Positions 1-64,000 of a stretch of DNA of 64,000 bases are shown here, in pieces. The notes beneath the pieces were generated by a model. The model was not told the origin of the DNA and did no database searches. It saw only the letters and a list, made by a program, of their open reading frames with translations. Origin of the DNA: Ruminococcus sp. FMBCY1 (GTDB lineage Bacteria > Bacillota > Clostridia > Oscillospirales > Acutalibacteraceae); the NCBI RefSeq assembly GCF_023921805.1, contig NZ_CP074197.1, forward strand, positions 1,674,001 through 1,738,000. Reading direction: 5' to 3'. The first letter of the stretch is position 1. Every line of letters begins with the position of its first letter. A program made the position numbers and the translations under genes.

Positions 1-280
1 TCTGTATTAGCAAATTATTTTTTCGTTTTTTGAATTAAAATCCTGCAAATTTGTAGTCAAATTGCAAGAAAATGAAAGTTTACTTTTTAGATACCGATTT
101 GTAACAAGTTTGTAACTAAAAATCAGCATATATTACAAAAGTATTACAAACAAAAATATACCTATTTTTATTTTTACAAATTTTAAAATAACCGCTTAAA
201 TACTGTGTTTTTTACAAAATAAAAAATTGAGCTTTATCTCTAAAACTCAATTTTTAACTATTTTTTATTTAATTTTCTTT
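1..280. other. AT-rich stretch without a gene
   Basis: This left edge is very AT-rich and holds no ORF with a ribosome binding site. The last part (about 222-262) contains A-rich then T-rich runs around AAATTGAG/CTCAATTTTT, which could act as a weak terminator for a gene outside the window on the left or for the rubrerythrin gene. Nothing else is visible. Confidence 0.5.
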
Positions 281-817
281 TTAATAATTATTGCTTTTCA
301 GTTGAAAAAAACTTTGTGAGTAAGCACAGACAGGACACACGGTCGGAGCGGTTTTTCCGACGCAAATATGACCGCAGTTTCGGCATATCCATACCGCATC
401 TCCGTCCTTTGAAAAAACAAGTTTTTCCTGTACATTATTAAGCAGAGTTTTAAACCTTTCTTCGTGTTGCTTTTCTATCTCGGCAACCTTTTCAAACAAA
501 CCTGCTATAAAGTCAAAGCCCTCTTCTCTCGCTGTCTTGGCAAACTGCGGATACATTTCATTCCATTCGTAATATTCGCCGTCCGAAGCAAGCTGTAGGT
601 TTTCTTCTGTTGTACTCGTTTTTCCTTTCAGAAGATTGTACCATATCTGTGCGTGGGCTTTTTCGTTCTTTGCGGTTTCTTCAAAAAGCTCGGCTATCTG
701 TTCGTATCCGTCGGCTTTTGCCTTATCTGAATAGAATGTATATTTGTTTCTTGCTATTGACTCACCGGCAAGAGCCGCCTCAAGATTTTTCTCTGTTTGC
801 GAACCTTTTAATTGCAT
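281..817 (-). CDS. rbr: Rubrerythrin
   Basis: Cytoplasmic non-haem di-iron peroxidase that removes hydrogen peroxide in anaerobes, with electrons from rubredoxin or NADH systems (family knowledge). The 178-residue protein has an N-terminal four-helix ferritin-like domain (residues about 5-130) with the expected iron ligand motifs (AGES near 17-20, NEKAH at 51-55, EIEKQH at 113-118) and a C-terminal rubredoxin-like domain with two Cys pairs at 145/148 and 161/164. The open frame extends 39 codons upstream, but the ATG at 817 has a GGGAG ribosome site and matches the family start, so the extension is rejected. It is monocistronic and divergent from rsmE. Confidence 0.95.
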
Positions 818-1065
818 ACATAAACTCCCTTTTACGATTTTCTTTTCTATATATAGTATATACAGGCAAAGTGCGTATATACAAAAGCGGTAAAAACTTG
901 CATTTATGCGGTATTTTTGGTATATTAAAAACATAAATATTAGATTTTATACAGCTCAGGGGTTAGCAAAACGATTAGATTAGAAATTTAAAATTACAGA
1001 TAGTTTTTTAATCCGTTTACTTTATACCTGCTAATCCCTCAACAAAATAAAAAGAGGTTTTTTAA

Positions 1066-1791
1066 ATGGCTTGGTTTTTTACAGATGAAAATATCACTTC
1101 CGACACCTATGTTATTTCAGGTGAAAACGCACGACATATATCAAAATCATTGCGAATGAAAAAAGGCGAAGAACTCACGCTGGTTACCCCCGACAATACG
1201 CAGTGTGAATGTGTACTCACAGAGATTACAGCCGAATATTCTGCGGTAAAAATTACGGAAAAAAGGCCGTGCGAGAATGAACCCGATGTATTCGTAACCC
1301 TGTATCAGGCTCTGCCAAAGGGCGATAAAATGGACTATATTGTGCAAAAATGCGTTGAACTCGGCATATCAAGAATAGTTCCCATGCTCTCGGCAAGATG
1401 CGTTTCAAGACCTGATGCAAAGTCAATAAAGAAAAAATGCGAGCGTTGGCAAAAGATAGCTTTGCAGGCGGCAATGCAGAGCAGAAGAGGAATCATCCCG
1501 CAGGTTTGCGACTGCGTGAGCTTTGAAAAAGCCGCACAAATGAGCCTTGAAAGCGAAAAACAGATTATTTTTTACGAACTTGGCGGAGAAAAAGTAAATA
1601 AAATTCTCGATAAAAAGCCAAAAAGTATAGCAATGTTTATCGGCAGTGAGGGCGGATTTGAGCAGTCCGAAGTTGATAAAATCATCGCAAACGGAGGCAG
1701 TCCGGCAACCCTCGGCAAAAGAATTTTAAGAGCGGAAACCGCACCTCTCGCCGCACTTTCTATTATAATGTTCCAAACAGATAATTTTTAA
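1066..1791 (+). CDS. rsmE: 16S rRNA (uracil1498-N3)-methyltransferase RsmE
   Basis: Methylates U1498 in helix 44 of 16S rRNA using S-adenosylmethionine (family knowledge). The 241-residue protein has the N-terminal PUA-like RNA-binding part and a C-terminal SPOUT methyltransferase knot. Visible motifs are IGSEGGF near residue 193, the cofactor loop, and LGKRILRAETAPLA near the end, the knotted SAM-binding segment. An AGAGG ribosome site precedes the ATG. The gene reads on the + strand, against the leftward replication direction expected on this side of the origin, and is followed by a weak hairpin. Confidence 0.96.
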   Translation: MAWFFTDENITSDTYVISGENARHISKSLRMKKGEELTLVTPDNTQCECVLTEITAEYSAVKITEKRPCENEPDVFVTLYQALPKGDKMDYIVQKCVELGISRIVPMLSARCVSRPDAKSIKKKCERWQKIALQAAMQSRRGIIPQVCDCVSFEKAAQMSLESEKQIIFYELGGEKVNKILDKKPKSIAMFIGSEGGFEQSEVDKIIANGGSPATLGKRILRAETAPLAALSIIMFQTDNF

Positions 1792-1796
1792 AATAA

Positions 1797-1820
1797 AAAA
1801 CGAGCCTCACGCCCGTTTTG
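1797..1820 (+). terminator. Hairpin after rsmE
   Basis: AAAACG and GC pair with GC and CGTTTT across a short loop just after the rsmE stop, with T residues in the 3' arm. It fits a weak intrinsic terminator. A second hairpin lies at 1888-1935. Confidence 0.5.
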
Positions 1821-1887
1821 ATTAATATATAATAAGTTACAGAAAAAATATAATAAAGCAATCAGTCTTTATTATGTTTTTCGGATT

Positions 1888-1935
1888 AAATAATCGTCCA
1901 ACACTTGCTTGTCTGATAGTTGGGCGGTTATTTTT
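1888..1935. terminator. Second hairpin between rsmE and the toxin-antitoxin remnant
   Basis: AAATAATCGTCCAAC pairs with GTTGGGCGGTTATTT (about 15 positions with two G-T wobbles) over a 17-nt loop, followed by a T-run on the + strand. The A-run on the left arm would give a T-run on the other strand too, so it may work in both directions. A terminator role is inferred from shape only. Confidence 0.5.
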
Positions 1936-2019
1936 ATGTCTGCGATAACAGCGTAAAACACTAACTGCCTTGACTTTTTCTAAATAACGCTTATTATATT
2001 GTGTCAATTATAAATGTTC

Positions 2020-2048
2020 TTGATAATATAGGATATATACTATATTAT
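2020..2048 (+). promoter_or_regulatory. Promoter-like sequence before the toxin-antitoxin remnant
   Basis: TTGATA, 17-nt spacer, TATTAT, about 24 nt upstream of the decayed toxin frame. A good sigma-A match by eye; probably still drives the surviving antitoxin gene. Confidence 0.5.
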
Positions 2049-2071
2049 AATTATATAAAGGTGTTGTATAA

Positions 2072-2422
2072 ATAAGTTTTTGTGTTGAATATTATGAATT
2101 AGAAAACGGAACCTGTACTGTTGAAGAATTCATTTTAAAACAAGATAACAAAATGCAGGCAAAAATATTTAAAAATCTTGAATTGCTTGAAATTAGAGGA
2201 AATGAACTTAGAGAGCCATTTTCATAACATATTGAAGACGGTATTTTTGAAATCAGAAATAAAGTCGGAAATGATATTACCGGAATTTTTTATTTCTTTG
2301 TAATTGGGCAAAAAATAATACTTACAAACGGATTTATAAAGAAAACACAAAAAACTCCAAAAGCTGAAATTGCTTTAGCTAAAAAATACAGAAATGATTA
2401 TCTTAATCGAGAGGAGATTTGA
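2072..2422 (+). pseudogene. Decayed RelE/HigB-type toxin (phage Gp49-like family)
   Basis: Read in one frame from 2072, the sequence encodes a HigB-like toxin of about 115 residues: VEYYELENG and VEEF near the start, FKNLELLEIRGNELREPFS, then HIEDGIFEIR, and a C-terminal part ending KKYRNDYLNREEI. Two lesions are visible. The expected start position carries ATA instead of ATG (an AAGGTG ribosome site sits at the right distance), and codon 52 (2225-2227) is TAA where the family has a sense codon between PFS and HIEDG. The frame is otherwise intact and its stop overlaps the antitoxin ribosome site region. I infer an inactivated toxin; sequencing error is the alternative. Confidence 0.75.
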
Positions 2423-2424
2423 TT

Positions 2425-2700
2425 ATGTCTAAAAATTTCAGAGTAACTTTAAATGAAAGATTAAAAGACGAAAATTTTAAGAGTGAATATGATGCTTTAG
2501 AGCCTGAATACCAACTTATCAATGCAATTCTTGATTGTAGAAAAGAAATGAATATGACTCAAAAACAACTCTCCGAAGCCACGGGAATTGCACAGGGCGA
2601 TATAAGTAAAATTGAAAACGGCTGTGCAAATCCATCTTTAAAAACAATTGAAAGAATTGCAAAAGGTATGGGTAAAAAATTAAAACTTGAATTTGTATAA
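2425..2700 (+). CDS. XRE-family antitoxin (HigA-like), orphaned
   Basis: A 91-residue DNA-binding protein with a helix-turn-helix of the Xre/Cro type (residues about 37-88: MTQKQLSEATGIAQGDISKIE, one turn per helix, then NPSLKTIERIAKGMGKKL). In HigBA-like pairs it neutralises the upstream toxin and represses the operon (family knowledge). The ATG at 2425 follows a GAGGAG ribosome site by 8 nt; an in-frame TTG six bases earlier is too close. The cognate toxin upstream is broken, so the antitoxin probably persists alone or cross-acts with another toxin (inference). Confidence 0.85.
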   Translation: MSKNFRVTLNERLKDENFKSEYDALEPEYQLINAILDCRKEMNMTQKQLSEATGIAQGDISKIENGCANPSLKTIERIAKGMGKKLKLEFV

Positions 2701-2765
2701 AAATCTCTCAAAAAACGATACACAAAGAAATGCACCAAAAAGTCAGAAACTTTTTGGTGCATTTT

Positions 2766-3338
2766 TCAATCTTTCTTACTTTCCTTAGCAATCTTATCTA
2801 AAGACAATTGCTTTGTGTATTCCTGCAGGCTTTTCATATATTCATTAAAGCTGCATTCTTTTTCGCCGTAAACGGGGTTTAATTCATATTCGAGCGGCAG
2901 CCATGTACGGATTTCCGCCTCGTTATGCTGAATTGACGCTTCGAGTTTATCCATAGCTTTCCAGAGCTTTGCCTCTTCGGTTTTAAGCTCGTCCATTTCT
3001 TTATAAAGAGAAGTAAGCTCATCTTTATAAGGCTGTGGGAGAGTATTTAACCATTCGCAAAGTTTATGCTTTTCGATTTCTTCGTCATTGCTCGTCTTAT
3101 AAAATGACGGAATGTCCCCTGTAAAAGCCTCGCCAAGGTCATGAAAAATACACATCATAATCACCTTGTCCATATCTACATTTGGAAACTCATCTTTTAC
3201 AAAATAAGCAAACAGCGACAATCTCCAGCTATGCTCGGCAACGCTCTCTCGCCTGCCGTTTGAAAGCCAACTGTGTCTGGTATTTTTCTTTAAATTTTCT
3301 GCAAGATATAAAATTTCTGTAAGTTTTTCGGGAGTCAT
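2766..3338 (-). CDS. HD-domain hydrolase, HDDC2/YfbR-like 5'-nucleotidase family
   Basis: Metal-dependent phosphohydrolase; relatives such as E. coli YfbR cleave deoxyribonucleoside 5'-monophosphates (family knowledge). The 190-residue protein shows the HD metal ligands: H36 in SVAEHSWRL, H66-D67 in CIFHDLGEAF, and D130 in KAMDKLEA. The insert between 67 and 130 is charged and helical. It starts at an ATG with an AGAGG site and lies 12 nt downstream of the lipoprotein gene, so the two are probably co-transcribed. The exact substrate cannot be read from sequence. Confidence 0.85.
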   Translation of the reverse strand: MTPEKLTEILYLAENLKKNTRHSWLSNGRRESVAEHSWRLSLFAYFVKDEFPNVDMDKVIMMCIFHDLGEAFTGDIPSFYKTSNDEEIEKHKLCEWLNTLPQPYKDELTSLYKEMDELKTEEAKLWKAMDKLEASIQHNEAEIRTWLPLEYELNPVYGEKECSFNEYMKSLQEYTKQLSLDKIAKESKKD

Positions 3339-3350
3339 AACAATACCTCT

Positions 3351-4043
3351 TTACTCTGAATAAGTCGGAATATTCCACTCGGTCAAATGCTCGTCGGTAA
3401 CGGGAAAATACCTAAAAAGCATTGTACTGTCGTTATTTTCGTCTTTTTTGCCTGTAGTAAGGTTAAAAATATTGTTTTCATAAGCAAGCGAACTTTTGTT
3501 TTCAAAGGTTGTTTCGTTAAAAATCTTTTCAAACAGCTCAACATCATCGCTTGTGTAGCCTCCGACGGCAGCAGCCATAACAGCCGACATATTAAGTATT
3601 CTTTCGCTGTACTGATGTTCGCCGTCAATAGACACATACTTTGACATAGTAGTGCCGCAGCCGACATTCATTATTTTGTGACTGCGTGACTCAACCGCCA
3701 CGGTAAGCTCAGCATTGTCTATATCATAGTAATAACAAAAATACTCAACTCCGTTAGCGTCTTTTTTGGTTTCTCCGAGCCTTTTCCAATTTTCCATACT
3801 GAGATATTCGTCACCGCCCGAACGAAACATTATTTCGTTATAGCGCTCGGTAAATTTCTCAATATTTATATTATATCTTTTGCCGTTCACATTGGTGCTG
3901 TCCTCCTGCGCTTTTTCCTTTGTGTAAGCAAGGATTTCGTCAAGTGAAGCCGTACCGCCTTTTACAATTGTTTTCTGCTCTTTACAAGCCGCAAAAGAAA
4001 AGGCAAGCACCAAAGCAAACAGTACAGGCACAATTTTTTTCAT
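3351..4043 (-). CDS. Putative lipoprotein of unknown function
   Basis: The 230-residue product begins with a lipoprotein signal peptide: positive MKK, a hydrophobic stretch, and lipobox FAAC with the acceptor Cys at residue 20. The mature part has no motif I recognise; it is rich in acidic and aromatic residues and looks like an extracytoplasmic soluble domain. It should be anchored on the outer face of the membrane. It is the first gene of a probable two-gene unit with the HD hydrolase. Confidence 0.75.
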   Translation of the reverse strand: MKKIVPVLFALVLAFSFAACKEQKTIVKGGTASLDEILAYTKEKAQEDSTNVNGKRYNINIEKFTERYNEIMFRSGGDEYLSMENWKRLGETKKDANGVEYFCYYYDIDNAELTVAVESRSHKIMNVGCGTTMSKYVSIDGEHQYSERILNMSAVMAAAVGGYTSDDVELFEKIFNETTFENKSSLAYENNIFNLTTGKKDENNDSTMLFRYFPVTDEHLTEWNIPTYSE

Positions 4044-4150
4044 ACCTATTACCTCGTTTGATTAGTCAAAGTGTTGGTTTTGTCGGAAATATGTGATTTA
4101 ATATTCAGGTTAATAAAGTAAAAAACACGCTCTCTGCCAAAAAATCAGAA

Positions 4151-4248
4151 AAGTTTGGTCAACCTTTAAAAAGGCTTGACCTAAATTTTTAAATTATTTA
4201 ATCTTAGCCTTGCGATTAACTGTGCTAAACCATAATTTTTACCCGACA
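4151..4248. repeat. Hairpin repeat family, short copy 1
   Basis: GGTCAACC and GGCTTGACC form an imperfect inverted repeat (4157-4181) flanked by AAGTTT and AAATTTTT, then a spacer and the outer arm TAAACCATAATTTTTACCC (4224-4242). The same core and outer arm recur at about eleven other places in this window. It lies between the divergent 3'/5' ends of gyrA and the lipoprotein gene and might terminate transcription in both directions. Confidence 0.8.
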
Positions 4249-4307
4249 ATTACTTTTATCAAAATATGTTATAGCCCTCCTTTTTACGGGAAGGCTATAT
4301 TTTTTAT

Positions 4308-6857
4308 TTATTCTTCTGTATTCTCTTCGGCATTTGTTTCAGGGGCAGTATTCTCCTCGGAAGTTTCTTCTTCGGCTGTTTCCTCTGTTTTTTCGCTCTC
4401 ACTGTCCTCGTGAGGTGCTCTTGCAACAGTAACTACCTTATCGTTTTCGCCTATTCTCATAAGAGTAACGCCCTTGCTCGGTCTGTTACAGATTCTTACA
4501 GTATCGGCGGCAATTCTGATAATTACGCCCTCCTGCGAAATAATGATAATATCCTCGTCAAGCTTAACCGCACTGACAGCCGCAACATTTCCGTATTTTT
4601 CGGTGTGGTAGTTGGTAATACCCTTACCGCCACGGCTCTGCAAGCGGTAGTCGCTTACATTTGAAATTCTGCCAAAGCCTGTTTCGGACGCAGTAAGAAT
4701 AAGGTCATCATTTGCAACAACGCACATACCCACAACGCAGTCGCCCTCACGCAGAGAAATAGCCTTAACGCCTCTTGCCTGTCTGCCCATAGGACGAACA
4801 TCGGTTTCTTCAAATCTGATAGCAAGGCCGTTCTTTGTAGCCACAATAACCTGCTGATTGCCGTCTGTAAGTCTTACCCATGCAAGCTCGTCACCCTCGT
4901 TAAGTTCAAGGGCAATAAGTCCGCCTTTTCTTGCGGTATTATATGCATTGAGAGAAATTCTCTTTATAATACCCTGCTTTGTAACCATAACAAGGTACTT
5001 TTCCTCGTCAAATTCAGGCACTCTAATCATAGAAGTTACCTTTTCGTCCGCCGCAATCGGGAGCAGATTTGCAATATTCATACCCTTTGACTGACGGCTT
5101 CCCTCCGGCACTTCATAGCACTTGAGCCTGTACACTCTGCCCTTATCGGTAAAGAACAGTACATAATCGTGAGAATTAATTACGAACATTTCAGTCGCAA
5201 CATCTTCTTCTCTGCGTGACATACCCGATACGCCACGGCCGCCTCTGTTCTGAATCTTGTAGGTATCAACAGCAAGGCGCTTTACATAGCCGAATTGAGT
5301 AAGTGTGAGCACGCATTCCTGATTCGGAATAAGATCCTCAATGTCAACTTCGCCGTTGACAGCGCAGATTTCCGTTCTTCTCGGATCTGCAAACTTATTT
5401 CTGATTACAATAAGCTCTTCCTTGATAATTTCACGCTGTCTGCCCTCATCGGCAAGAATAGCGTTGTATTCTTCGATTTTTGTCTTTAAAGCGGCAATTT
5501 CGTCTTCAATTTTTGTGCGCTCCATATTTGTGAGCTGACCTAAACGCATCTGAACAATTGCCTGTGCCTGAACATCGTCAAGACCAAAGCGCTCCATAAG
5601 GTTTACCTTAGCGGTAGCCTGGTCTTTACTATTTCTGATGATTGAGATTACCTCGTCAATAAAGTCAATCGCAATCTTCAAGCCCTCAAGGATATGCTCT
5701 CTGTCCTTTGCCTTTTTAAGGTCAAATTCCGTTCTTCTGCGTATGATTTCCTGCTGGAAGTTTACATACTCTGTAAGCATTTCCTTAAGGTTTAATATCT
5801 TAGGAACACCGTCAACAATTGCAAGCATAATTGCGCCGAAAGTTGTCTGTAATTGTGTAAGATTAAAGAGGTTGTTAAGAACAATGCTTGCAGACGCTTC
5901 ACGCTTAACATCAATTTCAATATGCATACCCTGACGGTCGGAGTGGTCCTCAATGTTAGAAATACCGTCAATTCTCTTGTCTTTCACAAGGTCGGCAATG
6001 TATTCGATAAGTCTTGCCTTGTTGACCTGATAAGGCAGTTCGGTAACAATAATCTTGTATCTGCCGTTTTTAGCCTCTACAATCTCTGTTTTGGCTCTCA
6101 CGGTAATTTTACCTCTGCCGGTCGCATAAGTGGCTCTTATACCGCTTCTGCCCATAATAATGCCGCCTGTCGGAAAGTCAGGGCCGGGCATATAGTCCAT
6201 AAGACCGGCAAGGTCAATATCTGGATTATCAATAAGTGCACAAGCGGCGTCAATGGTTTCGCCGAGGTTGTGCGGAGGAATCTTTGTAGCCATACCTACG
6301 GCGATACCGTCAGAACCGTTTACAAGCAGGTTAGGAAATCTGCTCGGAAGTACGGTTGGCTCTTCAAGTCTGTCGTCAAAGTTAGGCTGAAAATCAACCG
6401 TCTTTTTGTCAATATCGGTAAGCATTTCGCAAGAAATCTTGCTCATTCTCGCCTCTGTGTATCTGTATGCGGCAGGCGGGTCACCGTCAACCGAACCGAA
6501 GTTACCGTGGCCGTCAACAAGCATATATCTCATTGAAAAGTCCTGTGCAAGTCGAACAAGCGCATCGTAAACAGACGCATCACCGTGAGGATGATACGCA
6601 CCGAGCACAGCACCTACGGTGTCTGCGCACTTATGGTACGGCTTGTTAGGGTCAAGACCCTTTTCGTACATTGTGTAGAGAATACGCCTGTGAACAGGTT
6701 TTAAACCGTCACGAACATCAGGTAACGCACGGGAGATAATAACGCTCATCGAGTAGTCAAGAAAACTTGATTTCATTTCTTCCTGCACATCGACATCTCT
6801 TATTCTTCCGTGATTAAATACTCCATTTTCCATATTTTCGTTGTCCATATTATTCAT
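4308..6857 (-). CDS. gyrA: DNA gyrase subunit A
   Basis: Breakage-reunion subunit of gyrase, which with GyrB introduces negative supercoils using ATP. The 849-residue protein has the winged-helix/tower/coiled-coil breakage domain with catalytic Tyr at 133 (in [10 protein letters not shown]) and a C-terminal beta-pinwheel carrying the GyrA-box-like SRGGKG that marks gyrase rather than Topo IV. The tail is strongly acidic (Glu/Thr-rich, last about 35 residues). In the quinolone-determining region the residue equivalent to E. coli Ser83 is Ala (A94, in [11 protein letters not shown]) while Asp87 is kept (D98). The annotated ATG directly abuts its ribosome site; the in-frame ATG at 6848 has better spacing from GAGG, so the true start may be three codons in. 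Confidence 0.98.
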
Positions 6858-6867
6858 TCCTCAAGGT

Positions 6868-7290
6868 TTATGTAAATTGTTTTATCTTTTCGTAAAGCTC
6901 GGGCATACGCTTTCTTATGCTTATCGGGCGGAATGTCTTTGAATCGACAAATCCGTGCTCGGTAGTACCGTAGCCGAGTTCTGTTTCCGAGCCGTCAGGC
7001 TCTATTCTCTTTACTGTGTATGAAAAAGTAATTCTTGCGGCAGAAATTAAAATTACCTTTGTGCGTAAAATAATTTCATCGTCATAAAACGCAGGCTTGC
7101 CGAATGAACAGTTAAGGTTCAAAAGCGGCGTCATAATTCCCTGTTCTTCCATTTCACGATAATTAAAGCCGAGCATTTTTATATAGTCGCCCCTGCCCAT
7201 TTCGTACCATATCGGATAATTTGAGTGGTGAACAATGCCCATACAATCCGTTTCGGCATAACGCACCCGAAATTTAGTTCGTGAATGCAC
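6868..7290 (-). CDS. ybgC: Acyl-CoA thioesterase, YbgC/FcbC hot-dog family
   Basis: Hydrolyses acyl-CoA thioesters; substrate not predictable (family knowledge). The 140-residue single hot-dog domain has the family signature RYAETDCMGIVHHSNYPIW with the catalytic Asp at residue 15. The open frame runs 52 codons further upstream, but a GTG at 7290 lies 8 nt after a GGAG site and starts exactly where family members start, so the longer version is rejected. It lies between gyrB and gyrA, 10 nt upstream of the gyrA start, so it is probably part of the same transcript. Confidence 0.88.
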   Translation of the reverse strand: MHSRTKFRVRYAETDCMGIVHHSNYPIWYEMGRGDYIKMLGFNYREMEEQGIMTPLLNLNCSFGKPAFYDDEIILRTKVILISAARITFSYTVKRIEPDGSETELGYGTTEHGFVDSKTFRPISIRKRMPELYEKIKQFT

Positions 7291-7499
7291 AAAAATCACT
7301 CCTTTTACAACGATAAGACAATTTGTATAAAATATATTCTTACTTCCGACAACAGCTAAGTTACAGTCGGAAATTTTTATTATAAAAAGACAGTTTGCCA
7401 AATGATAATATTCTTGTCCCAAATAATTAAACTGCGGTCGGAACATTCGTTTTAAATTATCACAAATTTACCGCTCAAAAAATTCAGTTCAAAACAGAA

Positions 7500-9644
<2,145 letters not shown>

Positions 9645-10084
9645 TTTCTTTATCAAAAAGTTAGGATAAATTACGGTTTAGTGTAATACTTAGTCCGGTA
9701 ATTATAAAAGTTTGGTCAACCTTTTCAAAGGTTGTGGGTGTGGGCAAAGCCCACAAATACTTTTTGCTGACGCAAATTTTTGATAGCCAAACAGCTTGCT
9801 GTTTGGCGGCTTTAACACAACGGCGTTAGCTTTTAAATGCGATAGCAAAATAAGAAAGAAATTCGTTATTTCATTAAAAAAATATAGGTCTTTTTTTATG
9901 GCTGTCGCCTGTTTTTTTCAAACTTAGTCTTAGCACGCAAACAGCGAGGCTGTTTGCGACCGATAAAAACTTATATTGGAAGATTTTATGGGCGCTGCCC
10001 AAACCCGCAAGCCTTTAAAAAGGCTTGACCTAAATTTTTTAATTATACCTCTAAAATTGTGAGCAAAACCATAATTCATTACTG
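9645..10084. repeat. Hairpin repeat family, long copy A
   Basis: Non-coding element of about 440 bp. The outer arms are TTCTTTATCAAAAAGTTAGG with TAAATTACGGTTTAG on the left, and AAAACCATAATTCATTACT on the right. Inside lie GGTCAACCTTTTCAAAGG and CCTTTAAAAAGGCTTGACC, and between them GTGGGCAAAGCCCAC (9738-9752), a palindrome GCCAAACAGC-TT-GCTGTTTGGC (9786-9807), CGCAAACAGC-GAG-GCTGTTTGCG (9936-9958), and GGGCGCTGCCC. It contains no ORF with a ribosome site. Copies B, C and D at 31.7, 42.6 and 53.9 kb share this plan; A and B have the same terminal orientation, C and D the opposite. Confidence 0.9.
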
Positions 10085-10114
10085 CTGCCCCATCATTTAG
10101 AATAAAGCCAAAAT

Positions 10115-10432
10115 TTATTTGTTTTTCTTTCCCTTTTTTATATCCTTAAACGATACAAACAGTGGGTACAATGCTATGAACAGCAGTATAAAAATCACAT
10201 TTATGCCAACCAAAGCATAGAAGTTCAGGTTAGGGCTCATATATAACACACCTACATTCGCCGCTACGGCGAGAACAAACAAAATGAGTATAAGTACCAA
10301 GCAAGGCCTTATGCTCGCTCTGAACTCATTTTTGCAGTGATAACAGGTATGTGATTTTTCTTTTACAATTTTTTTAACCTCTCTGTAGCCGTAAACGGTA
10401 TGGCAGTGAGGACAAATAGGTAACTTCAGCAT
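10115..10432 (-). CDS. Small zinc-ribbon membrane protein of unknown function
   Basis: The 105-residue protein starts with a zinc-ribbon-like Cys set (CPHCH at 7-11, CYHC at 30-33), followed by two predicted membrane helices (residues about 44-66 and 74-92) and a Lys-rich C-terminus. It follows the similarly built larger gene upstream by 3 nt, so the two are probably co-transcribed. No function is known to me. The pair sits between remB and gyrB, which are adjacent in B. subtilis. Confidence 0.7.
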   Translation of the reverse strand: MLKLPICPHCHTVYGYREVKKIVKEKSHTCYHCKNEFRASIRPCLVLILILFVLAVAANVGVLYMSPNLNFYALVGINVIFILLFIALYPLFVSFKDIKKGKKNK

Positions 10433-10435
10433 AAA

Positions 10436-11188
10436 TTAGAATTTTCTGTTTGCGGTGTATTTGTTTGTATCGGCTTTTTTGTTGTCGTCGCTCTCTTCCT
10501 TTTGCGGAATGTAGTGGCGTGAGCGTGAAAAGCCCGTATCTGCGTCCGAACGGATTTTCTTAAGCGGTGCGTCCATAGATGCGTGGTCTTCGCTTACATC
10601 GCTTATAACAGGCACAAAAGCCACGGTCTTATCCGTTTCCTTATCTGCCTCTTTTTCTTCGTCCGCTCTGTTCATCTCTTCCTGCAAATGTATTCTCTCG
10701 GCGTCACGCTTTTGCTTGAGCTGATTAAACACACTTGTATCTATGGCAACCTTAGGAGTTGTATCCTCGGGTTCGGATGTAATTGTGTGTGATGTTCTCA
10801 TCGGGTTAAAGTCAAACTCATCGGTTATGTCGCCGGCAATATTTTCGGAGTAAACCATACCGGCCTTTTTAGCCTCCATGGATTTCTTATATTTTTTAAG
10901 AGGAACATAATTCAAAAAGACGGGAGATATAAGCATAAAAATTACAAGCGGTACGGCAACAAGCAAAACTCCGAGAGGATTGCTGATATTGCCCGACTTA
11001 ATCCAGTAAAGCATAATGCCTGCGGCAACCGCAACTGCAAGTGCAAAGCCGACAAAAATCATTTTGTTAATTATGACTTTACTTTCCTTTCCACATCTTG
11101 TGCATATATATTCACTTTTTCGTCTGCTTGAAAAACCCGAAATATACGAAATTCGTTTTGAACAGTAAGGACATTTTTTTGCTTTCAT
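10436..11188 (-). CDS. Zinc-ribbon membrane protein of unknown function
   Basis: A 250-residue protein with an N-terminal zinc ribbon (CPYC at 6-9 and CTRC near 29-32), two membrane helices (about 44-64 and 73-95), and a long charged cytoplasmic-looking tail of about 150 residues rich in Asp, Glu and Lys, likely disordered. The ATG at 11188 follows GAGGG by 7 nt; the TTG two codons upstream is too close. Its domain order matches the 105-residue neighbour downstream, which lacks the tail, suggesting a duplicated pair. The role is unknown. Confidence 0.7.
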   Translation of the reverse strand: MKAKKCPYCSKRISYISGFSSRRKSEYICTRCGKESKVIINKMIFVGFALAVAVAAGIMLYWIKSGNISNPLGVLLVAVPLVIFMLISPVFLNYVPLKKYKKSMEAKKAGMVYSENIAGDITDEFDFNPMRTSHTITSEPEDTTPKVAIDTSVFNQLKQKRDAERIHLQEEMNRADEEKEADKETDKTVAFVPVISDVSEDHASMDAPLKKIRSDADTGFSRSRHYIPQKEESDDNKKADTNKYTANRKF

Positions 11189-11194
11189 AAACAA

Positions 11195-11310
11195 TCCCTC
11201 TTTTTGAATATATTTTAAAATGAATAAATATTCATTAGTTATTCACATAATCTGTATTTTATTGCATTGCTTAAATATTGTTTTTTATTAAAATTATACT
11301 TTGAGTAATA
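11195..11310. other. Short intergenic with one consensus DnaA-box 9-mer
   Basis: This 116-nt gap contains TTATTCACA at 11239-11247, which fits the general bacterial box TTATNCACA. It stands alone, about 3 kb from the origin-like region, so chance or a regulatory role is more likely than an origin function. Confidence 0.4.
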
Positions 11311-11592
11311 TTAATTAATTTCCGACTGCAATATTTTATAAGTACCTTCTTTGTTACGCTTATACAGCGTTTTACTCGAAAGCTGGCTTATATAAACCAT
11401 GATTTTTCCGTTTTCCTTGCAGATAATAAATGACTTTGGCAGTTCGTAAGAAACATTCACAACATTTCCTTTTTTCTCTGCCTCTGTAAGATAATCTCTC
11501 GTTTTTTTAGAAACGGTACATCTGTCTATATCAAAAATACCGATAATTGATTTTGTGGTTATGACAGTATCCTGTCCCAAATGTAAATACAT
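11311..11592 (-). CDS. remB: DUF370 protein, RemB/YaaB-like
   Basis: The 93-residue protein matches the DUF370 family (Rem regulators; RemA in Bacillus activates matrix genes by DNA binding). The N-terminal MYLHLGQDTVITTKSIIGIF is the family hallmark, and SQLSSKTLYKR lies near the end. Position recF-remB-gyrB is the B. subtilis order of yaaB (remB), which favours RemB over RemA. It starts 1 nt after the recF stop, implying translational coupling. The C-terminus is slightly longer than usual. Confidence 0.85.
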   Translation of the reverse strand: MYLHLGQDTVITTKSIIGIFDIDRCTVSKKTRDYLTEAEKKGNVVNVSYELPKSFIICKENGKIMVYISQLSSKTLYKRNKEGTYKILQSEIN

Positions 11593-11593
11593 T

Positions 11594-12691
11594 TCAACTG
11601 ATTACTCCGTTACAAACATTAAAAATTTTGCCGTGCTTAAGCTGCTCCTTGTTTGACTGCTCGCAGCAGGTTATAAAAACCTGGCAGTCATCAAGTTTAT
11701 TCAGTAAAAAATCCTGTCTTTTGGAATCAAGCTCGCTCATAACATCGTCGAGCAAAATTATCGGCTTTTCGCCCATTCTTTCAGACAAAACCGCCGCCTC
11801 GGCAAGTTTTAATGACAATACCGCACTTCTTTGCTGCCCTTGCGAGGCATAAAGTCTTGCATTTTTGCCGTTTATAAGTATCTCCGCATCATCTCTGTGC
11901 GCACCTTTTGTAGTACAGCCGTTTCTTATATCATCTGCCCTACTTTGTTCAAAAGTTTCGCATAATTTTTGGTGAATTTGCTCAATACTGTCGCCGTATT
12001 CGGCATTTGTAGTCGATAAATACCTGATTTCAAGCTGTTCTTTGCCGCCCGAAATGCCAAAATGGTATTCCGCAGCCCGTTTTTCGAGCATCTGGAGATA
12101 CTCCATTCTCTGTTTTATGAGTATAGCACCGTTCAAGAGCAGGGAATTGTCCCAGATTGAAAGAGTTTCTTCGAGTTTGGGATGCCTGTAAATATCTTTG
12201 AGCAAAGAATTTCTCTGATTAAGCGTGCGGTTGTACTTTGAAAGCACCACCGCATTTTTTAATTTTTCTCTGCAAATAGCGCTGTCAATGAATTTTCGCC
12301 TTTCGGACGGGCCTCTTTTAATTAAATTGAGATGTTCGGGCGAAAAAACGACCGCACAATATTTTTCAATCAGTGCCGCAGCCGAATTTTTGGCTACAGA
12401 GTTGATTTCTACCTGCTTTTTATTGCCTTTGAATTTTATAGAGGCGGTCTGCTCCCTGTCCTGTCCGAAAAATCGTACTTCGAGTTTTGCAAAAGGCTTG
12501 CCAAAACCTATAAGTTCGTTGTCCTTTGAACCACGAAACGAATGACCGCCGCAAAACATCCAAAAAGCCTCAAGCAGATTGGTTTTTCCCTGTGCGTTGT
12601 CGCCGTAAATTACATTCACACCGTCGCACGGGGTAATAATTGCGTCATCAAGATTTCTGTAATTTTCAAATTTCAGCGCAAGTACCTTCAA
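11594..12691 (-). CDS. recF: DNA replication and repair protein RecF
   Basis: SMC-like ATPase that loads RecA at gaps with RecO/RecR. The 365-residue protein has Walker A GDNAQGKT at residues 30-37, the ABC-type signature region SQGQQRSAVLSLKLAEA and Walker B PIILLDDVMSELD. It begins with TTG at 12691, with a GGGA site about 11 nt upstream; no better start is in frame. It follows yaaA by 17 nt in the dnaN-yaaA-recF-remB unit. Confidence 0.97.
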   Translation of the reverse strand: MKVLALKFENYRNLDDAIITPCDGVNVIYGDNAQGKTNLLEAFWMFCGGHSFRGSKDNELIGFGKPFAKLEVRFFGQDREQTASIKFKGNKKQVEINSVAKNSAAALIEKYCAVVFSPEHLNLIKRGPSERRKFIDSAICREKLKNAVVLSKYNRTLNQRNSLLKDIYRHPKLEETLSIWDNSLLLNGAILIKQRMEYLQMLEKRAAEYHFGISGGKEQLEIRYLSTTNAEYGDSIEQIHQKLCETFEQSRADDIRNGCTTKGAHRDDAEILINGKNARLYASQGQQRSAVLSLKLAEAAVLSERMGEKPIILLDDVMSELDSKRQDFLLNKLDDCQVFITCCEQSNKEQLKHGKIFNVCNGVIS

Positions 12692-12708
12692 AAAATATCA
12701 TTCCCAGC

Positions 12709-12921
12709 TCAGATAACGGTAATTTTTTCTCCGTCAAACTCTGCAAAGTCGCCTTTACGCATTTTTTTGCCACGCATAGTGCAAACCTCACCGTTTACGG
12801 TGACATCTCCGTTCTGAATTATCATTTTTGCCATTCCGCCCGTGTCGCAAAGACCTGCAAGCTTAAGCAAATCCTGTAATTTTATAAATTCTGTGTCAAT
12901 GCTGATTTTTTTATCCTTCAT
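12709..12921 (-). CDS. yaaA: S4-domain RNA-binding protein YaaA
   Basis: A 70-residue single S4 domain (residues about 12-68; [20 protein letters not shown] then GDVTVNGEV). The family binds structured RNA, and B. subtilis YaaA (RlbA) is linked to ribosome assembly. The gene overlaps the end of dnaN by 11 nt, so its translation is probably coupled to dnaN. Position between dnaN and recF is the standard Firmicutes arrangement. Confidence 0.93.
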
Positions 12922-14017
12922 TTGAAAGCCTCATTGGAACTACAATGCTCAAAAAGCTGTCGCCCTTCACCGGTTTGATAACCATCGGCTTAATCGGGCC
13001 GCTTAAAGCAAGTCTGATTTCATCGGTATCGCAATTTTTGAGAGCGTCAAGCAAATATTTGTTGTTAAAACCAATCTCAACTTTTTCACCCATAACCGAA
13101 ACTGCGATACTGTCGTTTGCTCTGCCGACTGCAGACGCACATGAAAGTTTGATTTCGTCATTATCAAAATTGCATCTTACAGGGCTTTGAATTCTGTCGT
13201 TGTTTAAAAGTGACATTCTTTCAACCGAGTTTATGATAACTCTTGTGTTTATAATGACCTCTGTTTTTACATCGGTCGGAATAGTTGTCTTGTAATCGAT
13301 AAAATTACCCTCGATAAGTCTTGAAATTACTCTGTAATTGTCAACCTTGAAGGTGATGTGTCTTTGACCTATGATAATATCTACATTTTGCTCGTCATCG
13401 CCCAAAAGTTTGAGGACTTCAAGCTGAGTTTTTCCCGGAACAACAAATTTATTTTTGCTTTCGGAATCTACATTTTCACTTCTGATTGCCATTCTGTAGC
13501 CGTCAATTGCTACGATTCTGAAAAGTCCGTCTTCAATTTCAAAAAGCGAACCCGTATAAATCGGCTTTGCGTTGTTATCGGATACGGCATATACTGTCTG
13601 CCTGATCATTTCACGCAGAGTTTTTGCATTTACGGTAATCATATCTGTCTGTTCAAAAGTAGGAAGATCCGGATATTCGATTGATGACATTCCCACAATT
13701 TGGTAATCTACATTTCCGCAGGTAATGTAAGTCACCATTCTTTCGTCGGTCTCAATCATAACGATTTCTTCCGGCAACTTTCTGACAATATCAAGAAAAA
13801 GCTTTGCACTGACAACAATTTCGCCTTCCTCCTGGATGGTAACATCAATGTCAGTTGTGATTCCTATTTCAAGATTGTAGCCTGATATATTTAGTGAATT
13901 GTCGTACGCTTTTATAAGCACACCTTCAAGAGCGGGTATTGCAGCTTTTGAAGATACTGCTCGTGACACATTTGACACAGCGTTAGCGAGGTCTGTTCGC
14001 AAGCACGAAATTTTCAA
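12911..14017 (-). CDS. dnaN: DNA polymerase III beta subunit (sliding clamp)
   Basis: Ring-shaped clamp that tethers the replicative polymerase and many partners to DNA. The 368-residue protein shows the three-fold repeated clamp domains (about 1-120, 130-245, 250-368) and the typical C-terminus with PMRL, part of the peptide-binding groove. It begins with TTG at 14017, 9 nt after GGAG. Immediately upstream is the origin-like intergenic region, as in B. subtilis. Confidence 0.97.
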
Positions 14018-14057
14018 GTGTAGCTCTCCTTTATGTAGTGATAATTTAAATATTTCG

Positions 14058-14090
14058 TAGTAGTAGTAGGGGGTGTTAAATTGTTAAAAA
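14058..14090 (-). promoter_or_regulatory. DnaA-trio-like unwinding element with adjoining variant boxes
   Basis: On the - strand: TTTTTAACA and AATTTAACA in tandem, then CCCC, then CTACTACTACTA, then AT-rich sequence leading to dnaN. DnaA-trios are triplets read 3'-GAT-5' on the complementary strand, which these CTA units give. The orientation (boxes, GC cluster, trios towards dnaN) equals B. subtilis. That the TTAACA motifs are the DnaA boxes here is my inference. Confidence 0.7.
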
Positions 14091-14144
14091 ATTGTAACTT
14101 TTCCGATTATTCCTTAAAAAAACCGTCCACAAAACACTCCACAG

Positions 14145-14178
14145 CCTTTTAACAGCTTTTACATCGTCTGTTAAAAGG
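14145..14178. repeat. Perfect 11-bp inverted repeat inside the origin region
   Basis: CCTTTTAACAG and CTGTTAAAAGG are separated by 12 nt and each arm holds a TTAACA motif. A facing pair of DnaA sites or a cruciform/hairpin are both possible. There is no T-run that would mark a terminator. Confidence 0.7.
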
Positions 14179-14784
14179 ACTTTTTCTTTCAACATAGGGT
14201 TGAAAATTGTTAGTGAAATGTTAATAAAAATGTTAATCGGATTCGGTATAAAAAAGCCTTTCAAAAGCTGTTTTTTATAAGATTTCCGACTGTACGGAAA
14301 AATCCTGCCACATTTTTGATTAAAAAATCCGTAAATTTTACGCTTTAAAAATTGTAAATTCAAAGCCTGTTTTTTTAGATTTTTCTATACTATTATATAT
14401 AGGCAAAAATCTCCTCTTTTTCAGGCTCATAAAAATACGGATTTTTTCCTGATTTTTTTGCTGTGAACACAGCTTTTTAGGGTGTTCCCTCAACTACGGT
14501 GAAAATAAGTCCGAAATTGCATTAATTAGTGCAATTTACGGAAAAATATTTCAAAGTTTTTTACAAATAAATTTTTAATATTTTTGAACATACTAAAAAT
14601 GTTGAAATTATGGAAAGGCATTAACAGGTTGTGTTAAATCTGTATGCTTTCAAGTATTGACCAAACGGCTGAAAGCTAAGCATTTAAGCCGAAATTTAAG
14701 TGTTTACAAATGTTACAAAACTGTAATGTTAATAATGTTAAAAGGTTAAAATCGTGTAACCAAATATGTTGAAAACCCGTTGAA

Positions 14785-16110
14785 CTACCTGTCACGGATA
14801 TTTTTGATGGTATCGTCGATTATCTCTTTGATCTTGCGGTCATTCTGCATCATTTTCTTAACCTTTTTAACGGTGTAGATAACGGTGGAGTAATGTCTGC
14901 CGCCGAATTCTTCTCCGATGTTTGCCATTGAGAGTGTTGTAAGCTCTCTTGAAATATAAATTGCAATGTGTCTGGCATTGCTGATGTTTGCACTTCTGTT
15001 GTTTTCAGAACGGATAGCCTCGGGAGTAACGCCGAAAGTACGGGAAACTTCCTCGATAATGCGCTCTACGGTAACCTCCGGCGGAGTATCGTTATTAAGA
15101 ATGTCTGAAATAACCTCCTGAACCGAAGAAACTGTAATTTTCTCCTGATTTACAAGGTTTTTTGCCTTTAATTTTTTAACTGTGCCCTCAAGCTGACGAA
15201 TATTAGCCTTGATTTTAGAAGCAATGTACTCGCAAACCTCATTTGAAAGGTCAAGATCGAGAAGCTCTGCCTTTCTTTTAATGATAGCGATTCTTGTTTC
15301 TACATCAGGCGGCTGAACATCGGCAATGAGGTCGGACTCAAATCTTGAACGAAGTCGGTCGTCAAGGGTTTTAATTTCCTTTGGCGGACGGTCGGATGTA
15401 AGAACGATCTGCTTGTGAGCGTCATAAAGAGCATTGAAAGTATGGAAAAATTCTTCCTGTGTACTTTCCTTACCGCCGATAAACTGAACATCATCGACGA
15501 GCAGAATATCTGCTTGTCTGTATTTTTTTCTGAACTCGCTCATTCGTGCCATACGAAGTGACTCGATAAGTTCGTTGGTAAAATCGTCACCTTTTATGTA
15601 ACAAATAGTTTTTTCGGGTGAATTTTTCTTGATTTCGTTGCCGATTGCATAAAGCAAATGAGTTTTGCCAAGACCAGAATTTCCGTATAAAAACAGCGGA
15701 TTGTAGGCATTGGCGGGATTTGTGGCAACTGCAAGACAGGCTGCATGAGCAAATTTGTTTGATGAGCCGACAATAAAAGTATCAAAAGTATATTCATAAC
15801 TTATGTCTGTGATTTCCGCATTTGCAGCTGCCTGTTGTTCCTCTTTGACAGAGATTTCTTCGGGAATTTTCATTTCAATAACGAAAATCTGACCGAAGAC
15901 GGCTTCAAAAGCCTCGTTAAGTAGAGAAAGATAGCAGCGAGTTATAGTCTGACGATGAAAATCGTTAGGAACTAAAATTACAGCTTTGTTCTTGTCAAAA
16001 TCAAGTTCGATAGGCTCGATTCTGCTGATCCAAGTGTTGTAAGCGACATCGGTAATTTTAGTTTTGCAATAACTGCATATGATTCCCCACGCTTCTTCAA
16101 AAGATTCCAT
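14785..16110 (-). CDS. dnaA: Chromosomal replication initiator DnaA
   Basis: AAA+ initiator that binds and melts the origin. From the ATG at 16110 the protein has 441 residues: domain I (1-80), a short linker, AAA+ domain with Walker A GNSGLGKT (143-150) and Walker B LLVDDVQF (203-210), and DNA-binding domain IV (about 345-441). The 18-nt longer open frame is rejected because its ATG is part of the GGGAGGG ribosome site. Domain IV is odd: the recognition helix reads GGRHYSTV (403-410) where nearly all DnaA proteins have GGRDH[TS]TV, and the basic loop reads NARH where PRQ is common. This may change box specificity. Confidence 0.97.
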   Translation of the reverse strand: MESFEEAWGIICSYCKTKITDVAYNTWISRIEPIELDFDKNKAVILVPNDFHRQTITRCYLSLLNEAFEAVFGQIFVIEMKIPEEISVKEEQQAAANAEITDISYEYTFDTFIVGSSNKFAHAACLAVATNPANAYNPLFLYGNSGLGKTHLLYAIGNEIKKNSPEKTICYIKGDDFTNELIESLRMARMSEFRKKYRQADILLVDDVQFIGGKESTQEEFFHTFNALYDAHKQIVLTSDRPPKEIKTLDDRLRSRFESDLIADVQPPDVETRIAIIKRKAELLDLDLSNEVCEYIASKIKANIRQLEGTVKKLKAKNLVNQEKITVSSVQEVISDILNNDTPPEVTVERIIEEVSRTFGVTPEAIRSENNRSANISNARHIAIYISRELTTLSMANIGEEFGGRHYSTVIYTVKKVKKMMQNDRKIKEIIDDTIKNIRDR

Positions 16111-16180
16111 ATACGACTTCCCTCCCATAATAAATACGGCAATATCGCCATATTACCCCATAGTAAATCTATTCTATTAT

Positions 16181-16209
16181 ATTATAGAACACTTCCTAAA
16201 AAAAATCAA
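16181..16209 (-). promoter_or_regulatory. dnaA promoter
   Basis: On the - strand TTGATT, 17-nt spacer, TATAAT, leaving a leader of about 70 nt to the dnaA ATG. The leader carries a small dyad (ATATGGCGATATTGCCGTAT). No TTAACA or TTATNCACA motif is near, so box-mediated autoregulation is not obvious. Confidence 0.75.
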
Positions 16210-16536
16210 TCTTTTTATTACTCTAAAAATAATGGCTTTTAAGGTACTTTTAAAGCCCGAGAGAGGATTTTTATTTAATTTTTGACTTTAAAAGACTCTT
16301 TTTTAAAACTTAGAAATACGCTTAATTAAAACTAAAAGAGAAAACCAAAAATTTTATAATTGCTTTGAAACGGAAAAAATAAAAAATCGGATGTTTATTT
16401 TTCTTTCAATTTTCTTTTTATATTAACTTTTATATTAATAAATATTATCAGCAATCTTTTTCTATATATAAGTATATATAAGCAAACCGTAAAACCGCTC
16501 TGCTTTACAAATTTTAAAAAAACTTTTTATTTTTTG
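16210..16536. other. AT-rich spacer between the divergent dnaA and rpmH promoters
   Basis: About 330 bases with very high AT content and no ORF with a ribosome site. In B. subtilis this position holds part of the bipartite origin, but I see no DnaA-box-like cluster of either the canonical or the TTAACA type here. Confidence 0.5.
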
Positions 16537-16565
16537 TTGACTATAAAGAAAAATTAATATATAAT
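16537..16565 (+). promoter_or_regulatory. rpmH promoter
   Basis: TTGACT, 17-nt spacer, TATAAT, 41 nt upstream of the rpmH start. A near-consensus sigma-A promoter, fitting a ribosomal protein gene. Confidence 0.85.
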
Positions 16566-16606
16566 GCTATATTGCAAGGTTATATATTGAAGGGAGGGTT
16601 TTCAGT

Positions 16607-16741
16607 ATGTTGAGAACTTATCAGCCAAAGAAGCTCCACAGAAAGAAGGAGCACGGCTTCAGAAAGAGAATGTCTACAGCCAACGGTAGAAAAGTATTGG
16701 CTAGAAGAAGAGCTAAAGGTAGAAAAAGGTTGTCTTACTAA
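16607..16741 (+). CDS. rpmH: 50S ribosomal protein L34
   Basis: 44-residue, highly basic L34. It starts [19 protein letters not shown] and ends GRKRLSY, the full family length with the invariant RTYQP and HGFRKRM motifs. A strong GGGAGGG site lies 8 nt before the ATG. As in almost all bacteria it opens the rpmH-rnpA-yidD-yidC-jag operon, divergent from dnaA. Confidence 0.98.
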
Positions 16742-16747
16742 AGAACA

Positions 16748-16778
16748 GGCCACTTTATTACAGTGGTCTTTCTTTGTT
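16748..16778 (+). terminator. Hairpin between rpmH and rnpA
   Basis: GCCACT pairs with AGTGGT over a 6-nt loop, followed by CTTTCTTTG. It may partly terminate after rpmH, giving more rpmH than rnpA transcript, a known pattern for this operon. Confidence 0.55.
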
Positions 16779-16814
16779 GTTTGCGGCTTTTACTTTGCTT
16801 AGGTGGTTTTAATT

Positions 16815-17153
16815 TTGAGTGACTTCATCACTTTAAAGGACAATAGGGATTTTTCCAGACTTTACAGGAGGGGAAAATCCTTTGTAAGTCCTGTTTTGGT
16901 AACATATGTTATAAAAAATAAATCCGATAACCTGCGTTTTGGAATAACTACGGGCAAAAAAGTCGGAAAAGCGGTTAAGCGCACCCGTGCAAGGCGTGTG
17001 ATTCGTGCCGCATATTATCAGCTTTACAATGATTTGAAACCCGGTTATGATTTTGTCTTTGTGGCAAGGTCGAGGACTCCTTTTGTAAAATCTCAAAAGG
17101 TATATGACGCTATGAAAAATCATATGGAGTCTGCCGGCGTTCTGAAAAAGTAA
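16815..17153 (+). CDS. rnpA: Ribonuclease P protein component
   Basis: Basic protein subunit that helps the RNase P RNA mature tRNA 5' ends. The 112-residue protein has the family signature in [16 protein letters not shown] (the RNR-type helix) and the N-terminal F-SRLYRRG motif. The frame is open from a GTG at 16803, but AGGTGG there is the ribosome site and a TTG at 16815 follows at 8 nt, matching the family N-terminus. The RNA partner gene rnpB is not in this window. Confidence 0.95.
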
Positions 17154-17157
17154 TATT

Positions 17158-17397
17158 ATGAAAAGAATTTTAATTCTGCTGATAAAATTTTATAAAGCTG
17201 CAATCTCTCCGCATCTGCCAAAAAGTTGCAAGTATGAGCCTACCTGCTCTCAATACGGAATTGAGGCGATAGAGCGCTTTGGCGCATTAAAGGGTACCGC
17301 TCTGACCATATGGCGGATACTGCGCTGTAATCCTTTTTCAAAGGGTGGCTACGATCCTGTCCCGGAAAAAACGGACAAGCCAAGAAAAATTAAGTGA
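17158..17397 (+). CDS. yidD: Membrane protein insertion efficiency factor YidD
   Basis: 79-residue membrane-associated protein that aids YidC-dependent insertion. The family core is visible: [28 protein letters not shown] with conserved Cys residues, then the GGYDPVP motif. It starts 4 nt after rnpA with only a weak ribosome site, so coupling to rnpA translation is likely. The next gene is yidC. Confidence 0.95.
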
Positions 17398-17405
17398 GGT
17401 AGCTT

Positions 17406-18398
17406 ATGGCAAATATATTTGGATTTTTTGGAAGTATTCTCGGCTATGTTCTTTGGGCTGCTTTCTACTTTCTAAAAGATTTCGGTCTTTCAATAGTTGT
17501 ATTTACTATTGTAATCAGACTTATTTTGTTCCCATTTACTGTCAAGCAACAAAAATCTATGGCAGGCACAATGAGAATGCAAAGAAAACAAAAGGAGCTC
17601 CAGGAAAAATACGCCAATAACAAGGTTAAGCTCCAGGAGGAAATGAACAAGCTTTACGAAAAAGAGGGAGTAAAGCCTATGGGCGGTTGCCTTACAATGA
17701 TAATTCCTCTCCTTGTAATGCTCGGTATTTTTTATGCCGTTGCATATCCTCTTACAAACACACTTCATCTTAACTCGGACACAGTAAACAGTGCTGTTTC
17801 GTATATGAACACAATTCCGGGTTACACAATCACTACAAATGCTACTTATCAGCAAATCGAGCTTATCAGGGTGTTCCCAAGCATTATGAACACTGAAACA
17901 ATTCAGGGACTGTTCTCAGCTGCGGACTGCCAGCAGATAATCGATTTTGCAAACGGATTTAATATGATGGGAATCAACCTTCTTACAATTCCAAAGGATA
18001 TGGGTATTTTCTCATGGTACTCACTCATTCCTGTACTTTGTTTTGTATCATATGTTGGTTCACAGTTAGTAATGCAGAGAATCAATAAGGCTCAGATGGC
18101 ACAGCAGCAGGGTTGTCTAAAGGTAATGCTGTATGTAATGCCGTTATTCACAGCCTATATCGCATATACCGTACCGGCTGCGGTAGGTTTTTACTGGATT
18201 TGCTCATCAGTAATTGCGTTTATCCAATCACTTGTTATTGCAAAGTTCTTTACTCCGGTAAGCTTTACTGCAAAAGAAGAGGCTCGTCACATTGCTCTTA
18301 TGGAGCTAAACGAGGCAAAAGTTCCTTATGTTTACTCACCTGTTGAACAGAAGACAAGCTCTAAGTCAAACGGCAACGGAAAAAAGAAAAAGAAGTAA
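17406..18398 (+). CDS. yidC: Membrane protein insertase YidC/OxaI
   Basis: Inserts membrane proteins alone or with SecYEG. The 330-residue protein is the short Gram-positive type, beginning directly with a membrane helix. The conserved Arg sits in the hydrophilic groove helix (VIRLILFPFTVKQQ, about residue 38), a charged coiled-coil hairpin follows (about 55-90), and further helices lie near 95-120, 205-225 and 240-285. It lacks the lipoprotein Cys seen in B. subtilis SpoIIIJ. The Lys-rich tail (KKKKK at the end) can contact ribosomes. Confidence 0.96.
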   Translation: MANIFGFFGSILGYVLWAAFYFLKDFGLSIVVFTIVIRLILFPFTVKQQKSMAGTMRMQRKQKELQEKYANNKVKLQEEMNKLYEKEGVKPMGGCLTMIIPLLVMLGIFYAVAYPLTNTLHLNSDTVNSAVSYMNTIPGYTITTNATYQQIELIRVFPSIMNTETIQGLFSAADCQQIIDFANGFNMMGINLLTIPKDMGIFSWYSLIPVLCFVSYVGSQLVMQRINKAQMAQQQGCLKVMLYVMPLFTAYIAYTVPAAVGFYWICSSVIAFIQSLVIAKFFTPVSFTAKEEARHIALMELNEAKVPYVYSPVEQKTSSKSNGNGKKKKK

Positions 18399-18416
18399 TT
18401 GAAATAGGTGAATACT

Positions 18417-19205
18417 ATGATTAGAGAAGCAATCGGCGTTGGCGAAACTGAAGTTCTCGCCCTTGAAGACGCAAAAAGACAGCTCGGTATTGACGAATCC
18501 GAGATTGTTGAGTTTGAGGTTATTCAGCGTGCCGAGAAAAAGAAATTCGGTCTTTTTGGCGGTGCACCCGCTAAGGTAAAAATTACTCTTAAGGCAGGCC
18601 CGGCCGAAACAGCGGAAGAATTTTTAAGCAATGTACTTAAGAATATGAAGCTTGAGTCGGTTTCTATCAATAAAAAAGAAATTGAAAACGGCGTAGAGTT
18701 TGACCTTGAGGGTGAAAATGTCGGTTTTGTAATCGGCAGAAGAGGCGAAACACTCGACGCATTGCAGTACCTTACAAGCCTTGTTGCAAATCACGCTGAC
18801 AATTCGTACTTTAAGGTTACTGTAAACACAGGCGACTACCGTGAAAAGAGAGAAAAAACTCTTGAAATTCTCGGCAGAAAGCTTGCTTTCAAGGCAATTA
18901 AGACAGGCAGAAAAACAAGTCTTGAGCCGATGAACCCGTATGAAAGAAGAATTATTCATACTTCTGTACAGAAGGTGAACGGTGCTATTTCATGGAGCGA
19001 GGGCGAAAATGCAAACCGTCATGTTGTAATAGGACCTGATCCAAAGTACAAGAGATATCAGAGAAACAGCAATTCAGGTTACAACAGAGGAAGAGGAGGC
19101 AGACGCCCGTACAACAACAACTCTGTTAATAACGAGGTAAATCCCGACAGAAAGCCCCTTAACGAAGGAAGCCTTGACGGACTTTACGGCAGAATTGATA
19201 AATAA
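18417..19205 (+). CDS. jag: Jag/KhpB RNA-binding protein
   Basis: RNA-binding protein that works with KhpA in Firmicutes cell division and sporulation-linked control (family knowledge). The 262-residue protein has the N-terminal Jag domain (1-50, with KKKFGLFGG), a KH domain with the GxxG loop VIGRRGETLDALQYL, and a C-terminal R3H domain with EPMNPYERRIIH. A Gly/Arg/Asn-rich tail of about 55 residues follows, which is longer than usual and likely disordered. The ATG at 18417 is 8 nt after AGGTG; the GTG upstream is part of that site. Confidence 0.93.
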   Translation: MIREAIGVGETEVLALEDAKRQLGIDESEIVEFEVIQRAEKKKFGLFGGAPAKVKITLKAGPAETAEEFLSNVLKNMKLESVSINKKEIENGVEFDLEGENVGFVIGRRGETLDALQYLTSLVANHADNSYFKVTVNTGDYREKREKTLEILGRKLAFKAIKTGRKTSLEPMNPYERRIIHTSVQKVNGAISWSEGENANRHVVIGPDPKYKRYQRNSNSGYNRGRGGRRPYNNNSVNNEVNPDRKPLNEGSLDGLYGRIDK

Positions 19206-19213
19206 TGATTTTT

Positions 19214-19250
19214 AAAGAAAGGGGGCATTTTTGCTCCCTTTTGTTTTTTA
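19214..19250 (+). terminator. Terminator after jag
   Basis: AAAGGGGGCA pairs with TGCTCCCTTT (one G-T pair) over a T4 loop and is followed by TGTTTTTTATTT. A clear intrinsic terminator separating jag from mnmE. Confidence 0.85.
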
Positions 19251-19279
19251 TTTAAAACCATTTTAAAGAGAGTGATTTT

Positions 19280-20644
19280 ATGTCTGACACTATTGCTGCT
19301 ATCAGCACGGCGCAGGGTGAGGGAGGTATCTCGGTTATTCGTATTTCCGGTGATTCTGCGTTTACTGTATGCGATAAAATTTTTAAAGGCATCAATAATA
19401 AAAAACTTGCCGATATGAAAGGCTATACCGCATCTTTCGGAAAAATTGTAAGTGACGGCGAAGAAATTGACGAGGCGGTTGCTCTTGTTTTTCGTGAACC
19501 TTTAAGCTATACGGGCGAAAATGTTGTCGAGCTTTCATGCCACGGCGGTATCTATATTACAAAACTTGTACTTCGTGCGGTGCTTGATGCAGGCGCAGTT
19601 CCGGCACAGGCAGGCGAATTTACAAAACGGGCATTTTTAAACGGAAAAATCGACCTTTCCGAGGCGGAGGCTGTAATCGACATCATTTCCGCAAAATCCC
19701 GTTCCGCCGCAAGGGCGGCTCTTTGTGTAAAAGAGGGTGCGGTTCGCAACAAAATTGACGAAGTAAAAAATCTCTTGCTTTCAACGGCGGCACATCTTTC
19801 CGCATGGGCAGACTATCCCGAAGAAGATATTGCCGAAGTAACCGACGAACAGCTTTACGATTCGTTTGATGTCAGCATTGCAATACTTGACGGACTTATT
19901 TCGAGTTATGACAGCGGACAGGCGGTAAAGCAGGGTATAGACACGGTAATTGCAGGCAGACCGAATGTAGGAAAAAGCACTCTTATGAACTTGCTTTCGG
20001 GTTGCGAGCGCAGTATTGTTACCGACATACCCGGCACAACCAGAGATATTATTGAAGACACGGTAATTGTCGGAGATGTTATTCTTAGGTTAAGCGACAC
20101 TGCGGGACTTAGAACAACCAATGACAAGGTAGAAAAAATCGGAGTTGACAGAGCAAAGCACAGATTAAAGCAGTGCGGACTTTTGCTTGCGGTGTTTGAC
20201 TATAACCGCAGTCTTGACGATGACGATAAAGAATTGATAGAATCGGCAGGCGAAGTGCCGTGCATTGCAATAATCAACAAAATCGATTTGGACAAACAGC
20301 TTGACACAGAGTACATTGAAAGCAAGATAAAGAATGTGGTTTATCTTTCGGCAAAAAGCGGAGATGGCAGAGAAGAGCTTGTAAAAGCGGTTGAAGATAT
20401 TGCGGGAATGGATAATTTTAACCCGAGCGAGGGTGTACTTTCCAATGAAAGACAGAGACAGGCGGTACTGAACTCCCTAAACTCTGTAAAAGACGCAAAA
20501 AATGCACTTGAAATCGGACTTACCTATGATGCAATCACTGTAAGCATTGAAGAAGCAATTACAAGTTTGCTTGAACTCACGGGTGAGAGAACAAGTGATG
20601 AAGTTGTAGACAGAGTATTCCATAATTTTTGCGTGGGCAAGTAA
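19280..20644 (+). CDS. mnmE: tRNA modification GTPase MnmE
   Basis: With MnmG it installs carboxymethylaminomethyl or aminomethyl groups on wobble U34 of tRNAs. The 454-residue protein has the N-terminal tetrahydrofolate-binding domain (AAISTAQGEGGISVIRISG), a G domain with G1 GRPNVGKST and G3 DTAG, plus NKID, and the C-terminal CVGK motif with the catalytic Cys. Full length for the family. The partner mnmG follows after a repeat-containing gap. Confidence 0.97.
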   Translation: MSDTIAAISTAQGEGGISVIRISGDSAFTVCDKIFKGINNKKLADMKGYTASFGKIVSDGEEIDEAVALVFREPLSYTGENVVELSCHGGIYITKLVLRAVLDAGAVPAQAGEFTKRAFLNGKIDLSEAEAVIDIISAKSRSAARAALCVKEGAVRNKIDEVKNLLLSTAAHLSAWADYPEEDIAEVTDEQLYDSFDVSIAILDGLISSYDSGQAVKQGIDTVIAGRPNVGKSTLMNLLSGCERSIVTDIPGTTRDIIEDTVIVGDVILRLSDTAGLRTTNDKVEKIGVDRAKHRLKQCGLLLAVFDYNRSLDDDDKELIESAGEVPCIAIINKIDLDKQLDTEYIESKIKNVVYLSAKSGDGREELVKAVEDIAGMDNFNPSEGVLSNERQRQAVLNSLNSVKDAKNALEIGLTYDAITVSIEEAITSLLELTGERTSDEVVDRVFHNFCVGK

Positions 20645-20667
20645 TCTTGTTATCGAAAAGCGAAAGT

Positions 20668-20757
20668 CAGAGTAAATTATGGTTTAATGTGCAAATTAAG
20701 CGAAATAATTTTAAAATTTAGGTCAAGCCTTTTTAAAGGTTGACCAAACTTTTATAA
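20668..20757. repeat. Hairpin repeat family, short copy 2
   Basis: Outer arm AGTAAATTATGGTTTAATG (20670-20688), then the core AAAATTTAGGTCAAGCC with AAAGGTTGACCAAACTTTTA. It lies between the co-directional mnmE and mnmG genes, where the hairpin could reduce read-through. Compare the other copies of the family. Confidence 0.85.
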
Positions 20758-20786
20758 TTTATTAACCCTAAAAAGGAATGAAATAT

Positions 20787-22652
20787 ATGAAATATTTTGC
20801 AGGAGAATATGATGTAGCAGTTATCGGTGCGGGTCACGCAGGCATTGAGGCGGCTTTGGCTGCCGCCAGACTTGGCTGTAAAACTGCTGTTTTTACCATA
20901 AATATGGATGCCGTCGGCAACTGCCCTTGCAATCCGTCAATCGGCGGAACGGCAAAAGGTCATCTTGTTCGTGAAATTGACGCACTCGGCGGCGAAATGG
21001 GCAAGACTGCCGACGAATGTTTTTTGCAGTCCCGTATGCTCAACCGTGGTAAAGGTCCTGCCGTTCACTCATTGAGAGCGCAGATTGACCGCCGCAAATA
21101 TTCCACCGTTATGAAACACAAACTTGAATTGCAGGAAAATCTTGAATTAAGACAGGCGGAAATCGTTGAAATAGAAAAGACAGAGGACGGTTACGACCTT
21201 ACCACAAGAATGTTAGCGGTTTTTCATTGCAAGACGGTTGTTATTGCCACAGGCACATACCTCGGCGGCAGAATTTTTGTGGGCGAAGTATCATACGAAA
21301 GCGGTCCTGACGGCATTTTTCCTGCGTCTTTTCTTGGTGCAAGTCTTAAAAAACTCGGCTTGCCGTTAAGAAGATTTAAGACAGGTACTCCTGCCAGAGT
21401 TTTAAGAAATTCCATTGATTATACAGACCTTGAAGTACAAAAGGGTGACGAACCGCCGCAGCCTTTTTCGTATGAAACCGAAAGTTTGGGCGAGAACAAG
21501 GTTGACTGCTACATAAGCTGGACAAATGACGAAACCAAGCAGATTATCCTTGAAAATATTCACCGTTCACCGCTTTACGCAGGTAAAATCGAGGGTATAG
21601 GCCCTCGTTACTGCCCGAGTTTTGAAGATAAAATAATGAGGTTTAAGGATAAGCCAAGACATCAGCTTTTTATTGAGCCGTGCGGTCTTGACACAGAAGA
21701 AATGTATTTGCAGGGAATGAGCTCATCACTCCCCGAGGAGGTACAGCTTAAGTTTTATCACACCATAAAAGGTCTTGAAAACTGCGTAATTATGCGCCCT
21801 GCCTATGCCATTGAATATGACTGCGTTGACCCGACAGCTATGCTTGCAACGCTTGAATTTAAAGATTTTCCAAACCTTTTCGGTGCGGGTCAGTTTAACG
21901 GCAGTTCGGGTTACGAAGAAGCGGCGGCACAGGGACTTGTTGCCGGAATTAATGCCGCTTTGAAAGTCCTCGGAAAATCTCCGCTCATTCTTGACAGAGC
22001 AGGCTCTTATATCGGCACTCTTGTAGATGACCTTGTAACCAAGGGTGCAAACGAGCCTTACAGAATGATGACATCGAGAAGTGAGTACCGCTTGATTCTC
22101 CGTCAAGACAATGCGGACGAAAGACTTACTCCGCTCGGCCACAAAATCGGACTTATCAGCGAAGAAAGATACCAAAAATTTCTTAACAAACAGGAGCTTA
22201 AAAAGCAGGAAATAAAGCGACTTAAGACAACCGTAATTTCTCCGACAGAAGAAGTAAACAAAATTCTTACAGAGCGTGGCACAAGTGAAATTACCACGGG
22301 AGTACATCTTATTGACCTTATAAAAAGACCGCAGCTTGACTACAAGTCGCTTGAAAGTATAGACACAGGCAGACCGAAACTTGACCCGAACATTTTTGAG
22401 CAGGTTGAAGTGGAAATCAAGTACGAAGGCTACATTTCAAAGCAATTAAAGCAGGTTGAGCAGATGCGCAAACTTGAAAACCGCCGACTGCCTGATGATT
22501 TTGACTACAGAACAATTAAGGGATTAAGACTTGAGGCGCAGGAAAAGCTGAATAAAATCAAACCGTTGAGCATTGGACAGGCATCCAGAATTTCGGGAGT
22601 TTCGCCTGCCGACATCAGCGTTTTGCTCATTTGGCTTGCACAGAATAAATAA
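20787..22652 (+). CDS. mnmG: tRNA uridine 5-carboxymethylaminomethyl modification enzyme MnmG (GidA)
   Basis: FAD- and NADH-dependent partner of MnmE in wobble-uridine modification. The 621-residue protein shows the N-terminal dinucleotide-binding motif GAGHAGIEAA, the signature CNPSIGGTAKGHLVREIDAL, and the family C-terminal helical domain (SRISGVSPADISVL-like region near the end). The annotated frame also has an ATG at 20778 directly touching AAGGA; the ATG at 20787 has proper spacing (9 nt). rsmG follows by 12 nt. Confidence 0.97.
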   Translation: MKYFAGEYDVAVIGAGHAGIEAALAAARLGCKTAVFTINMDAVGNCPCNPSIGGTAKGHLVREIDALGGEMGKTADECFLQSRMLNRGKGPAVHSLRAQIDRRKYSTVMKHKLELQENLELRQAEIVEIEKTEDGYDLTTRMLAVFHCKTVVIATGTYLGGRIFVGEVSYESGPDGIFPASFLGASLKKLGLPLRRFKTGTPARVLRNSIDYTDLEVQKGDEPPQPFSYETESLGENKVDCYISWTNDETKQIILENIHRSPLYAGKIEGIGPRYCPSFEDKIMRFKDKPRHQLFIEPCGLDTEEMYLQGMSSSLPEEVQLKFYHTIKGLENCVIMRPAYAIEYDCVDPTAMLATLEFKDFPNLFGAGQFNGSSGYEEAAAQGLVAGINAALKVLGKSPLILDRAGSYIGTLVDDLVTKGANEPYRMMTSRSEYRLILRQDNADERLTPLGHKIGLISEERYQKFLNKQELKKQEIKRLKTTVISPTEEVNKILTERGTSEITTGVHLIDLIKRPQLDYKSLESIDTGRPKLDPNIFEQVEVEIKYEGYISKQLKQVEQMRKLENRRLPDDFDYRTIKGLRLEAQEKLNKIKPLSIGQASRISGVSPADISVLLIWLAQNK

Positions 22653-22664
22653 TCGGAGGAATTT

Positions 22665-23375
22665 ATGATTAAGAATTTGCTCCAAAATTATATAAAAGAT
22701 TACAAAATCACACTCACGGAAAATCAGTACGAGCAGTTTCAAAAATATTTTGAATTGCTTGCAGAGTGGAACGAAAAAATGAATCTTACCGCAATTACAG
22801 ACGAGAGCGGTGTGGCACTCAAGCATTTTGCCGACAGCCTTAGCTTGCTCAACTTTGTTGACATTCCGCAGAACAGCAGTCTTGCCGATGTCGGTACGGG
22901 TGCGGGTTTTCCGGGTGTTGTTCTGAAAATTGCCAGACCTGACATAAAACTTACCCTTATAGACAGCCTTAATAAAAGACTTGTTTTCTTGAATGAGGTT
23001 TGTTCTCAGCTCGGCATAGACGCAGAGCTTATCCATAGCAGGGCAGAGGACGGCGCAAGAGATGAAAAGCTGAGAGAAAGTTTTGATTTTGTTGCGTCAA
23101 GAGCGGTTGCACGAATGAATGTTTTGAGTGAATACTGCCTGCCGTATGTAAAGGTGGGAGGTGCGTTCTGTGCAATGAAGGGCGCACAGGCAAACGAGGA
23201 ATTTAAAGAATCTTTAAATGCAATTAACACCCTCGGCGGTAAACTTGAAAACAAATATTTCTTTGAATTACCCGAAAACGGCGGCGAAAGAGCAATTGCG
23301 GTAGTCAGAAAAGTTAAAAACACACCGCAAAAATACCCCCGTCAATCGGGAAAAATTAAGGCAAAGGCTTTGTAA
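22665..23375 (+). CDS. rsmG: 16S rRNA (guanine527-N7)-methyltransferase RsmG
   Basis: Methylates G527 of 16S rRNA with SAM; loss gives low-level streptomycin resistance in several bacteria. The 236-residue class I methyltransferase has motif I DVGTGAGFPG, and WNEKMNLTAI in the N-terminal helix set. A strong GGAGG site precedes the ATG. It closes the canonical origin cluster; noc/parA/parB, which usually follow, lie 16 kb away here. Confidence 0.97.
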   Translation: MIKNLLQNYIKDYKITLTENQYEQFQKYFELLAEWNEKMNLTAITDESGVALKHFADSLSLLNFVDIPQNSSLADVGTGAGFPGVVLKIARPDIKLTLIDSLNKRLVFLNEVCSQLGIDAELIHSRAEDGARDEKLRESFDFVASRAVARMNVLSEYCLPYVKVGGAFCAMKGAQANEEFKESLNAINTLGGKLENKYFFELPENGGERAIAVVRKVKNTPQKYPRQSGKIKAKAL

Positions 23376-23377
23376 TT

Positions 23378-24151
23378 ATGGAAAATAATTTTTATAACAT
23401 TTTTGATTCGCACGCACATTACGATGACAAATGGTTTGACGAGGACAGAGAAGTTTTGCTTTCCTCAATGAAAGAGAACGGCGTGTGCGGTATTGTAAAC
23501 AACTCTGTTGATTTAAAAACCGCAAAAGTCTGTATAGATTTTTGCGAAAAATACGATTTTATGTACGGTGCGGTTGGATTTCACCCCGAAAATCTCGAAG
23601 ATATGCCAAATGATTATCTTGACCGGGTTGCAGAGCTTTTAAAGCACAAAAAAATTGTAGCTGTCGGAGAAACGGGACTTGATTATCATTGGGATATTCC
23701 TAAAGATTTGCAGAACAGAGTTTTTGAAGAACAGATAAAACTTTCGCTTGATGTGAATATGCCGATAATCGTGCATGACAGAGAGGCGCACGGCGATACT
23801 CTCAATTATTTGAGAAAGTACAAACCTAAGGCGCTTGTTCACTGCTTTTCGGGCAGTGTTGAGATGATGCGTGAAGTGATGCGCTACGGAAGTTACATCA
23901 GTCTTGGCGGAGTTGTTACTTTTAAAAATGCAAGACACAGCGTTGAGGTTGCAAAAGAAGTGCCGATTGACAGACTTTTGCTTGAAACCGATTGTCCGTA
24001 TATGTCACCCGTACCGTTCCGTGGCAAAAGGTGCGACAGTACAATGATAAAATATACGGCGGAAAAAATTGCTGAAATCAGAAATACAGATGTGCAGGAG
24101 CTTTTAAATATCACCGCAGAAAATGCAAAAAGATTTTACGGAATAGATTAA
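23378..24151 (+). CDS. tatD: TatD-family metal-dependent deoxyribonuclease
   Basis: TIM-barrel metallohydrolase with 3'-5' exonuclease activity in characterised members. The 257-residue protein has the metal-ligand series DSHAHYDD (HxH), VGETGLDYHW (Glu), VHDREAH and HCFSG (His), and ETDCPY (Asp). It starts 2 nt after the rsmG stop, suggesting co-translation. Confidence 0.94.
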   Translation: MENNFYNIFDSHAHYDDKWFDEDREVLLSSMKENGVCGIVNNSVDLKTAKVCIDFCEKYDFMYGAVGFHPENLEDMPNDYLDRVAELLKHKKIVAVGETGLDYHWDIPKDLQNRVFEEQIKLSLDVNMPIIVHDREAHGDTLNYLRKYKPKALVHCFSGSVEMMREVMRYGSYISLGGVVTFKNARHSVEVAKEVPIDRLLLETDCPYMSPVPFRGKRCDSTMIKYTAEKIAEIRNTDVQELLNITAENAKRFYGID

Positions 24152-24190
24152 CGAATTTTTTAGGCAGAAATTAGATGTCAGCGCATAGGT

Positions 24191-24216
24191 TATAAAAGTT
24201 TGGTCAAACTTTTATT
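24191..24216. repeat. Hairpin repeat family, remnant
   Basis: TATAAAAGTTTGGTCAAACTTTTATT matches only the AAAGTTTGGTC side of the repeat core; the AAGG-CTTGACC half is missing. The result is a small palindrome after tatD. It is best explained as a deletion product of the short form. Confidence 0.6.
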
Positions 24217-24301
24217 AATTTTAAAAAGAACATCAAAAAATTGTCACATTAAAAAGTTACGATATTCATATATAATGAGGGATACGAAAGGATGTGCCGT
24301 T

Positions 24302-24979
24302 ATGAGCAAATTGCTTGTTGTTGATGATGAATACAGAATCAGACAGATTATTAAAAAATATGCCGAATTTGAGGGCTACGAGGTAGAAGAGGCAGTTGAT
24401 GGTATGCAGGCTATCGAGCTTTGCAGACGACAGGATTTTGACTTGATTATTATGGATGTTATGATGCCTGAGCTTGACGGTTTTTCGGCTTGCAAAGAAA
24501 TAAGAAAATTTAAATCCACACCTATTATTATGCTTTCGGCAAGAGGTGAGGAGTACGACAAAATTCACGGCTTTGAAATTGGCAGTGACGACTATGTGGT
24601 AAAGCCGTTTTCACCAAAGGAACTTATGATGCGTGTAAACGCAGTTATAAAGAGAAGCGGAAAGGCAAACAGCGAGCCTGAAAAGGATATTTTTACATAC
24701 AAAGGTCTTAGCGTTGATTTTTCCGCACGAATTGTTACCATTGACGGCGAAAGAGTTGAGATGACTCCAAAGGAGTACGAGCTGTTTTTCTATATGGTGA
24801 AAAACAAGGGTATTGCGCTCACCCGTGAAAAGCTGATTAGCGAAGTATGGGGTTACGATTTCTTCGGTGACGAGCGTACGCTTGATACTCACATCAAGCT
24901 GTTAAGAAAAAGTCTGAAAGATTACAGCAAATGTATTGTTACTCTGCGAGGAGTTGGCTATCGTTTTGAAACACTCTAA
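24302..24979 (+). CDS. OmpR-family response regulator
   Basis: DNA-binding response regulator of a two-component system. The 225-residue protein has a receiver domain (acidic pocket near residues 8-9, phospho-acceptor D52 in IIMDVMMPELDG, K102-type Lys in VVKPFSPKEL) and an OmpR winged helix at the C-terminus (TPKEYELFFYM, RGVGYRFE). The frame extends 34 codons upstream, but the ATG at 24302 starts the receiver fold as in relatives. The kinase gene overlaps its 3' end. The target genes are unknown; no ligand can be inferred. Confidence 0.93.
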   Translation: MSKLLVVDDEYRIRQIIKKYAEFEGYEVEEAVDGMQAIELCRRQDFDLIIMDVMMPELDGFSACKEIRKFKSTPIIMLSARGEEYDKIHGFEIGSDDYVVKPFSPKELMMRVNAVIKRSGKANSEPEKDIFTYKGLSVDFSARIVTIDGERVEMTPKEYELFFYMVKNKGIALTREKLISEVWGYDFFGDERTLDTHIKLLRKSLKDYSKCIVTLRGVGYRFETL

Positions 24980-26531
24980 ATTCAGAAAACTCAGCTGGGC
25001 TGAGGTAAAAAACAGAGAAATGCCGTTGCATTTCACACTTTTATGTTATTTTTTGCTTTTCGGTCTTTTAATTCTTGTTGTACTGTGGATATTCCAATCG
25101 TTTTTTCTTGAATCGTTCTACACATCTACCAAGAAAAATGCGGCGGAAAAAAGTGCAAAAATAATAGCGGAATCTCTTGAAAATAATCAAAATCCGCTTG
25201 CTACCATAGAAAATGTGGCGTCATACAATTCTTTGTGTGTACAGGTTTACGATACAAGCACAGCATTTTTTCAAAAACGCTACGAATGTAACTATGCCTC
25301 TCCGTCGGTTTCGCTGAACATTGAGGCGCACAAAGTTTATTCATACTATTCTTGTGCGTCCGATAACAACGGAAGCTGCCTTGAAATCATAGGTGAGAAC
25401 GAACGACAGGACGGTCTTTTTGAAGATTATCAGAAAAATACCGCCACAAACGATACCGCAAGTAAATTTAACTGGAAGAGAAAATCGAGCGGTACAGCAA
25501 AAATTATGACATACGGCAAAATTCTCTCTCTCGAGGACGGCACCGAATGTTTTGTAATAGTTTCTTCCGTAATTACACCGATTAATAATACGATTGAAAT
25601 TATAAAAGACCAAATTTTTGTAATTTCTATTGTATTTTTCGTGCTTGCTGTGGCAATATCACTTTATGCAAGCCAAAGAATTGCAAAACCTATTTCGCTT
25701 ACAACAAAGGCGGCAAAAGAACTTGCAAAGAAAAACTACGATGTCGAGTTTGATTCAAAGGGTTATCTTGAGGTTCAGGAACTCAACGACACCTTAAATT
25801 TTGCCAAAAAAGAACTCGCCGCAAACGAAAGACTGCAACGGGAACTTATCGCAAATATTTCCCACGATTTGCGCACACCGCTTACTATGATTACAGGCTA
25901 CGGCGAAGTTATGCGTGATTTACCGGGTGAAAATACCGCCGAGAACATTCAGATTATCATTGACGAGGCAACAAGACTTTCAAGCCTTGTAAATGATTTG
26001 CTTGATTTGTCAAAATTGCAGTCGGGCACAATGGAACTTCAAAAGTCGGTTTTCTGCATTACCGACAGTTTCAAAACTATTTTTGCGAGATATGCAAAGC
26101 TCAAGGAGCAGGACGGATATAATATTTATCTTGATAAATGCAAGGAAAGAGTATTTGTAAAAGCCGACGAACTGAAAATTTCGCAGGTTATATACAACCT
26201 TGTAAATAACGCTATTAACTATGCAGGCGAGGACAAAACGGTTGTTGTTACCCAGCAGGTAATCGGTGAAAAGGTGAGAATCAATGTAACCGATCACGGT
26301 GAGGGTATTCCTGCCGACAAACTCGAGTACATTTGGGACAGATATTATAAGGTTGACAAGGAGCACAAGCGCAGTGTAATAGGCACCGGTCTTGGACTGT
26401 CAATTGTAAAATCTATCTTGAATGCCCACAACGCAAGATGCGGTGTAACAAGCACCCTCGGCAAAGGCAGTACATTCTGGTTTGAACTTGACACTGTAAA
26501 GGTTGTTGAGATTAAGGAAGATATGAATTAA
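24966..26531 (+). CDS. Sensor histidine kinase
   Basis: Partner of the upstream regulator. The protein has a membrane helix near its N-terminus (FTLLCYFLLFGLLILVVLWI), an extracellular sensor domain of about 150 residues with several Cys, a second helix (VISIVFFVLAVAISLYA), HAMP, HisKA with the phospho-His in ANISHDLRTPL, and HATPase with N, G1 (DHGEGIP) and G2 (GTGLGLSI) boxes. The start is uncertain: TTG at 24966 or 24954 (both inside the regulator gene and near GAGGAG) or the ATG at 25020. I took 24966, giving 521 residues. The overlap implies translational coupling. Confidence 0.9.
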   Translation: MKHSKFRKLSWAEVKNREMPLHFTLLCYFLLFGLLILVVLWIFQSFFLESFYTSTKKNAAEKSAKIIAESLENNQNPLATIENVASYNSLCVQVYDTSTAFFQKRYECNYASPSVSLNIEAHKVYSYYSCASDNNGSCLEIIGENERQDGLFEDYQKNTATNDTASKFNWKRKSSGTAKIMTYGKILSLEDGTECFVIVSSVITPINNTIEIIKDQIFVISIVFFVLAVAISLYASQRIAKPISLTTKAAKELAKKNYDVEFDSKGYLEVQELNDTLNFAKKELAANERLQRELIANISHDLRTPLTMITGYGEVMRDLPGENTAENIQIIIDEATRLSSLVNDLLDLSKLQSGTMELQKSVFCITDSFKTIFARYAKLKEQDGYNIYLDKCKERVFVKADELKISQVIYNLVNNAINYAGEDKTVVVTQQVIGEKVRINVTDHGEGIPADKLEYIWDRYYKVDKEHKRSVIGTGLGLSIVKSILNAHNARCGVTSTLGKGSTFWFELDTVKVVEIKEDMN

Positions 26532-26591
26532 AGTATAATTAATCTTTTTATACTTATAATAATTATAACTCAATAATACGGAGAATTTTAT

Positions 26592-28037
26592 ATGACTTAT
26601 GATGAAGCAAAAAACTTAATATCGAAAGGTGAAGGTATAGATATTGAGTTTAAAAAATCAACGGTTGATATAACAAAAGATGTATATGAAACTGTTTGTG
26701 CTTTTTCAAATAGATTTGGCGGTCATATCTTTTTAGGTGTTAAAGATGACGGTACAGTAATTGGTGTTGACAAGAATTGCATAGAAAAAATCAAGAAAAA
26801 TTTTGTTACATCAATTAATAATCCCACAAAATTTTATCCTTTATTGTATTTACAAATTGAAGATATAATTTTTCAAGATAAATATCTAATCCATATTTAT
26901 GTACCTGAAAATCCACAAGTATGCAGATGCGGAGGTAAAATTTACGATAGAAATAATGATTCTGATGTAGATATAACAAATTCGGGTGATTTGGTTTTTA
27001 ATTTATATTCCAGAAAACAAGGTAAATGTTTTGTTGATAATGTACTTACACAATATAATATATCCGATTTACGCACAGATGTAATAGAGAGAGCACGAAG
27101 AATGTCAAGGGCAAGAAATAAAAACCATCCTTGGCTGACTATGACTGATGAGGAGTTATTAAGGAGCGTTGGTCTTATTGCAAGGGAAAGTAACAGCAAT
27201 AAAGATGGTATTACATTAGCTGCAATTTTATTGTTCGGTAAAGATGAAATAATAGCATCTGCTTTACCGCAATATAAAACCGATGCTATTTTCAGAGTTG
27301 AAAATTTAGACAGATATGACGACCGAGATGTTATAATAACAAATCTTTTTGATACATTTGACAGACTTATGAATTTTGGTAAAAAGCATTTGAGTGATCC
27401 TTTTTTACTTGAAGGTGTGCAGGCTGTGAGTGCAAGAGATGCTATTTTACGAGAAATATTTTCTAACAGTCTTGCTCATCGTGATTATTCAACCGGATAT
27501 GTTGCAAAATTTGTGATTGAAAAGGATAAAATGTTTACTGAAAACGGAAATGTTTCGCATGGTAACGGTGAACTTGAACTTAATGATTTTAAACCTTTTT
27601 CAAAAAATCCTGTAATTGCAAAAGTTTTCAGAGAAGTTTCCCTTGCGGATGAGTTGGGTTCGGGAATGAGAAACACTTTTAAATATACAAAGCTTTATTC
27701 CGGCGGTACACCTGAATTTATTGAAGGTGATGTATTTAAAATTATTATTCCTCTTTCAAAGGCGGCAACTGAAATTGTCGGTCCTCAAAAAGATGAAAAT
27801 ACCCAAGTCAGTACCCAAGTCAGTACCCAAGGTGAAGATGTTTTTGAAAAAATACTTGATTTTTGCGAAGTTCCTAGAACTAAAAAAGAAATTACTGAAT
27901 ACTTTAATTTAAAAAATGCAAAAGGTTTTGGTAAGAGATATTTAACTCCTTTAATTAGTGAAGGAAAACTTAAAATGACCATTCCCGAAAAACCTACAAG
28001 CAGCAAGCAAAAATATATTTCGGTAAGTAAAAGCTAA
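26592..28037 (+). CDS. AlbA_2-domain ATP-binding transcriptional regulator
   Basis: A 481-residue protein with an N-terminal AlbA_2 (Schlafen-type) domain (about 10-130; IEFKKS and GGHIFLGVKDDG), a middle region, a GHKL-like ATPase part with REIFSNSLAHRDYS (about residue 284), and a C-terminal winged helix (about 415-470). Such proteins are common accessory regulators in Firmicutes; targets are unknown. A 12-bp tandem repeat in the coding DNA (27801-27831) encodes TQVSTQVSTQ in the linker before the winged helix. The coding region is AT-richer than the flanking housekeeping genes, suggesting later acquisition (inference). Confidence 0.8.
   Translation: MTYDEAKNLISKGEGIDIEFKKSTVDITKDVYETVCAFSNRFGGHIFLGVKDDGTVIGVDKNCIEKIKKNFVTSINNPTKFYPLLYLQIEDIIFQDKYLIHIYVPENPQVCRCGGKIYDRNNDSDVDITNSGDLVFNLYSRKQGKCFVDNVLTQYNISDLRTDVIERARRMSRARNKNHPWLTMTDEELLRSVGLIARESNSNKDGITLAAILLFGKDEIIASALPQYKTDAIFRVENLDRYDDRDVIITNLFDTFDRLMNFGKKHLSDPFLLEGVQAVSARDAILREIFSNSLAHRDYSTGYVAKFVIEKDKMFTENGNVSHGNGELELNDFKPFSKNPVIAKVFREVSLADELGSGMRNTFKYTKLYSGGTPEFIEGDVFKIIIPLSKAATEIVGPQKDENTQVSTQVSTQGEDVFEKILDFCEVPRTKKEITEYFNLKNAKGFGKRYLTPLISEGKLKMTIPEKPTSSKQKYISVSKS
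27801..27831 (+). repeat. 12-bp in-frame tandem repeat in the AlbA_2 regulator
   Basis: ACCCAAGTCAGT is repeated twice in full and once in part, coding TQVS units. Copy-number change by slippage keeps the frame and would alter only the linker length. Confidence 0.9.
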
Positions 28038-28088
28038 AAATAAAATCCTAAACAAAGATGTTTGCAAAATAAAAATGTTTAAAAGCAA

Positions 28089-28123
28089 GAAAATCCGCAT
28101 TTTACACAAATGCGGATTTTTGT
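28089..28123. terminator. Bidirectional terminator between the AlbA_2 and AraC genes
   Basis: AAATCCGCATTT pairs with AAATGCGGATTT over a 5-nt loop, with A-run upstream and T-run downstream, so it can serve both the + strand AlbA_2 gene and the convergent - strand AraC gene. Confidence 0.9.
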
Positions 28124-28938
28124 TAAATATCATCTTGTTGTGAATCTTTAAAATATGACCTGTACTGACTCGGAGTAAGATTTTTTTTCTTTTTAAAAAG
28201 TCGGGAGAAGTACATTTGATCTGCAAATCCCGATTCGCTTGCAACATCTTTTATAGTAAGATTGGAAGTTGCAAGCAATGAACTTGCCCTTGAAATTCGT
28301 AATTTATTGATATAATCGTGTACAGACATACCCATTTCCGATTTAAACAGCTTATAAAGGTAAGAACGGTCGAGTTTCAGATAGTTTGAAACATCGGTTG
28401 CGGTAAAACTTGAATTTCGGTAATTGAGTTCAATATATTTTGCCGCAGAGAGTACATAGTGATTAAACTCTTCGTTTACCGCAGGAAAATATTGTATGTA
28501 ATAAGAAAGCAGATAGCACATTCTTGCGTTTATCCTTGCGTTCTGATAAATGTCTCCTTTTCCGTCAACAGTAATATTGAACAATTTTTCAACATCAGGT
28601 AATTCAATAGGCGGGGTAACATAAAGTCCCGATGTAAATGCCGTATGAGAAATGAGCCACATATAATCTACACCTGTAAAAAATACATACAGCAATTCGC
28701 AGTTGTCATCTCCGCATTCAAAAGTAGCCTCAACATTTGGTCTTACAAATATACTTTGCATTTCGGTTATATCATATTTTATCTTGTCAATCCATAAAAT
28801 GCCACTGCCCTTCAGTACATAATATAAGGCGGGAATGTTTTGATTAAGGGCAATTATACTGTATTTTTTTGAAAAATGGTACTTTCCGTTTAAAATATTA
28901 TGAGCGGCTTGTATATTGTATTTATTATATTTTTCCAT
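28123..28938 (-). CDS. AraC-family transcriptional regulator
   Basis: A 271-residue regulator with an N-terminal cupin-like ligand domain (about 1-150) and a C-terminal AraC double helix-turn-helix (about 170-268; IKDVASESGFADQMYFSRLFKKKKNLTPSQYR is the second, only partly quoted family signature). Such proteins usually activate sugar or oligosaccharide genes in response to a sugar. No transporter or hydrolase gene lies next to it, so the ligand cannot be guessed. It is divergent from a second AraC gene, with a 158-bp shared control region. Confidence 0.88.
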   Translation of the reverse strand: MEKYNKYNIQAAHNILNGKYHFSKKYSIIALNQNIPALYYVLKGSGILWIDKIKYDITEMQSIFVRPNVEATFECGDDNCELLYVFFTGVDYMWLISHTAFTSGLYVTPPIELPDVEKLFNITVDGKGDIYQNARINARMCYLLSYYIQYFPAVNEEFNHYVLSAAKYIELNYRNSSFTATDVSNYLKLDRSYLYKLFKSEMGMSVHDYINKLRISRASSLLATSNLTIKDVASESGFADQMYFSRLFKKKKNLTPSQYRSYFKDSQQDDI

Positions 28939-29096
28939 ATTTCACCTGTAAATTTCCGTTTTTTTAGTTTTATGCAACATTTATCTATAAACTAAAAACA
29001 AATATCTATATCAATAATTTACAAACTTGTTTATAATAATTACATAATACAACAAAATTTTGTTAAATGCAACATCTGTTTGCGGAGGTAGTGAAA
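28939..29096. promoter_or_regulatory. Shared control region of two divergent AraC genes
   Basis: The 158-bp gap contains ATGCAACAT twice in direct orientation, at 28972-28980 and 29067-29075, one near each gene start. This spacing fits operator half-sites of one or both regulators (inference). The rest is AT-rich. Confidence 0.5.
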
Positions 29097-29936
29097 ATGA
29101 ACTACAAATACGAAATCGTAAATTATGACAAAAACATTCCGGCAAAAATTCTATATTGCGATTTATCGTCTGATACACATAAAACCGAACTTCACTGGCA
29201 TCGTGAACCGGAGATTGTATATGTACTTGACGGTCTTGGAGAGTGTTCTCACAACGGCGAGGTTATGGATCTTCCTGCCGGGGAATGTAAAATTTTTAAC
29301 AGCGAAGATGTGCATTTGGTTCGTCCTAAAATGGGACATCGTGCGAATATGATTATTATTCAGCTTTCGTTTGAATATATGAGAATGTTTTGCAAGACAA
29401 TTGACAGCGTTATCTTTGATCTTCACGATAGATCCGAGCAAAAAGGTGAAATCTGCGAAATTTTGCGCCAGATTGCAAGTATTGATATAGACCATGACGA
29501 ATACGGTGTATTAAAGCAGATTTCAGGAGTTAATTTATTATACTACAAATTGCTTAAATATTGTACTTTGCTTAAGAGAAGTTCTAATTCTTTCATTATA
29601 CCGAAGCGTGATTTTTCATATGCAAAAACCGCTATTGCGTATATCAACGAAAACTTCAAGCAGGAGATTCCTCTTAACGAGATTTCAAGCGTGGTTAATC
29701 TTTCGCCGTCTTATTTCTCAAAATACTTTAAGAGCGTAACACAGGTTAGCTTTTCGGAGTACCTTGCAAATCTTCGTCTTGAAAATGCTTTGCAGGATAT
29801 GCTTACAAAAAATTCTACCGTAACGGTTGCTGCAGTTGAAAACGGCTTTGCAAATGTAAAGTCATTCATTACGCAGTGCAAAAAGGTTTACGGTTACACT
29901 CCTGCACAGTATAAAAAACATCTGCTTAACAGATGA
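29097..29936 (+). CDS. AraC-family transcriptional regulator
   Basis: A 279-residue regulator with an N-terminal cupin domain (HWHREPEIVYVLDG and ENSEDVHL-like pattern NSEDVHLV are typical of AraC sugar sensors) and a C-terminal AraC helix-turn-helix pair (about 185-278). The ATG at 29097 is 8 nt after GGAGG; an in-frame ATG ten codons earlier lacks a site. It is not a close copy of the divergent neighbour. It ends at a strong terminator and has no co-transcribed target. Confidence 0.88.
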   Translation: MNYKYEIVNYDKNIPAKILYCDLSSDTHKTELHWHREPEIVYVLDGLGECSHNGEVMDLPAGECKIFNSEDVHLVRPKMGHRANMIIIQLSFEYMRMFCKTIDSVIFDLHDRSEQKGEICEILRQIASIDIDHDEYGVLKQISGVNLLYYKLLKYCTLLKRSSNSFIIPKRDFSYAKTAIAYINENFKQEIPLNEISSVVNLSPSYFSKYFKSVTQVSFSEYLANLRLENALQDMLTKNSTVTVAAVENGFANVKSFITQCKKVYGYTPAQYKKHLLNR

Positions 29937-29973
29937 TTAAAATTGATTACAAGTTTTTTCTTTATTATACCCA

Positions 29974-30012
29974 AAAAGGACGACCACTGTTTTACAGTGG
30001 TTGTTCTTTTTG
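29974..30012 (+). terminator. Terminator after the second AraC gene
   Basis: ACGACCACTG pairs with CAGTGGTTGT over a TTTTA loop, extended by AAAAGG/TCTTTTT. A strong intrinsic terminator. Confidence 0.9.
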
Positions 30013-30071
30013 CGTAAAAATATTGGAGTTTATTAATTAACGCTTAGCTAAATGTTTTACCAATCAATTGT

Positions 30072-30115
30072 AAAGGTTTGGTCAACCTTTTCAAAGGCTT
30101 GACCTAAATTTTTTA
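30072..30115. repeat. Hairpin repeat family, short copy 3
   Basis: GGTTTGGTCAACC and AAAGGCTTGACC around TTTTC (30080-30104), followed by TAAATTTTTTAATTAT. Compared with long copy A, this is precisely its left end up to CAAAGG joined to its right end from CTTGACC. It sits 70 bp upstream of the fumarase promoter. Confidence 0.85.
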
Positions 30116-30182
30116 ATTATTTAATTACAACTTTTCTTAAAACAATAATTTTCTTCAACTTTAGATAAAGCGTCAAAATTCA

Positions 30183-30211
30183 TTGAAATAAGTCACAAAA
30201 AGTTTTATAAT
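30183..30211 (+). promoter_or_regulatory. Fumarase operon promoter
   Basis: TTGAAA, 17-nt spacer, TATAAT, 38 nt before the start codon. A good sigma-A match. Confidence 0.8.
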
Positions 30212-30249
30212 AAAAGATACGGATAAATCACACCGAAAGGAATTTGAGT

Positions 30250-31101
30250 ATGAATATCAGACAAATTAAGGCTGAAACCGTAACACAAACGGTAAAACAG
30301 CTTTTTCTCGACTGCAATTATTTTATTGGCAAAGATATTATGACCGCTCTTGAAAAAGCAAGAGAAAACGAAAAGTCAAAAGTAGGCAAAAGTGTGCTTA
30401 CACAGATTATTGAGAATGACAAACTTGCCGCAAAGGAAGAAGTACCTCTTTGCCAGGATACAGGTATGGCAATTTTGTTTGTAGAGTACGGCGATAAGGT
30501 CGTTATTGAGGACGGCAGTTTTGAAGATGCGGTAAACGAGGGTGTACGACAGGCTTATAAGGACGGCTACTTGAGAAAAAGTGTAGTAAATGACCCTGTT
30601 TTTGACCGATTAAATACTAAGGACAACACACCTGCCATTATTCATACAAGAATTGTAAAAGGTGACAAAATAAAAATTACTGCCGGCGGCAAAGGCTTTG
30701 GCAGTGAGAATATGTCTGCAATAAAAATGCTTACTCCGTCATACGGAATTGAGGGTGTAAAAAAATTTATTCTTGATACTGTAAGAACCGCAGGTCCTAA
30801 CCCGTGCCCACCTATTGTAGTAGGCGTAGGTATCGGCGGTACATTTGAAAGATGTGCCCAGCTTGCAAAAAAGGCAACATTCAGAGCAATTGACACACAC
30901 AATGAAGACGAGCGTTACGCAAAACTTGAGGACGAATTGCTTGAGAGCATAAATAAAATGGGATTCGGTCCTGCCGGTCTTGGAGGAACTACAACAGCAA
31001 TCGGAGTTAATATTGAAACTTCGCCGACTCATATCGCAGGTATGCCTGTTGCGGTAAATATTTGTTGCCATGCGGCAAGACACGCAAGCGCAGAAATTTA
31101 A
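30250..31101 (+). CDS. Class I fumarate hydratase, alpha subunit
   Basis: [4Fe-4S] hydro-lyase interconverting fumarate and malate; the two-subunit form also covers L-tartrate dehydratase, and the two are hard to tell apart by eye. The 283-residue alpha subunit contains the cluster Cys motifs (VPLCQDTGMA near 60, the FERCAQLAKK region, and NICCHAARH at the C-terminus). The ATG at 30250 follows AAGGA. The beta subunit gene is 13 nt downstream. Oxygen-sensitive cluster enzymes like this fit an anaerobe. Confidence 0.92.
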   Translation: MNIRQIKAETVTQTVKQLFLDCNYFIGKDIMTALEKARENEKSKVGKSVLTQIIENDKLAAKEEVPLCQDTGMAILFVEYGDKVVIEDGSFEDAVNEGVRQAYKDGYLRKSVVNDPVFDRLNTKDNTPAIIHTRIVKGDKIKITAGGKGFGSENMSAIKMLTPSYGIEGVKKFILDTVRTAGPNPCPPIVVGVGIGGTFERCAQLAKKATFRAIDTHNEDERYAKLEDELLESINKMGFGPAGLGGTTTAIGVNIETSPTHIAGMPVAVNICCHAARHASAEI

Positions 31102-31114
31102 GGGGGAGAGAACT

Positions 31115-31669
31115 ATGCCTAAAAAATTAACATTACCGCTCAGCGATGAAGATATAAAAAATTTAAAAGCAGGCGAAAGCGTTTTGCTTAGCGGCACAAT
31201 GCTTACAGGCAGAGATGCGGCACATAAAAGACTTTTTGAGCTTATTGAAAAAGGCGAAAACCTTCCTGTAGATATTAAGGGCGAAATAATTTATTATGTA
31301 GGCCCTGCACCTGCAAAACCCGGATACGCAGTAGGCCCTGCAGGCCCTACATCAAGTTATAGAATGGATAAGTACGCACCTGCATTGCTTGACCTCGGAT
31401 TAAAAGGAATGGTAGGCAAAGGCGCAAGAAATAAGGAAGTAATAGACGCTATTGTCCGTAACGGCTGTGTGTATTTTGCGGCAATCGGCGGTGCCGCCGC
31501 TTTGATAGCAAAGAGCATTAAAAAAGAAGAAATGCTGTGTTATGAAGATTTGGGAACAGAGGCGGTCAGAAGATATACTGTCGAAGATTTTCCTTGCATT
31601 GTAGCAATTGACAGTAAGGGCAATAATGTGTATGAAACCGAGCCGAAAAAGTATAATACAGAGGATTGA
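31115..31669 (+). CDS. Class I fumarate hydratase, beta subunit
   Basis: The 184-residue beta subunit carries the C-terminal fumarase domain: LSGTMLTGRDAAHKR, GPAPAKPG and GPTSSYRMDKYAPALL, then AIGGAAAL. The open frame begins 15 codons earlier inside the alpha gene, but the ATG at 31115 has a GGGGGAGAG site and fits the family. Co-transcribed with alpha. Confidence 0.92.
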   Translation: MPKKLTLPLSDEDIKNLKAGESVLLSGTMLTGRDAAHKRLFELIEKGENLPVDIKGEIIYYVGPAPAKPGYAVGPAGPTSSYRMDKYAPALLDLGLKGMVGKGARNKEVIDAIVRNGCVYFAAIGGAAALIAKSIKKEEMLCYEDLGTEAVRRYTVEDFPCIVAIDSKGNNVYETEPKKYNTED

Positions 31670-31674
31670 TTTTT

Positions 31675-31708
31675 AAGGACTGCAAAACAGCAGTCCTTTT
31701 TATTTTTG
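31675..31708 (+). terminator. Terminator after the fumarase genes
   Basis: AAGGACTGC pairs with GCAGTCCTT over AAAACA, followed by TTTATTTTT. Confidence 0.9.
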
Positions 31709-31717
31709 CTTTTTATC

Positions 31718-32225
31718 AAAAGTTATGGTAAATTATGGTTAGATGACTTTCGGTCGGGCAACAAAGTAAAATAATAGCCAAACTTTCTGCTCGAAGTTAA
31801 AAGTTTGGTCAACCTTTTCAAAGGGTGTGGGTGTGGGCAACGCCCACAAATTAATAAAAATAAACTTATTTTCATTAAAAGCAAACAGTAGTAATTGCTC
31901 AATAGTATAACTAAACTTTAGATTAATTAAGTGGCAGAAAGTAAGAAAGTTGCACTTGAGCAGTCTTAGAGAAAAGATATTCTAAAGGACGCAAAAGTTT
32001 GCGTGTGTGGCTAATTTGCCCTTGAAAAGTGGCAAATTAGTAGTTTTAGTTGCGTAGCTTTTCTTTTTGTCGCTCTCGCATTTGGCTATCGCTGTTATGT
32101 TCAAACCGCCAAACGGCAAGCCTTTTGGCTATCAAAAATGTGCGATAATTTATAGCATTTTATGGGCTCTGCCCAAACCCGCAACCCTTTAAAAAGGGTT
32201 GACCTAAATTTTGAATTTATTATTC
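31718..32225. repeat. Hairpin repeat family, long copy B (inner module inverted)
   Basis: Outer arm AAAGTTATGGTAAATTATGG, then left end AAAAGTTTGGTCAACC with GTGTGGGCAACGCCCAC, and right end GGGCTCTGCCCAAACCCGC with AAAAAGGGTTGACC. Unlike copies A, C and D, the module CCGCCAAACGGCAAGCC-TTTTGGCTATC lies next to the GGGCTCTGCCC end rather than next to the GTGGGC end, so the interior is flipped or re-assembled. It also has its own hairpins (GACGCAAAAGTTTGCGT; GCTAATTTGCC with GGCAAATTAGT). Non-coding. Confidence 0.85.
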
Positions 32226-32296
32226 TAAACTTTTTTGCCAAACTTAAAATAGTCAAAATAAATTATAAAACAACAAAGCAACTGCCATTTTATTTA

Positions 32297-32325
32297 TTGT
32301 AATTTTATTTATTTTGTGTTAAAAT
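32297..32325 (+). promoter_or_regulatory. Promoter of the esterase gene
   Basis: TTGTAA, 17-nt spacer, TAAAAT, 63 nt before the start codon. Confidence 0.55.
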
Positions 32326-32387
32326 TATCATATAAAATTTACAAATTAATTATTTATTATATGTTTTTAACAAAGAAAGGACAAATT

Positions 32388-33236
32388 ATGATTATTAATC
32401 TTGATTTGAATATTGAAAAGCCGAGATACTACACTGTTTCTGATATTACATTTGCTCAGGTTGACGCTTGGTTTGGTCATACAACACGAGATTTAAAGCT
32501 GGATTTGATTTATCCGCAGAGCAGAATGAAAAAAGTCCCCTGCATTGTTTGGATTTGCGGCGGCGGTTGGATAAGAATGGATAAATCCGCTCACCTTGCT
32601 TACCTTGCAAAACTCGCTCTTAACGGTTTTGCCGTGGCAAGCGTTGAGTATCGTACCAGCAACGAGGGCGCTTACCCAATGCCGCTTGAAGATGTAAAGG
32701 CGGCTATCCGTTACCTTAAGGCTCACGCCGAGCGTTACTCTCTTGACGAAAATAAATTCGGTGTTGCAGGCGAATCTGCGGGCGGTTATCTTGCCGCAAT
32801 GTGCGCACTCAACAACGACAAAAGCCTTGATGTCGGCAATTATCTCGATTATTCAAGCGAAGTTCAGGCTTGTTGTCCGTTTTATCCGCCAACTGACCTT
32901 GCAACTTTTCCGTACAAATCAGCTCTTGAGGCAGGCACTAGTATGGAGTCGCTTATGCTCGGAATGAATGTAGTTCTCAACAAGGAAAAGGCGCAGGAAT
33001 GTTGCCCTGTATCATTTGTAACACCGTCAGCACCGCCTTTTATGATTTTTCATGGCACAAACGATTCAACTGTTCCGTTTTCGCAAGGCAAGGTGCTTTA
33101 TGATTTGCTTATAAAAAACGGTTGCGACGCAACATTGGTAGCCGTAAACGGCGCAGAACACGCAGATATTTTCTTTGCACAGGAAAAACTATGGGATATG
33201 GTAGCGGATTTTTTCAAGGACACACTTTATAAATGA
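32388..33236 (+). CDS. Alpha/beta-hydrolase esterase
   Basis: A 282-residue esterase of the hormone-sensitive lipase/acetyl-xylan esterase-like group. CGGGW in the oxyanion region and the nucleophile elbow GESAGG (Ser about 119) are visible, with Asp in GTNDSTVPF and His in NGAEHADIFF completing the triad. There is no signal peptide, so it is cytoplasmic. The ATG at 32388 is 6 nt after AAAGGA. It is monocistronic and the substrate is unknown; deacylation of imported glycans is possible (inference). Confidence 0.85.
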   Translation: MIINLDLNIEKPRYYTVSDITFAQVDAWFGHTTRDLKLDLIYPQSRMKKVPCIVWICGGGWIRMDKSAHLAYLAKLALNGFAVASVEYRTSNEGAYPMPLEDVKAAIRYLKAHAERYSLDENKFGVAGESAGGYLAAMCALNNDKSLDVGNYLDYSSEVQACCPFYPPTDLATFPYKSALEAGTSMESLMLGMNVVLNKEKAQECCPVSFVTPSAPPFMIFHGTNDSTVPFSQGKVLYDLLIKNGCDATLVAVNGAEHADIFFAQEKLWDMVADFFKDTLYK

Positions 33237-33249
33237 TATAATTAACAAG

Positions 33250-33296
33250 AAAAGTTTTCAACAATTTATTATAATGCTGTTGAAAACTTTTTCTTT
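33250..33296 (+). terminator. Terminator after the esterase
   Basis: AGTTTTCAACA pairs with TGTTGAAAACT with a long AT loop, followed by TTTTCTTTG. Confidence 0.85.
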
Positions 33297-33442
33297 GTAT
33301 TTAATATTTATTTTAAGTCGGAAAAAATAAACAAACTTATAGAAAAATATACAATGAATTAAAGAAAAAATCCAAAAAGTATATAAAAAACAGTCAAAAT
33401 GTGATATAATTATTAATTATAAACAGTGTAAGGAGAATTACC

Positions 33443-34129
33443 GTGAAGGAAACAATCTGTACTATACCGATAAACGATATTTTTATGCCAAAAGACGGTT
33501 GCCCTATCTGCCGGATGGAGGATATGCTCGAAAAGCAGTATGTTAAATTCATTACAGGCGATGCAATGATGGAGCCAAACATCAGAATAGAAACCAATAA
33601 AAAAGGTTTTTGTCACCGCCATTTTTCGCAGATGTTCACGGTAGGTCAAAAATTGCCTAATGCGCTGATTTTAGAAAGTCATTTGCAGGAAATTATCGAC
33701 AAATATATGCCTGCAAAACTTAAAGGCAAGCCCGACAAAAAACAACTTGAGGGCATTAAGGAAGAATTATCTTCCTGCTATGTCTGTGACAGAATCGCAA
33801 GCGATATGCACCATTTTATGGCAACAGTTTTTGTAGAGTGGGCAAAGGGCGAAGAATTCAGAAAGTTGTATAACGAACAGCAGTTTATCTGTTTAAAGCA
33901 CTATTCTTTTATAATGAGTGCCGCAACGGGCAAGGGCGGAATTTCGTCAAAACTTTTGCCTGACTTTTACGCTGAAACCGCCGCCCTCACAAAAAATTAC
34001 CTTGTAAGCCTTAAGGCGGATATTACACACTTTTGTTCAATGTTCGATTACCGCAGTCAGGGACAGGATTGGGGCACATCAAAAGATTCGATTGAAAGAA
34101 GTATTGCGTTTTTGACGGGTACGGATTGA
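33443..34129 (+). CDS. DUF6062-family protein
   Basis: A 228-residue cytoplasmic protein of a clostridial family without known function. Four Cys/His pairs recur in order: CPIC (20-23), CHRH (about 57-60), CYVC (about 113-116) and CLKH (about 152-155), suggesting two metal-binding or redox sites made from a repeated half. It uses a GTG start after AAGGAG. No functional partner is evident. Confidence 0.75.
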   Translation: MKETICTIPINDIFMPKDGCPICRMEDMLEKQYVKFITGDAMMEPNIRIETNKKGFCHRHFSQMFTVGQKLPNALILESHLQEIIDKYMPAKLKGKPDKKQLEGIKEELSSCYVCDRIASDMHHFMATVFVEWAKGEEFRKLYNEQQFICLKHYSFIMSAATGKGGISSKLLPDFYAETAALTKNYLVSLKADITHFCSMFDYRSQGQDWGTSKDSIERSIAFLTGTD

Positions 34130-34136
34130 TAAAACA

Positions 34137-34162
34137 GAAAATTCGGAATTTCCGAATTTTCT
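34137..34162 (+). terminator. Terminator after the DUF6062 gene
   Basis: GAAAATTCGGA and TCCGAATTTTC form an 11-bp perfect stem with a 3- to 4-nt loop. Confidence 0.75.
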
Positions 34163-34197
34163 CCCAATGTCTTATATAAAGGAAGATTAAATAAATA

Positions 34198-34470
34198 ATG
34201 AAAAATTTTTTAAATCCCAATCAATGCAGGTATCTTGCAAGTTTAATATGTGTCTTAGGAGCAATTTTTGCTTTTATTTCAAAGATTAAATTCGGAATGA
34301 ACAGCATTCATCCCACATTTATTATAGGAATATTTATTATTATTGCAGGTTTTGTGTTCGGTTTTATAAAAGCCAGATGCCCGCATTGCAACTGTTTGCT
34401 TTCGTTCAGTACAAAGGGCGATCCAAAGCATTGCCCAAACTGCGGCGGCAAACTTGAAGATGATGATTAA
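34198..34470 (+). CDS. Small membrane protein with a C-terminal zinc ribbon
   Basis: A 90-residue protein with two membrane helices (about 11-29 and 40-58) followed by a zinc ribbon (CPHCNC at 61-66 and CPNCGG near 79-84) and an acidic end. This is the reverse order of the ribbon-first proteins near 10-11 kb. An AAGGAAG site precedes the ATG. Function unknown. Confidence 0.7.
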   Translation: MKNFLNPNQCRYLASLICVLGAIFAFISKIKFGMNSIHPTFIIGIFIIIAGFVFGFIKARCPHCNCLLSFSTKGDPKHCPNCGGKLEDDD

Positions 34471-34517
34471 AATTAGTTTACATAAATTTGGATATACTAT
34501 AAAAAGGAAGTCTTACT

Positions 34518-35060
34518 ATGCTGACATATACGGCCGATGATTTGGAAAAAATTTTCAGGGAAGAGAATATAAATCCCGATGAGCTGCAGAATATGGTAGT
34601 GGAAAAGCTCACAAAAAATAACCTTAAGCTTGCCACCGCCGAAAGCTGCACGGGCGGTTTGCTTTCGGGAAGAATTACCGCCGTGAGCGGTGCAAGCGAG
34701 GTTTTTGACTGCGGTGTTTGCTCGTATGCAAACGAAATTAAGCACAAGGTGCTCGGAGTGAGCGAAGAAACTCTTAACACACTCGGCGCAGTGTCGCCCG
34801 AAACCGCTTTGCAGATGGCGGAGGGTGTAAAAAAACTTGCAAATGCCGACATCGGCGCAAGCACCACGGGTATTGCAGGGCCGACAGGCGGAACAGATGA
34901 AAAACCTGTCGGACTTGTTTATGTGGGAATTTGTGCAAATTGCAGTAAATTTCCCATAAAACTTTTGCTCGGTGAAACAAACGGAAGTAAAAATTCCCGA
35001 AATTATATAAGAAAACTTGCTTGTAATGCCGTTCTTTATACAATTTGGAAATTAACCTAA
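34518..35060 (+). CDS. pncC: Nicotinamide-nucleotide amidase (CinA C-terminal domain)
   Basis: Deamidates nicotinamide mononucleotide to nicotinate mononucleotide in pyridine-nucleotide recycling. The 180-residue stand-alone domain shows AESCTGGLLSGRIT with the catalytic Ser/Thr region and GIAGPTGGT. The N-terminal 25 residues are a helical extension. There is no CinA N-terminal half fused, so the competence-linked full CinA is not encoded here. Confidence 0.92.
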   Translation: MLTYTADDLEKIFREENINPDELQNMVVEKLTKNNLKLATAESCTGGLLSGRITAVSGASEVFDCGVCSYANEIKHKVLGVSEETLNTLGAVSPETALQMAEGVKKLANADIGASTTGIAGPTGGTDEKPVGLVYVGICANCSKFPIKLLLGETNGSKNSRNYIRKLACNAVLYTIWKLT

Positions 35061-35076
35061 ATGTTGTAAAAAAATC

Positions 35077-35105
35077 TTGTAAAAAAATTAATATTGTGGT
35101 AAAAT
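35077..35105 (+). promoter_or_regulatory. malQ-glgP promoter
   Basis: TTGTAA, 17-nt spacer, TAAAAT, followed by a 128-nt leader to malQ. Confidence 0.6.
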
Positions 35106-35141
35106 AAAATCGTAACTGTGGATATGGGGGTTTTTTTGCCC

Positions 35142-35176
35142 TTAAATTATAATTCATTTAAGTAATTATAATTTAA
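35142..35176. promoter_or_regulatory. 12-bp perfect inverted repeat in the malQ leader
   Basis: TTAAATTATAAT and ATTATAATTTAA separated by 11 nt, lying about 37 nt downstream of the -10 box. The place suits a roadblock operator. The binding protein is unknown; an AT-only site could also be a chance feature of a weak hairpin. Confidence 0.5.
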
Positions 35177-35233
35177 TCTTTTGATTTATCCCGAAAATAT
35201 AACTTAATATCCGTCAGAATGGAGTTGATTTTA

Positions 35234-36721
35234 ATGGAAAGAAGTGCAGGTATCCTGTTGTCGGTTACTTCGCTTCCGTCCCCCTACGGAATTGGTACTA
35301 TTGGTAAAGAGGCTCGTGAGTTCGCTGACTTCCTCAAAAAGGCAGGTCAGAAGGTATGGCAGATTCTTCCTGTCGGCCCTACAAGCTACGGCGACTCTCC
35401 TTATCAGTCCTTTTCAACTTATGCAGGTAACCCTTACCTGATTGACCTTGACACACTTTGTGAAGAGGGTCTTATTACTAAAGAGCAGCTCGATAGCTAT
35501 GATTGGGGTTCTAACGATGCTGAAGTAGATTACGAAAAAATCTACAACAACAGATTCGACGCTCTTAGAATTGCTTACGATAATTTCAAAAAGAAAGACC
35601 AGAAGGCTTTCTCCTCATTTAAGAGAAAGAACAGCAAGTGGCTCAAGAATTACGCACTTTATATGGCTGTAAAGAAGAGCTTTAATATGGTTTCCTGGAC
35701 AGAGTGGCCGGACGAAGAAATCCGTATGCACGAGGAAGCTGCTGTTAAGCGTTATGAGCGCAAGCTTAAAGACGATGTTGATTTCTGGAAATTCTTACAG
35801 TTTAAGTTTTATGAGCAGTGGGAGGCTTTCCGTGCTTATGTAAACGGTCTTGGAATTAAGATTTTGGGTGATATGCCTATCTATGTTGCTATGGATAGTG
35901 CAGATACTTGGGCAAATCCTGAGTTGTTCCAACTTTATGATGACGGTGATCCTATTGCAGTTGCAGGTTGTCCGCCTGACTATTTCTCGGCAACAGGTCA
36001 GCTCTGGGGCAATCCTCTTTATGACTGGGATTACCTCGCAGAAACAGATTACGAGTGGTGGTTTGAGAGAATTAAAGCTGCGTCAAAGCTTTATGATCTC
36101 ACAAGAATCGACCACTTCAGAGCTTTTGCAAGCTACTATTCAATTCCTTACCCTGCTGAAAACGCTATTAACGGTGAGTGGGTTGAAGGTCCACGCATTA
36201 AGTTCTTCAAGATGATGGAAGAGGCTATCGGCAAGATTGATATTGTTGCAGAGGATCTCGGAACTCTTACTCCCGATGTTACCGAGCTTATGGAGCAGAC
36301 AGGTTATCCGGGAATGAAGGTACTTGAGTTTGCTTTTGACAGCGGTGAAGAGAACGATTATCTCCCGCATAAATATACTGAAAACTGCATTGTTTACACA
36401 GGTACTCACGATAATGACACCGTTATGGGCTGGGTAGAAACAGCTAAGCCTGAGGATGTAAGCTATGCAAGAAGTTACTGCCAGATGCCTGAGGACGAGC
36501 CTTTTAACTGGGGTCTTATCCGTACAGCATATGAGAGCAAGGCAGGTATGGCTATTATTCCTGTTCAGGATATTCTCGGCCTTGGCAAAGAGGCAAGAAT
36601 GAACATTCCGTCAACACTCGGCGGTAACTGGACTTGGAGAGTTGATAAAGCGGCTCTTACTGATGAGCTTGCAGAAAAATTAAAAACAATGTCTGTAAAT
36701 AGCGGACGACTGGAGGACTAA
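35234..36721 (+). CDS. malQ: 4-alpha-glucanotransferase (amylomaltase)
   Basis: GH77 enzyme that transfers alpha-1,4-glucan segments, working with phosphorylase to use maltodextrin and glycogen. The 495-residue protein has the nucleophile Asp in TRIDHFRAF, acid/base Glu in AEDLGTLTPDV and the third Asp in TGTHDNDTVMGW. The ATG at 35234 has GGAG 9 nt before it; an ATG five codons earlier has no site. Codon choice differs from neighbours (AAG and GCT favoured, AAA rarer), typical of high expression. It precedes glgP by 4 nt. Confidence 0.95.
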   Translation: MERSAGILLSVTSLPSPYGIGTIGKEAREFADFLKKAGQKVWQILPVGPTSYGDSPYQSFSTYAGNPYLIDLDTLCEEGLITKEQLDSYDWGSNDAEVDYEKIYNNRFDALRIAYDNFKKKDQKAFSSFKRKNSKWLKNYALYMAVKKSFNMVSWTEWPDEEIRMHEEAAVKRYERKLKDDVDFWKFLQFKFYEQWEAFRAYVNGLGIKILGDMPIYVAMDSADTWANPELFQLYDDGDPIAVAGCPPDYFSATGQLWGNPLYDWDYLAETDYEWWFERIKAASKLYDLTRIDHFRAFASYYSIPYPAENAINGEWVEGPRIKFFKMMEEAIGKIDIVAEDLGTLTPDVTELMEQTGYPGMKVLEFAFDSGEENDYLPHKYTENCIVYTGTHDNDTVMGWVETAKPEDVSYARSYCQMPEDEPFNWGLIRTAYESKAGMAIIPVQDILGLGKEARMNIPSTLGGNWTWRVDKAALTDELAEKLKTMSVNSGRLED

Positions 36722-36725
36722 ACAA

Positions 36726-39095
36726 ATGAGCAATATTATGGAAAAGCTTGAGCTTACAGCACAGTCTATGTATTGTAAGAAGATAGAAGAGCTTACACCT
36801 TCCGAACTTCATCTTTCTCTCGGCAAGGCTGTTATGGGCGAAATTGCCGACAACTGGGCAGCAAGCAAAGCTAAACACAACAGCGAGCGCAGAGCTTACT
36901 ACTTCTCTGCTGAATTTCTTATGGGCAGAATGATGTACAACAACCTTTACTGCCTCGGTATTCTTGATGATGTAAAGAAGATGCTCAAGAAAAAGGGCGT
37001 TGACATCAATGTATTTGAAGATATTGACGATGCAGCTCTCGGTAACGGCGGTCTTGGTCGTCTTGCAGCTTGCTATCTCGACAGTGCCGCTACTATGGAA
37101 GTACCGCTCGACGGTTACGGCATTCGTTATAAGTATGGTCTTTTCAAGCAGCTCATCAAAGACGGTTATCAGGTAGAAGTTGCTGACGATTGGCAGAGAT
37201 TTGATGATCCGTGGTGCCTCCGTCGTGAGGACGAGGCTGTAACAGTATCATTTAAGGGTCAGACAGTTAAGGCTGTTCCTTACGATATGGCTGTTATCGG
37301 CTGTAAGACAACTAACATCAACACACTCAGACTTTGGCAGGCTGAAGCTATCAATGAGTTTGACTTCCAGGCATTTAACAATACAGAGTACAACAGAGCA
37401 GTTCAGGAGAAGAACGATGCTGAAAACATCACTAAGGTTCTTTATCCTAACGATAATAAGTATGAAGGTAAAGTTTTAAGACTTAAGCAGCAGTATTTCT
37501 TCTGCTCAGCATCACTTCAGGATATTATGCGCAGATACAAAGCAAAGCACGGCAACGATTTCAGCTTCTTTGCTAAGGAAAACGCTATTCAGCTTAACGA
37601 TACACACCCTGTATGTTCAATCCCTGAACTCGTAAGACTTCTTATGAACGAGGGTATGAACTTTGACGAGGCATTTGAAATCGCAAGAAAGACTTGCGCT
37701 TATACAAACCACACAGTTCTCGGCGAGGCTCTCGAGAAGTGGCATGCTGACCTTATGATGCAGGTAATTCCTGAAATTTACCATATCATCTGCCTTATCG
37801 CAAATAAGCTCCAGGAAGAGCTCACAGCTAAGGGCATTAGTGAGGATATGAAAGCTAAGATGCGTATTGTTGACGCTAACACAGTTCATATGGCAAGACT
37901 TGCAACTTATGCAGGCACATATGTAAACGGTGTTGCTAAGCTTCACACAGAGATCCTCAAGGACGATGTTCTTAAGGAGTGGTACCAGGTATATCCTGAA
38001 AGATTCCAGAACAAGACAAACGGTATTACACAGCGCCGTTGGTTAGGTCTTTGCAACCCTGAACTTTCTGCACTTATCACAGAGAAAGTTGGCAGCGACA
38101 ACTGGCTTATTGACCTTTCACTTCTTTCAAAGCTCAATGACTGCATTGATGCTAAGACAATTACAAAGTTTAACACAATCAAGAAGAAGAAGAAAGTTCA
38201 GCTTGCAGAGTACATCAAGAAGATGGACGGCGTAGAGATTAACCCTGATTCTATCTATGATATTCAGGTAAAAAGACTTCACGAATATAAAAGACAGCTT
38301 CTCAATGCTTTCTCAATTATGACAATTTACTTCCGCATTAAAGAGGGCAAGCTTCCTAACTGGACACCAACAACATTTATCTTTGGTGCTAAGGCTGCTC
38401 CCGGTTATGCAAGAGCTAAGGCAATCATTAAGTACATCAACGAGATTGCTGACCTTGTAAACAACGATCCTGATACAAAGGATAAACTTAAGGTTGTATT
38501 CATTTCTAACTACAATGTATCTTACGCTGAAAAGATCGTAGTTGCTGCTGACCTTTCAGAGCAGACATCTACCGCAGGTCTTGAGGCATCAGGTACAGGT
38601 AATATGAAGTTTATGCTCAACGGCGCATTAACACTCGGCACATATGACGGTGCAAACATCGAAATCGCAGAGTGCGCAGGCGAAGAGAACGAGTATATCT
38701 TCGGTGCAAGAGTAGAAGATATTGAAAGACTTAAGAAGGAAGGCTACGATCCTAAGAAGCTTTATGAGGCTAATCCTGAAATCAAGAAGGTTGTTGATAC
38801 ACTTATCGACGGCACATTTGATGATGACGGCGCTCAGGGCGAGGGCAGCTTTGCTGAACTCCACAATGCTCTTATCAATGGTACATCATGGCAGGAGGCA
38901 GACCACTACTTCCACATCTATGATCTCCCACTTTATGTTGAAACAAAGATCAGAGCTAACTCAGATTATGCTAACCGTAAAGAGTTTGGTAAGAAGTGTC
39001 TTATCAACATTGCTAATGCAGGTAAGTTCTCATCAGACAGAGCTATCGTAGAGTATGCTAAGGATATTTGGCACACATCTTACAGAAAAGTTTAA
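36726..39095 (+). CDS. glgP: Glycogen/maltodextrin phosphorylase
   Basis: GT35 pyridoxal-phosphate enzyme releasing glucose-1-phosphate from alpha-1,4-glucans. The 789-residue protein shows GNGGLGRLAACYLDS, the RLHEYKRQLLN motif, and the cofactor Lys in EASGTGNMKFMLNGA. It is near the usual length. The ATG follows GAGGA inside the malQ end, forming a tight two-gene unit. Strong AAG/GCT/CTT codon bias as in malQ implies abundant protein. Glucose release also needs glucokinase, encoded at 46.8 kb. Confidence 0.97.
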   Translation: MSNIMEKLELTAQSMYCKKIEELTPSELHLSLGKAVMGEIADNWAASKAKHNSERRAYYFSAEFLMGRMMYNNLYCLGILDDVKKMLKKKGVDINVFEDIDDAALGNGGLGRLAACYLDSAATMEVPLDGYGIRYKYGLFKQLIKDGYQVEVADDWQRFDDPWCLRREDEAVTVSFKGQTVKAVPYDMAVIGCKTTNINTLRLWQAEAINEFDFQAFNNTEYNRAVQEKNDAENITKVLYPNDNKYEGKVLRLKQQYFFCSASLQDIMRRYKAKHGNDFSFFAKENAIQLNDTHPVCSIPELVRLLMNEGMNFDEAFEIARKTCAYTNHTVLGEALEKWHADLMMQVIPEIYHIICLIANKLQEELTAKGISEDMKAKMRIVDANTVHMARLATYAGTYVNGVAKLHTEILKDDVLKEWYQVYPERFQNKTNGITQRRWLGLCNPELSALITEKVGSDNWLIDLSLLSKLNDCIDAKTITKFNTIKKKKKVQLAEYIKKMDGVEINPDSIYDIQVKRLHEYKRQLLNAFSIMTIYFRIKEGKLPNWTPTTFIFGAKAAPGYARAKAIIKYINEIADLVNNDPDTKDKLKVVFISNYNVSYAEKIVVAADLSEQTSTAGLEASGTGNMKFMLNGALTLGTYDGANIEIAECAGEENEYIFGARVEDIERLKKEGYDPKKLYEANPEIKKVVDTLIDGTFDDDGAQGEGSFAELHNALINGTSWQEADHYFHIYDLPLYVETKIRANSDYANRKEFGKKCLINIANAGKFSSDRAIVEYAKDIWHTSYRKV

Positions 39096-39137
39096 TTGAT
39101 TATATAAGTAAATAACTTTTCATTAATTTAAATCGTT

Positions 39138-39178
39138 AAAGTCCGGCAATAACTAAGGTTGTTGTCGGACTTTTTGTG
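39138..39178 (+). terminator. Terminator after glgP
   Basis: AGTCCGGCAATAAC pairs with GTTGTTGTCGGACT (wobble pairs) followed by TTTTTG. Confidence 0.88.
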
Positions 39179-39306
39179 TTATGTAAAAATATCTGGGATA
39201 GTTAGAGTGGGGGAGAGGAGGTTATAAAAGAAATTCCTTATTTGAGTATTGCGGCGATTTAATTAGTCGGGTTTTAGAGCCAAAAAGTTTTTAATGCACA
39301 AATAAT

Positions 39307-39350
39307 AAAAAATTTAGGTCAAGCCTTTTTAAAGGTTGACCAAATTTATT
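39307..39350. repeat. Hairpin repeat family, short copy 4
   Basis: AAAAATTTAGGTCAAGCC, TTTTTAAAGG, TTGACCAAATTTATT. The 5' flank lacks a clear outer arm. It lies between the glgP terminator and the parS site. Confidence 0.85.
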
Positions 39351-39407
39351 AGTCCGAGTATAAAGTTTTGTACGAGCTCAAACAAAATTACCCAACCGTT
39401 GATACAA

Positions 39408-39423
39408 TGTTTCACGTGAAACA
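39408..39423. promoter_or_regulatory. parS centromere site 1
   Basis: TGTTTCACGTGAAACA, a perfect 16-bp palindrome identical to the consensus parS bound by ParB/Spo0J. It lies 138 bp upstream of parA. ParB spreads from such sites and recruits SMC to the origin region (established). Confidence 0.98.
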
Positions 39424-39560
39424 TTTTTACTGTTTAACAAACAAAAAATATAAGAAAAATTACAATTATTCTATAAATACTCTTTTAAATATGCATTATT
39501 AGTGGTATAATGTATATTAGATTTAGAAAACACGCATTATTTTACGGTAAAGGTGATATT

Positions 39561-40334
39561 TTGGCTAAAATTATTTCAATTTCAAACCAGAAAGGTGGTG
39601 TTGGCAAAACCACCACAGCGGTTAATCTTGCTGCTTGTTTGGGCGCTTTGGGCAAAAAAACTTTGCTCGTTGACGCCGACCCACAGGGTAACGCAACAAG
39701 CGGTGTTGCTATTGATAAGCGTAAGGTTACTGCCTCAACCTATGAAATTTTGGTTGACGGTGCTAAGGCAGAGAGTTGTATTGTTACAACTCCGTATGAA
39801 AATTTGCATATTCTGCCGTCAAGTCTTGACCTTGCCGCCGCTGAACTTGAAATTTCCGATAAAAAGGGCAGAGAGTCTATTTTAAAAAATGCTCTTTTGC
39901 CAATTAAGCAATACTATGATTACATAATCATTGACTGCCCACCGTCACTCGGACTTATTACAACTAATGCTCTTACGGCATCAGATACTTTTTTAGTGCC
40001 GATTCAGTGCGAATATTATGCACTTGAAGGTCTGACACAGCTTATGAGTACGGTAAGACGAATTAAAAGACAATACAACAACACTATTGACATTGAAGGT
40101 GTTTTGCTTACAATGTATGACGGCAGACTGAATCTTACACAGCAGGTTGTCGAGGAAGTTAAAAAATTCTTCCCTCGTAAGGTGTTTAAAACCGTAATTC
40201 CGAGAGGTGTAAGACTGTCGGAGGCTCCAAGCTTTGGTATGCCCGTAATTTACTATGACAAGAATTGCAAGGGAAGTATTACATACACGGAACTTGCAAA
40301 GGAAATAATAGCAAAGGAGAGAAGCTATGAGTAA
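39561..40334 (+). CDS. parA: Chromosome partitioning ATPase ParA/Soj
   Basis: Walker-type ATPase that moves or positions ParB-parS complexes and, in B. subtilis, regulates DnaA. The 257-residue protein opens [21 protein letters not shown] (deviant Walker A, shown in part: KGGVGKTT), with DPQGN and the IIDCPPSL Walker B. There is no N-terminal HTH, so it is the small chromosomal type. The TTG at 39561 follows AAAGGTG at correct spacing; the ORF upstream is rejected. Confidence 0.97.
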
Positions 40335-41175
40335 AAAATTTGGCGGTCTTGGCAAGGGCCTTGATACTATTTTTGCCGAGAACGAAACCGAAGACAGCAA
40401 CAGCTCCGTTATGCTGAAAATATCTGAAATCGAACCAAACCGCTCCCAGCCTCGTAGAGATTTTGACGAAAATTCATTATCCGACCTTGCACAGAGTATT
40501 TCACAACACGGACTTCTGCAGCCTTTGCTTGTTCGACCACTGCCAATCGGCGGCTATCAGATAGTAGCAGGCGAAAGAAGATACCGTGCTTGCAGAATGG
40601 CAGGACTTACCGAAGTGCCTGTTACAATTCGAGAACTTTCGGATACAGAAACTATGGAGCTTGCGCTCATCGAAAATCTACAGCGTGAGGACTTGTCGCC
40701 TATTGAAGAGGCACTCGGTTACAAAGCACTTATTGACGAGCATGGCTTTTCGCAGGAAGAAGTTGCAACATCCGTCGGTAAATCAAGACCTGCAATTGCA
40801 AATTCGCTTAGAATTTTAAAACTGCCGGACAGTGTTCTTGAGTATGTAAAGCAAGACAAAATTTCCGCAGGCCACGCAAGAGCATTGCTTATGCTTGACA
40901 ACGAAGAAGATATGCTTGAACTTGCGGAACTTATCTATAAAAAAGATTTATCGGTTCGTCAGGCGGAAAAACTTGCAAAGAAAAAGACGGAAGTTGAGGA
41001 AGATACTCAACCGGAGAGAAAACCGTCTTTTTACAGTATGGTTGAGCTTGCACTGAACGAAAGTCTTGGCAGAAAAATCAAGGTAAATAAAAACAAAGGT
41101 AAGCAAGGCGGCGTACTTCAAATTGAGTTCTATTCAGATGAAGAGCTGACCGAGCTTTCAAATAAATTAAAATAG
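40327..41175 (+). CDS. parB: Chromosome partitioning protein ParB/Spo0J
   Basis: CTP-dependent DNA clamp that loads at parS. The 282-residue protein has GKGLDTIF at the N-terminus (the ParA-stimulating peptide), CTPase boxes GERRYRA and ENLQRE, the helix-turn-helix for parS (about 125-180) and a C-terminal dimerisation domain. It overlaps parA by 8 nt. Two perfect parS sites lie 0.9 kb upstream and 2.4 kb downstream of the gene. Confidence 0.97.
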
Positions 41176-41228
41176 ATATTTCTATTTGCCGTATGGCATA
41201 TTAAAAATATAATGAGAGGAAATGCAAA

Positions 41229-42518
41229 ATGATTGATATTAAATTTTTAAGAGAAAATCCTGAGGCTGTAAAGCAGAACATAAGAAATAAATTTCAGGAC
41301 AGCAAACTTGAACTTGTTGACAAGGTAATCGAGCTTGACGCTGAAAGCAGAGCAGTAAAGGCGCAGGCTGACGAGTTGCGTGCTAACAGAAACAAAATTT
41401 CAAAGCAGATCGGCGCTCTTATGGCTCAAGGTAAAAAAGAAGAGGGTATGGCTCTTAAAGAAGAGGTTACCCGTCAGGCTGAACAGCTTGCCGAGCTTGA
41501 AAAGAAAGAAGAAGACCTTTCGGCAAAAGTAACCGAGATTATGATGGTTATTCCACAGATGATTGACCCATCTGTTCCGATTGGTAAAGATGACAGCCAG
41601 AATGTAGAAATTGAGCGTTTTGGCGAGCCTGTTGTACCTGATTTCGAGATTCCGTACCACACAGACATTATGGAAAAACTCAACGGCATTGACCTTGACT
41701 CTGCAAGAAAGGTAGCAGGTAACGGTTTCTATTATCTTATGGGCGACATCGCAAGACTTCACAGTGCCGTTATCGCTTACGCAAGAGATTTTATGATTGA
41801 CAGAGGTTTCACATACTGCGTACCTCCTTTTATGATTAGAAGTAATGTTGTTACAGGCGTTATGAGCTTTGCTGAAATGGACGCTATGATGTACAAGATT
41901 GAGGGCGAAGACCTTTATCTTATCGGCACAAGCGAACACTCGATGATCGGTAAGTTCATTGACACAATTAATAAAGAGGAAGACCTCCCTTATACACTCA
42001 CAAGTTATTCGCCATGTTTCCGTAAGGAAAAGGGCGCTCACGGTATTGAGGAGCGTGGTGTTTACAGAATCCACCAGTTTGAAAAGCAGGAAATGATTGT
42101 TGTATGTAAGCCTGAGGACAGCAAAATGTGGTTTGATAAGCTCTGGCAGAATACAGTTGACCTTTTCCGTTCAATGGATATTCCTGTTCGTACACTTGAG
42201 TGTTGTTCCGGCGACCTTGCAGACTTAAAGGTTCGTTCACTTGATGTTGAGGCATGGTCACCTCGTCAGAAGAAGTATTTTGAAGTGGGTTCTTGTTCAA
42301 ACCTCGGTGACGCACAGGCTCGCCGTCTTAAGATCAGAGTTACAGGCGAAAACGGCAAATACTTTGCTCACACACTTAATAATACTGTTGTTGCACCTCC
42401 GAGAATGTTGATTGCATTCCTTGAGAACAACCTTAATGAGGACGGCTCAATTAATATTCCTGTTGCACTTAGACCATATATGGGCGGCAAAGAAAAAATT
42501 GAAGTTCCTACAAAATAA
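41229..42518 (+). CDS. serS: Seryl-tRNA synthetase
   Basis: Class II synthetase charging tRNA-Ser (and tRNA-Sec where present). The 429-residue protein has the N-terminal helical hairpin arm (about 25-100) that grips the long variable arm, motif 2 around FRKEKGAHGIEERGVYRIHQ and motif 3 near the end. The leader is only 53 nt, so no T-box is possible directly upstream. Confidence 0.97.
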   Translation: MIDIKFLRENPEAVKQNIRNKFQDSKLELVDKVIELDAESRAVKAQADELRANRNKISKQIGALMAQGKKEEGMALKEEVTRQAEQLAELEKKEEDLSAKVTEIMMVIPQMIDPSVPIGKDDSQNVEIERFGEPVVPDFEIPYHTDIMEKLNGIDLDSARKVAGNGFYYLMGDIARLHSAVIAYARDFMIDRGFTYCVPPFMIRSNVVTGVMSFAEMDAMMYKIEGEDLYLIGTSEHSMIGKFIDTINKEEDLPYTLTSYSPCFRKEKGAHGIEERGVYRIHQFEKQEMIVVCKPEDSKMWFDKLWQNTVDLFRSMDIPVRTLECCSGDLADLKVRSLDVEAWSPRQKKYFEVGSCSNLGDAQARRLKIRVTGENGKYFAHTLNNTVVAPPRMLIAFLENNLNEDGSINIPVALRPYMGGKEKIEVPTK

Positions 42519-42525
42519 TTAATTT

Positions 42526-42560
42526 CAAAAGGGAGGTCGTTTGACTTCCCTTTTGTGGTT
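42526..42560 (+). terminator. Terminator after serS
   Basis: CAAAAGGGAGGTC pairs with GACTTCCCTTTTG over GTTT. Confidence 0.85.
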
Positions 42561-42582
42561 TAATTCTAAATGATTGGTAGCA

Positions 42583-43000
42583 TTAAATAAATTATGGTTT
42601 AACGCACGGTTAAGATTAAATAATTAAAAATTTAGGTCAAGCCTTTTTAAAGGCTTGCGGGTTTGGGCAGAGCCCATAATATCTTCCAATATAACAATTT
42701 ATTCGGCGCAAACAGCCTCGCTGTTTGCGTGTTAAAACTAAGTTTGAAAAAACAGGCGACAGCCATTAAAAAGACCTATTTTTTATTAATGGAATAACTA
42801 ATTTGTTTTCTTATTGCTATCGCTTTTAAAAGCTAACACTGTTGTGTTCAAGCCGCCAAACAGCAAGCTGTTTGGCTATCGTTAGATTGCGTAAATTGAA
42901 AGTATTTGTGGGCTTTGCCCACACCCACGACCTTTGAAAAGGTCGACCAAACTTTTATACTTACTTGGTAAACCGGCCCGTTAATTATAATTTACTCCAT
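42583..43000. repeat. Hairpin repeat family, long copy C
   Basis: Outer arm AAATTATGGTTTAACG at the left, core AAATTTAGGTCAAGCC, then GGGCAGAGCCC, CGCAAACAGC-CTC-GCTGTTTGCG, a middle stretch, GCCAAACAGC-AA-GCTGTTTGGC, GTGGGCTTTGCCCAC and CGACCTTTGAAAAGGTCG before ACCAAACTTTTA; a decayed outer arm ATTATAATTTACTCC ends it. Reverse-complement orientation to copy A, with about the same interior order. Lies between serS and the MmcQ gene. Confidence 0.9.
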
Positions 43001-43026
43001 CTATTGAAATTTTTTATTGAGGTGTT

Positions 43027-43392
43027 ATGAACAGAAACGAATTTATAAACTATGTTCAAACTGCATACGGTGTGAAAGGCGATAACCCGTGGCAAAAAGA
43101 TCCCGAGTCAACTGTTTTTCGTCATATTGGTAACAGAAAATGGTTTGCACTTGTGATGAGGGTGAAAAAGCATTGTATTGGAGTTGAAAGTGACGAGTAC
43201 ATTGATATTGTAAATTTTAAGTGTGATAAAGTAATGGTTGGCTCTGCACTTGGTAATAAAGGCTTTTATCCTGCGTATCATATGAATAAGGAAAATTGGA
43301 TAACGGCGGCACTTGACGGTTCGGCAAGTGAAGAGAATATAAAGTTTTTCCTCGACATTAGCTTTGAACTTACCGCTCCTAAAATTAAATAA
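43027..43392 (+). CDS. MmcQ/YjbR-family protein
   Basis: A 121-residue small cytoplasmic protein of the MmcQ/YjbR fold (CyaY-like DNA-binding-protein fold), function not established. Typical features are FRHIGNRKWFALVM and a C-terminal HMNKENWITAAL segment that resembles family members. A GAGGTG site precedes the ATG. Single gene with its own terminator. Confidence 0.85.
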   Translation: MNRNEFINYVQTAYGVKGDNPWQKDPESTVFRHIGNRKWFALVMRVKKHCIGVESDEYIDIVNFKCDKVMVGSALGNKGFYPAYHMNKENWITAALDGSASEENIKFFLDISFELTAPKIK

Positions 43393-43397
43393 TAACA

Positions 43398-43436
43398 GAA
43401 AAACTGCAACCCGTAGTGAGTTGCAGTTTTGTCTTT
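43398..43436 (+). terminator. Terminator after the MmcQ gene
   Basis: AAAACTGCAAC pairs with GTTGCAGTTTT over a 9-nt loop, followed by GTCTTTG. Confidence 0.88.
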
Positions 43437-43489
43437 GATTAGCTTATAAAGTGTGATAAGTTGGGTATCACTTGGGTGTTAAGTAAGAT

Positions 43490-43540
43490 AATTAAAAATT
43501 TAGGTCAAGCCTTTTTATAGGTTGACAAACTTTTATAATT
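43490..43540. repeat. Hairpin repeat family, short copy 5 (degenerate)
   Basis: AAAAATTTAGGTCAAGCC then TTTTTATAGGTTGACAAACTTTTAT; one C of GACC and a T-to-A change break the stem compared with the other short copies. Located 70 bp before parS site 2. Confidence 0.75.
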
Positions 43541-43607
43541 GGTAAGCAGACTTTCCTTTAGAACATAATTTTTAGGAAATCACAATACTGAAAACCTGTT
43601 TATCAAA

Positions 43608-43623
43608 TGTTTCACGTGAAACA
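43608..43623. promoter_or_regulatory. parS centromere site 2
   Basis: A second perfect TGTTTCACGTGAAACA, 4.2 kb from site 1, in the convergent gap between the MmcQ gene and the Cof-type phosphatase. Multiple origin-proximal parS sites are usual. Confidence 0.98.
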
Positions 43624-43627
43624 TTGT

Positions 43628-44458
43628 TTAACAGTTACTCAAAATGTAATCAATCAGCACTGCTACTCCGTCGTTATCGGAGTCGGGAACAACATAATCG
43701 GCACATTCAATGCACTTGCGTGACGCATCATCGACAGCCGCTCCAAATCCCGATTCGGCAATCATATCCGCATCATTATCGGCATTGCCGCAAGCACAGG
43801 TGTTTTGCATATCAATGTTGAGCATTTCGGCAAGGTGAGATAGGGCAGAGGCTTTGGTTGCCGATTTATCCATAAGCTCAATGAAATGCTCGGACGAAGT
43901 AGTTATAAAAATATCTTCAACGGCATTTTCAAGCATAGTCCAAATTCTTTTTCTTGTCTGCGGGTCGGTAGAAATATATTCAATGCTGTCAAGCTCATTC
44001 TTGTGTTCAAATATAAACTTTCTCATATCTTCAATATGACCGTGCGATGCCTTTACATAATCTATGTATGCCTCGGTACACCCGTATGCAAGCGGATTGT
44101 CGCTGTAACGCTTGTCGGTGTAAGTCAATCCGTCAACAAAAGCCTCCGAAATAATATCCTCGTCTTTCATAACATCAAGAATCTTAAGTACATCGTTTTC
44201 TTTAAGTGTAGCGGAATAAATCTTTTTTCCGTGCCGATCATAAATTGCGGCGCCGTTTGATGTAATCAAATAGTCAATACCCTCAATATCCAAGATGCTT
44301 TGCGGCATTGTGCCGAGGGGTCTGCCTGTTGCAATCGCAATGATTATGCCGTTCTCAATTGCTTTTTCAAGCGCAGATTTAACGGCAGGTGCAAGAGTGT
44401 TTTTGCTTGTAAGGGTTGTGCCGTCAAGGTCAAGTGCAAGTAATTTAATTTTGTTCAT
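43628..44458 (-). CDS. Cof-type HAD-IIB phosphatase
   Basis: HAD hydrolase acting on small phosphorylated metabolites; substrate unknown. The 276-residue protein has motif I LDLDGTTL, motif II near SNGAAIYD, Lys in KATKASAL-like SATKASALSHL and motif IV GNADNDADMI. The frame is open another 47 codons, but the ATG at 44458 with GAGGTGA starts exactly at the HAD core. It follows nth by 7 nt in the same direction. Confidence 0.9.
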   Translation of the reverse strand: MNKIKLLALDLDGTTLTSKNTLAPAVKSALEKAIENGIIIAIATGRPLGTMPQSILDIEGIDYLITSNGAAIYDRHGKKIYSATLKENDVLKILDVMKDEDIISEAFVDGLTYTDKRYSDNPLAYGCTEAYIDYVKASHGHIEDMRKFIFEHKNELDSIEYISTDPQTRKRIWTMLENAVEDIFITTSSEHFIELMDKSATKASALSHLAEMLNIDMQNTCACGNADNDADMIAESGFGAAVDDASRKCIECADYVVPDSDNDGVAVLIDYILSNC

Positions 44459-44465
44459 AGTCACC

Positions 44466-45092
44466 TCATATATTCTTAGGGCAAAAGCCGTCCATACAAC
44501 AGCTTTCACATTTAGCGTTTCGTGCCGTGCAGACAGCTCTGCCGTGGAGTACGAGTCTGTGGCAAAAGTCATTGCTTTCTTTTGGGGGAAGCAGATCACG
44601 CAGAGCGAACTCTATTTTTTTCTGGTCTTTTAAATTGTGCAAACCAAGCCGCTTGGTAATTCGTATACAATGCGTGTCAACTACAACCGCAGGCTTGCCG
44701 AAAATATCGCCGCACACAAGATTGGCGGTTTTTCTGCCGATACCCGGTAATTTTATTAAATCGTCAATATTGTCGGGAACAATGCCGTCAAAATCCTCGC
44801 AAAGCATTTTTGCCATTGCTACAATGTCTTTTGACTTTGTTTTATAAAGTCCGCACGATTTAATGTACTCGGCAACTTCTTCGGGAGTAGAATCTGCAAA
44901 GTCCTGTGCGGTTTTAAATCTCTCAAAAAGTGCGGGAGTAACTATATTTACCCTTGCATCTGTGCATTGCGCAGCCAGACGGGTGGCTATAAGAAGTTGC
45001 AGGGGGTCTGTATATACAAGGCTGCAAATTGCATCGGGGTACTCTGCTTTGAGCGCATTGACAGCCATAAGGGCAATTTGTTTTTTATCCAT
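44466..45092 (-). CDS. nth: Endonuclease III
   Basis: DNA glycosylase/AP lyase for oxidised pyrimidines. The 208-residue protein has the helix-hairpin-helix LPGIGRKTAN containing the catalytic Lys, catalytic Asp in VVDTHCIR, and the [4Fe-4S] set C-x6-C-x2-C-x5-C at the C-terminus (starting CTARNAKC). Full length. A GAGGTGAT site precedes the ATG. Confidence 0.96.
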   Translation of the reverse strand: MDKKQIALMAVNALKAEYPDAICSLVYTDPLQLLIATRLAAQCTDARVNIVTPALFERFKTAQDFADSTPEEVAEYIKSCGLYKTKSKDIVAMAKMLCEDFDGIVPDNIDDLIKLPGIGRKTANLVCGDIFGKPAVVVDTHCIRITKRLGLHNLKDQKKIEFALRDLLPPKESNDFCHRLVLHGRAVCTARNAKCESCCMDGFCPKNI

Positions 45093-45186
45093 AATATCAC
45101 CTCAGATAATAGTGTAACACAAAATAATTACTATTGCAATCAGCAGTAAAAACTGTTAAAATATAGATAGAAAGGGTGCTTTTTTA

Positions 45187-45921
45187 ATGTATAAAAACTA
45201 TATTTTTGATTTATACGGAACATTGATTGACATAAACACAGATGAGTGGAGTGAAGAACTTTGGGAGAAAATGGCAGTTTACTACGGCTACAAGGGCGCA
45301 ATCTATACCGCTGAAGAGTTAAATGAGGAGTACGGTAAACTTGTTGAGGCAGAGAAAAAGGCTGTACACAGACGACACAAGGACTACAGCGTTATCGACA
45401 TCAAGATTGATAAGGTATTCAAAAAACTTTACAACCAAAAGGGCGTTAAGGTAACTAAGGCTGTTGTTGAGCAGACCTGCGCAGTGTTCAGATGTTTTTC
45501 CACAAAGTATATTAAGCTTTATGACGGCGTAATAGAATTTTTTGACGCATTAAAGGCAAACGGCAAGAAGATTTATTTGCTTTCAAATGCACAGAGAAGT
45601 TTTACCGCAAATGAAATGGATATGCTCGGACTTACAAAATACTTTGACGGTATTTGCATCAGCTCCGATGAGGAGTGTTCAAAGCCTGACAGTCATTATT
45701 TTGAAATTCTGTTTGACAGATACGGACTTGAGAAAAGCGAGTCTGTTATGATTGGCAACGATTATATTTCGGATATAAAGGGTGCTCACGATTTCGGCAT
45801 TGATTCATTGTATATTCACCAGAGCATTTCTCCTGAAATTGAGGGTGAGCTGCTTAGCAATTATAAAATTATGGACGGCGATGTGCATAAGATGAAAGAG
45901 CTTTTGCTTAAGGGAGAATAA
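45187..45921 (+). CDS. HAD-IA family hydrolase (YjjG-like)
   Basis: A 244-residue HAD phosphatase with motif I FDLYGTLID, motif II LLSNAQR and motif IV MIGNDYISDIKGA, and a helical cap. Motif I has the uncommon Tyr-Gly-Thr order seen in YjjG-type enzymes, nucleotidase house-cleaning phosphatases; substrate cannot be assigned. Located 2 nt upstream of mtnN, so the two are co-transcribed. Confidence 0.87.
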   Translation: MYKNYIFDLYGTLIDINTDEWSEELWEKMAVYYGYKGAIYTAEELNEEYGKLVEAEKKAVHRRHKDYSVIDIKIDKVFKKLYNQKGVKVTKAVVEQTCAVFRCFSTKYIKLYDGVIEFFDALKANGKKIYLLSNAQRSFTANEMDMLGLTKYFDGICISSDEECSKPDSHYFEILFDRYGLEKSESVMIGNDYISDIKGAHDFGIDSLYIHQSISPEIEGELLSNYKIMDGDVHKMKELLLKGE

Positions 45922-45923
45922 TT

Positions 45924-46619
45924 ATGATAGGAATAATTTGCGCAATGCAGATAGAGGCAGACGGCATAATTGCGCTTATGGAAAACAAAAAGCAAAGGGA
46001 AATTGCCAAAATGACATTCACAAGCGGAACACTTAACGGCAAAGAGCTTGTTGTTGTGGTTTGCGGTGTGGGCAAGGTAAATGCCGCTATGTGCAGTTTT
46101 GCAATGATTCAGAATTATAAGCCCGATTGCATTATAAACAGCGGCGTAGCAGGATCGGTTTCCGAAAAAGTCAGTGTCGGCGACATTGTAGTGGCTGTAA
46201 ATGTGGTCGAACACGATATGAATACAACAGCGCTCGGCGATTTGCAGGGTGAGGTTTCTTTCCCTGAGAGAAAGGTAATGTATTTTAATTGCGACGAAAA
46301 GATTGCCGACAAACTTTTTGCTTCTGCAAATAAACTTGAGAATACAAGAGTTGAAAAAGGAACGATTGCAAGCGGAGATATATTTATTTCGGAGCTTAGG
46401 AAAAGAATAAAGATAGGGGAAACCTTTAACGCCCTTGCGTGTGAAATGGAAGGTGCGGCGATTGCCCATGTATGCTCAAGAACGGAAGTACCGTGCGGAA
46501 TATTAAGAGCAATTTCCGATGACCTGAACGAAAACAAGGGAATGGACTTTGTAAAGTTCTGCGAAATGGCAAGTAAGAAAACGGTTGCCGTTATAAATGA
46601 TTTTGTAAATAATATTTAA
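45924..46619 (+). CDS. mtnN: 5'-methylthioadenosine/S-adenosylhomocysteine nucleosidase
   Basis: Cleaves MTA and SAH to adenine and the thioribose sugars, in SAM recycling. The 231-residue protein has the family markers IGIICAMQIEAD, NSGVAGSV, CEMEGAAIAHV with the substrate-binding Glu-Met-Glu, and catalytic Asp in RAISDD. Ends at a strong terminator. Confidence 0.95.
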   Translation: MIGIICAMQIEADGIIALMENKKQREIAKMTFTSGTLNGKELVVVVCGVGKVNAAMCSFAMIQNYKPDCIINSGVAGSVSEKVSVGDIVVAVNVVEHDMNTTALGDLQGEVSFPERKVMYFNCDEKIADKLFASANKLENTRVEKGTIASGDIFISELRKRIKIGETFNALACEMEGAAIAHVCSRTEVPCGILRAISDDLNENKGMDFVKFCEMASKKTVAVINDFVNNI

Positions 46620-46620
46620 T

Positions 46621-46662
46621 GAAAAATCCGAACACTTGTTAAAACGGTGTTCGGATTTTTGC
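46621..46662 (+). terminator. Terminator after mtnN
   Basis: AAAAATCCGAACAC pairs with GTGTTCGGATTTTT (14 bp) over TTGTTAAAACG. Confidence 0.93.
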
Positions 46663-46718
46663 GTAAAAGGGAAGAGGAAAAGTTTTTAACATCGAGTTAA
46701 TAAAATGTTAAAAGAAAT

Positions 46719-46757
46719 TTGAAACCATAATTTACACCGACTTTCAATAAAAAACAT
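46719..46757. repeat. Hairpin repeat family, solo outer arm
   Basis: GAAACCATAATTTACACCGACTTTCAATAAA matches the outer arm seen at 54311-54333 and 63650-63672, but no GGTCAA core is present. A relic of a complete copy. Confidence 0.55.
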
Positions 46758-46772
46758 CTTATTAATTCACAC

Positions 46773-46812
46773 AAAAAAATCCGACTTAAGTTAAAACCTA
46801 AGTCGGACAGAT
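46773..46812 (-). terminator. Terminator after glk
   Basis: On the - strand TCCGACTTA pairs with TAAGTCGGA and is followed by a T7 run. It lies 20 bp after the glk stop. Confidence 0.9.
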
Positions 46813-46830
46813 AATTAAAACAATATTAAA

Positions 46831-47769
46831 TTATTTAATGATCATTCTTACGCAACCGTAAATACCTGCGTCATTGCCGAGGTCTGCAAGTTTAAAGAAT
46901 GTATTTTTGCAAGCGTGGAACGCATATTCCTGATAATACTTCTGTACCTGCTCAATAAGGAAGTCGCCTGCCTTTGACATACCGCCGCCAATTACAAACA
47001 CCTGTGGGTTTACTACGCAGGCAACAAGTGAAAGTCCCTTTGCAAGAATCTTTGCGGTTTCGTCAACCATCTTAATAGCAACCTCGTCACCGAGTTTTGC
47101 TGCGTCAAAGATTGCCTTTGCGGTAAGTTCCGGTGTGTTTCTGAGTACGGTTTCGTCATCGTGCTCTTCAAGATATTTCTTTGTTACTCTCGCAATACCT
47201 GTTGCAGACGCATACTGCTCAAGACAGCCGTGATTGCCGCAGCCGCAGGTTTCGGTTTCTCTTTCCTTTACACGAAGATGACCGATTTCGCCTGCCGCAC
47301 CGTCACTGCCGGGAATAATCTTTTCGTTAATGATTACACCGCCGCCAACGCCTGTGCCGAGTGTTACCATTACAAGGTTTTTGTAGCCCTTGCCGCCGCC
47401 TTGCCACATCTCGCCGAGTGCCGCTACATTTGCGTCGTTGCCGACTTTAACCTTAAAGCCTGTCTTTCTTTCAAGCTCGATTGCTACATTAAATACGCTC
47501 CAGCCAAGGTTTACGCACTTATATACTGTGCCGTCATCGCCTACAGGGCCGGGAACGCCAACGCCGATACCTTCAATCTCTTTTTCGCTGATGTTATTTT
47601 CGGCAAGTTTTGCCGCAATAGCCTCTGCAATATCGTTAAGAATATATGTGCCGTTTTCCTGTGTTCTTGTAGGAATTTCCCACTTTTCGATAAGGTTGCC
47701 CGAAGTTTCAAACAAACCGATTTTAATTGTTGTGCCACCTATATCAACACCAAATGCATATTTTTTCAT
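46831..47769 (-). CDS. glk: ROK-family glucokinase
   Basis: Phosphorylates glucose with ATP. The 312-residue protein has the ATP motif DIGGTTIKIGL, sugar-binding GNDANVAALGE, GTGVGGGVI, the EIGHLRV Glu-His, and the ROK zinc motif CGCGNHGCLEQYAS. It matches Firmicutes GlcK rather than a repressor because there is no N-terminal helix-turn-helix. It would feed glucose released by malQ and other glucan enzymes into glycolysis. Confidence 0.95.
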   Translation of the reverse strand: MKKYAFGVDIGGTTIKIGLFETSGNLIEKWEIPTRTQENGTYILNDIAEAIAAKLAENNISEKEIEGIGVGVPGPVGDDGTVYKCVNLGWSVFNVAIELERKTGFKVKVGNDANVAALGEMWQGGGKGYKNLVMVTLGTGVGGGVIINEKIIPGSDGAAGEIGHLRVKERETETCGCGNHGCLEQYASATGIARVTKKYLEEHDDETVLRNTPELTAKAIFDAAKLGDEVAIKMVDETAKILAKGLSLVACVVNPQVFVIGGGMSKAGDFLIEQVQKYYQEYAFHACKNTFFKLADLGNDAGIYGCVRMIIK

Positions 47770-47822
47770 TATGTTATGCTCCTTTCAAGTCGTGAAATAT
47801 TAAATTAGTAACATATACTATA

Positions 47823-47851
47823 ATTTTAGTATTTTAACGGCTTTTTGTCAA
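47823..47851 (-). promoter_or_regulatory. glk promoter
   Basis: TTGACA, 17-nt spacer, TAAAAT on the - strand, 54 nt before the ATG. Confidence 0.75.
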
Positions 47852-47914
47852 TATAAATTAACAGTTTTGATGAAATTTTTGCGAAAAACCGCATATACAT
47901 TTGTGTAAATTTTG

Positions 47915-47944
47915 TTGTAATTTAAGGGGCAGTTGTGATATAAT
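47915..47944 (+). promoter_or_regulatory. proBA promoter
   Basis: TTGTAA, 18-nt spacer, TATAAT, with a 102-nt leader. The leader has a hairpin TCTGCTGC/GCGGCAGA (47958-47983). I see no T-box or tRNA-like elements. Confidence 0.65.
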
Positions 47945-48046
47945 TTAAATACAGGTGTCTGCTGCCGTATGCGGTGCGGCAGATATTTCAAAATTAATAC
48001 AGTATAATGAATATTGAAAGAATATTGAAAACGGGTGAGGTATAAT

Positions 48047-48838
48047 ATGGAAAAAAAGCTTACCGTAATTAAGGTGGGTACATCAACCCTTACATACGAA
48101 AACGGAAAAATCAACTATCGCCGTATCGAATCTCTCTGCAAAGTTATTGCTGATTTGCAAAACAGCGGTGAGCAGATAATTCTTGTGTCCTCCGGTGCTA
48201 TCGGCGTCGGAATGGGCAAGGCAGGGCTTTCAGTTCGTCCCACAGAAACCAAGAAAAAACAGGCTCTTGCGGCTATCGGTCAGTGCGAGCTTATGTTTAT
48301 GTATGACAAACTTTTCGGCGAATACAACCACTCGGTTGCGCAGATACTTTTAACACGCTATGCCGTAGAAACCGAGCAGAAAAAGCAGAATGTAATCAAT
48401 ACTCTTGATGAACTGCTTGATATGAATATTATCCCTGTAATCAACGAAAACGATACGGTCGCCATTGATGAACTTGAGGGCAACAACTTTGGCGATAACG
48501 ATATGCTTTCCGCCATTGTTGCGGGTCTTGTCGGTGCGGATAAACTTGTTATTCTTACAGACATAGACGGTCTGTACGACGATAATCCACGCACCAATCC
48601 AAACGCTAACAAAATTGATGTTGTGGGCAGAATTTCTCCCGAAATTTTTGAAATGGCGGCAGGCACAGGCTCAAACAGAGGTACAGGCGGAATGATTACA
48701 AAACTGCACGCAGCGGATTATGCAACTCAGCGTGGGGTAGAGTGCCACATTGTAAACGGTGCAAATCCGAATGTACTTTACTATGTATTTGACGGAATGA
48801 ATGTGGGAACAAAGTTCCTTGCCAGAAAGGAGAATTGA
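48047..48838 (+). CDS. proB: Glutamate 5-kinase, PUA-less
   Basis: First step of proline synthesis. The 263-residue protein has the amino-acid kinase fold only (TVIKVGTSTLT at the start, LVSSGAIGVGM, NENDTVAIDEL, LTDIDGLYDDNP, GTGGMITK), lacking the C-terminal PUA domain found in the E. coli enzyme; short forms are common in Clostridia. ATG at 48047 with GAGG. proA starts 1 nt after its stop. Confidence 0.95.
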   Translation: MEKKLTVIKVGTSTLTYENGKINYRRIESLCKVIADLQNSGEQIILVSSGAIGVGMGKAGLSVRPTETKKKQALAAIGQCELMFMYDKLFGEYNHSVAQILLTRYAVETEQKKQNVINTLDELLDMNIIPVINENDTVAIDELEGNNFGDNDMLSAIVAGLVGADKLVILTDIDGLYDDNPRTNPNANKIDVVGRISPEIFEMAAGTGSNRGTGGMITKLHAADYATQRGVECHIVNGANPNVLYYVFDGMNVGTKFLARKEN

Positions 48839-48839
48839 T

Positions 48840-50084
48840 ATGACACAGCTTGAAATTATGGGTGCAAACGCAAAGAATGCCTCGGTGTTTTTGCGTACGG
48901 CGGGCAGTAAAAAAGACGATGCGCTTTTGGCTATTGCAAAGGCTCTGCGTGAGCACAGCGATGAAATTATAAAGGCGAACGAAATTGACATAGAAAACGG
49001 AAAAAACGCCGGTCTTACAGAGTCTTTACTCGACAGATTAAGACTTACTCCCGAGCGTATAAACGGTATGGCGGAGGGCGTTGAACAGGTAGCCGCTCTT
49101 GCCGACCCAATCGGTAATGTTCTTGAGGGCAGAACTCTCAAAAACGGACTTAATATTGAGAAAGTAAGAGTACCGATGGGCGTTATCGGCATCATATTTG
49201 AGGCTCGTCCGAATGTTACTTCGGATGCGGCGGCACTTTGCCTTAAGGCAGGCAGTGCGGTAATTCTGCGTGGCGGTAAAGAGGCTATCAATTCAAACCT
49301 TGCCGTTTCGGAGATTATGAGAAACGCTGTTGAAAGCGTTGGTTTTCCAAAGGATTGCATCGCACTTGTTAAGGATACATCAAGACAGAGCGCAACAGAG
49401 CTTATGCAGTTATCCGATTATCTTGATGTGCTTATTCCCCGTGGCGGCGCAGGACTTATTCGTTCCGTTGTCGAAAACGCAAAAGTACCTGTAATCGAAA
49501 CAGGTGTAGGCAACTGCCATATTTATGTTGACGAAAGTGCAGATGTGCAGATGGCGGCAAACATTATTTTTAATGCGAAAACTTCCCGTCCGTCTGTATG
49601 CAATGCAATTGAAACAATCCTTGTCCACAAGAACATTGCTCAAAAGGCTTTACCTGAAATAAAGAAACTTCTCGATACAAAGAATGTGGAGATAAGAGGC
49701 TGTGAAACCACAAGAAAAATCCTCGGCGACAGCGTTATACCTGCAACCGAGGAGGATTATGCAAAGGAATTTCTCGACTATATTCTTGCCGTTAAGGTTG
49801 TGGACAGTCTTGATGACGCTATAGACCATATTGCAAAGTACAGCACGGGTCACAGCGAAAGCATAATTACAAATGACTACAACAACGCAAATAAATTTAC
49901 CGCCTGCGTTGACTCGGCAGCAGTGTATGTAAATGCATCAACCCGTTTTACGGACGGCGGAGAGTTCGGCTTGGGTGCGGAAATCGGAATTTCCACACAG
50001 AAACTCCACGCAAGAGGTCCTATGGGACTTAATGAGCTGACAAGCTGTAAATTTATTATAAGAGGCAACGGTCAGATTAGATAA
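48840..50084 (+). CDS. proA: Gamma-glutamyl phosphate reductase
   Basis: NADPH-dependent second step of proline synthesis. The 414-residue aldehyde-dehydrogenase-fold protein has GVIGIIFEARPNVTSDAAAL (part of the cofactor site) and the catalytic Cys in SRPSVCNAIETI, and SRFTDGGEFGLGAEIG-like end TRFTDGGEFGLGAEIG. The ATG at 48840 has AAAGGAG upstream; the longer frame begins inside proB and is rejected. Translationally coupled with proB. Confidence 0.96.
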   Translation: MTQLEIMGANAKNASVFLRTAGSKKDDALLAIAKALREHSDEIIKANEIDIENGKNAGLTESLLDRLRLTPERINGMAEGVEQVAALADPIGNVLEGRTLKNGLNIEKVRVPMGVIGIIFEARPNVTSDAAALCLKAGSAVILRGGKEAINSNLAVSEIMRNAVESVGFPKDCIALVKDTSRQSATELMQLSDYLDVLIPRGGAGLIRSVVENAKVPVIETGVGNCHIYVDESADVQMAANIIFNAKTSRPSVCNAIETILVHKNIAQKALPEIKKLLDTKNVEIRGCETTRKILGDSVIPATEEDYAKEFLDYILAVKVVDSLDDAIDHIAKYSTGHSESIITNDYNNANKFTACVDSAAVYVNASTRFTDGGEFGLGAEIGISTQKLHARGPMGLNELTSCKFIIRGNGQIR

Positions 50085-50375
50085 TTACATAAGCAAATAC
50101 ATCAATGCAAGCAAAAGCGACGGGTCGGCTTTTTCGCCTGAAAGCAAAAGCAGCAGGAGCAGAATCAGACTTTGCTCTTTGTCGGCGAGCAGAAAATCCA
50201 CAAGACTTTTCTGCTGACCATGCGCTTTGTTTTCTTGTTTATTATCTGCTTTTTGCGGAGTATCTTCGGACTTTTTTTCAGGCGGTTTAGGCTTTTTCTC
50301 ACGCTCCGTCTGATGCGGTGGGCGAGAGTGCATTTGTTGCGCACGGCGCAGAGCCTCTTCTTCAAACGATGCCAA
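50085..50375 (-). CDS. Small protein of unknown function with Leu-rich C-terminus
   Basis: A 96-residue protein: N-terminal helix EEEALRRAQQM, a middle part (about 18-55) rich in Lys, Pro, Glu and Gln that should be disordered, then a strongly hydrophobic end with seven Leu in a row (LILLLLLLLSGEKADPSLLL, quoted in part). The last 30 residues could form a membrane helix or a helix pair. TTG start after GGAGGTGAT, a very strong site, argues it is real. Last of three - strand small genes. No family recognised. Confidence 0.7.
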   Translation of the reverse strand: MASFEEEALRRAQQMHSRPPHQTEREKKPKPPEKKSEDTPQKADNKQENKAHGQQKSLVDFLLADKEQSLILLLLLLLSGEKADPSLLLALMYLLM

Positions 50376-50531
50376 ATTATCACCTCCAAAGGTTGGGTGT
50401 TAATATTACTTTGGGGATTTGTTAAATCGTAATTTTTAAATGTTACCGCAACATTTAGAGCAGAACCTAATGTTCGGGTAAGAGATACTATTGAACAGAT
50501 TAAGTTAAATAATAAAAAGTTTTGAGTTTTT

Positions 50532-50891
50532 TCAAAATATATTTATATCTTTGAGCAGAGGGAGAATTTTGAACAGCTTAAGCATTTTTTCGGCTTTATC
50601 AAGTTTTTCCTGTTTTTCACAAGATAAAAACGGGCGCAGAGCATTTAAAAGCCTTGTTGTATCGTCCTCACAGCCGATTGATTTAACGGCGGGCAGAATT
50701 TTAATAAGACTTTTTGCAATGTCGTCGTTCATAAAATCCGTGGGCAGGGAAAGCTCGTTTTTCTTTTCGGGAGGCTGTGGTTTTTCGGGTGCGTTTCCTG
50801 CAAGACCGAGCTGCTCACCGAGGCTTTGCACCTGTCGCAAAGCCTCGGGATTGCTGAGTATTTCGTTTATTTTATCCTGAATATCTGCCAT
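50532..50891 (-). CDS. Small helical protein of unknown function
   Basis: A 119-residue protein with DKINEILSNPEALRQVQSLG at the start, a Pro-rich linker (PEKPQPPEKK), and a C-terminal helical part (about 55-119) ending in hydrophobic LFKILPLLKDINIF. It starts 8 nt after the stop of the 79-residue gene upstream. The N-terminal segment EILSNPEAL resembles EILNDPQKT of that gene, suggesting a shared short motif. Function unknown. Confidence 0.7.
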   Translation of the reverse strand: MADIQDKINEILSNPEALRQVQSLGEQLGLAGNAPEKPQPPEKKNELSLPTDFMNDDIAKSLIKILPAVKSIGCEDDTTRLLNALRPFLSCEKQEKLDKAEKMLKLFKILPLLKDINIF

Positions 50892-50899
50892 GGCGGGTT

Positions 50900-51139
50900 T
50901 TACTTCCCCTTTCTCAGCATTTCAATTATTGCTTTTGCCTGCGGGCTTTCCAAAAGCTCTTTTGTTTTTTGCGGGTCGTTTAAAATTTCCTCCACTGTTT
51001 TTTGAGTTTTACTGTCGGCATTTTTAAAAATGCTGTTTGCATTGCCCTTTTTTGCAGCGGATTTCAGCTCGTTTTCCGACAGGTTGAGCTGTTGCGACAT
51101 TTGTTTAAGCATATCCTGCATATTCTTATTATCAGCCAT
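50900..51139 (-). CDS. Small helical protein of unknown function
   Basis: A 79-residue, all-helical, charged protein (MLKQMSQQLNLSENELKSAA, then VEEILNDPQKTKELLESPQA). First of the three small genes on the - strand, with GAGGTG before the ATG. No signal peptide and no motif I can name. The three genes lie between proA and the phosphodiesterase gene and run against both. Confidence 0.7.
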   Translation of the reverse strand: MADNKNMQDMLKQMSQQLNLSENELKSAAKKGNANSIFKNADSKTQKTVEEILNDPQKTKELLESPQAKAIIEMLRKGK

Positions 51140-51213
51140 ATAAACACCTCGGATAATAATATGCGTATTTATATATTTTTATAACACTTAGCTTTAGTTT
51201 TGCGGAGGTAAGT

Positions 51214-51684
51214 ATGAGAATTTTAGTTTTGTCCGATACACACGGAGATTTTAACAGAATGATGAAAGCCGTTACCGAGCAGCCGAATGCAGAGGTTATT
51301 ATTCACTGCGGCGACGGCGAAGAACAGGTTGAATATTTAAAACAGAATTTTAAGGATAAAATGGTTGTCGGCGTGCGTGGCAATTGCGATTGGGGCAGTA
51401 TGCTGCCTGCGACCGAAACCTTGAGAATAAACGGAAAGACAATTTTTATAACCCACGGTCATTTGTATAACGCAAAGGTGGGACTTTACACAATTATGTG
51501 CGCCGCACGAGAGGCAAAAGCTGATATTCTCTGCTTCGGTCATACTCACTCTGCGCTTTCTATGTACGAGGACGGACTTTATGTTCTTAACCCGGGCAGC
51601 TGCGGCGGATATATGGCAAGCTACGGAATAATTGATATTACCGACAAGGGTGAAATTATTACCAATACCGTAGCTGTAAAATGA
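51214..51684 (+). CDS. YfcE/MJ0936-type metallophosphodiesterase
   Basis: A 156-residue calcineurin-like phosphoesterase. Metal ligands are visible in VLSDTHGDFN (Asp, His), HCGDGEEQ (Asp), RGNCDW (Asn), ITHGHLY (His) and FGHTHSAL (His). Close to the family minimum length. Substrate unknown; family members hydrolyse phosphodiesters in vitro. It precedes holB by 59 nt to the chosen start. Confidence 0.92.
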   Translation: MRILVLSDTHGDFNRMMKAVTEQPNAEVIIHCGDGEEQVEYLKQNFKDKMVVGVRGNCDWGSMLPATETLRINGKTIFITHGHLYNAKVGLYTIMCAAREAKADILCFGHTHSALSMYEDGLYVLNPGSCGGYMASYGIIDITDKGEIITNTVAVK

Positions 51685-51743
51685 TTTTTGTAGCATTATG
51701 AACACTTTTGTGTTATACTAAAATAAGGTCGGGAGGCGAAAGG

Positions 51744-52607
51744 TTGAATTACACGGATTTTGAGTTTGACGAGGCTTTAAAGCAAAGGCTTGACAGCCTG
51801 TATTCACAGAACAGACAACCTCACGCAATAGTAATTGAGGGCGCAGACGCCGAAAAATGCAAGGGGCTTGCAACCTTTCTTACAATGAGGGCGGTGTGCA
51901 GAGCCGAAAATAAGCCTTGCGGAAAATGCGAGCAGTGCATAAAAGCAAGGGAGAAGGTGCACCCCGACATTTACTATGCCCAACCTGAAAAGAAATCGCA
52001 GATTTATTCCATTGAGCAAATGCGAGATATTATTGAAAACGCAAGTATTCGCCCGAATGAGGCGGATATAAAGATTTTTGTGTTTGAAAGTGCAGATACA
52101 AGGCTTTCGCCTGTGGTACAAAATTCATTTTTGAAGTTGCTTGAAGAACCGCCGCAGAATTGCCTGTTTTTGTTGCTTTGCAAAAATTCAAGAGGATTGC
52201 TCAACACTATTTTGTCACGCTGTACCGTGCTTACCGTTAAAGGTGAAGAAAGCTACAGCGAGCAGGCAACCGAGCTTGCAAGAGCGGTGGCAGAGGGAAC
52301 GATTGCGCCGAGCGAGTGGCAGTTGCTGTCGGCATTGACAGGCTTTTCCGACAGAAAACTTGCAGACGAAACCCTTGCCGTGCTTACGGTGATTTTCAGA
52401 GATTGCATAGCGGTTGCACGGGGAATAAGTGCGAGAATAGACGGTCAGCTTGCACAAAAGCTGAATAAAAGAATAACTACGGGTATGGCTTTGCAGCTTG
52501 TAGAGGCAACCGAGCTTGCAAGGCAGAAAATACCGCAGAATGTAAATATGGATTTGCTTTCCGCTTTTTTGAGCGGGGAGTACAGGAGGATAATATGGCA
52601 GAGGTAA
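51744..52607 (+). CDS. holB: DNA polymerase III delta' subunit
   Basis: Clamp-loader subunit. The 287-residue protein has the zinc module CGKCEQC (about 60-66), the helix with EEPP in KLLEEPPQNCLFLLL, and SRC at ILSRCTVL. As expected for delta', Walker A is degenerate (IVIEGADAEKCKG). TTG start at 51744 is 7 nt after GGGAGG. It overlaps ricT by 13 nt, the standard Firmicutes pairing. Confidence 0.92.
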   Translation: MNYTDFEFDEALKQRLDSLYSQNRQPHAIVIEGADAEKCKGLATFLTMRAVCRAENKPCGKCEQCIKAREKVHPDIYYAQPEKKSQIYSIEQMRDIIENASIRPNEADIKIFVFESADTRLSPVVQNSFLKLLEEPPQNCLFLLLCKNSRGLLNTILSRCTVLTVKGEESYSEQATELARAVAEGTIAPSEWQLLSALTGFSDRKLADETLAVLTVIFRDCIAVARGISARIDGQLAQKLNKRITTGMALQLVEATELARQKIPQNVNMDLLSAFLSGEYRRIIWQR

Positions 52608-53461
52608 TCGGAGTCAGATTTAAAGAAGTCGGCAAGGTCTATTACTTTGACCCGCTTGATAATAAGTTAAGCGCCGGCGATATGGTAATTGTAGAAACCG
52701 CAAGAGGTCTTGAGTGCGGTAAGGTTGCCACACCGAATAAAACCGTTTCTGATGAAGAGCTTGCGTATCCGCTCAAGCCGCTTATCAGAATTGCAACCGA
52801 AAATGACCTTCGTCACCTTGAGGAAAACAAACTTAAGGAGAAGGAGGCATACAGAATTTGCGAGCAGAAAATTGCAAACCACAAACTTGAAATGAAGCTC
52901 GTAAGCGTTGAATGTACTTTTGACAACAGTAAAATTTTGTTTTACTTTACAGCAGACGGCAGAGTGGATTTCAGAGCGCTTGTAAAGGATTTGGCGTCTG
53001 TATTCAGAACAAGAATCGAGTTAAGACAGATAGGTGTGCGTGACGAGGCAAAAATGCTCGGCGGACTCGGTGTATGCGGAAAACCGTTTTGCTGTGCAAG
53101 TTTTATGGGCGAGTTTCAGCCTGTTTCAATAAAAATGGCAAAGGAGCAGGGGCTTTCGCTTTCACCCGTAAAGATTTCGGGTACTTGCGGCAGACTTATG
53201 TGCTGCCTTAAGTACGAGCAGGACGCATACACAGACCTGTTAAAGAAAACTCCTAAGGTTGGCGCAATAGTCAATACACCTGACGGAAAAGGTCTTGTAG
53301 TGGAAAATAACCTTATTGCCCGCACGCTTAAGGTTAAACTGAACAACACTCCGCCCGAAGCACCGGCAAAGACTTTTAATGTAAAGCAGTGCAAAATTGT
53401 TAAAGACGGCTACATTAAAGTCGATAAAGAAGAAATGGAAAAATTAAAGGGGTTAGAGTAA
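52595..53461 (+). CDS. ricT: RicT (YaaT), PSP1-domain stimulator of RNA processing
   Basis: Part of the RicT-RicA-RicF (YaaT-YmcA-YlbF) complex that carries [4Fe-4S] clusters and directs RNase Y processing in B. subtilis. The 288-residue protein has the PSP1 domain with conserved Cys residues (LGGLGVCGKPFCCASFMG and GTCGRLMCCLKYE) proposed as cluster ligands. Partner genes are not in this window. GGAGG precedes the ATG within holB. Confidence 0.95.
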   Translation: MAEVIGVRFKEVGKVYYFDPLDNKLSAGDMVIVETARGLECGKVATPNKTVSDEELAYPLKPLIRIATENDLRHLEENKLKEKEAYRICEQKIANHKLEMKLVSVECTFDNSKILFYFTADGRVDFRALVKDLASVFRTRIELRQIGVRDEAKMLGGLGVCGKPFCCASFMGEFQPVSIKMAKEQGLSLSPVKISGTCGRLMCCLKYEQDAYTDLLKKTPKVGAIVNTPDGKGLVVENNLIARTLKVKLNNTPPEAPAKTFNVKQCKIVKDGYIKVDKEEMEKLKGLE

Positions 53462-53517
53462 ACTAACCAAAAATACCTTTTGGAAAATATTTATTTTTGA
53501 AAAATGTTCTAAAAATA

Positions 53518-53545
53518 TTGCATTTTTAAAAATATATGTTACAAT
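53518..53545 (+). promoter_or_regulatory. Ferredoxin promoter
   Basis: TTGCAT, 16-nt spacer, TACAAT, 33 nt before the start codon. Confidence 0.65.
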
Positions 53546-53578
53546 ATAGGTGTAATATTTCACAGGAGGTGTTTTTGA

Positions 53579-53749
53579 ATGGCATACCAGATTAGTGATG
53601 AGTGCATCAAGTGCGGAGCTTGTGCTGAGGAGTGTCCTGTAAGCGCAATTTCTGAGGGCGATGACAAGTATGTTATCGACGCTGATGTTTGTGTAGAGTG
53701 CGGAGCATGCGAGGCAACTTGCCCGGTAGGAGCACCTGCTCAGGCATAA
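53579..53749 (+). CDS. 2[4Fe-4S] ferredoxin
   Basis: A 56-residue clostridial ferredoxin: two C-x2-C-x2-C-x3-C-P motifs (CIKCGACAEECP near residue 9 and CVECGACEATCP near residue 38). It is a low-potential electron carrier for hydrogenase, pyruvate:ferredoxin oxidoreductase and similar enzymes. GGAGG lies 9 nt before the ATG. Own promoter and terminator; no enzyme partner next to it. Confidence 0.97.
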   Translation: MAYQISDECIKCGACAEECPVSAISEGDDKYVIDADVCVECGACEATCPVGAPAQA

Positions 53750-53770
53750 GTTAATACTTAATGGAATTTA

Positions 53771-53804
53771 AAGACAGCAAGGATTTTTCCTTGCTGTTTT
53801 TTGT
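53771..53804 (+). terminator. Terminator after ferredoxin
   Basis: ACAGCAAGGA pairs with TCCTTGCTGT over TTTT, followed by TTTTTG. Confidence 0.92.
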
Positions 53805-53860
53805 TTGGGCTTTTATAAAAAGTTTGGAGAAATTTATTGAAAAAAGGTTTTGTTCTAAAT

Positions 53861-54333
53861 GTTGGGGTAACAATAATAATTATGGTTTAGTTGTGTGTCG
53901 GTCGTGCATTGAAATTTAGCTAACGCTAATTATCCTACCAAAAGCAAAAAAGTTTACGCAATTTTTTCAAAAATTGCGGGTTTGGGCAGCGCCCATAAAA
54001 TCTTCCGATACAACAATTTATCAGGCGCAAACAGCCACGCTGTTTGCGTGCTAAAACTAAGTTTGAAAAAACAGGCGACAGCCACTAAAAAAACTATATT
54101 TTATTAATGAAATAACGAATTTCTTTTCTTGTTGCTATCGCATTTTTAAAGGCTAACGCCGTTGTGTTCAAGCCGCCGAACAGCGAGCTGTTCGGCTATC
54201 GTTAGCTTGCATAAACGGAAAGTATCTGTGGGCTTTGCCCACACCCACGACCTTTGAAAAGGTCGACCAAACTTTTATAATTGCTTGATAAAGCACTCCG
54301 CTAAACCACAATTTACCCCAACTTTTGATAAAG
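53861..54333. repeat. Hairpin repeat family, long copy D
   Basis: Left outer arm GTTGGGGTAACAATAATAATTATGG-type (53861-53890), then a diverged left core (ACGCAATTTTTTCAAAAATTGCGGG replaces the usual AGGTCAAGCC hairpin), GGGCAGCGCCC, CGCAAACAGC-CAC-GCTGTTTGCG, a middle stretch, GCCGAACAGC-GA-GCTGTTCGGC (compensatory changes keep the stem), GTGGGCTTTGCCCAC, CGACCTTTGAAAAGGTCG and right outer arm AACCACAATTTACCCCAAC with TTTTGATAAAGAACC. Orientation as copy C. Confidence 0.9.
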
Positions 54334-54362
54334 AACCTGAAAAAACTTTAATAATAACCGCA

Positions 54363-54400
54363 AAAAACCGCTTGATGCATAAAACACCAAGCGGTTAAAT
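54363..54400 (-). terminator. Terminator after guaB
   Basis: On the - strand AACCGCTTG pairs with CAAGCGGTT and is followed by TTTTTG. Confidence 0.9.
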
Positions 54401-54415
54401 ATTTTTTATTTAAAA

Positions 54416-55897
<1,482 letters not shown>

Positions 55898-55943
55898 CTA
55901 TCCTCCATTTTCCTTTTCTCATAATTGTTTATTATTAAATTTT

Positions 55944-55972
55944 ATTATATCAAATAATTCACTCAAGTGCAA
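55944..55972 (-). promoter_or_regulatory. guaB promoter
   Basis: TTGCAC, 17-nt spacer, TATAAT on the - strand. Confidence 0.75.
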
Positions 55973-56207
55973 CAGATAATTTGCAGTTTTTAAAATTTTT
56001 ATAACGAATTTTCTGAGTCTGTAAATAAGACGGCATTTTGTGAATAATATAAAATGTTTATAAAGTATTATTGTGTATTCGGCAATTGTACTTCGTTGTT
56101 TTCAATAGTATTTTAATGTTTTAATATGCAAAATGACAAAAATATTTTGCTTTTTAAGATGTATAAAAAACGCTTTTTATAAACTTTATTACAACATCAA
56201 AAAATCC
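55973..56207. other. AT-rich divergent gap between guaB and the tautomerase gene
   Basis: Contains one isolated TGTGAATAA (56039-56047, complement of TTATTCACA) and otherwise no motif I can support. No ORF with a ribosome site. Confidence 0.4.
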
Positions 56208-56236
56208 TTGCTTTAAAAACTTATGCGTATTATAAT
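56208..56236 (+). promoter_or_regulatory. Promoter of the tautomerase gene
   Basis: TTGCTT, 17-nt spacer, TATAAT, 44 nt before the start codon. Confidence 0.75.
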
Positions 56237-56280
56237 ATAGGATAGTTATTTGGCTTATGATTTACGAAAGGACAGATTTT

Positions 56281-56619
56281 ATGCCTTTTATAGATGTTAA
56301 AACTAATGTGACTTTCTCAAAGGAGAAAGCAGACGAACTTATGAAAGAGCTTTCCGGTTCGCTTAAGGCAATCGGTAAGAGCGAGGCGTATGTTATGTGC
56401 GCCGTTAATGACGGATTAAAAATGAGTTTTCAGGGCAGCAGTGACGAGCCTGCGGCAATAGTTGAAGTAAAACTTCTGGGTAAGGGCACAAAAGACGGCT
56501 ATGCCAAAGTTACCGAGAATATCTGCAATATTATGCAGACAAACGGCATTGCGGGCAAGCGTTGCTATGTTAAGTACGATGAAGTAGAGCATTGGGGTAT
56601 GGACAGCTTTATGTTCTGA
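56281..56619 (+). CDS. MIF-like tautomerase superfamily protein
   Basis: A 112-residue protein of the macrophage migration inhibitory factor/phenylpyruvate tautomerase fold. The start MPFIDVKTN places a Pro directly after the initiator Met, the catalytic Pro1 of the superfamily, and YVMCAVNDGLKMSFQGS follows the family pattern. The ATG at 56281 has AAAGGA; an in-frame ATG eight codons earlier would bury Pro1 and is rejected. Bacterial MIF-like proteins have uncertain roles. Confidence 0.88.
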   Translation: MPFIDVKTNVTFSKEKADELMKELSGSLKAIGKSEAYVMCAVNDGLKMSFQGSSDEPAAIVEVKLLGKGTKDGYAKVTENICNIMQTNGIAGKRCYVKYDEVEHWGMDSFMF

Positions 56620-56677
56620 AAACAGACTGTTATTTACCGAATAATTATCTATATATTTTACGGGAGAAAGAGTTATT

Positions 56678-57718
56678 ATGAGAATTGTTGTTCTTGCAGG
56701 CGGATTAAGTACAGAGCGTGATGTATCAATATCTTCGGGTATTAAGGTAGCGTCTGCTTTGCGTGAAAAAGGTAACGAAGTAGTTTTGCTTGATGTGTTT
56801 ATGGGTTACGAAGAGAATTTTTGCGACATTGACGCACTCTTCAAGCACAATTACAGCTTTACGGACAGCCTCGGTGTCGGCACGGAAATTCCCGACATTA
56901 AGACAGTCAAGGAGAACCGCCTTGATAAATCATCAAAATTTATCGGTATGAATGTTATTGAAATCTGCGCCGAGGCAGATATTACATATCTTGCTCTTCA
57001 CGGCGGTGAGGGCGAGAACGGTCAGATTCAGGCTACACTTGACCTTTTCGGCATCAAATACACGGGTTCGGGTTATCTCGGCTCTGCGCTTGCTATGAAT
57101 AAGGCGCTTACAAAGAGCGTACTTATTCAGAACAGAGTTACAACTCCTGCGGGCAGAGTTTACAAGTCAGCCCAAGACGCAGAGGATTGGAGTTACTATC
57201 CTTGCGTTGTAAAGCCGTGTTCGGGCGGTTCAAGCGTAGGCATTACAAAGGCAGAAAACAGAGCGGAATATTTAGAGTCTGTAAAAGAGGCTTTCAAATA
57301 TGAAAAAGAAATCGTAGTTGAGCAGTTCATAGAGGGCAGAGAGTTCTCCGTAGGCGTTATCGGCGGCAGAGCATTGCCTCCGATTGAGATTATTCCTAAG
57401 ACAGGCTTCTACGATTATGTGGCAAAGTATCAGGCAGGCGCAACAGACGAAATTTGCCCTGCTGACATTACTGCAAGCGAGGACGATGTTCTTCGTAAAG
57501 CTGCCGAGGCTGCATTTAAGGCTCTCAACTTGCAGAGCTATGCAAGAATTGACTTTATTCTTGATAAAGTATCGGGCGAGGCTTATTGTCTTGAGGCAAA
57601 CTCACTTCCCGGTATGACTCCGACAAGCTTGCTCCCACAGGAGGCAGCGGCAGAGGGTATTGACTATCCGTCACTTTGCGAAAAAATCATTGAAGTTTCT
57701 CTTGAAAAATACAATTAA
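56678..57718 (+). CDS. ddl: D-alanine--D-alanine ligase
   Basis: ATP-grasp enzyme making the D-Ala-D-Ala end of peptidoglycan precursors. The 346-residue protein has GGLSTERDVSISSG at the N-terminus, KPCSGGSSVGI, EQFIEGREFSVGVIGG, and EANSLPGMTPTSLLP. The loop FYDYVAKYQ carries the Tyr typical of D-Ala-D-Ala ligases rather than D-lactate ligases (VanA-like), so no vancomycin-type variant is indicated. Confidence 0.96.
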   Translation: MRIVVLAGGLSTERDVSISSGIKVASALREKGNEVVLLDVFMGYEENFCDIDALFKHNYSFTDSLGVGTEIPDIKTVKENRLDKSSKFIGMNVIEICAEADITYLALHGGEGENGQIQATLDLFGIKYTGSGYLGSALAMNKALTKSVLIQNRVTTPAGRVYKSAQDAEDWSYYPCVVKPCSGGSSVGITKAENRAEYLESVKEAFKYEKEIVVEQFIEGREFSVGVIGGRALPPIEIIPKTGFYDYVAKYQAGATDEICPADITASEDDVLRKAAEAAFKALNLQSYARIDFILDKVSGEAYCLEANSLPGMTPTSLLPQEAAAEGIDYPSLCEKIIEVSLEKYN

Positions 57719-57738
57719 TAAAACAGAGGTGTTTTGCC

Positions 57739-58119
57739 GTGAAAGAGGCTGTACTTCTTTATAATTATAAAGGCGACAGACTGAAAGCCGTAAGAAATAC
57801 GCTTTTGTCTATGAAAATACCTGTAAAAACAGCGGCGAAAAAGGAATTTTCAAAGCCTATAGGAACATTGTTCGGATTAAAGGATATTGAACCGTTGCCC
57901 GACGATTCTCCGAACTTTGACGATGAGCTTATGGTTATCAAGGATTTTCCGCACCTTACATTTAATGTTATGCTTAAAAAACTTGAAAGCCACGGCATAA
58001 ATAAAATGCCTCTGATTTGCGCCCTCACTCCCGACAACAGCCGTTGGAGCGGAAACAGACTTTATCAAAAAGTCAGCGAGGACCATTTAAAAGACAATAA
58101 CCTTAAGGTTAATTTATAA
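57739..58119 (+). CDS. DUF3783-family protein
   Basis: A 126-residue cytoplasmic protein of the clostridial DUF3783 family, function unknown. It starts with GTG after AGAGGTG, 20 nt after ddl. Its last codons and the following terminator are duplicated downstream of the restriction-modification genes: 58073-58112 equals 60813-60852 base for base. The gene itself remains intact. Confidence 0.82.
   Translation: MKEAVLLYNYKGDRLKAVRNTLLSMKIPVKTAAKKEFSKPIGTLFGLKDIEPLPDDSPNFDDELMVIKDFPHLTFNVMLKKLESHGINKMPLICALTPDNSRWSGNRLYQKVSEDHLKDNNLKVNL
58073..58112 (+). repeat. Left direct repeat flanking the restriction-modification island
   Basis: 40 bases identical to 60813-60852 (from TCAGCGAGGACC to CCTTAAGGTTAA). 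Similarity continues, less perfectly, through the next hairpin (58141-58180 against 60871-60910). It is the 3' end of the DUF3783 gene. Confidence 0.97.
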
Positions 58120-58138
58120 CAATAAAAATTACATAATT

Positions 58139-58184
58139 TTGCAGAGTGGTATTTGATATAAAAATATCGCTCTGCTTTTTTGAT
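58139..58184 (+). terminator. Terminator after the DUF3783 gene
   Basis: GCAGAGTGGTAT pairs with ATATCGCTCTGC, followed by TTTTTTG. A related hairpin recurs at 60871-60910. Confidence 0.85.
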
Positions 58185-58201
58185 TTGAAAATAAATATAT
58201 C

Positions 58202-58230
58202 TTGATATGTTGGCTTTTTTTTGGTATCAT
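58202..58230 (+). promoter_or_regulatory. Promoter of the restriction-modification genes
   Basis: TTGATA, 17-nt spacer, TATCAT, 32 nt before the methylase start. Confidence 0.6.
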
Positions 58231-58262
58231 AAGTTATGATATGAATATTAGAGAGTGATTGT

Positions 58263-59147
58263 ATGTATATAAAAACAAAGCCTTTTATAAAATGGGCTGG
58301 TGGAAAAAGTCAGCTGATTAGCGAGATACGAAAAAAATATCCTGAAAAAATAAACTGCTATTGCGAACCTTTCGTTGGTGGTGGTGCAGTGCTATTTGAT
58401 GTATTGGCTAATTATAAACCGGAAAAAGTTTTAATTAACGATATTAATAAAGAATTAATTATTACATATGGTCAAATAAAAAATAATATTGATAATCTAA
58501 TTAGCAAATTATCAGTTATGCAAGAAAAATATATTAGCGCTGATACAGAACAAAGAAAGGCTATATTTAGTAGTAATAGAGATTTATTTAATTTATTAAA
58601 AAAAGAAGATAATAAAAGCAATGCATTAGATATAGCGGCTCTGTTTATATTTTTAAATAAAACTTGCTTTAATGGATTATATAGAGTAAATCGAAACGGT
58701 GATTTTAATGTACCTGTTGGAGCATATAAAAATCCACTGATTTGTGATGAATTGAATTTGAAAAATAATAGCGAGCTTTTGCAGAATGTAAAAATAATAT
58801 GTGGAGATTATAGAAAATGCAAAAATTTTATAGATAATGAAACTTTTGTGTATATAGATCCCCCATATCGTCCGTTAACACAAACTTCATCTTTTACTTC
58901 GTATTCTTCTAAAGTGTTTGATGACAAAGAACAAATAAGATTGGCAAAATTTATTAATGTAATTTCTGAAAAAGGCGCTATTGTTGTAGCAAGTAATTCA
59001 GATCCCCAAAATACAGATGAAAACGATATGTTCTTTGATGATTTATATAAAAATTATAGTATTAAAAGAATACAAGCTAAGCGTATGATTAATAGCAAAG
59101 GTAATGGCAGAGGTAATATTAATGAGTTGCTAATAAGTAATTTTTGA
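58263..59147 (+). CDS. dpnM: DNA adenine methylase, Dam/DpnM-like (GATC)
   Basis: N6-adenine methyltransferase of the alpha group related to Dam and DpnM, predicted to methylate GATC and protect the host from the neighbouring nuclease. The 294-residue protein has the FIKWAGGKSQL motif X/I region, FVGGGAVLFD, NDINKELI, and catalytic motif IV YIDPPY with its downstream pattern. The gene is AT-richer than ddl. The endonuclease gene follows by 15 nt. Confidence 0.93.
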   Translation: MYIKTKPFIKWAGGKSQLISEIRKKYPEKINCYCEPFVGGGAVLFDVLANYKPEKVLINDINKELIITYGQIKNNIDNLISKLSVMQEKYISADTEQRKAIFSSNRDLFNLLKKEDNKSNALDIAALFIFLNKTCFNGLYRVNRNGDFNVPVGAYKNPLICDELNLKNNSELLQNVKIICGDYRKCKNFIDNETFVYIDPPYRPLTQTSSFTSYSSKVFDDKEQIRLAKFINVISEKGAIVVASNSDPQNTDENDMFFDDLYKNYSIKRIQAKRMINSKGNGRGNINELLISNF

Positions 59148-59162
59148 TGAGGAAATTTTATT

Positions 59163-60020
59163 ATGAAAAGAAATTTTGATGAGTGGCTTTCTGAATTTCG
59201 TGGAAGTATTGCAAACTATGATTATTATATAGATTTTAATAAAATATATAATAATATAAATAAGATTAAAGTAGAACTTAATATTTTAAATAGTTTGATT
59301 GGTTCAAATAATATAGAGGAAGATTTTGAAAATATCCTTTCAAAATATCCTGAAACTTTAAAATGTATTCCTCTTTTACTTGCGGTAAGAGCAAGTGAAA
59401 TATATGCTGTAGACAGCGAGGGTGAATATAAATATAATTTTAAAAATCAAAATTACAGTATTGAACAATATAAAATTTTTATGAGAAAAACAGGTTTATT
59501 TGACTTGTTGCAAAATCATATAATAAATAATCTTGTAGATTACGCTACAGGTGTAGAAACAGGTCTTGACTCTAACGGTAGAAAAAATCGTGGCGGACAC
59601 TTGATGGAAAATTTAGTGGAGAGCTTTATACAAAAAGCCGGTTATAAGAAAAATGAAACCTATTTCAAAGAAATGTATATTCACGCAATAACCGATAAAT
59701 GGGGAATAGATCTTTCTGCAATTTCTAATAGCGGTAAATCTGAAAAAAGGTTTGATTTTGTAATAAAAACTTCAAATAGAATTTACGGAATTGAAACAAA
59801 CTTTTATGCAAGCGGTGGTTCAAAACTCAACGAAACAGCAAGAAGTTATAAGCAGATTGCACAAGAGGTTGACACCATAGACGGATTTACTTTTATTTGG
59901 TTTACAGACGGTTCCGGTTGGAAAAGTGCAAGACATAATTTAGAAGAAACCTTTGATGTTATGGAAACAATATTTAATATAAAAGATTTGGAGAATGGAA
60001 TATTATCGCAGTTATCTTGA
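59163..60020 (+). CDS. dpnB: Type II restriction endonuclease, DpnII-like (GATC)
   Basis: Predicted to cut unmethylated GATC. The 285-residue protein resembles Streptococcus DpnII along its length from memory: RNFDEWLS at the start, LNSLIGSNNIEEDF, FDLLQNHIINNLVDYATGVE, DSNGRKNR, and the catalytic region KRFDFVIK followed by GIETNFYASGGSKLNETARSY (quoted in parts), where the E-x-N pattern stands in for the usual PD-ExK lysine. Reads AT-rich, codon use unlike neighbours. Lies between the two methyltransferases. Confidence 0.92.
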   Translation: MKRNFDEWLSEFRGSIANYDYYIDFNKIYNNINKIKVELNILNSLIGSNNIEEDFENILSKYPETLKCIPLLLAVRASEIYAVDSEGEYKYNFKNQNYSIEQYKIFMRKTGLFDLLQNHIINNLVDYATGVETGLDSNGRKNRGGHLMENLVESFIQKAGYKKNETYFKEMYIHAITDKWGIDLSAISNSGKSEKRFDFVIKTSNRIYGIETNFYASGGSKLNETARSYKQIAQEVDTIDGFTFIWFTDGSGWKSARHNLEETFDVMETIFNIKDLENGILSQLS

Positions 60021-60047
60021 TAGTAAAATCAGTGAGGTAGCTTTGTT

Positions 60048-60800
60048 ATGAAAAAAAAGAAAATAAAGAAATGGGAGCCTGAAGATTTTGAGTTAGAAAT
60101 GACCACTCATTGGTCTTTCCCTAAGCGTGGGGATTGGGCGACACACGATGCAAAGTGGCGAGGTAATTGGTCACCATATATACCAAGAAATATTATTCTT
60201 AGATATTCACAAGAAAATGATATGATACTTGATCAATTTGCAGGTGGAGGTACAACTCTTGTTGAGGCAAAATTATTAAATAGAGATATAATTGGCGTTG
60301 ATTGCAATGATGTTGCACTTGAACGATGCGAAGAAAAAACTAAATTTGAATATGAGAATGCAAAAGGTAGAGTATATATTCGGAAAGGTGATGCCCGAAA
60401 TCTCGATTTTGTTGATGATGAGAGTATAGATTTAATATGCACACACCCACCGTATGCTAACATAATTAAATATAGTGACGGACTTGAAAATGATTTATCA
60501 CAGTTAAAAGTAAAAGACTTTCTTGAACAAATGAAACCTGTTGCAAAAGAATGTTACAGAGTATTAAAAAAAGAAAAATTTTGTGCAATTCTTATGGGAG
60601 ATACAAGGCAAAAAGGACATATGATTCCGATGAGTTTTGAAGTTATGAAAATATTTCAGGATGCAGGTTTTACTTTAAAAGAACTCATAATCAAAGAACA
60701 GCATAATTGCAGAGCAACAGGCTATTGGAAAACAAACAGTGTAAAATATAACTTTTTACTCATTGCACACGAATATCTTTTTGTATTTCATAAAATTTGA
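60048..60800 (+). CDS. Site-specific DNA methyltransferase (N4/N6 amino type) of the RM island
   Basis: A 250-residue methyltransferase with the SAM motif I DQFAGGGTTLVEA (about 62-74) and catalytic motif IV THPPYANIIKYS (about 132-143). Motif I comes before motif IV, whereas DpnA-type and other beta-class enzymes have the reverse order, so this is not the DpnA partner usual in DpnII systems. The N-terminal RGDWATHDAKWRGNWSPYIP segment is characteristic. No obvious target-recognition insert is present. Its specificity is unknown; GATC is a guess from context. Confidence 0.85.
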   Translation: MKKKKIKKWEPEDFELEMTTHWSFPKRGDWATHDAKWRGNWSPYIPRNIILRYSQENDMILDQFAGGGTTLVEAKLLNRDIIGVDCNDVALERCEEKTKFEYENAKGRVYIRKGDARNLDFVDDESIDLICTHPPYANIIKYSDGLENDLSQLKVKDFLEQMKPVAKECYRVLKKEKFCAILMGDTRQKGHMIPMSFEVMKIFQDAGFTLKELIIKEQHNCRATGYWKTNSVKYNFLLIAHEYLFVFHKI

Positions 60801-60812
60801 TTTAATAAAAAA

Positions 60813-60852
60813 TCAGCGAGGACCATTTAAAAGACAATAACCTTAAGGTTAA
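60813..60852 (+). repeat. Right direct repeat flanking the restriction-modification island
   Basis: Exact 40-bp copy of 58073-58112, starting 12 nt after the last methyltransferase stop. Here it is out of any gene: a stranded fragment of the DUF3783 3' end. Confidence 0.97.
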
Positions 60853-60868
60853 ATTATAATTTACGGTT

Positions 60869-60912
60869 TTGCAGAGCGGTATCGGTGTAAATATCGCCCT
60901 GCTTTTGTTTTT
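60869..60912 (+). terminator. Terminator after the restriction-modification island
   Basis: GCAGAGCGGTAT pairs with ATATCGCCCTGC and is followed by TTTTGTTTTTG. Diverged twin of the hairpin at 58141-58180. Confidence 0.8.
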
Positions 60913-61175
60913 GCTTTTTTAAGTGACGGGTGAATGATTTGGCAAAGTAACAATTGGGTGACAAGGCTGTCTTCTTTTATTGTAAAAATTTGTCTTAAAC
61001 AGTGCATTAAAAACCTAAATTTTAATATCTTTTTCCGTAATGTAAAAATTATGGAATTTTTGCGGATATTTTGTAGGAATTAGCAAATTTATCTTACCTT
61101 TTTTACTTGATTTATTTTGGTTTTTGTATTACTATAATAGATGTATGATTTTTTTAAAAAGAAAAGGGGATCTCT
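60913..61175. other. Leader of the ABC transporter operon
   Basis: AT-rich stretch with a TATAAT at 61133-61138 that probably is the -10 box; the -35 is not clear (TTGATT lies 20 nt upstream, a long spacer). No ORF. Confidence 0.5.
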
Positions 61176-61970
61176 ATGAAAAAAGTTATTTCATTGGCGC
61201 TTGCGGCCGTAATTTGTTCGGCTTCAATGCTCCTTGCCGCTTGTGGTGGCAGCACAACAAAGAAAATTGCTACAGTTGATGACCTTGAGGGCGCAAAAAT
61301 CGGCGTTCAGCTTGGCACAACAGGCGATATTTACGCAAGTGATTACGAGGAAAAGGGTTCAACAGTAGAACGCTTTAACAAGGGTGCAGACGCTGTTCTC
61401 GCTCTTACACAGGGCAAGATTGACTGCGTTATCATTGACAGCGAGCCTGCTAAGGCTTTTGTTGCCGCTAATGACGGTCTTAAGATTCTTGACGAACCGT
61501 TTGCGGAAGAAGAATATGCAATCTGCGTAGCTAAGGACAATACAGACCTCCTCGGCAAAATCAACACAGCTCTTGCAGAGCTCAAAGCTGACGGTACAAC
61601 AGAGTCAATCGAAAAGAACTTCATCGGCGACGATACAAAGGGAAAAACACCTTATGTAACTCCTGCAGGAACAGATTATCCGAACGGCGAGCTTCATATG
61701 GCAACAAACGCTTTCTTTGAGCCTTACGAGTATTATGACGGCGACACAGTAGTAGGTATTGACGCATCTATGGCACAGGCTATCTGCGACAAACTCGGAT
61801 ACAAGCTTGTTATTGACGATATGGACTTTGATTCTATCATAACATCTGTTCAGACAGGCAAGGCTGATTTCGGTATGGCAGGTATGACAGTAACAGATGA
61901 AAGATTACAGTCAATCAACTTCTCTGACAGCTATACAACAGCTACTCAGGTAATTATAGTTAAAGAATAA
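61176..61970 (+). CDS. Polar amino-acid ABC transporter substrate-binding lipoprotein, apparently circularly permuted
   Basis: Extracytoplasmic binding protein of the SBP_bac_3 family. The 264-residue product has a lipoprotein signal (lipobox LAAC, Cys23). The lobes are in unusual order: the part normally C-terminal comes first (DDLEGAKIGVQLGTTGD at 35-51, LAELKADGTTESIEKNF at 133-149), and the part normally N-terminal comes last (ATNAFFEPYEYYDGDTVVG at 176-194, family signature GIDASMAQAICDKLG at 194-208, TDERLQSINFSDSY at 240-253). A 25-residue linker joins them. Ligand probably a polar amino acid. It leads an SBP-permease-ATPase operon. Confidence 0.92.
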   Translation: MKKVISLALAAVICSASMLLAACGGSTTKKIATVDDLEGAKIGVQLGTTGDIYASDYEEKGSTVERFNKGADAVLALTQGKIDCVIIDSEPAKAFVAANDGLKILDEPFAEEEYAICVAKDNTDLLGKINTALAELKADGTTESIEKNFIGDDTKGKTPYVTPAGTDYPNGELHMATNAFFEPYEYYDGDTVVGIDASMAQAICDKLGYKLVIDDMDFDSIITSVQTGKADFGMAGMTVTDERLQSINFSDSYTTATQVIIVKE

Positions 61971-62034
61971 TTAAAGATTTTTCCGGAAAGGCAGCATAAA
62001 AGCTGCTTTTCTGATATATAAAGGAATTTAACAT

Positions 62035-62766
62035 ATGGATAAGTTTTTTCAAGAAATAGCTGCGAGCTTTCAGAGAACTTTTATTAATGACGACCGTTGG
62101 ATGCAGTTTTTAAGAGGTCTTGGAGTAACGATTGAAATCACAGTCGTTGCTGCCGTTATAGGTATTATCCTCGGTTTTTTAATTGCGATGGTTCGTTCGA
62201 CTTACGACAAGAACCTTACCGGTAAAAAATGCAGAAAGCCGAGTGATTATTTACTCAAGTTTTTAAATGTTCTCTGCAATATCTATATTACGGTAATCAG
62301 AGGTACTCCTGTTGTAATTCAGCTTATGATTATGTATTACATCATATTTTCATCGTCAAGAAACGGAATTATCGCAGCGGTACTCGCATTCGGTATCAAT
62401 TCAGGCGCATATGTAGCCGAAATTGTGCGTTCGGGTATTATGTCAATCGACAAAGGTCAGTTTGAGGCAAGCCGTTCGCTCGGATTTAATTACAGCAGCA
62501 CAATGCTCCATGTAATTCTTCCGCAGGCTTTCAAAAATGTTTTGCCTGCACTCGGCAACGAGTTTATTGTGCTTGTAAAGGAAACTTCGGTTGCCGGTTA
62601 TGTTGCACTTCAGGATCTTACTTATGTGGGCAATCTTATTCGTTCAAGAACTTACGAGGCATTTTTCCCACTTATTTCGGTTGCGGCAATCTACCTTGTT
62701 ATAGTATTGATTCTGACATACTTCCTCAAAAAACTTGAAAGGAGGTTGCGCAGCAGTGACCACTAA
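62035..62766 (+). CDS. Polar amino-acid ABC transporter permease
   Basis: HisM/GlnP-type inner-membrane permease. The 243-residue protein has about five membrane helices (near 28-50, 75-100, 108-130, 185-205, 215-235), [15 protein letters not shown] after helix 2 and the EAA loop with [15 protein letters not shown] that contacts the ATPase. As the only permease it should act as a homodimer. Its stop overlaps the ATPase start by 11 nt. Confidence 0.95.
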
Positions 62767-63499
62767 CAATGATATTTTAATTAAGGTCGAGGGACTGAAA
62801 AAGTATTTTGGCAATAACGAAGTGCTCAAGGGCATTAATGCCGAAATTCACAAGGGCGATGTAATGGTGGTTATCGGTGCGTCGGGTTCGGGTAAATCAA
62901 CTTTTTTGCGTTGCCTTAACCTGCTTGAAGAGCCGACAGACGGAAAAATCATTTTTGACGGCATTGATATTAACGACAGAAATGTAGATATAAACCTCCA
63001 CCGCAGAAAAATGGGTATGGTGTTTCAGCAGTTTAACCTTTTCCCTCATATGACAGTGCTTAAGAATATGATTCTCGGCCCTGTAAAACTTCTTAAAAAG
63101 AGTAAGGAAGAGGCTACCAAAGAGGCAATGGAGCTGCTTGAAAGAGTAGGGCTTGCAGACAGAGCAAATGACTATCCGTCACAGCTTTCGGGCGGTCAAA
63201 AACAGCGTGTGGCAATTGTCCGTGCGCTTTGTATGAATCCGGAGGTAATGCTTTTTGACGAGCCTACTTCCGCACTTGACCCAGAAATGGTAGGCGAAGT
63301 TCTTGAAGTAATGAAAAGGCTTGCAAAAGACGGAATGACAATGGTGGTTGTAACTCACGAAATGGGTTTTGCCCGTGAAGTAGGTACAAATGTTGTATTC
63401 GTTGATAAGGGCGTAATCGTAGAGCAAGCGCCGCCGCAGGAATTCTTTACAAACCCTAAGAATGACAGATTAAAGGAATTTTTGTCAAAGGTTTTTTAA
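62756..63499 (+). CDS. Polar amino-acid ABC transporter ATP-binding protein
   Basis: GlnQ/HisP-type ATPase. The 247-residue protein has Walker [11 protein letters not shown]-loop [10 protein letters not shown], signature [11 protein letters not shown], Walker [15 protein letters not shown] and the H-loop VVTHEMGFA. It begins with GTG at 62756 about 10 nt after GGAGG inside the permease end; the upstream ATG is rejected. Last gene of the transporter operon. Confidence 0.96.
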
Positions 63500-63512
63500 T
63501 TAAATAAACAAT

Positions 63513-63554
63513 ATGACAGTCTGATAAACAGTGAGTTTGTCAGACTGTTTTTTT
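63513..63554 (+). terminator. Terminator after the transporter operon
   Basis: GACAGTCTGA pairs with TCAGACTGTT with inner AAAC/GTTT pairing, followed by TTTTTTG. Confidence 0.92.
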
Positions 63555-63581
63555 GTGCGATTTTTAACGGTTGCTAAACAA

Positions 63582-63672
63582 TTATAAAAGTTTAAGGCTT
63601 GACCTAAACTTTTAAATTATTTTGCTTAACCCGCCTGCTATACCATAATTTCCTCCAATTCTTAATAAAGAA
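63582..63672. repeat. Hairpin repeat family, degenerate copy
   Basis: TAAAAGTTTAAGGCTTGACC and TAAACTTTTAAATTATTTTGC keep only half of the core; the outer arm ATACCATAATTTCCTCCAATT with CTTAATAAAGAACC is well kept and matches the right arm of long copy D. Confidence 0.75.
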
Positions 63673-63733
63673 CCGTTTATAAAATATTTTCGAGATTTAT
63701 TTACATTTACAATTTTTAAAAATCGAAATATTT

Positions 63734-63751
63734 TGCAAGCAATTGCTTGCA
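63734..63751. promoter_or_regulatory. 18-bp palindrome, probable antitoxin operator
   Basis: TGCAAGCAATTGCTTGCA is a perfect 18-bp palindrome overlapping the -35 box of the promoter that follows. RelB/DinJ antitoxins repress their own operon through such sites (established), so it is the likely operator. Confidence 0.75.
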
Positions 63752-63775
63752 TTTGCCGTCATAAGTGAATATAAT
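63747..63775 (+). promoter_or_regulatory. Promoter of the RelB/DinJ antitoxin gene
   Basis: TTGCAT, 17-nt spacer, TATAAT, 23 nt before the start codon. The -35 overlaps the palindrome at 63734-63751. Confidence 0.8.
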
Positions 63776-63798
63776 ATAGTTAAAGGAGCGTGATTTAT

Positions 63799-64000
63799 AT
63801 GGCAAATACTTCAGCAGTTTATGCCCGTATTGATACAGGCTTGAAAGAAAATGCGGAAAATATACTTGCACAGCTTGGTATTACTCCGTCAAGTGCAATT
63901 CAGATGCTTTACAGTCAGATTGTACTTACAAGAAGTCTACCCTTAAATCTTCAACTTCCTGTGGTTAAACCGACTGCTATCGGTTCAATGACTCAATCTG
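63799..64000 (+). CDS. relB: RelB/DinJ-family antitoxin (partial, runs off the window)
   Basis: The first 67 codons are visible: MANTSAVYARIDTGLKENAE is the N-terminal beta strand and helix of a ribbon-helix-helix DNA-binding fold, then LAQLGITPSSAIQMLYSQIV, the pattern of DinJ/RelB antitoxins. GGAGCG precedes the ATG. The toxin gene (YafQ/RelE type) is expected just beyond the window end. Probably autoregulated through the 18-bp palindrome. Confidence 0.88.
   Translation, partial: MANTSAVYARIDTGLKENAENILAQLGITPSSAIQMLYSQIVLTRSLPLNLQLPVVKPTAIGSMTQS

Follow-up and report, generated by a model that had tools for sequence, protein, structure and literature searches.

Judged from its sequence, the dnaA–dnaN intergenic region of Ruminococcus sp. 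FMBCY1 combines a conventional unwinding layout with atypical DnaA boxes, and the recognition helix of the initiator is atypical too. The pairing of DnaA with its box generally counts among the best conserved protein–DNA interactions in bacteria. Within the 64,000-nucleotide stretch analysed here (the window; NZ_CP074197.1), the region is probably an origin with the layout of the Bacillus subtilis basal unwinding system (BUS). Its boxes have drifted, most likely stepwise, from TTATCCACA to forms like TTTTTAACA or TTTTCAACA, and the DnaA predicted to recognise them has a recognition helix altered at six listed contact positions.

The gap (14018–14784, 767 bp, not assigned to a strand) is flanked by dnaN (12911–14017, minus strand, TTG start, three DNA_pol3_beta domains) and dnaA (14785–16128, minus strand). 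It is likely the replication origin, oriC, as indicated by a change of GC-skew sign and a cluster of TTAACA motifs. The skew passes from −0.088 at 12001–14000 to +0.053 at 14001–16000 and remains mostly positive beyond. Across the single 2.376-Mb contig, sampled as twenty 20-kb pieces plus two stretches of the window, it is negative between 0.72 and 1.68 Mb, apart from 1.56 Mb (+0.005), and positive elsewhere. The skew check suggested in the initial annotation therefore gives a sign flip at the gap, and the chromosome samples mostly agree. From the appearance of their open reading frames, the neighbours at 7500–9449, 11594–12691 and 16803–24151 look like the usual surroundings of an origin, and on the same basis we take the genes of this neighbourhood to be gyrB, recF, dnaN, dnaA, rnpA, yidC, jag, mnmE, mnmG, rsmG and tatD.

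TTAACA occurs ten times in the gap over both strands. In 2,000 simulations under a first-order Markov model fitted to the gap, the mean was 1.78 and the maximum 8, and ten was never reached. In 400 kb of sampled sequence from this chromosome plus the rest of the window, no 767-bp stretch held more than six. The initial annotation was thus right that the motif is found ten times where one or two would be expected, and also that the gap has no canonical box, insofar as TTATCCACA with 0 or 1 mismatch is absent from 14018–14784. Three sites within the gap match TTATCCACA at two mismatches, and the looser Escherichia coli consensus TTWTNCACA, with one mismatch allowed, yields eight. Because of these eight sites, the further claim that box-search programs would miss this origin holds for strict searches and fails for looser ones.

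On the minus strand, the gap reads TTTTTTAACAATTTAACACCCC-CTA-CTA-CTA-CTA-CG with the trios toward dnaN, the order of elements being TTTTTTAACAATTTAACA, CCCC and four CTA trios. The distal box TTTTTAACA (14082–14090) stands in the register of B. subtilis box 6 and the proximal box AATTTAACA (14074–14082) in that of box 7, followed by the CCCC spacer (14070–14073) and the DnaA-trios (14058–14069), all on the minus strand; the AT-rich stretch past the trios (14018–14057, no strand assigned) is likely the part unwound first. The previously described CCCC and four CTA triplets beside tandem TTAACA motifs, in B. subtilis order and orientation, are thereby placed at 14058–14090 in box register. Compared with the B. 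subtilis BUS, as far as the available text on it goes, the location in the dnaA–dnaN gap, the tandem co-oriented boxes, the C-rich spacer, the CTA trios, and their spacing and direction are alike. Four trios with a middle A follow the spacer, where a BUS calls for at least three after a C/G-rich one, and the box pair adjoins them in B. subtilis register with the spacing and order of Bacillus relatives. The difference lies in the boxes, which depart from TTATCCACA at 3 and 5 positions; a BUS calls for at most two in the better box, and the published search, in the portion of the source available, allows 2 and 4 unless a species motif is supplied. We take this failure to reflect how far the search rule reaches, and predict that the origin works like a BUS.

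The dnaA gene (Pfam Bac_DnaA, 1e-69; Bac_DnaA_C, 6.4e-24) likely starts at 16110, which gives a 441-aa form, the length on record for this protein. It has the known folds of domains I, III and IV in that order, and its structure model can be superposed on 8btg, the DnaA of B. subtilis. It is still taken as DnaA because it is the sole full-length copy in the genome and adjoins dnaN; a second match is weak and partial. The D-H-[TS]-T signature of DnaA domain IV contacts the box in the major groove. Here it reads H-Y-S-T (14884–14895, minus strand; E. coli 433–436 by alignment to 1j1v), at the start of a recognition helix that spans residues 407–423 in the AlphaFold2 model. These are residues 412–415 of the 447-aa open reading frame and 406–409 with the start at 16110, the numbering under which they had first been noted together with a change of the preceding PRQ to ARH, and both changes are present. 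In the available part of PMC5043019, the D, H and T of the signature are given as contact positions, and six E. coli positions listed there as base-contacting are altered: P423A (14923–14925), D433H, H434Y, T435S, and L438I and H439Y (14875–14880; all codons on the minus strand). R399 and R432 are unchanged. Since boxes and helix have both left the textbook form, we predict that the window DnaA recognises signals like TTTTTAACA.

Comparison loci were drawn from named genomes (80), the genus besides the window (50), the family (88; about 88 of 144 matching genomes) and the order (86; about 86 of 96). With the window this made 305 usable DnaA genes; 22 of them lacked a usable gap, and 44 of the other 283 had a gap but lacked an anchor. 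In an earlier gap set, 9 of 219 were excluded as dnaN was not next, and 187 of 210 passed trio anchoring, the other 23 falling under a trio score of 10, a cut we set ourselves. Boxes were defined blind to sequence by their position relative to the trios, with the end of the nearer box 5 nt ahead of the first TAC. The anchored 9-mers differ between classes of DnaA, being ATATCCACA where DHTT is accompanied by P423, TTTTCAACA in DHST and ATTTCAACA in H-Y, and the information at position 6 declines in that order from 0.92 through 0.69 to 0.29 bits. When matrices built from the anchored boxes were applied to the rest of the gaps, all nine class–matrix pairs gave more sites than simulated; in H-Y gaps the H-Y matrix held a small lead (ratio 3.9 vs 3.5 for the other two), and the canonical matrix found 129 sites vs 36.7 expected.

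The window gap was scored with an H-Y matrix trained with the window left out. At 7.5 bits it contains five sites (simulated mean 2.1, maximum 6), while the region upstream of dnaA (16129–16802) has zero boxes at 7 bits with this matrix or at 8 bits with the canonical one. The top score of the gap belongs to ATTTCAACA (14600–14608, minus; 11.1 bits); TTTTCAACA (14767–14775, minus; 10.6 bits) and CTTTCAACA (14186–14194, plus; 9.0 bits) are also box-like. The two shared 9-mers pointed out before are further box-like sites: CTTTTAACA is found three times (14146–14154, plus; 14169–14177 and 14736–14744, minus; 7.4 bits each) and TTATTAACA twice (14219–14227 and 14727–14735, minus; 6.6 bits each).

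Across the relatives the boxes differ by degrees. Among DHTT gaps, TTATCCACA is kept in 33 of 50 with P423, and TTTTCCACA is present in 18 of 22 without it. Measured against each gap's own dinucleotide make-up, DHST gaps are enriched in TTCAACA (224 vs 19.2 expected) and TTCCACA (168 vs 9.8), with TTATCCACA remaining in 18 of 121; H-Y gaps are enriched in TTCAACA (82 vs 6.8), TTTAACA (63 vs 14.3) and TTCCACA (47 vs 2.6), with TTATCCACA in 2 of 51. TTTAACA leads in the eight genomes nearest the window (24 vs 4.0 expected; TTCCACA 1 vs 0.5), a group chosen by identity after the counts were seen and not a single clade. TTAACA is the commonest core only among the window's nearest relatives, and in most of these, not across H-Y genomes. 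In the order of steps that we infer, the A at position 3 would have been lost first, as is already so in DHTT relatives lacking P423, where C6 is kept. The fixed C at position 6 would have been lost next, in DHST and Y439 relatives, and D433H with H434Y would then have raised the share of T at position 5; a high A+T content would have pushed the boxes in the same direction. In the window, DnaA domain IV would bind the tandem TTTTTAACA/AATTTAACA pair, and DnaA would load along the trios toward dnaN, opening the AT-rich stretch.

Base composition may have acted by itself: an old or tolerant DnaA preference would have persisted, boxes would have slid to weak AT-rich forms, and the helix changes would be neutral or serve another role. 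In regressions over 282 genomes, with tree covariance, A+T content and 20 residue terms in all, no term predicted A6 over C6 as strongly as gap A+T (p=1.4e-11), so composition drift could explain much. The excess of canonical-matrix sites in H-Y gaps fits this account as well, and so do relatives with intact D433-H434. These DHST relatives hold TTAACA in 16 of 21 family gaps, 8 of 9 genus gaps and, in the DHST clade adjacent to the window's own, 9 of 11 gaps; they often use TTTTCAACA, and TTATCCACA is found in 1 of 21 (family) and 0 of 9 (genus). However, the enrichments persist against each gap's own dinucleotides, N433 remains associated with A6 over C6 with A+T in the model (p=0.0036), and at matching A+T (0.713 and 0.714) the nearest relatives, a group picked post hoc, differ from the remaining H-Y genomes in their share of TTAACA. 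We consider composition drift as the whole cause improbable, with perhaps a fifth of the weight of belief.

A single matched switch, in which D433H/H434Y and TTAACA arose together as the initial annotation proposed, is more doubtful still. In its favor, T at position 5 is more frequent in anchored H-Y boxes (38 of 71 vs 23 of 98 in DHST; p=9e-5 with kinship ignored), TTAACA is the leading core in most of the nearest relatives, and the window's 14-genome clade (support 94) has TTAACA 47, TCAACA 32, TCCACA 20 and TTCACA 7 compared with 18, 32, 17 and 1 in its DHST sister clade. Against it, DHST relatives carry TTAACA, the other 41 H-Y gaps favor TTCAACA over TTTAACA (73 vs 39), and neither H433 (p=0.77) nor Y434 (p=0.31) was significantly linked to A6 over C6 in the 282-genome regression; as the main account we rejected it. 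Relatives with GGRDHTTV that keep TTAACA clusters had been named beforehand as counting against the proposal; D433-H434 relatives do keep such clusters, but they are DHST, not DHTT. Initiator and boxes have therefore both changed, yet their pairing is supported in part only: H433 and Y434 show no significant link to A6, and the independent-pair tests are thin. Among the results listed for these tests (H-Y, Y434, N433, H433-H434, P423, Y439, A401, A406 and T440), which had few informative pairs, no median p fell below 0.05; directions were mostly as expected, and S435 with T5 ran opposite. The regression also gave H433 with T5 over C5 at an uncorrected p=0.023, which, like the N433/A6 value, is the lowest among the residue terms of its regression but misses the Bonferroni level of 0.0025 for 20 terms. 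These data point to a modest, quantitative effect of H-Y, probably a shift mainly from C5 to T5 that rests on few independent changes. For G7, the regression gave p=0.031 for Y434 and p=0.011 for S435. Separately, S435 was rejected as a cause of the loss of C6 (9 independent pairs, 2.6 vs 2.4).

That the TTAACA cluster belongs to another origin-binding protein is very improbable: two copies lie exactly in box register by the trios, where canonical relatives have TTATCCACA-type boxes.

Residues 433 and 434 are variable within one order: on a tree of 305 DnaAs, parsimony requires 39 or more changes of the pair, while the unwinding layout stayed constant; the order therefore offers many natural initiator–origin pairs for questions of residue and base. 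The 12 N433 genomes of the order have 70 A6 and 9 C6 sites, and the 125 D433 genomes 414 and 371, with a gap A+T of 0.72 in the former vs 0.64 in the latter. TTCCGCA is present in 8 of 19 H433-H434 gaps vs 16 of 193 D-H gaps. Together, the N433 and H433-H434 counts suggest a reading code, short of proof. A tentative extension, for which we would give roughly one chance in three at best, treats the order as a natural experiment in which 433 has swapped repeatedly between Asp, Asn and a His that is accompanied by Tyr at 434, the box follows a code, the better box has moved to the trio side, and orthogonal DnaA–origin pairs result. Under this code C6 or A6 would go with Asp, A6 with Asn, and T5 with His, which beside H434 would go with G7. 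H433-H434 relatives such as L200, L212, L310 and L318 have TTTTCCGCA boxes, with G at position 7.

Box polarity also differs between classes. Scored by core matches of the anchored pair, 19 of 39 DHTT/P423 genomes have the better box on the far side and none on the near side, whereas of 48 H-Y genomes 23 have it on the near, trio side and 4 on the far side. With spacing fixed at 8 nt, far exceeds near by 16 to 6 in DHTT/P423 and near exceeds far by 24 to 4 in H-Y; on the tree there are too few independent pairs for a comparison that accounts for kinship. The available text of the BUS work gives weight to the far, upstream box as nearer consensus and as the required one (PMC8287927), unlike the trio-proximal better box of the H-Y class. 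The natural pairs thus also allow one to ask whether a strong box must sit far from the trios.

Besides the B. subtilis BUS, two described systems are close to this one. Epsilonproteobacterial origins, with a TTCAC core and an altered helix 5, share T5 and changes at DnaA 435, 438 and 439; their DnaA also has serine 435 and (7%) tyrosine 439, according to the accessible part of PMC5043019. In the same source 433-434 is called highly conservative and C6 is retained in the core, whereas in the present set 433-434 vary and A, C or G occupies position 6. The window gap is not of this T5, C6 type, with one TTCACA vs ten TTAACA. The Clostridioides difficile oriC (PMC7561715) is likewise from Clostridia and has a trio-bearing unwinding site in the dnaA–dnaN gap, but its listed contact residues are conserved and its boxes are of TTWTNCACA type in the part of that report available. 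In the openly licensed literature, we found no description of such boxes in Ruminococcus, Faecalibacterium, "Oscillospir" or Clostridia, which is not proof of absence, nor, judged by titles, of TTATCAACA or a position-6 box change. Strict TTATCCACA searches would under-call origins in such gut bacteria.

Within the genus, L091 and L094 have TTGACA in both trio-adjoining boxes (TTTTTGACATTTTGACAT), that is, G at position 6. A same-genus DHST clade of 12 genomes (L001, L003, L098, L101, L104, L107, L110, L112, L115–L117 and L121), which has K438 and PRQ, is nested among H-Y on the DnaA tree, as if H-Y had reverted there to D-H.
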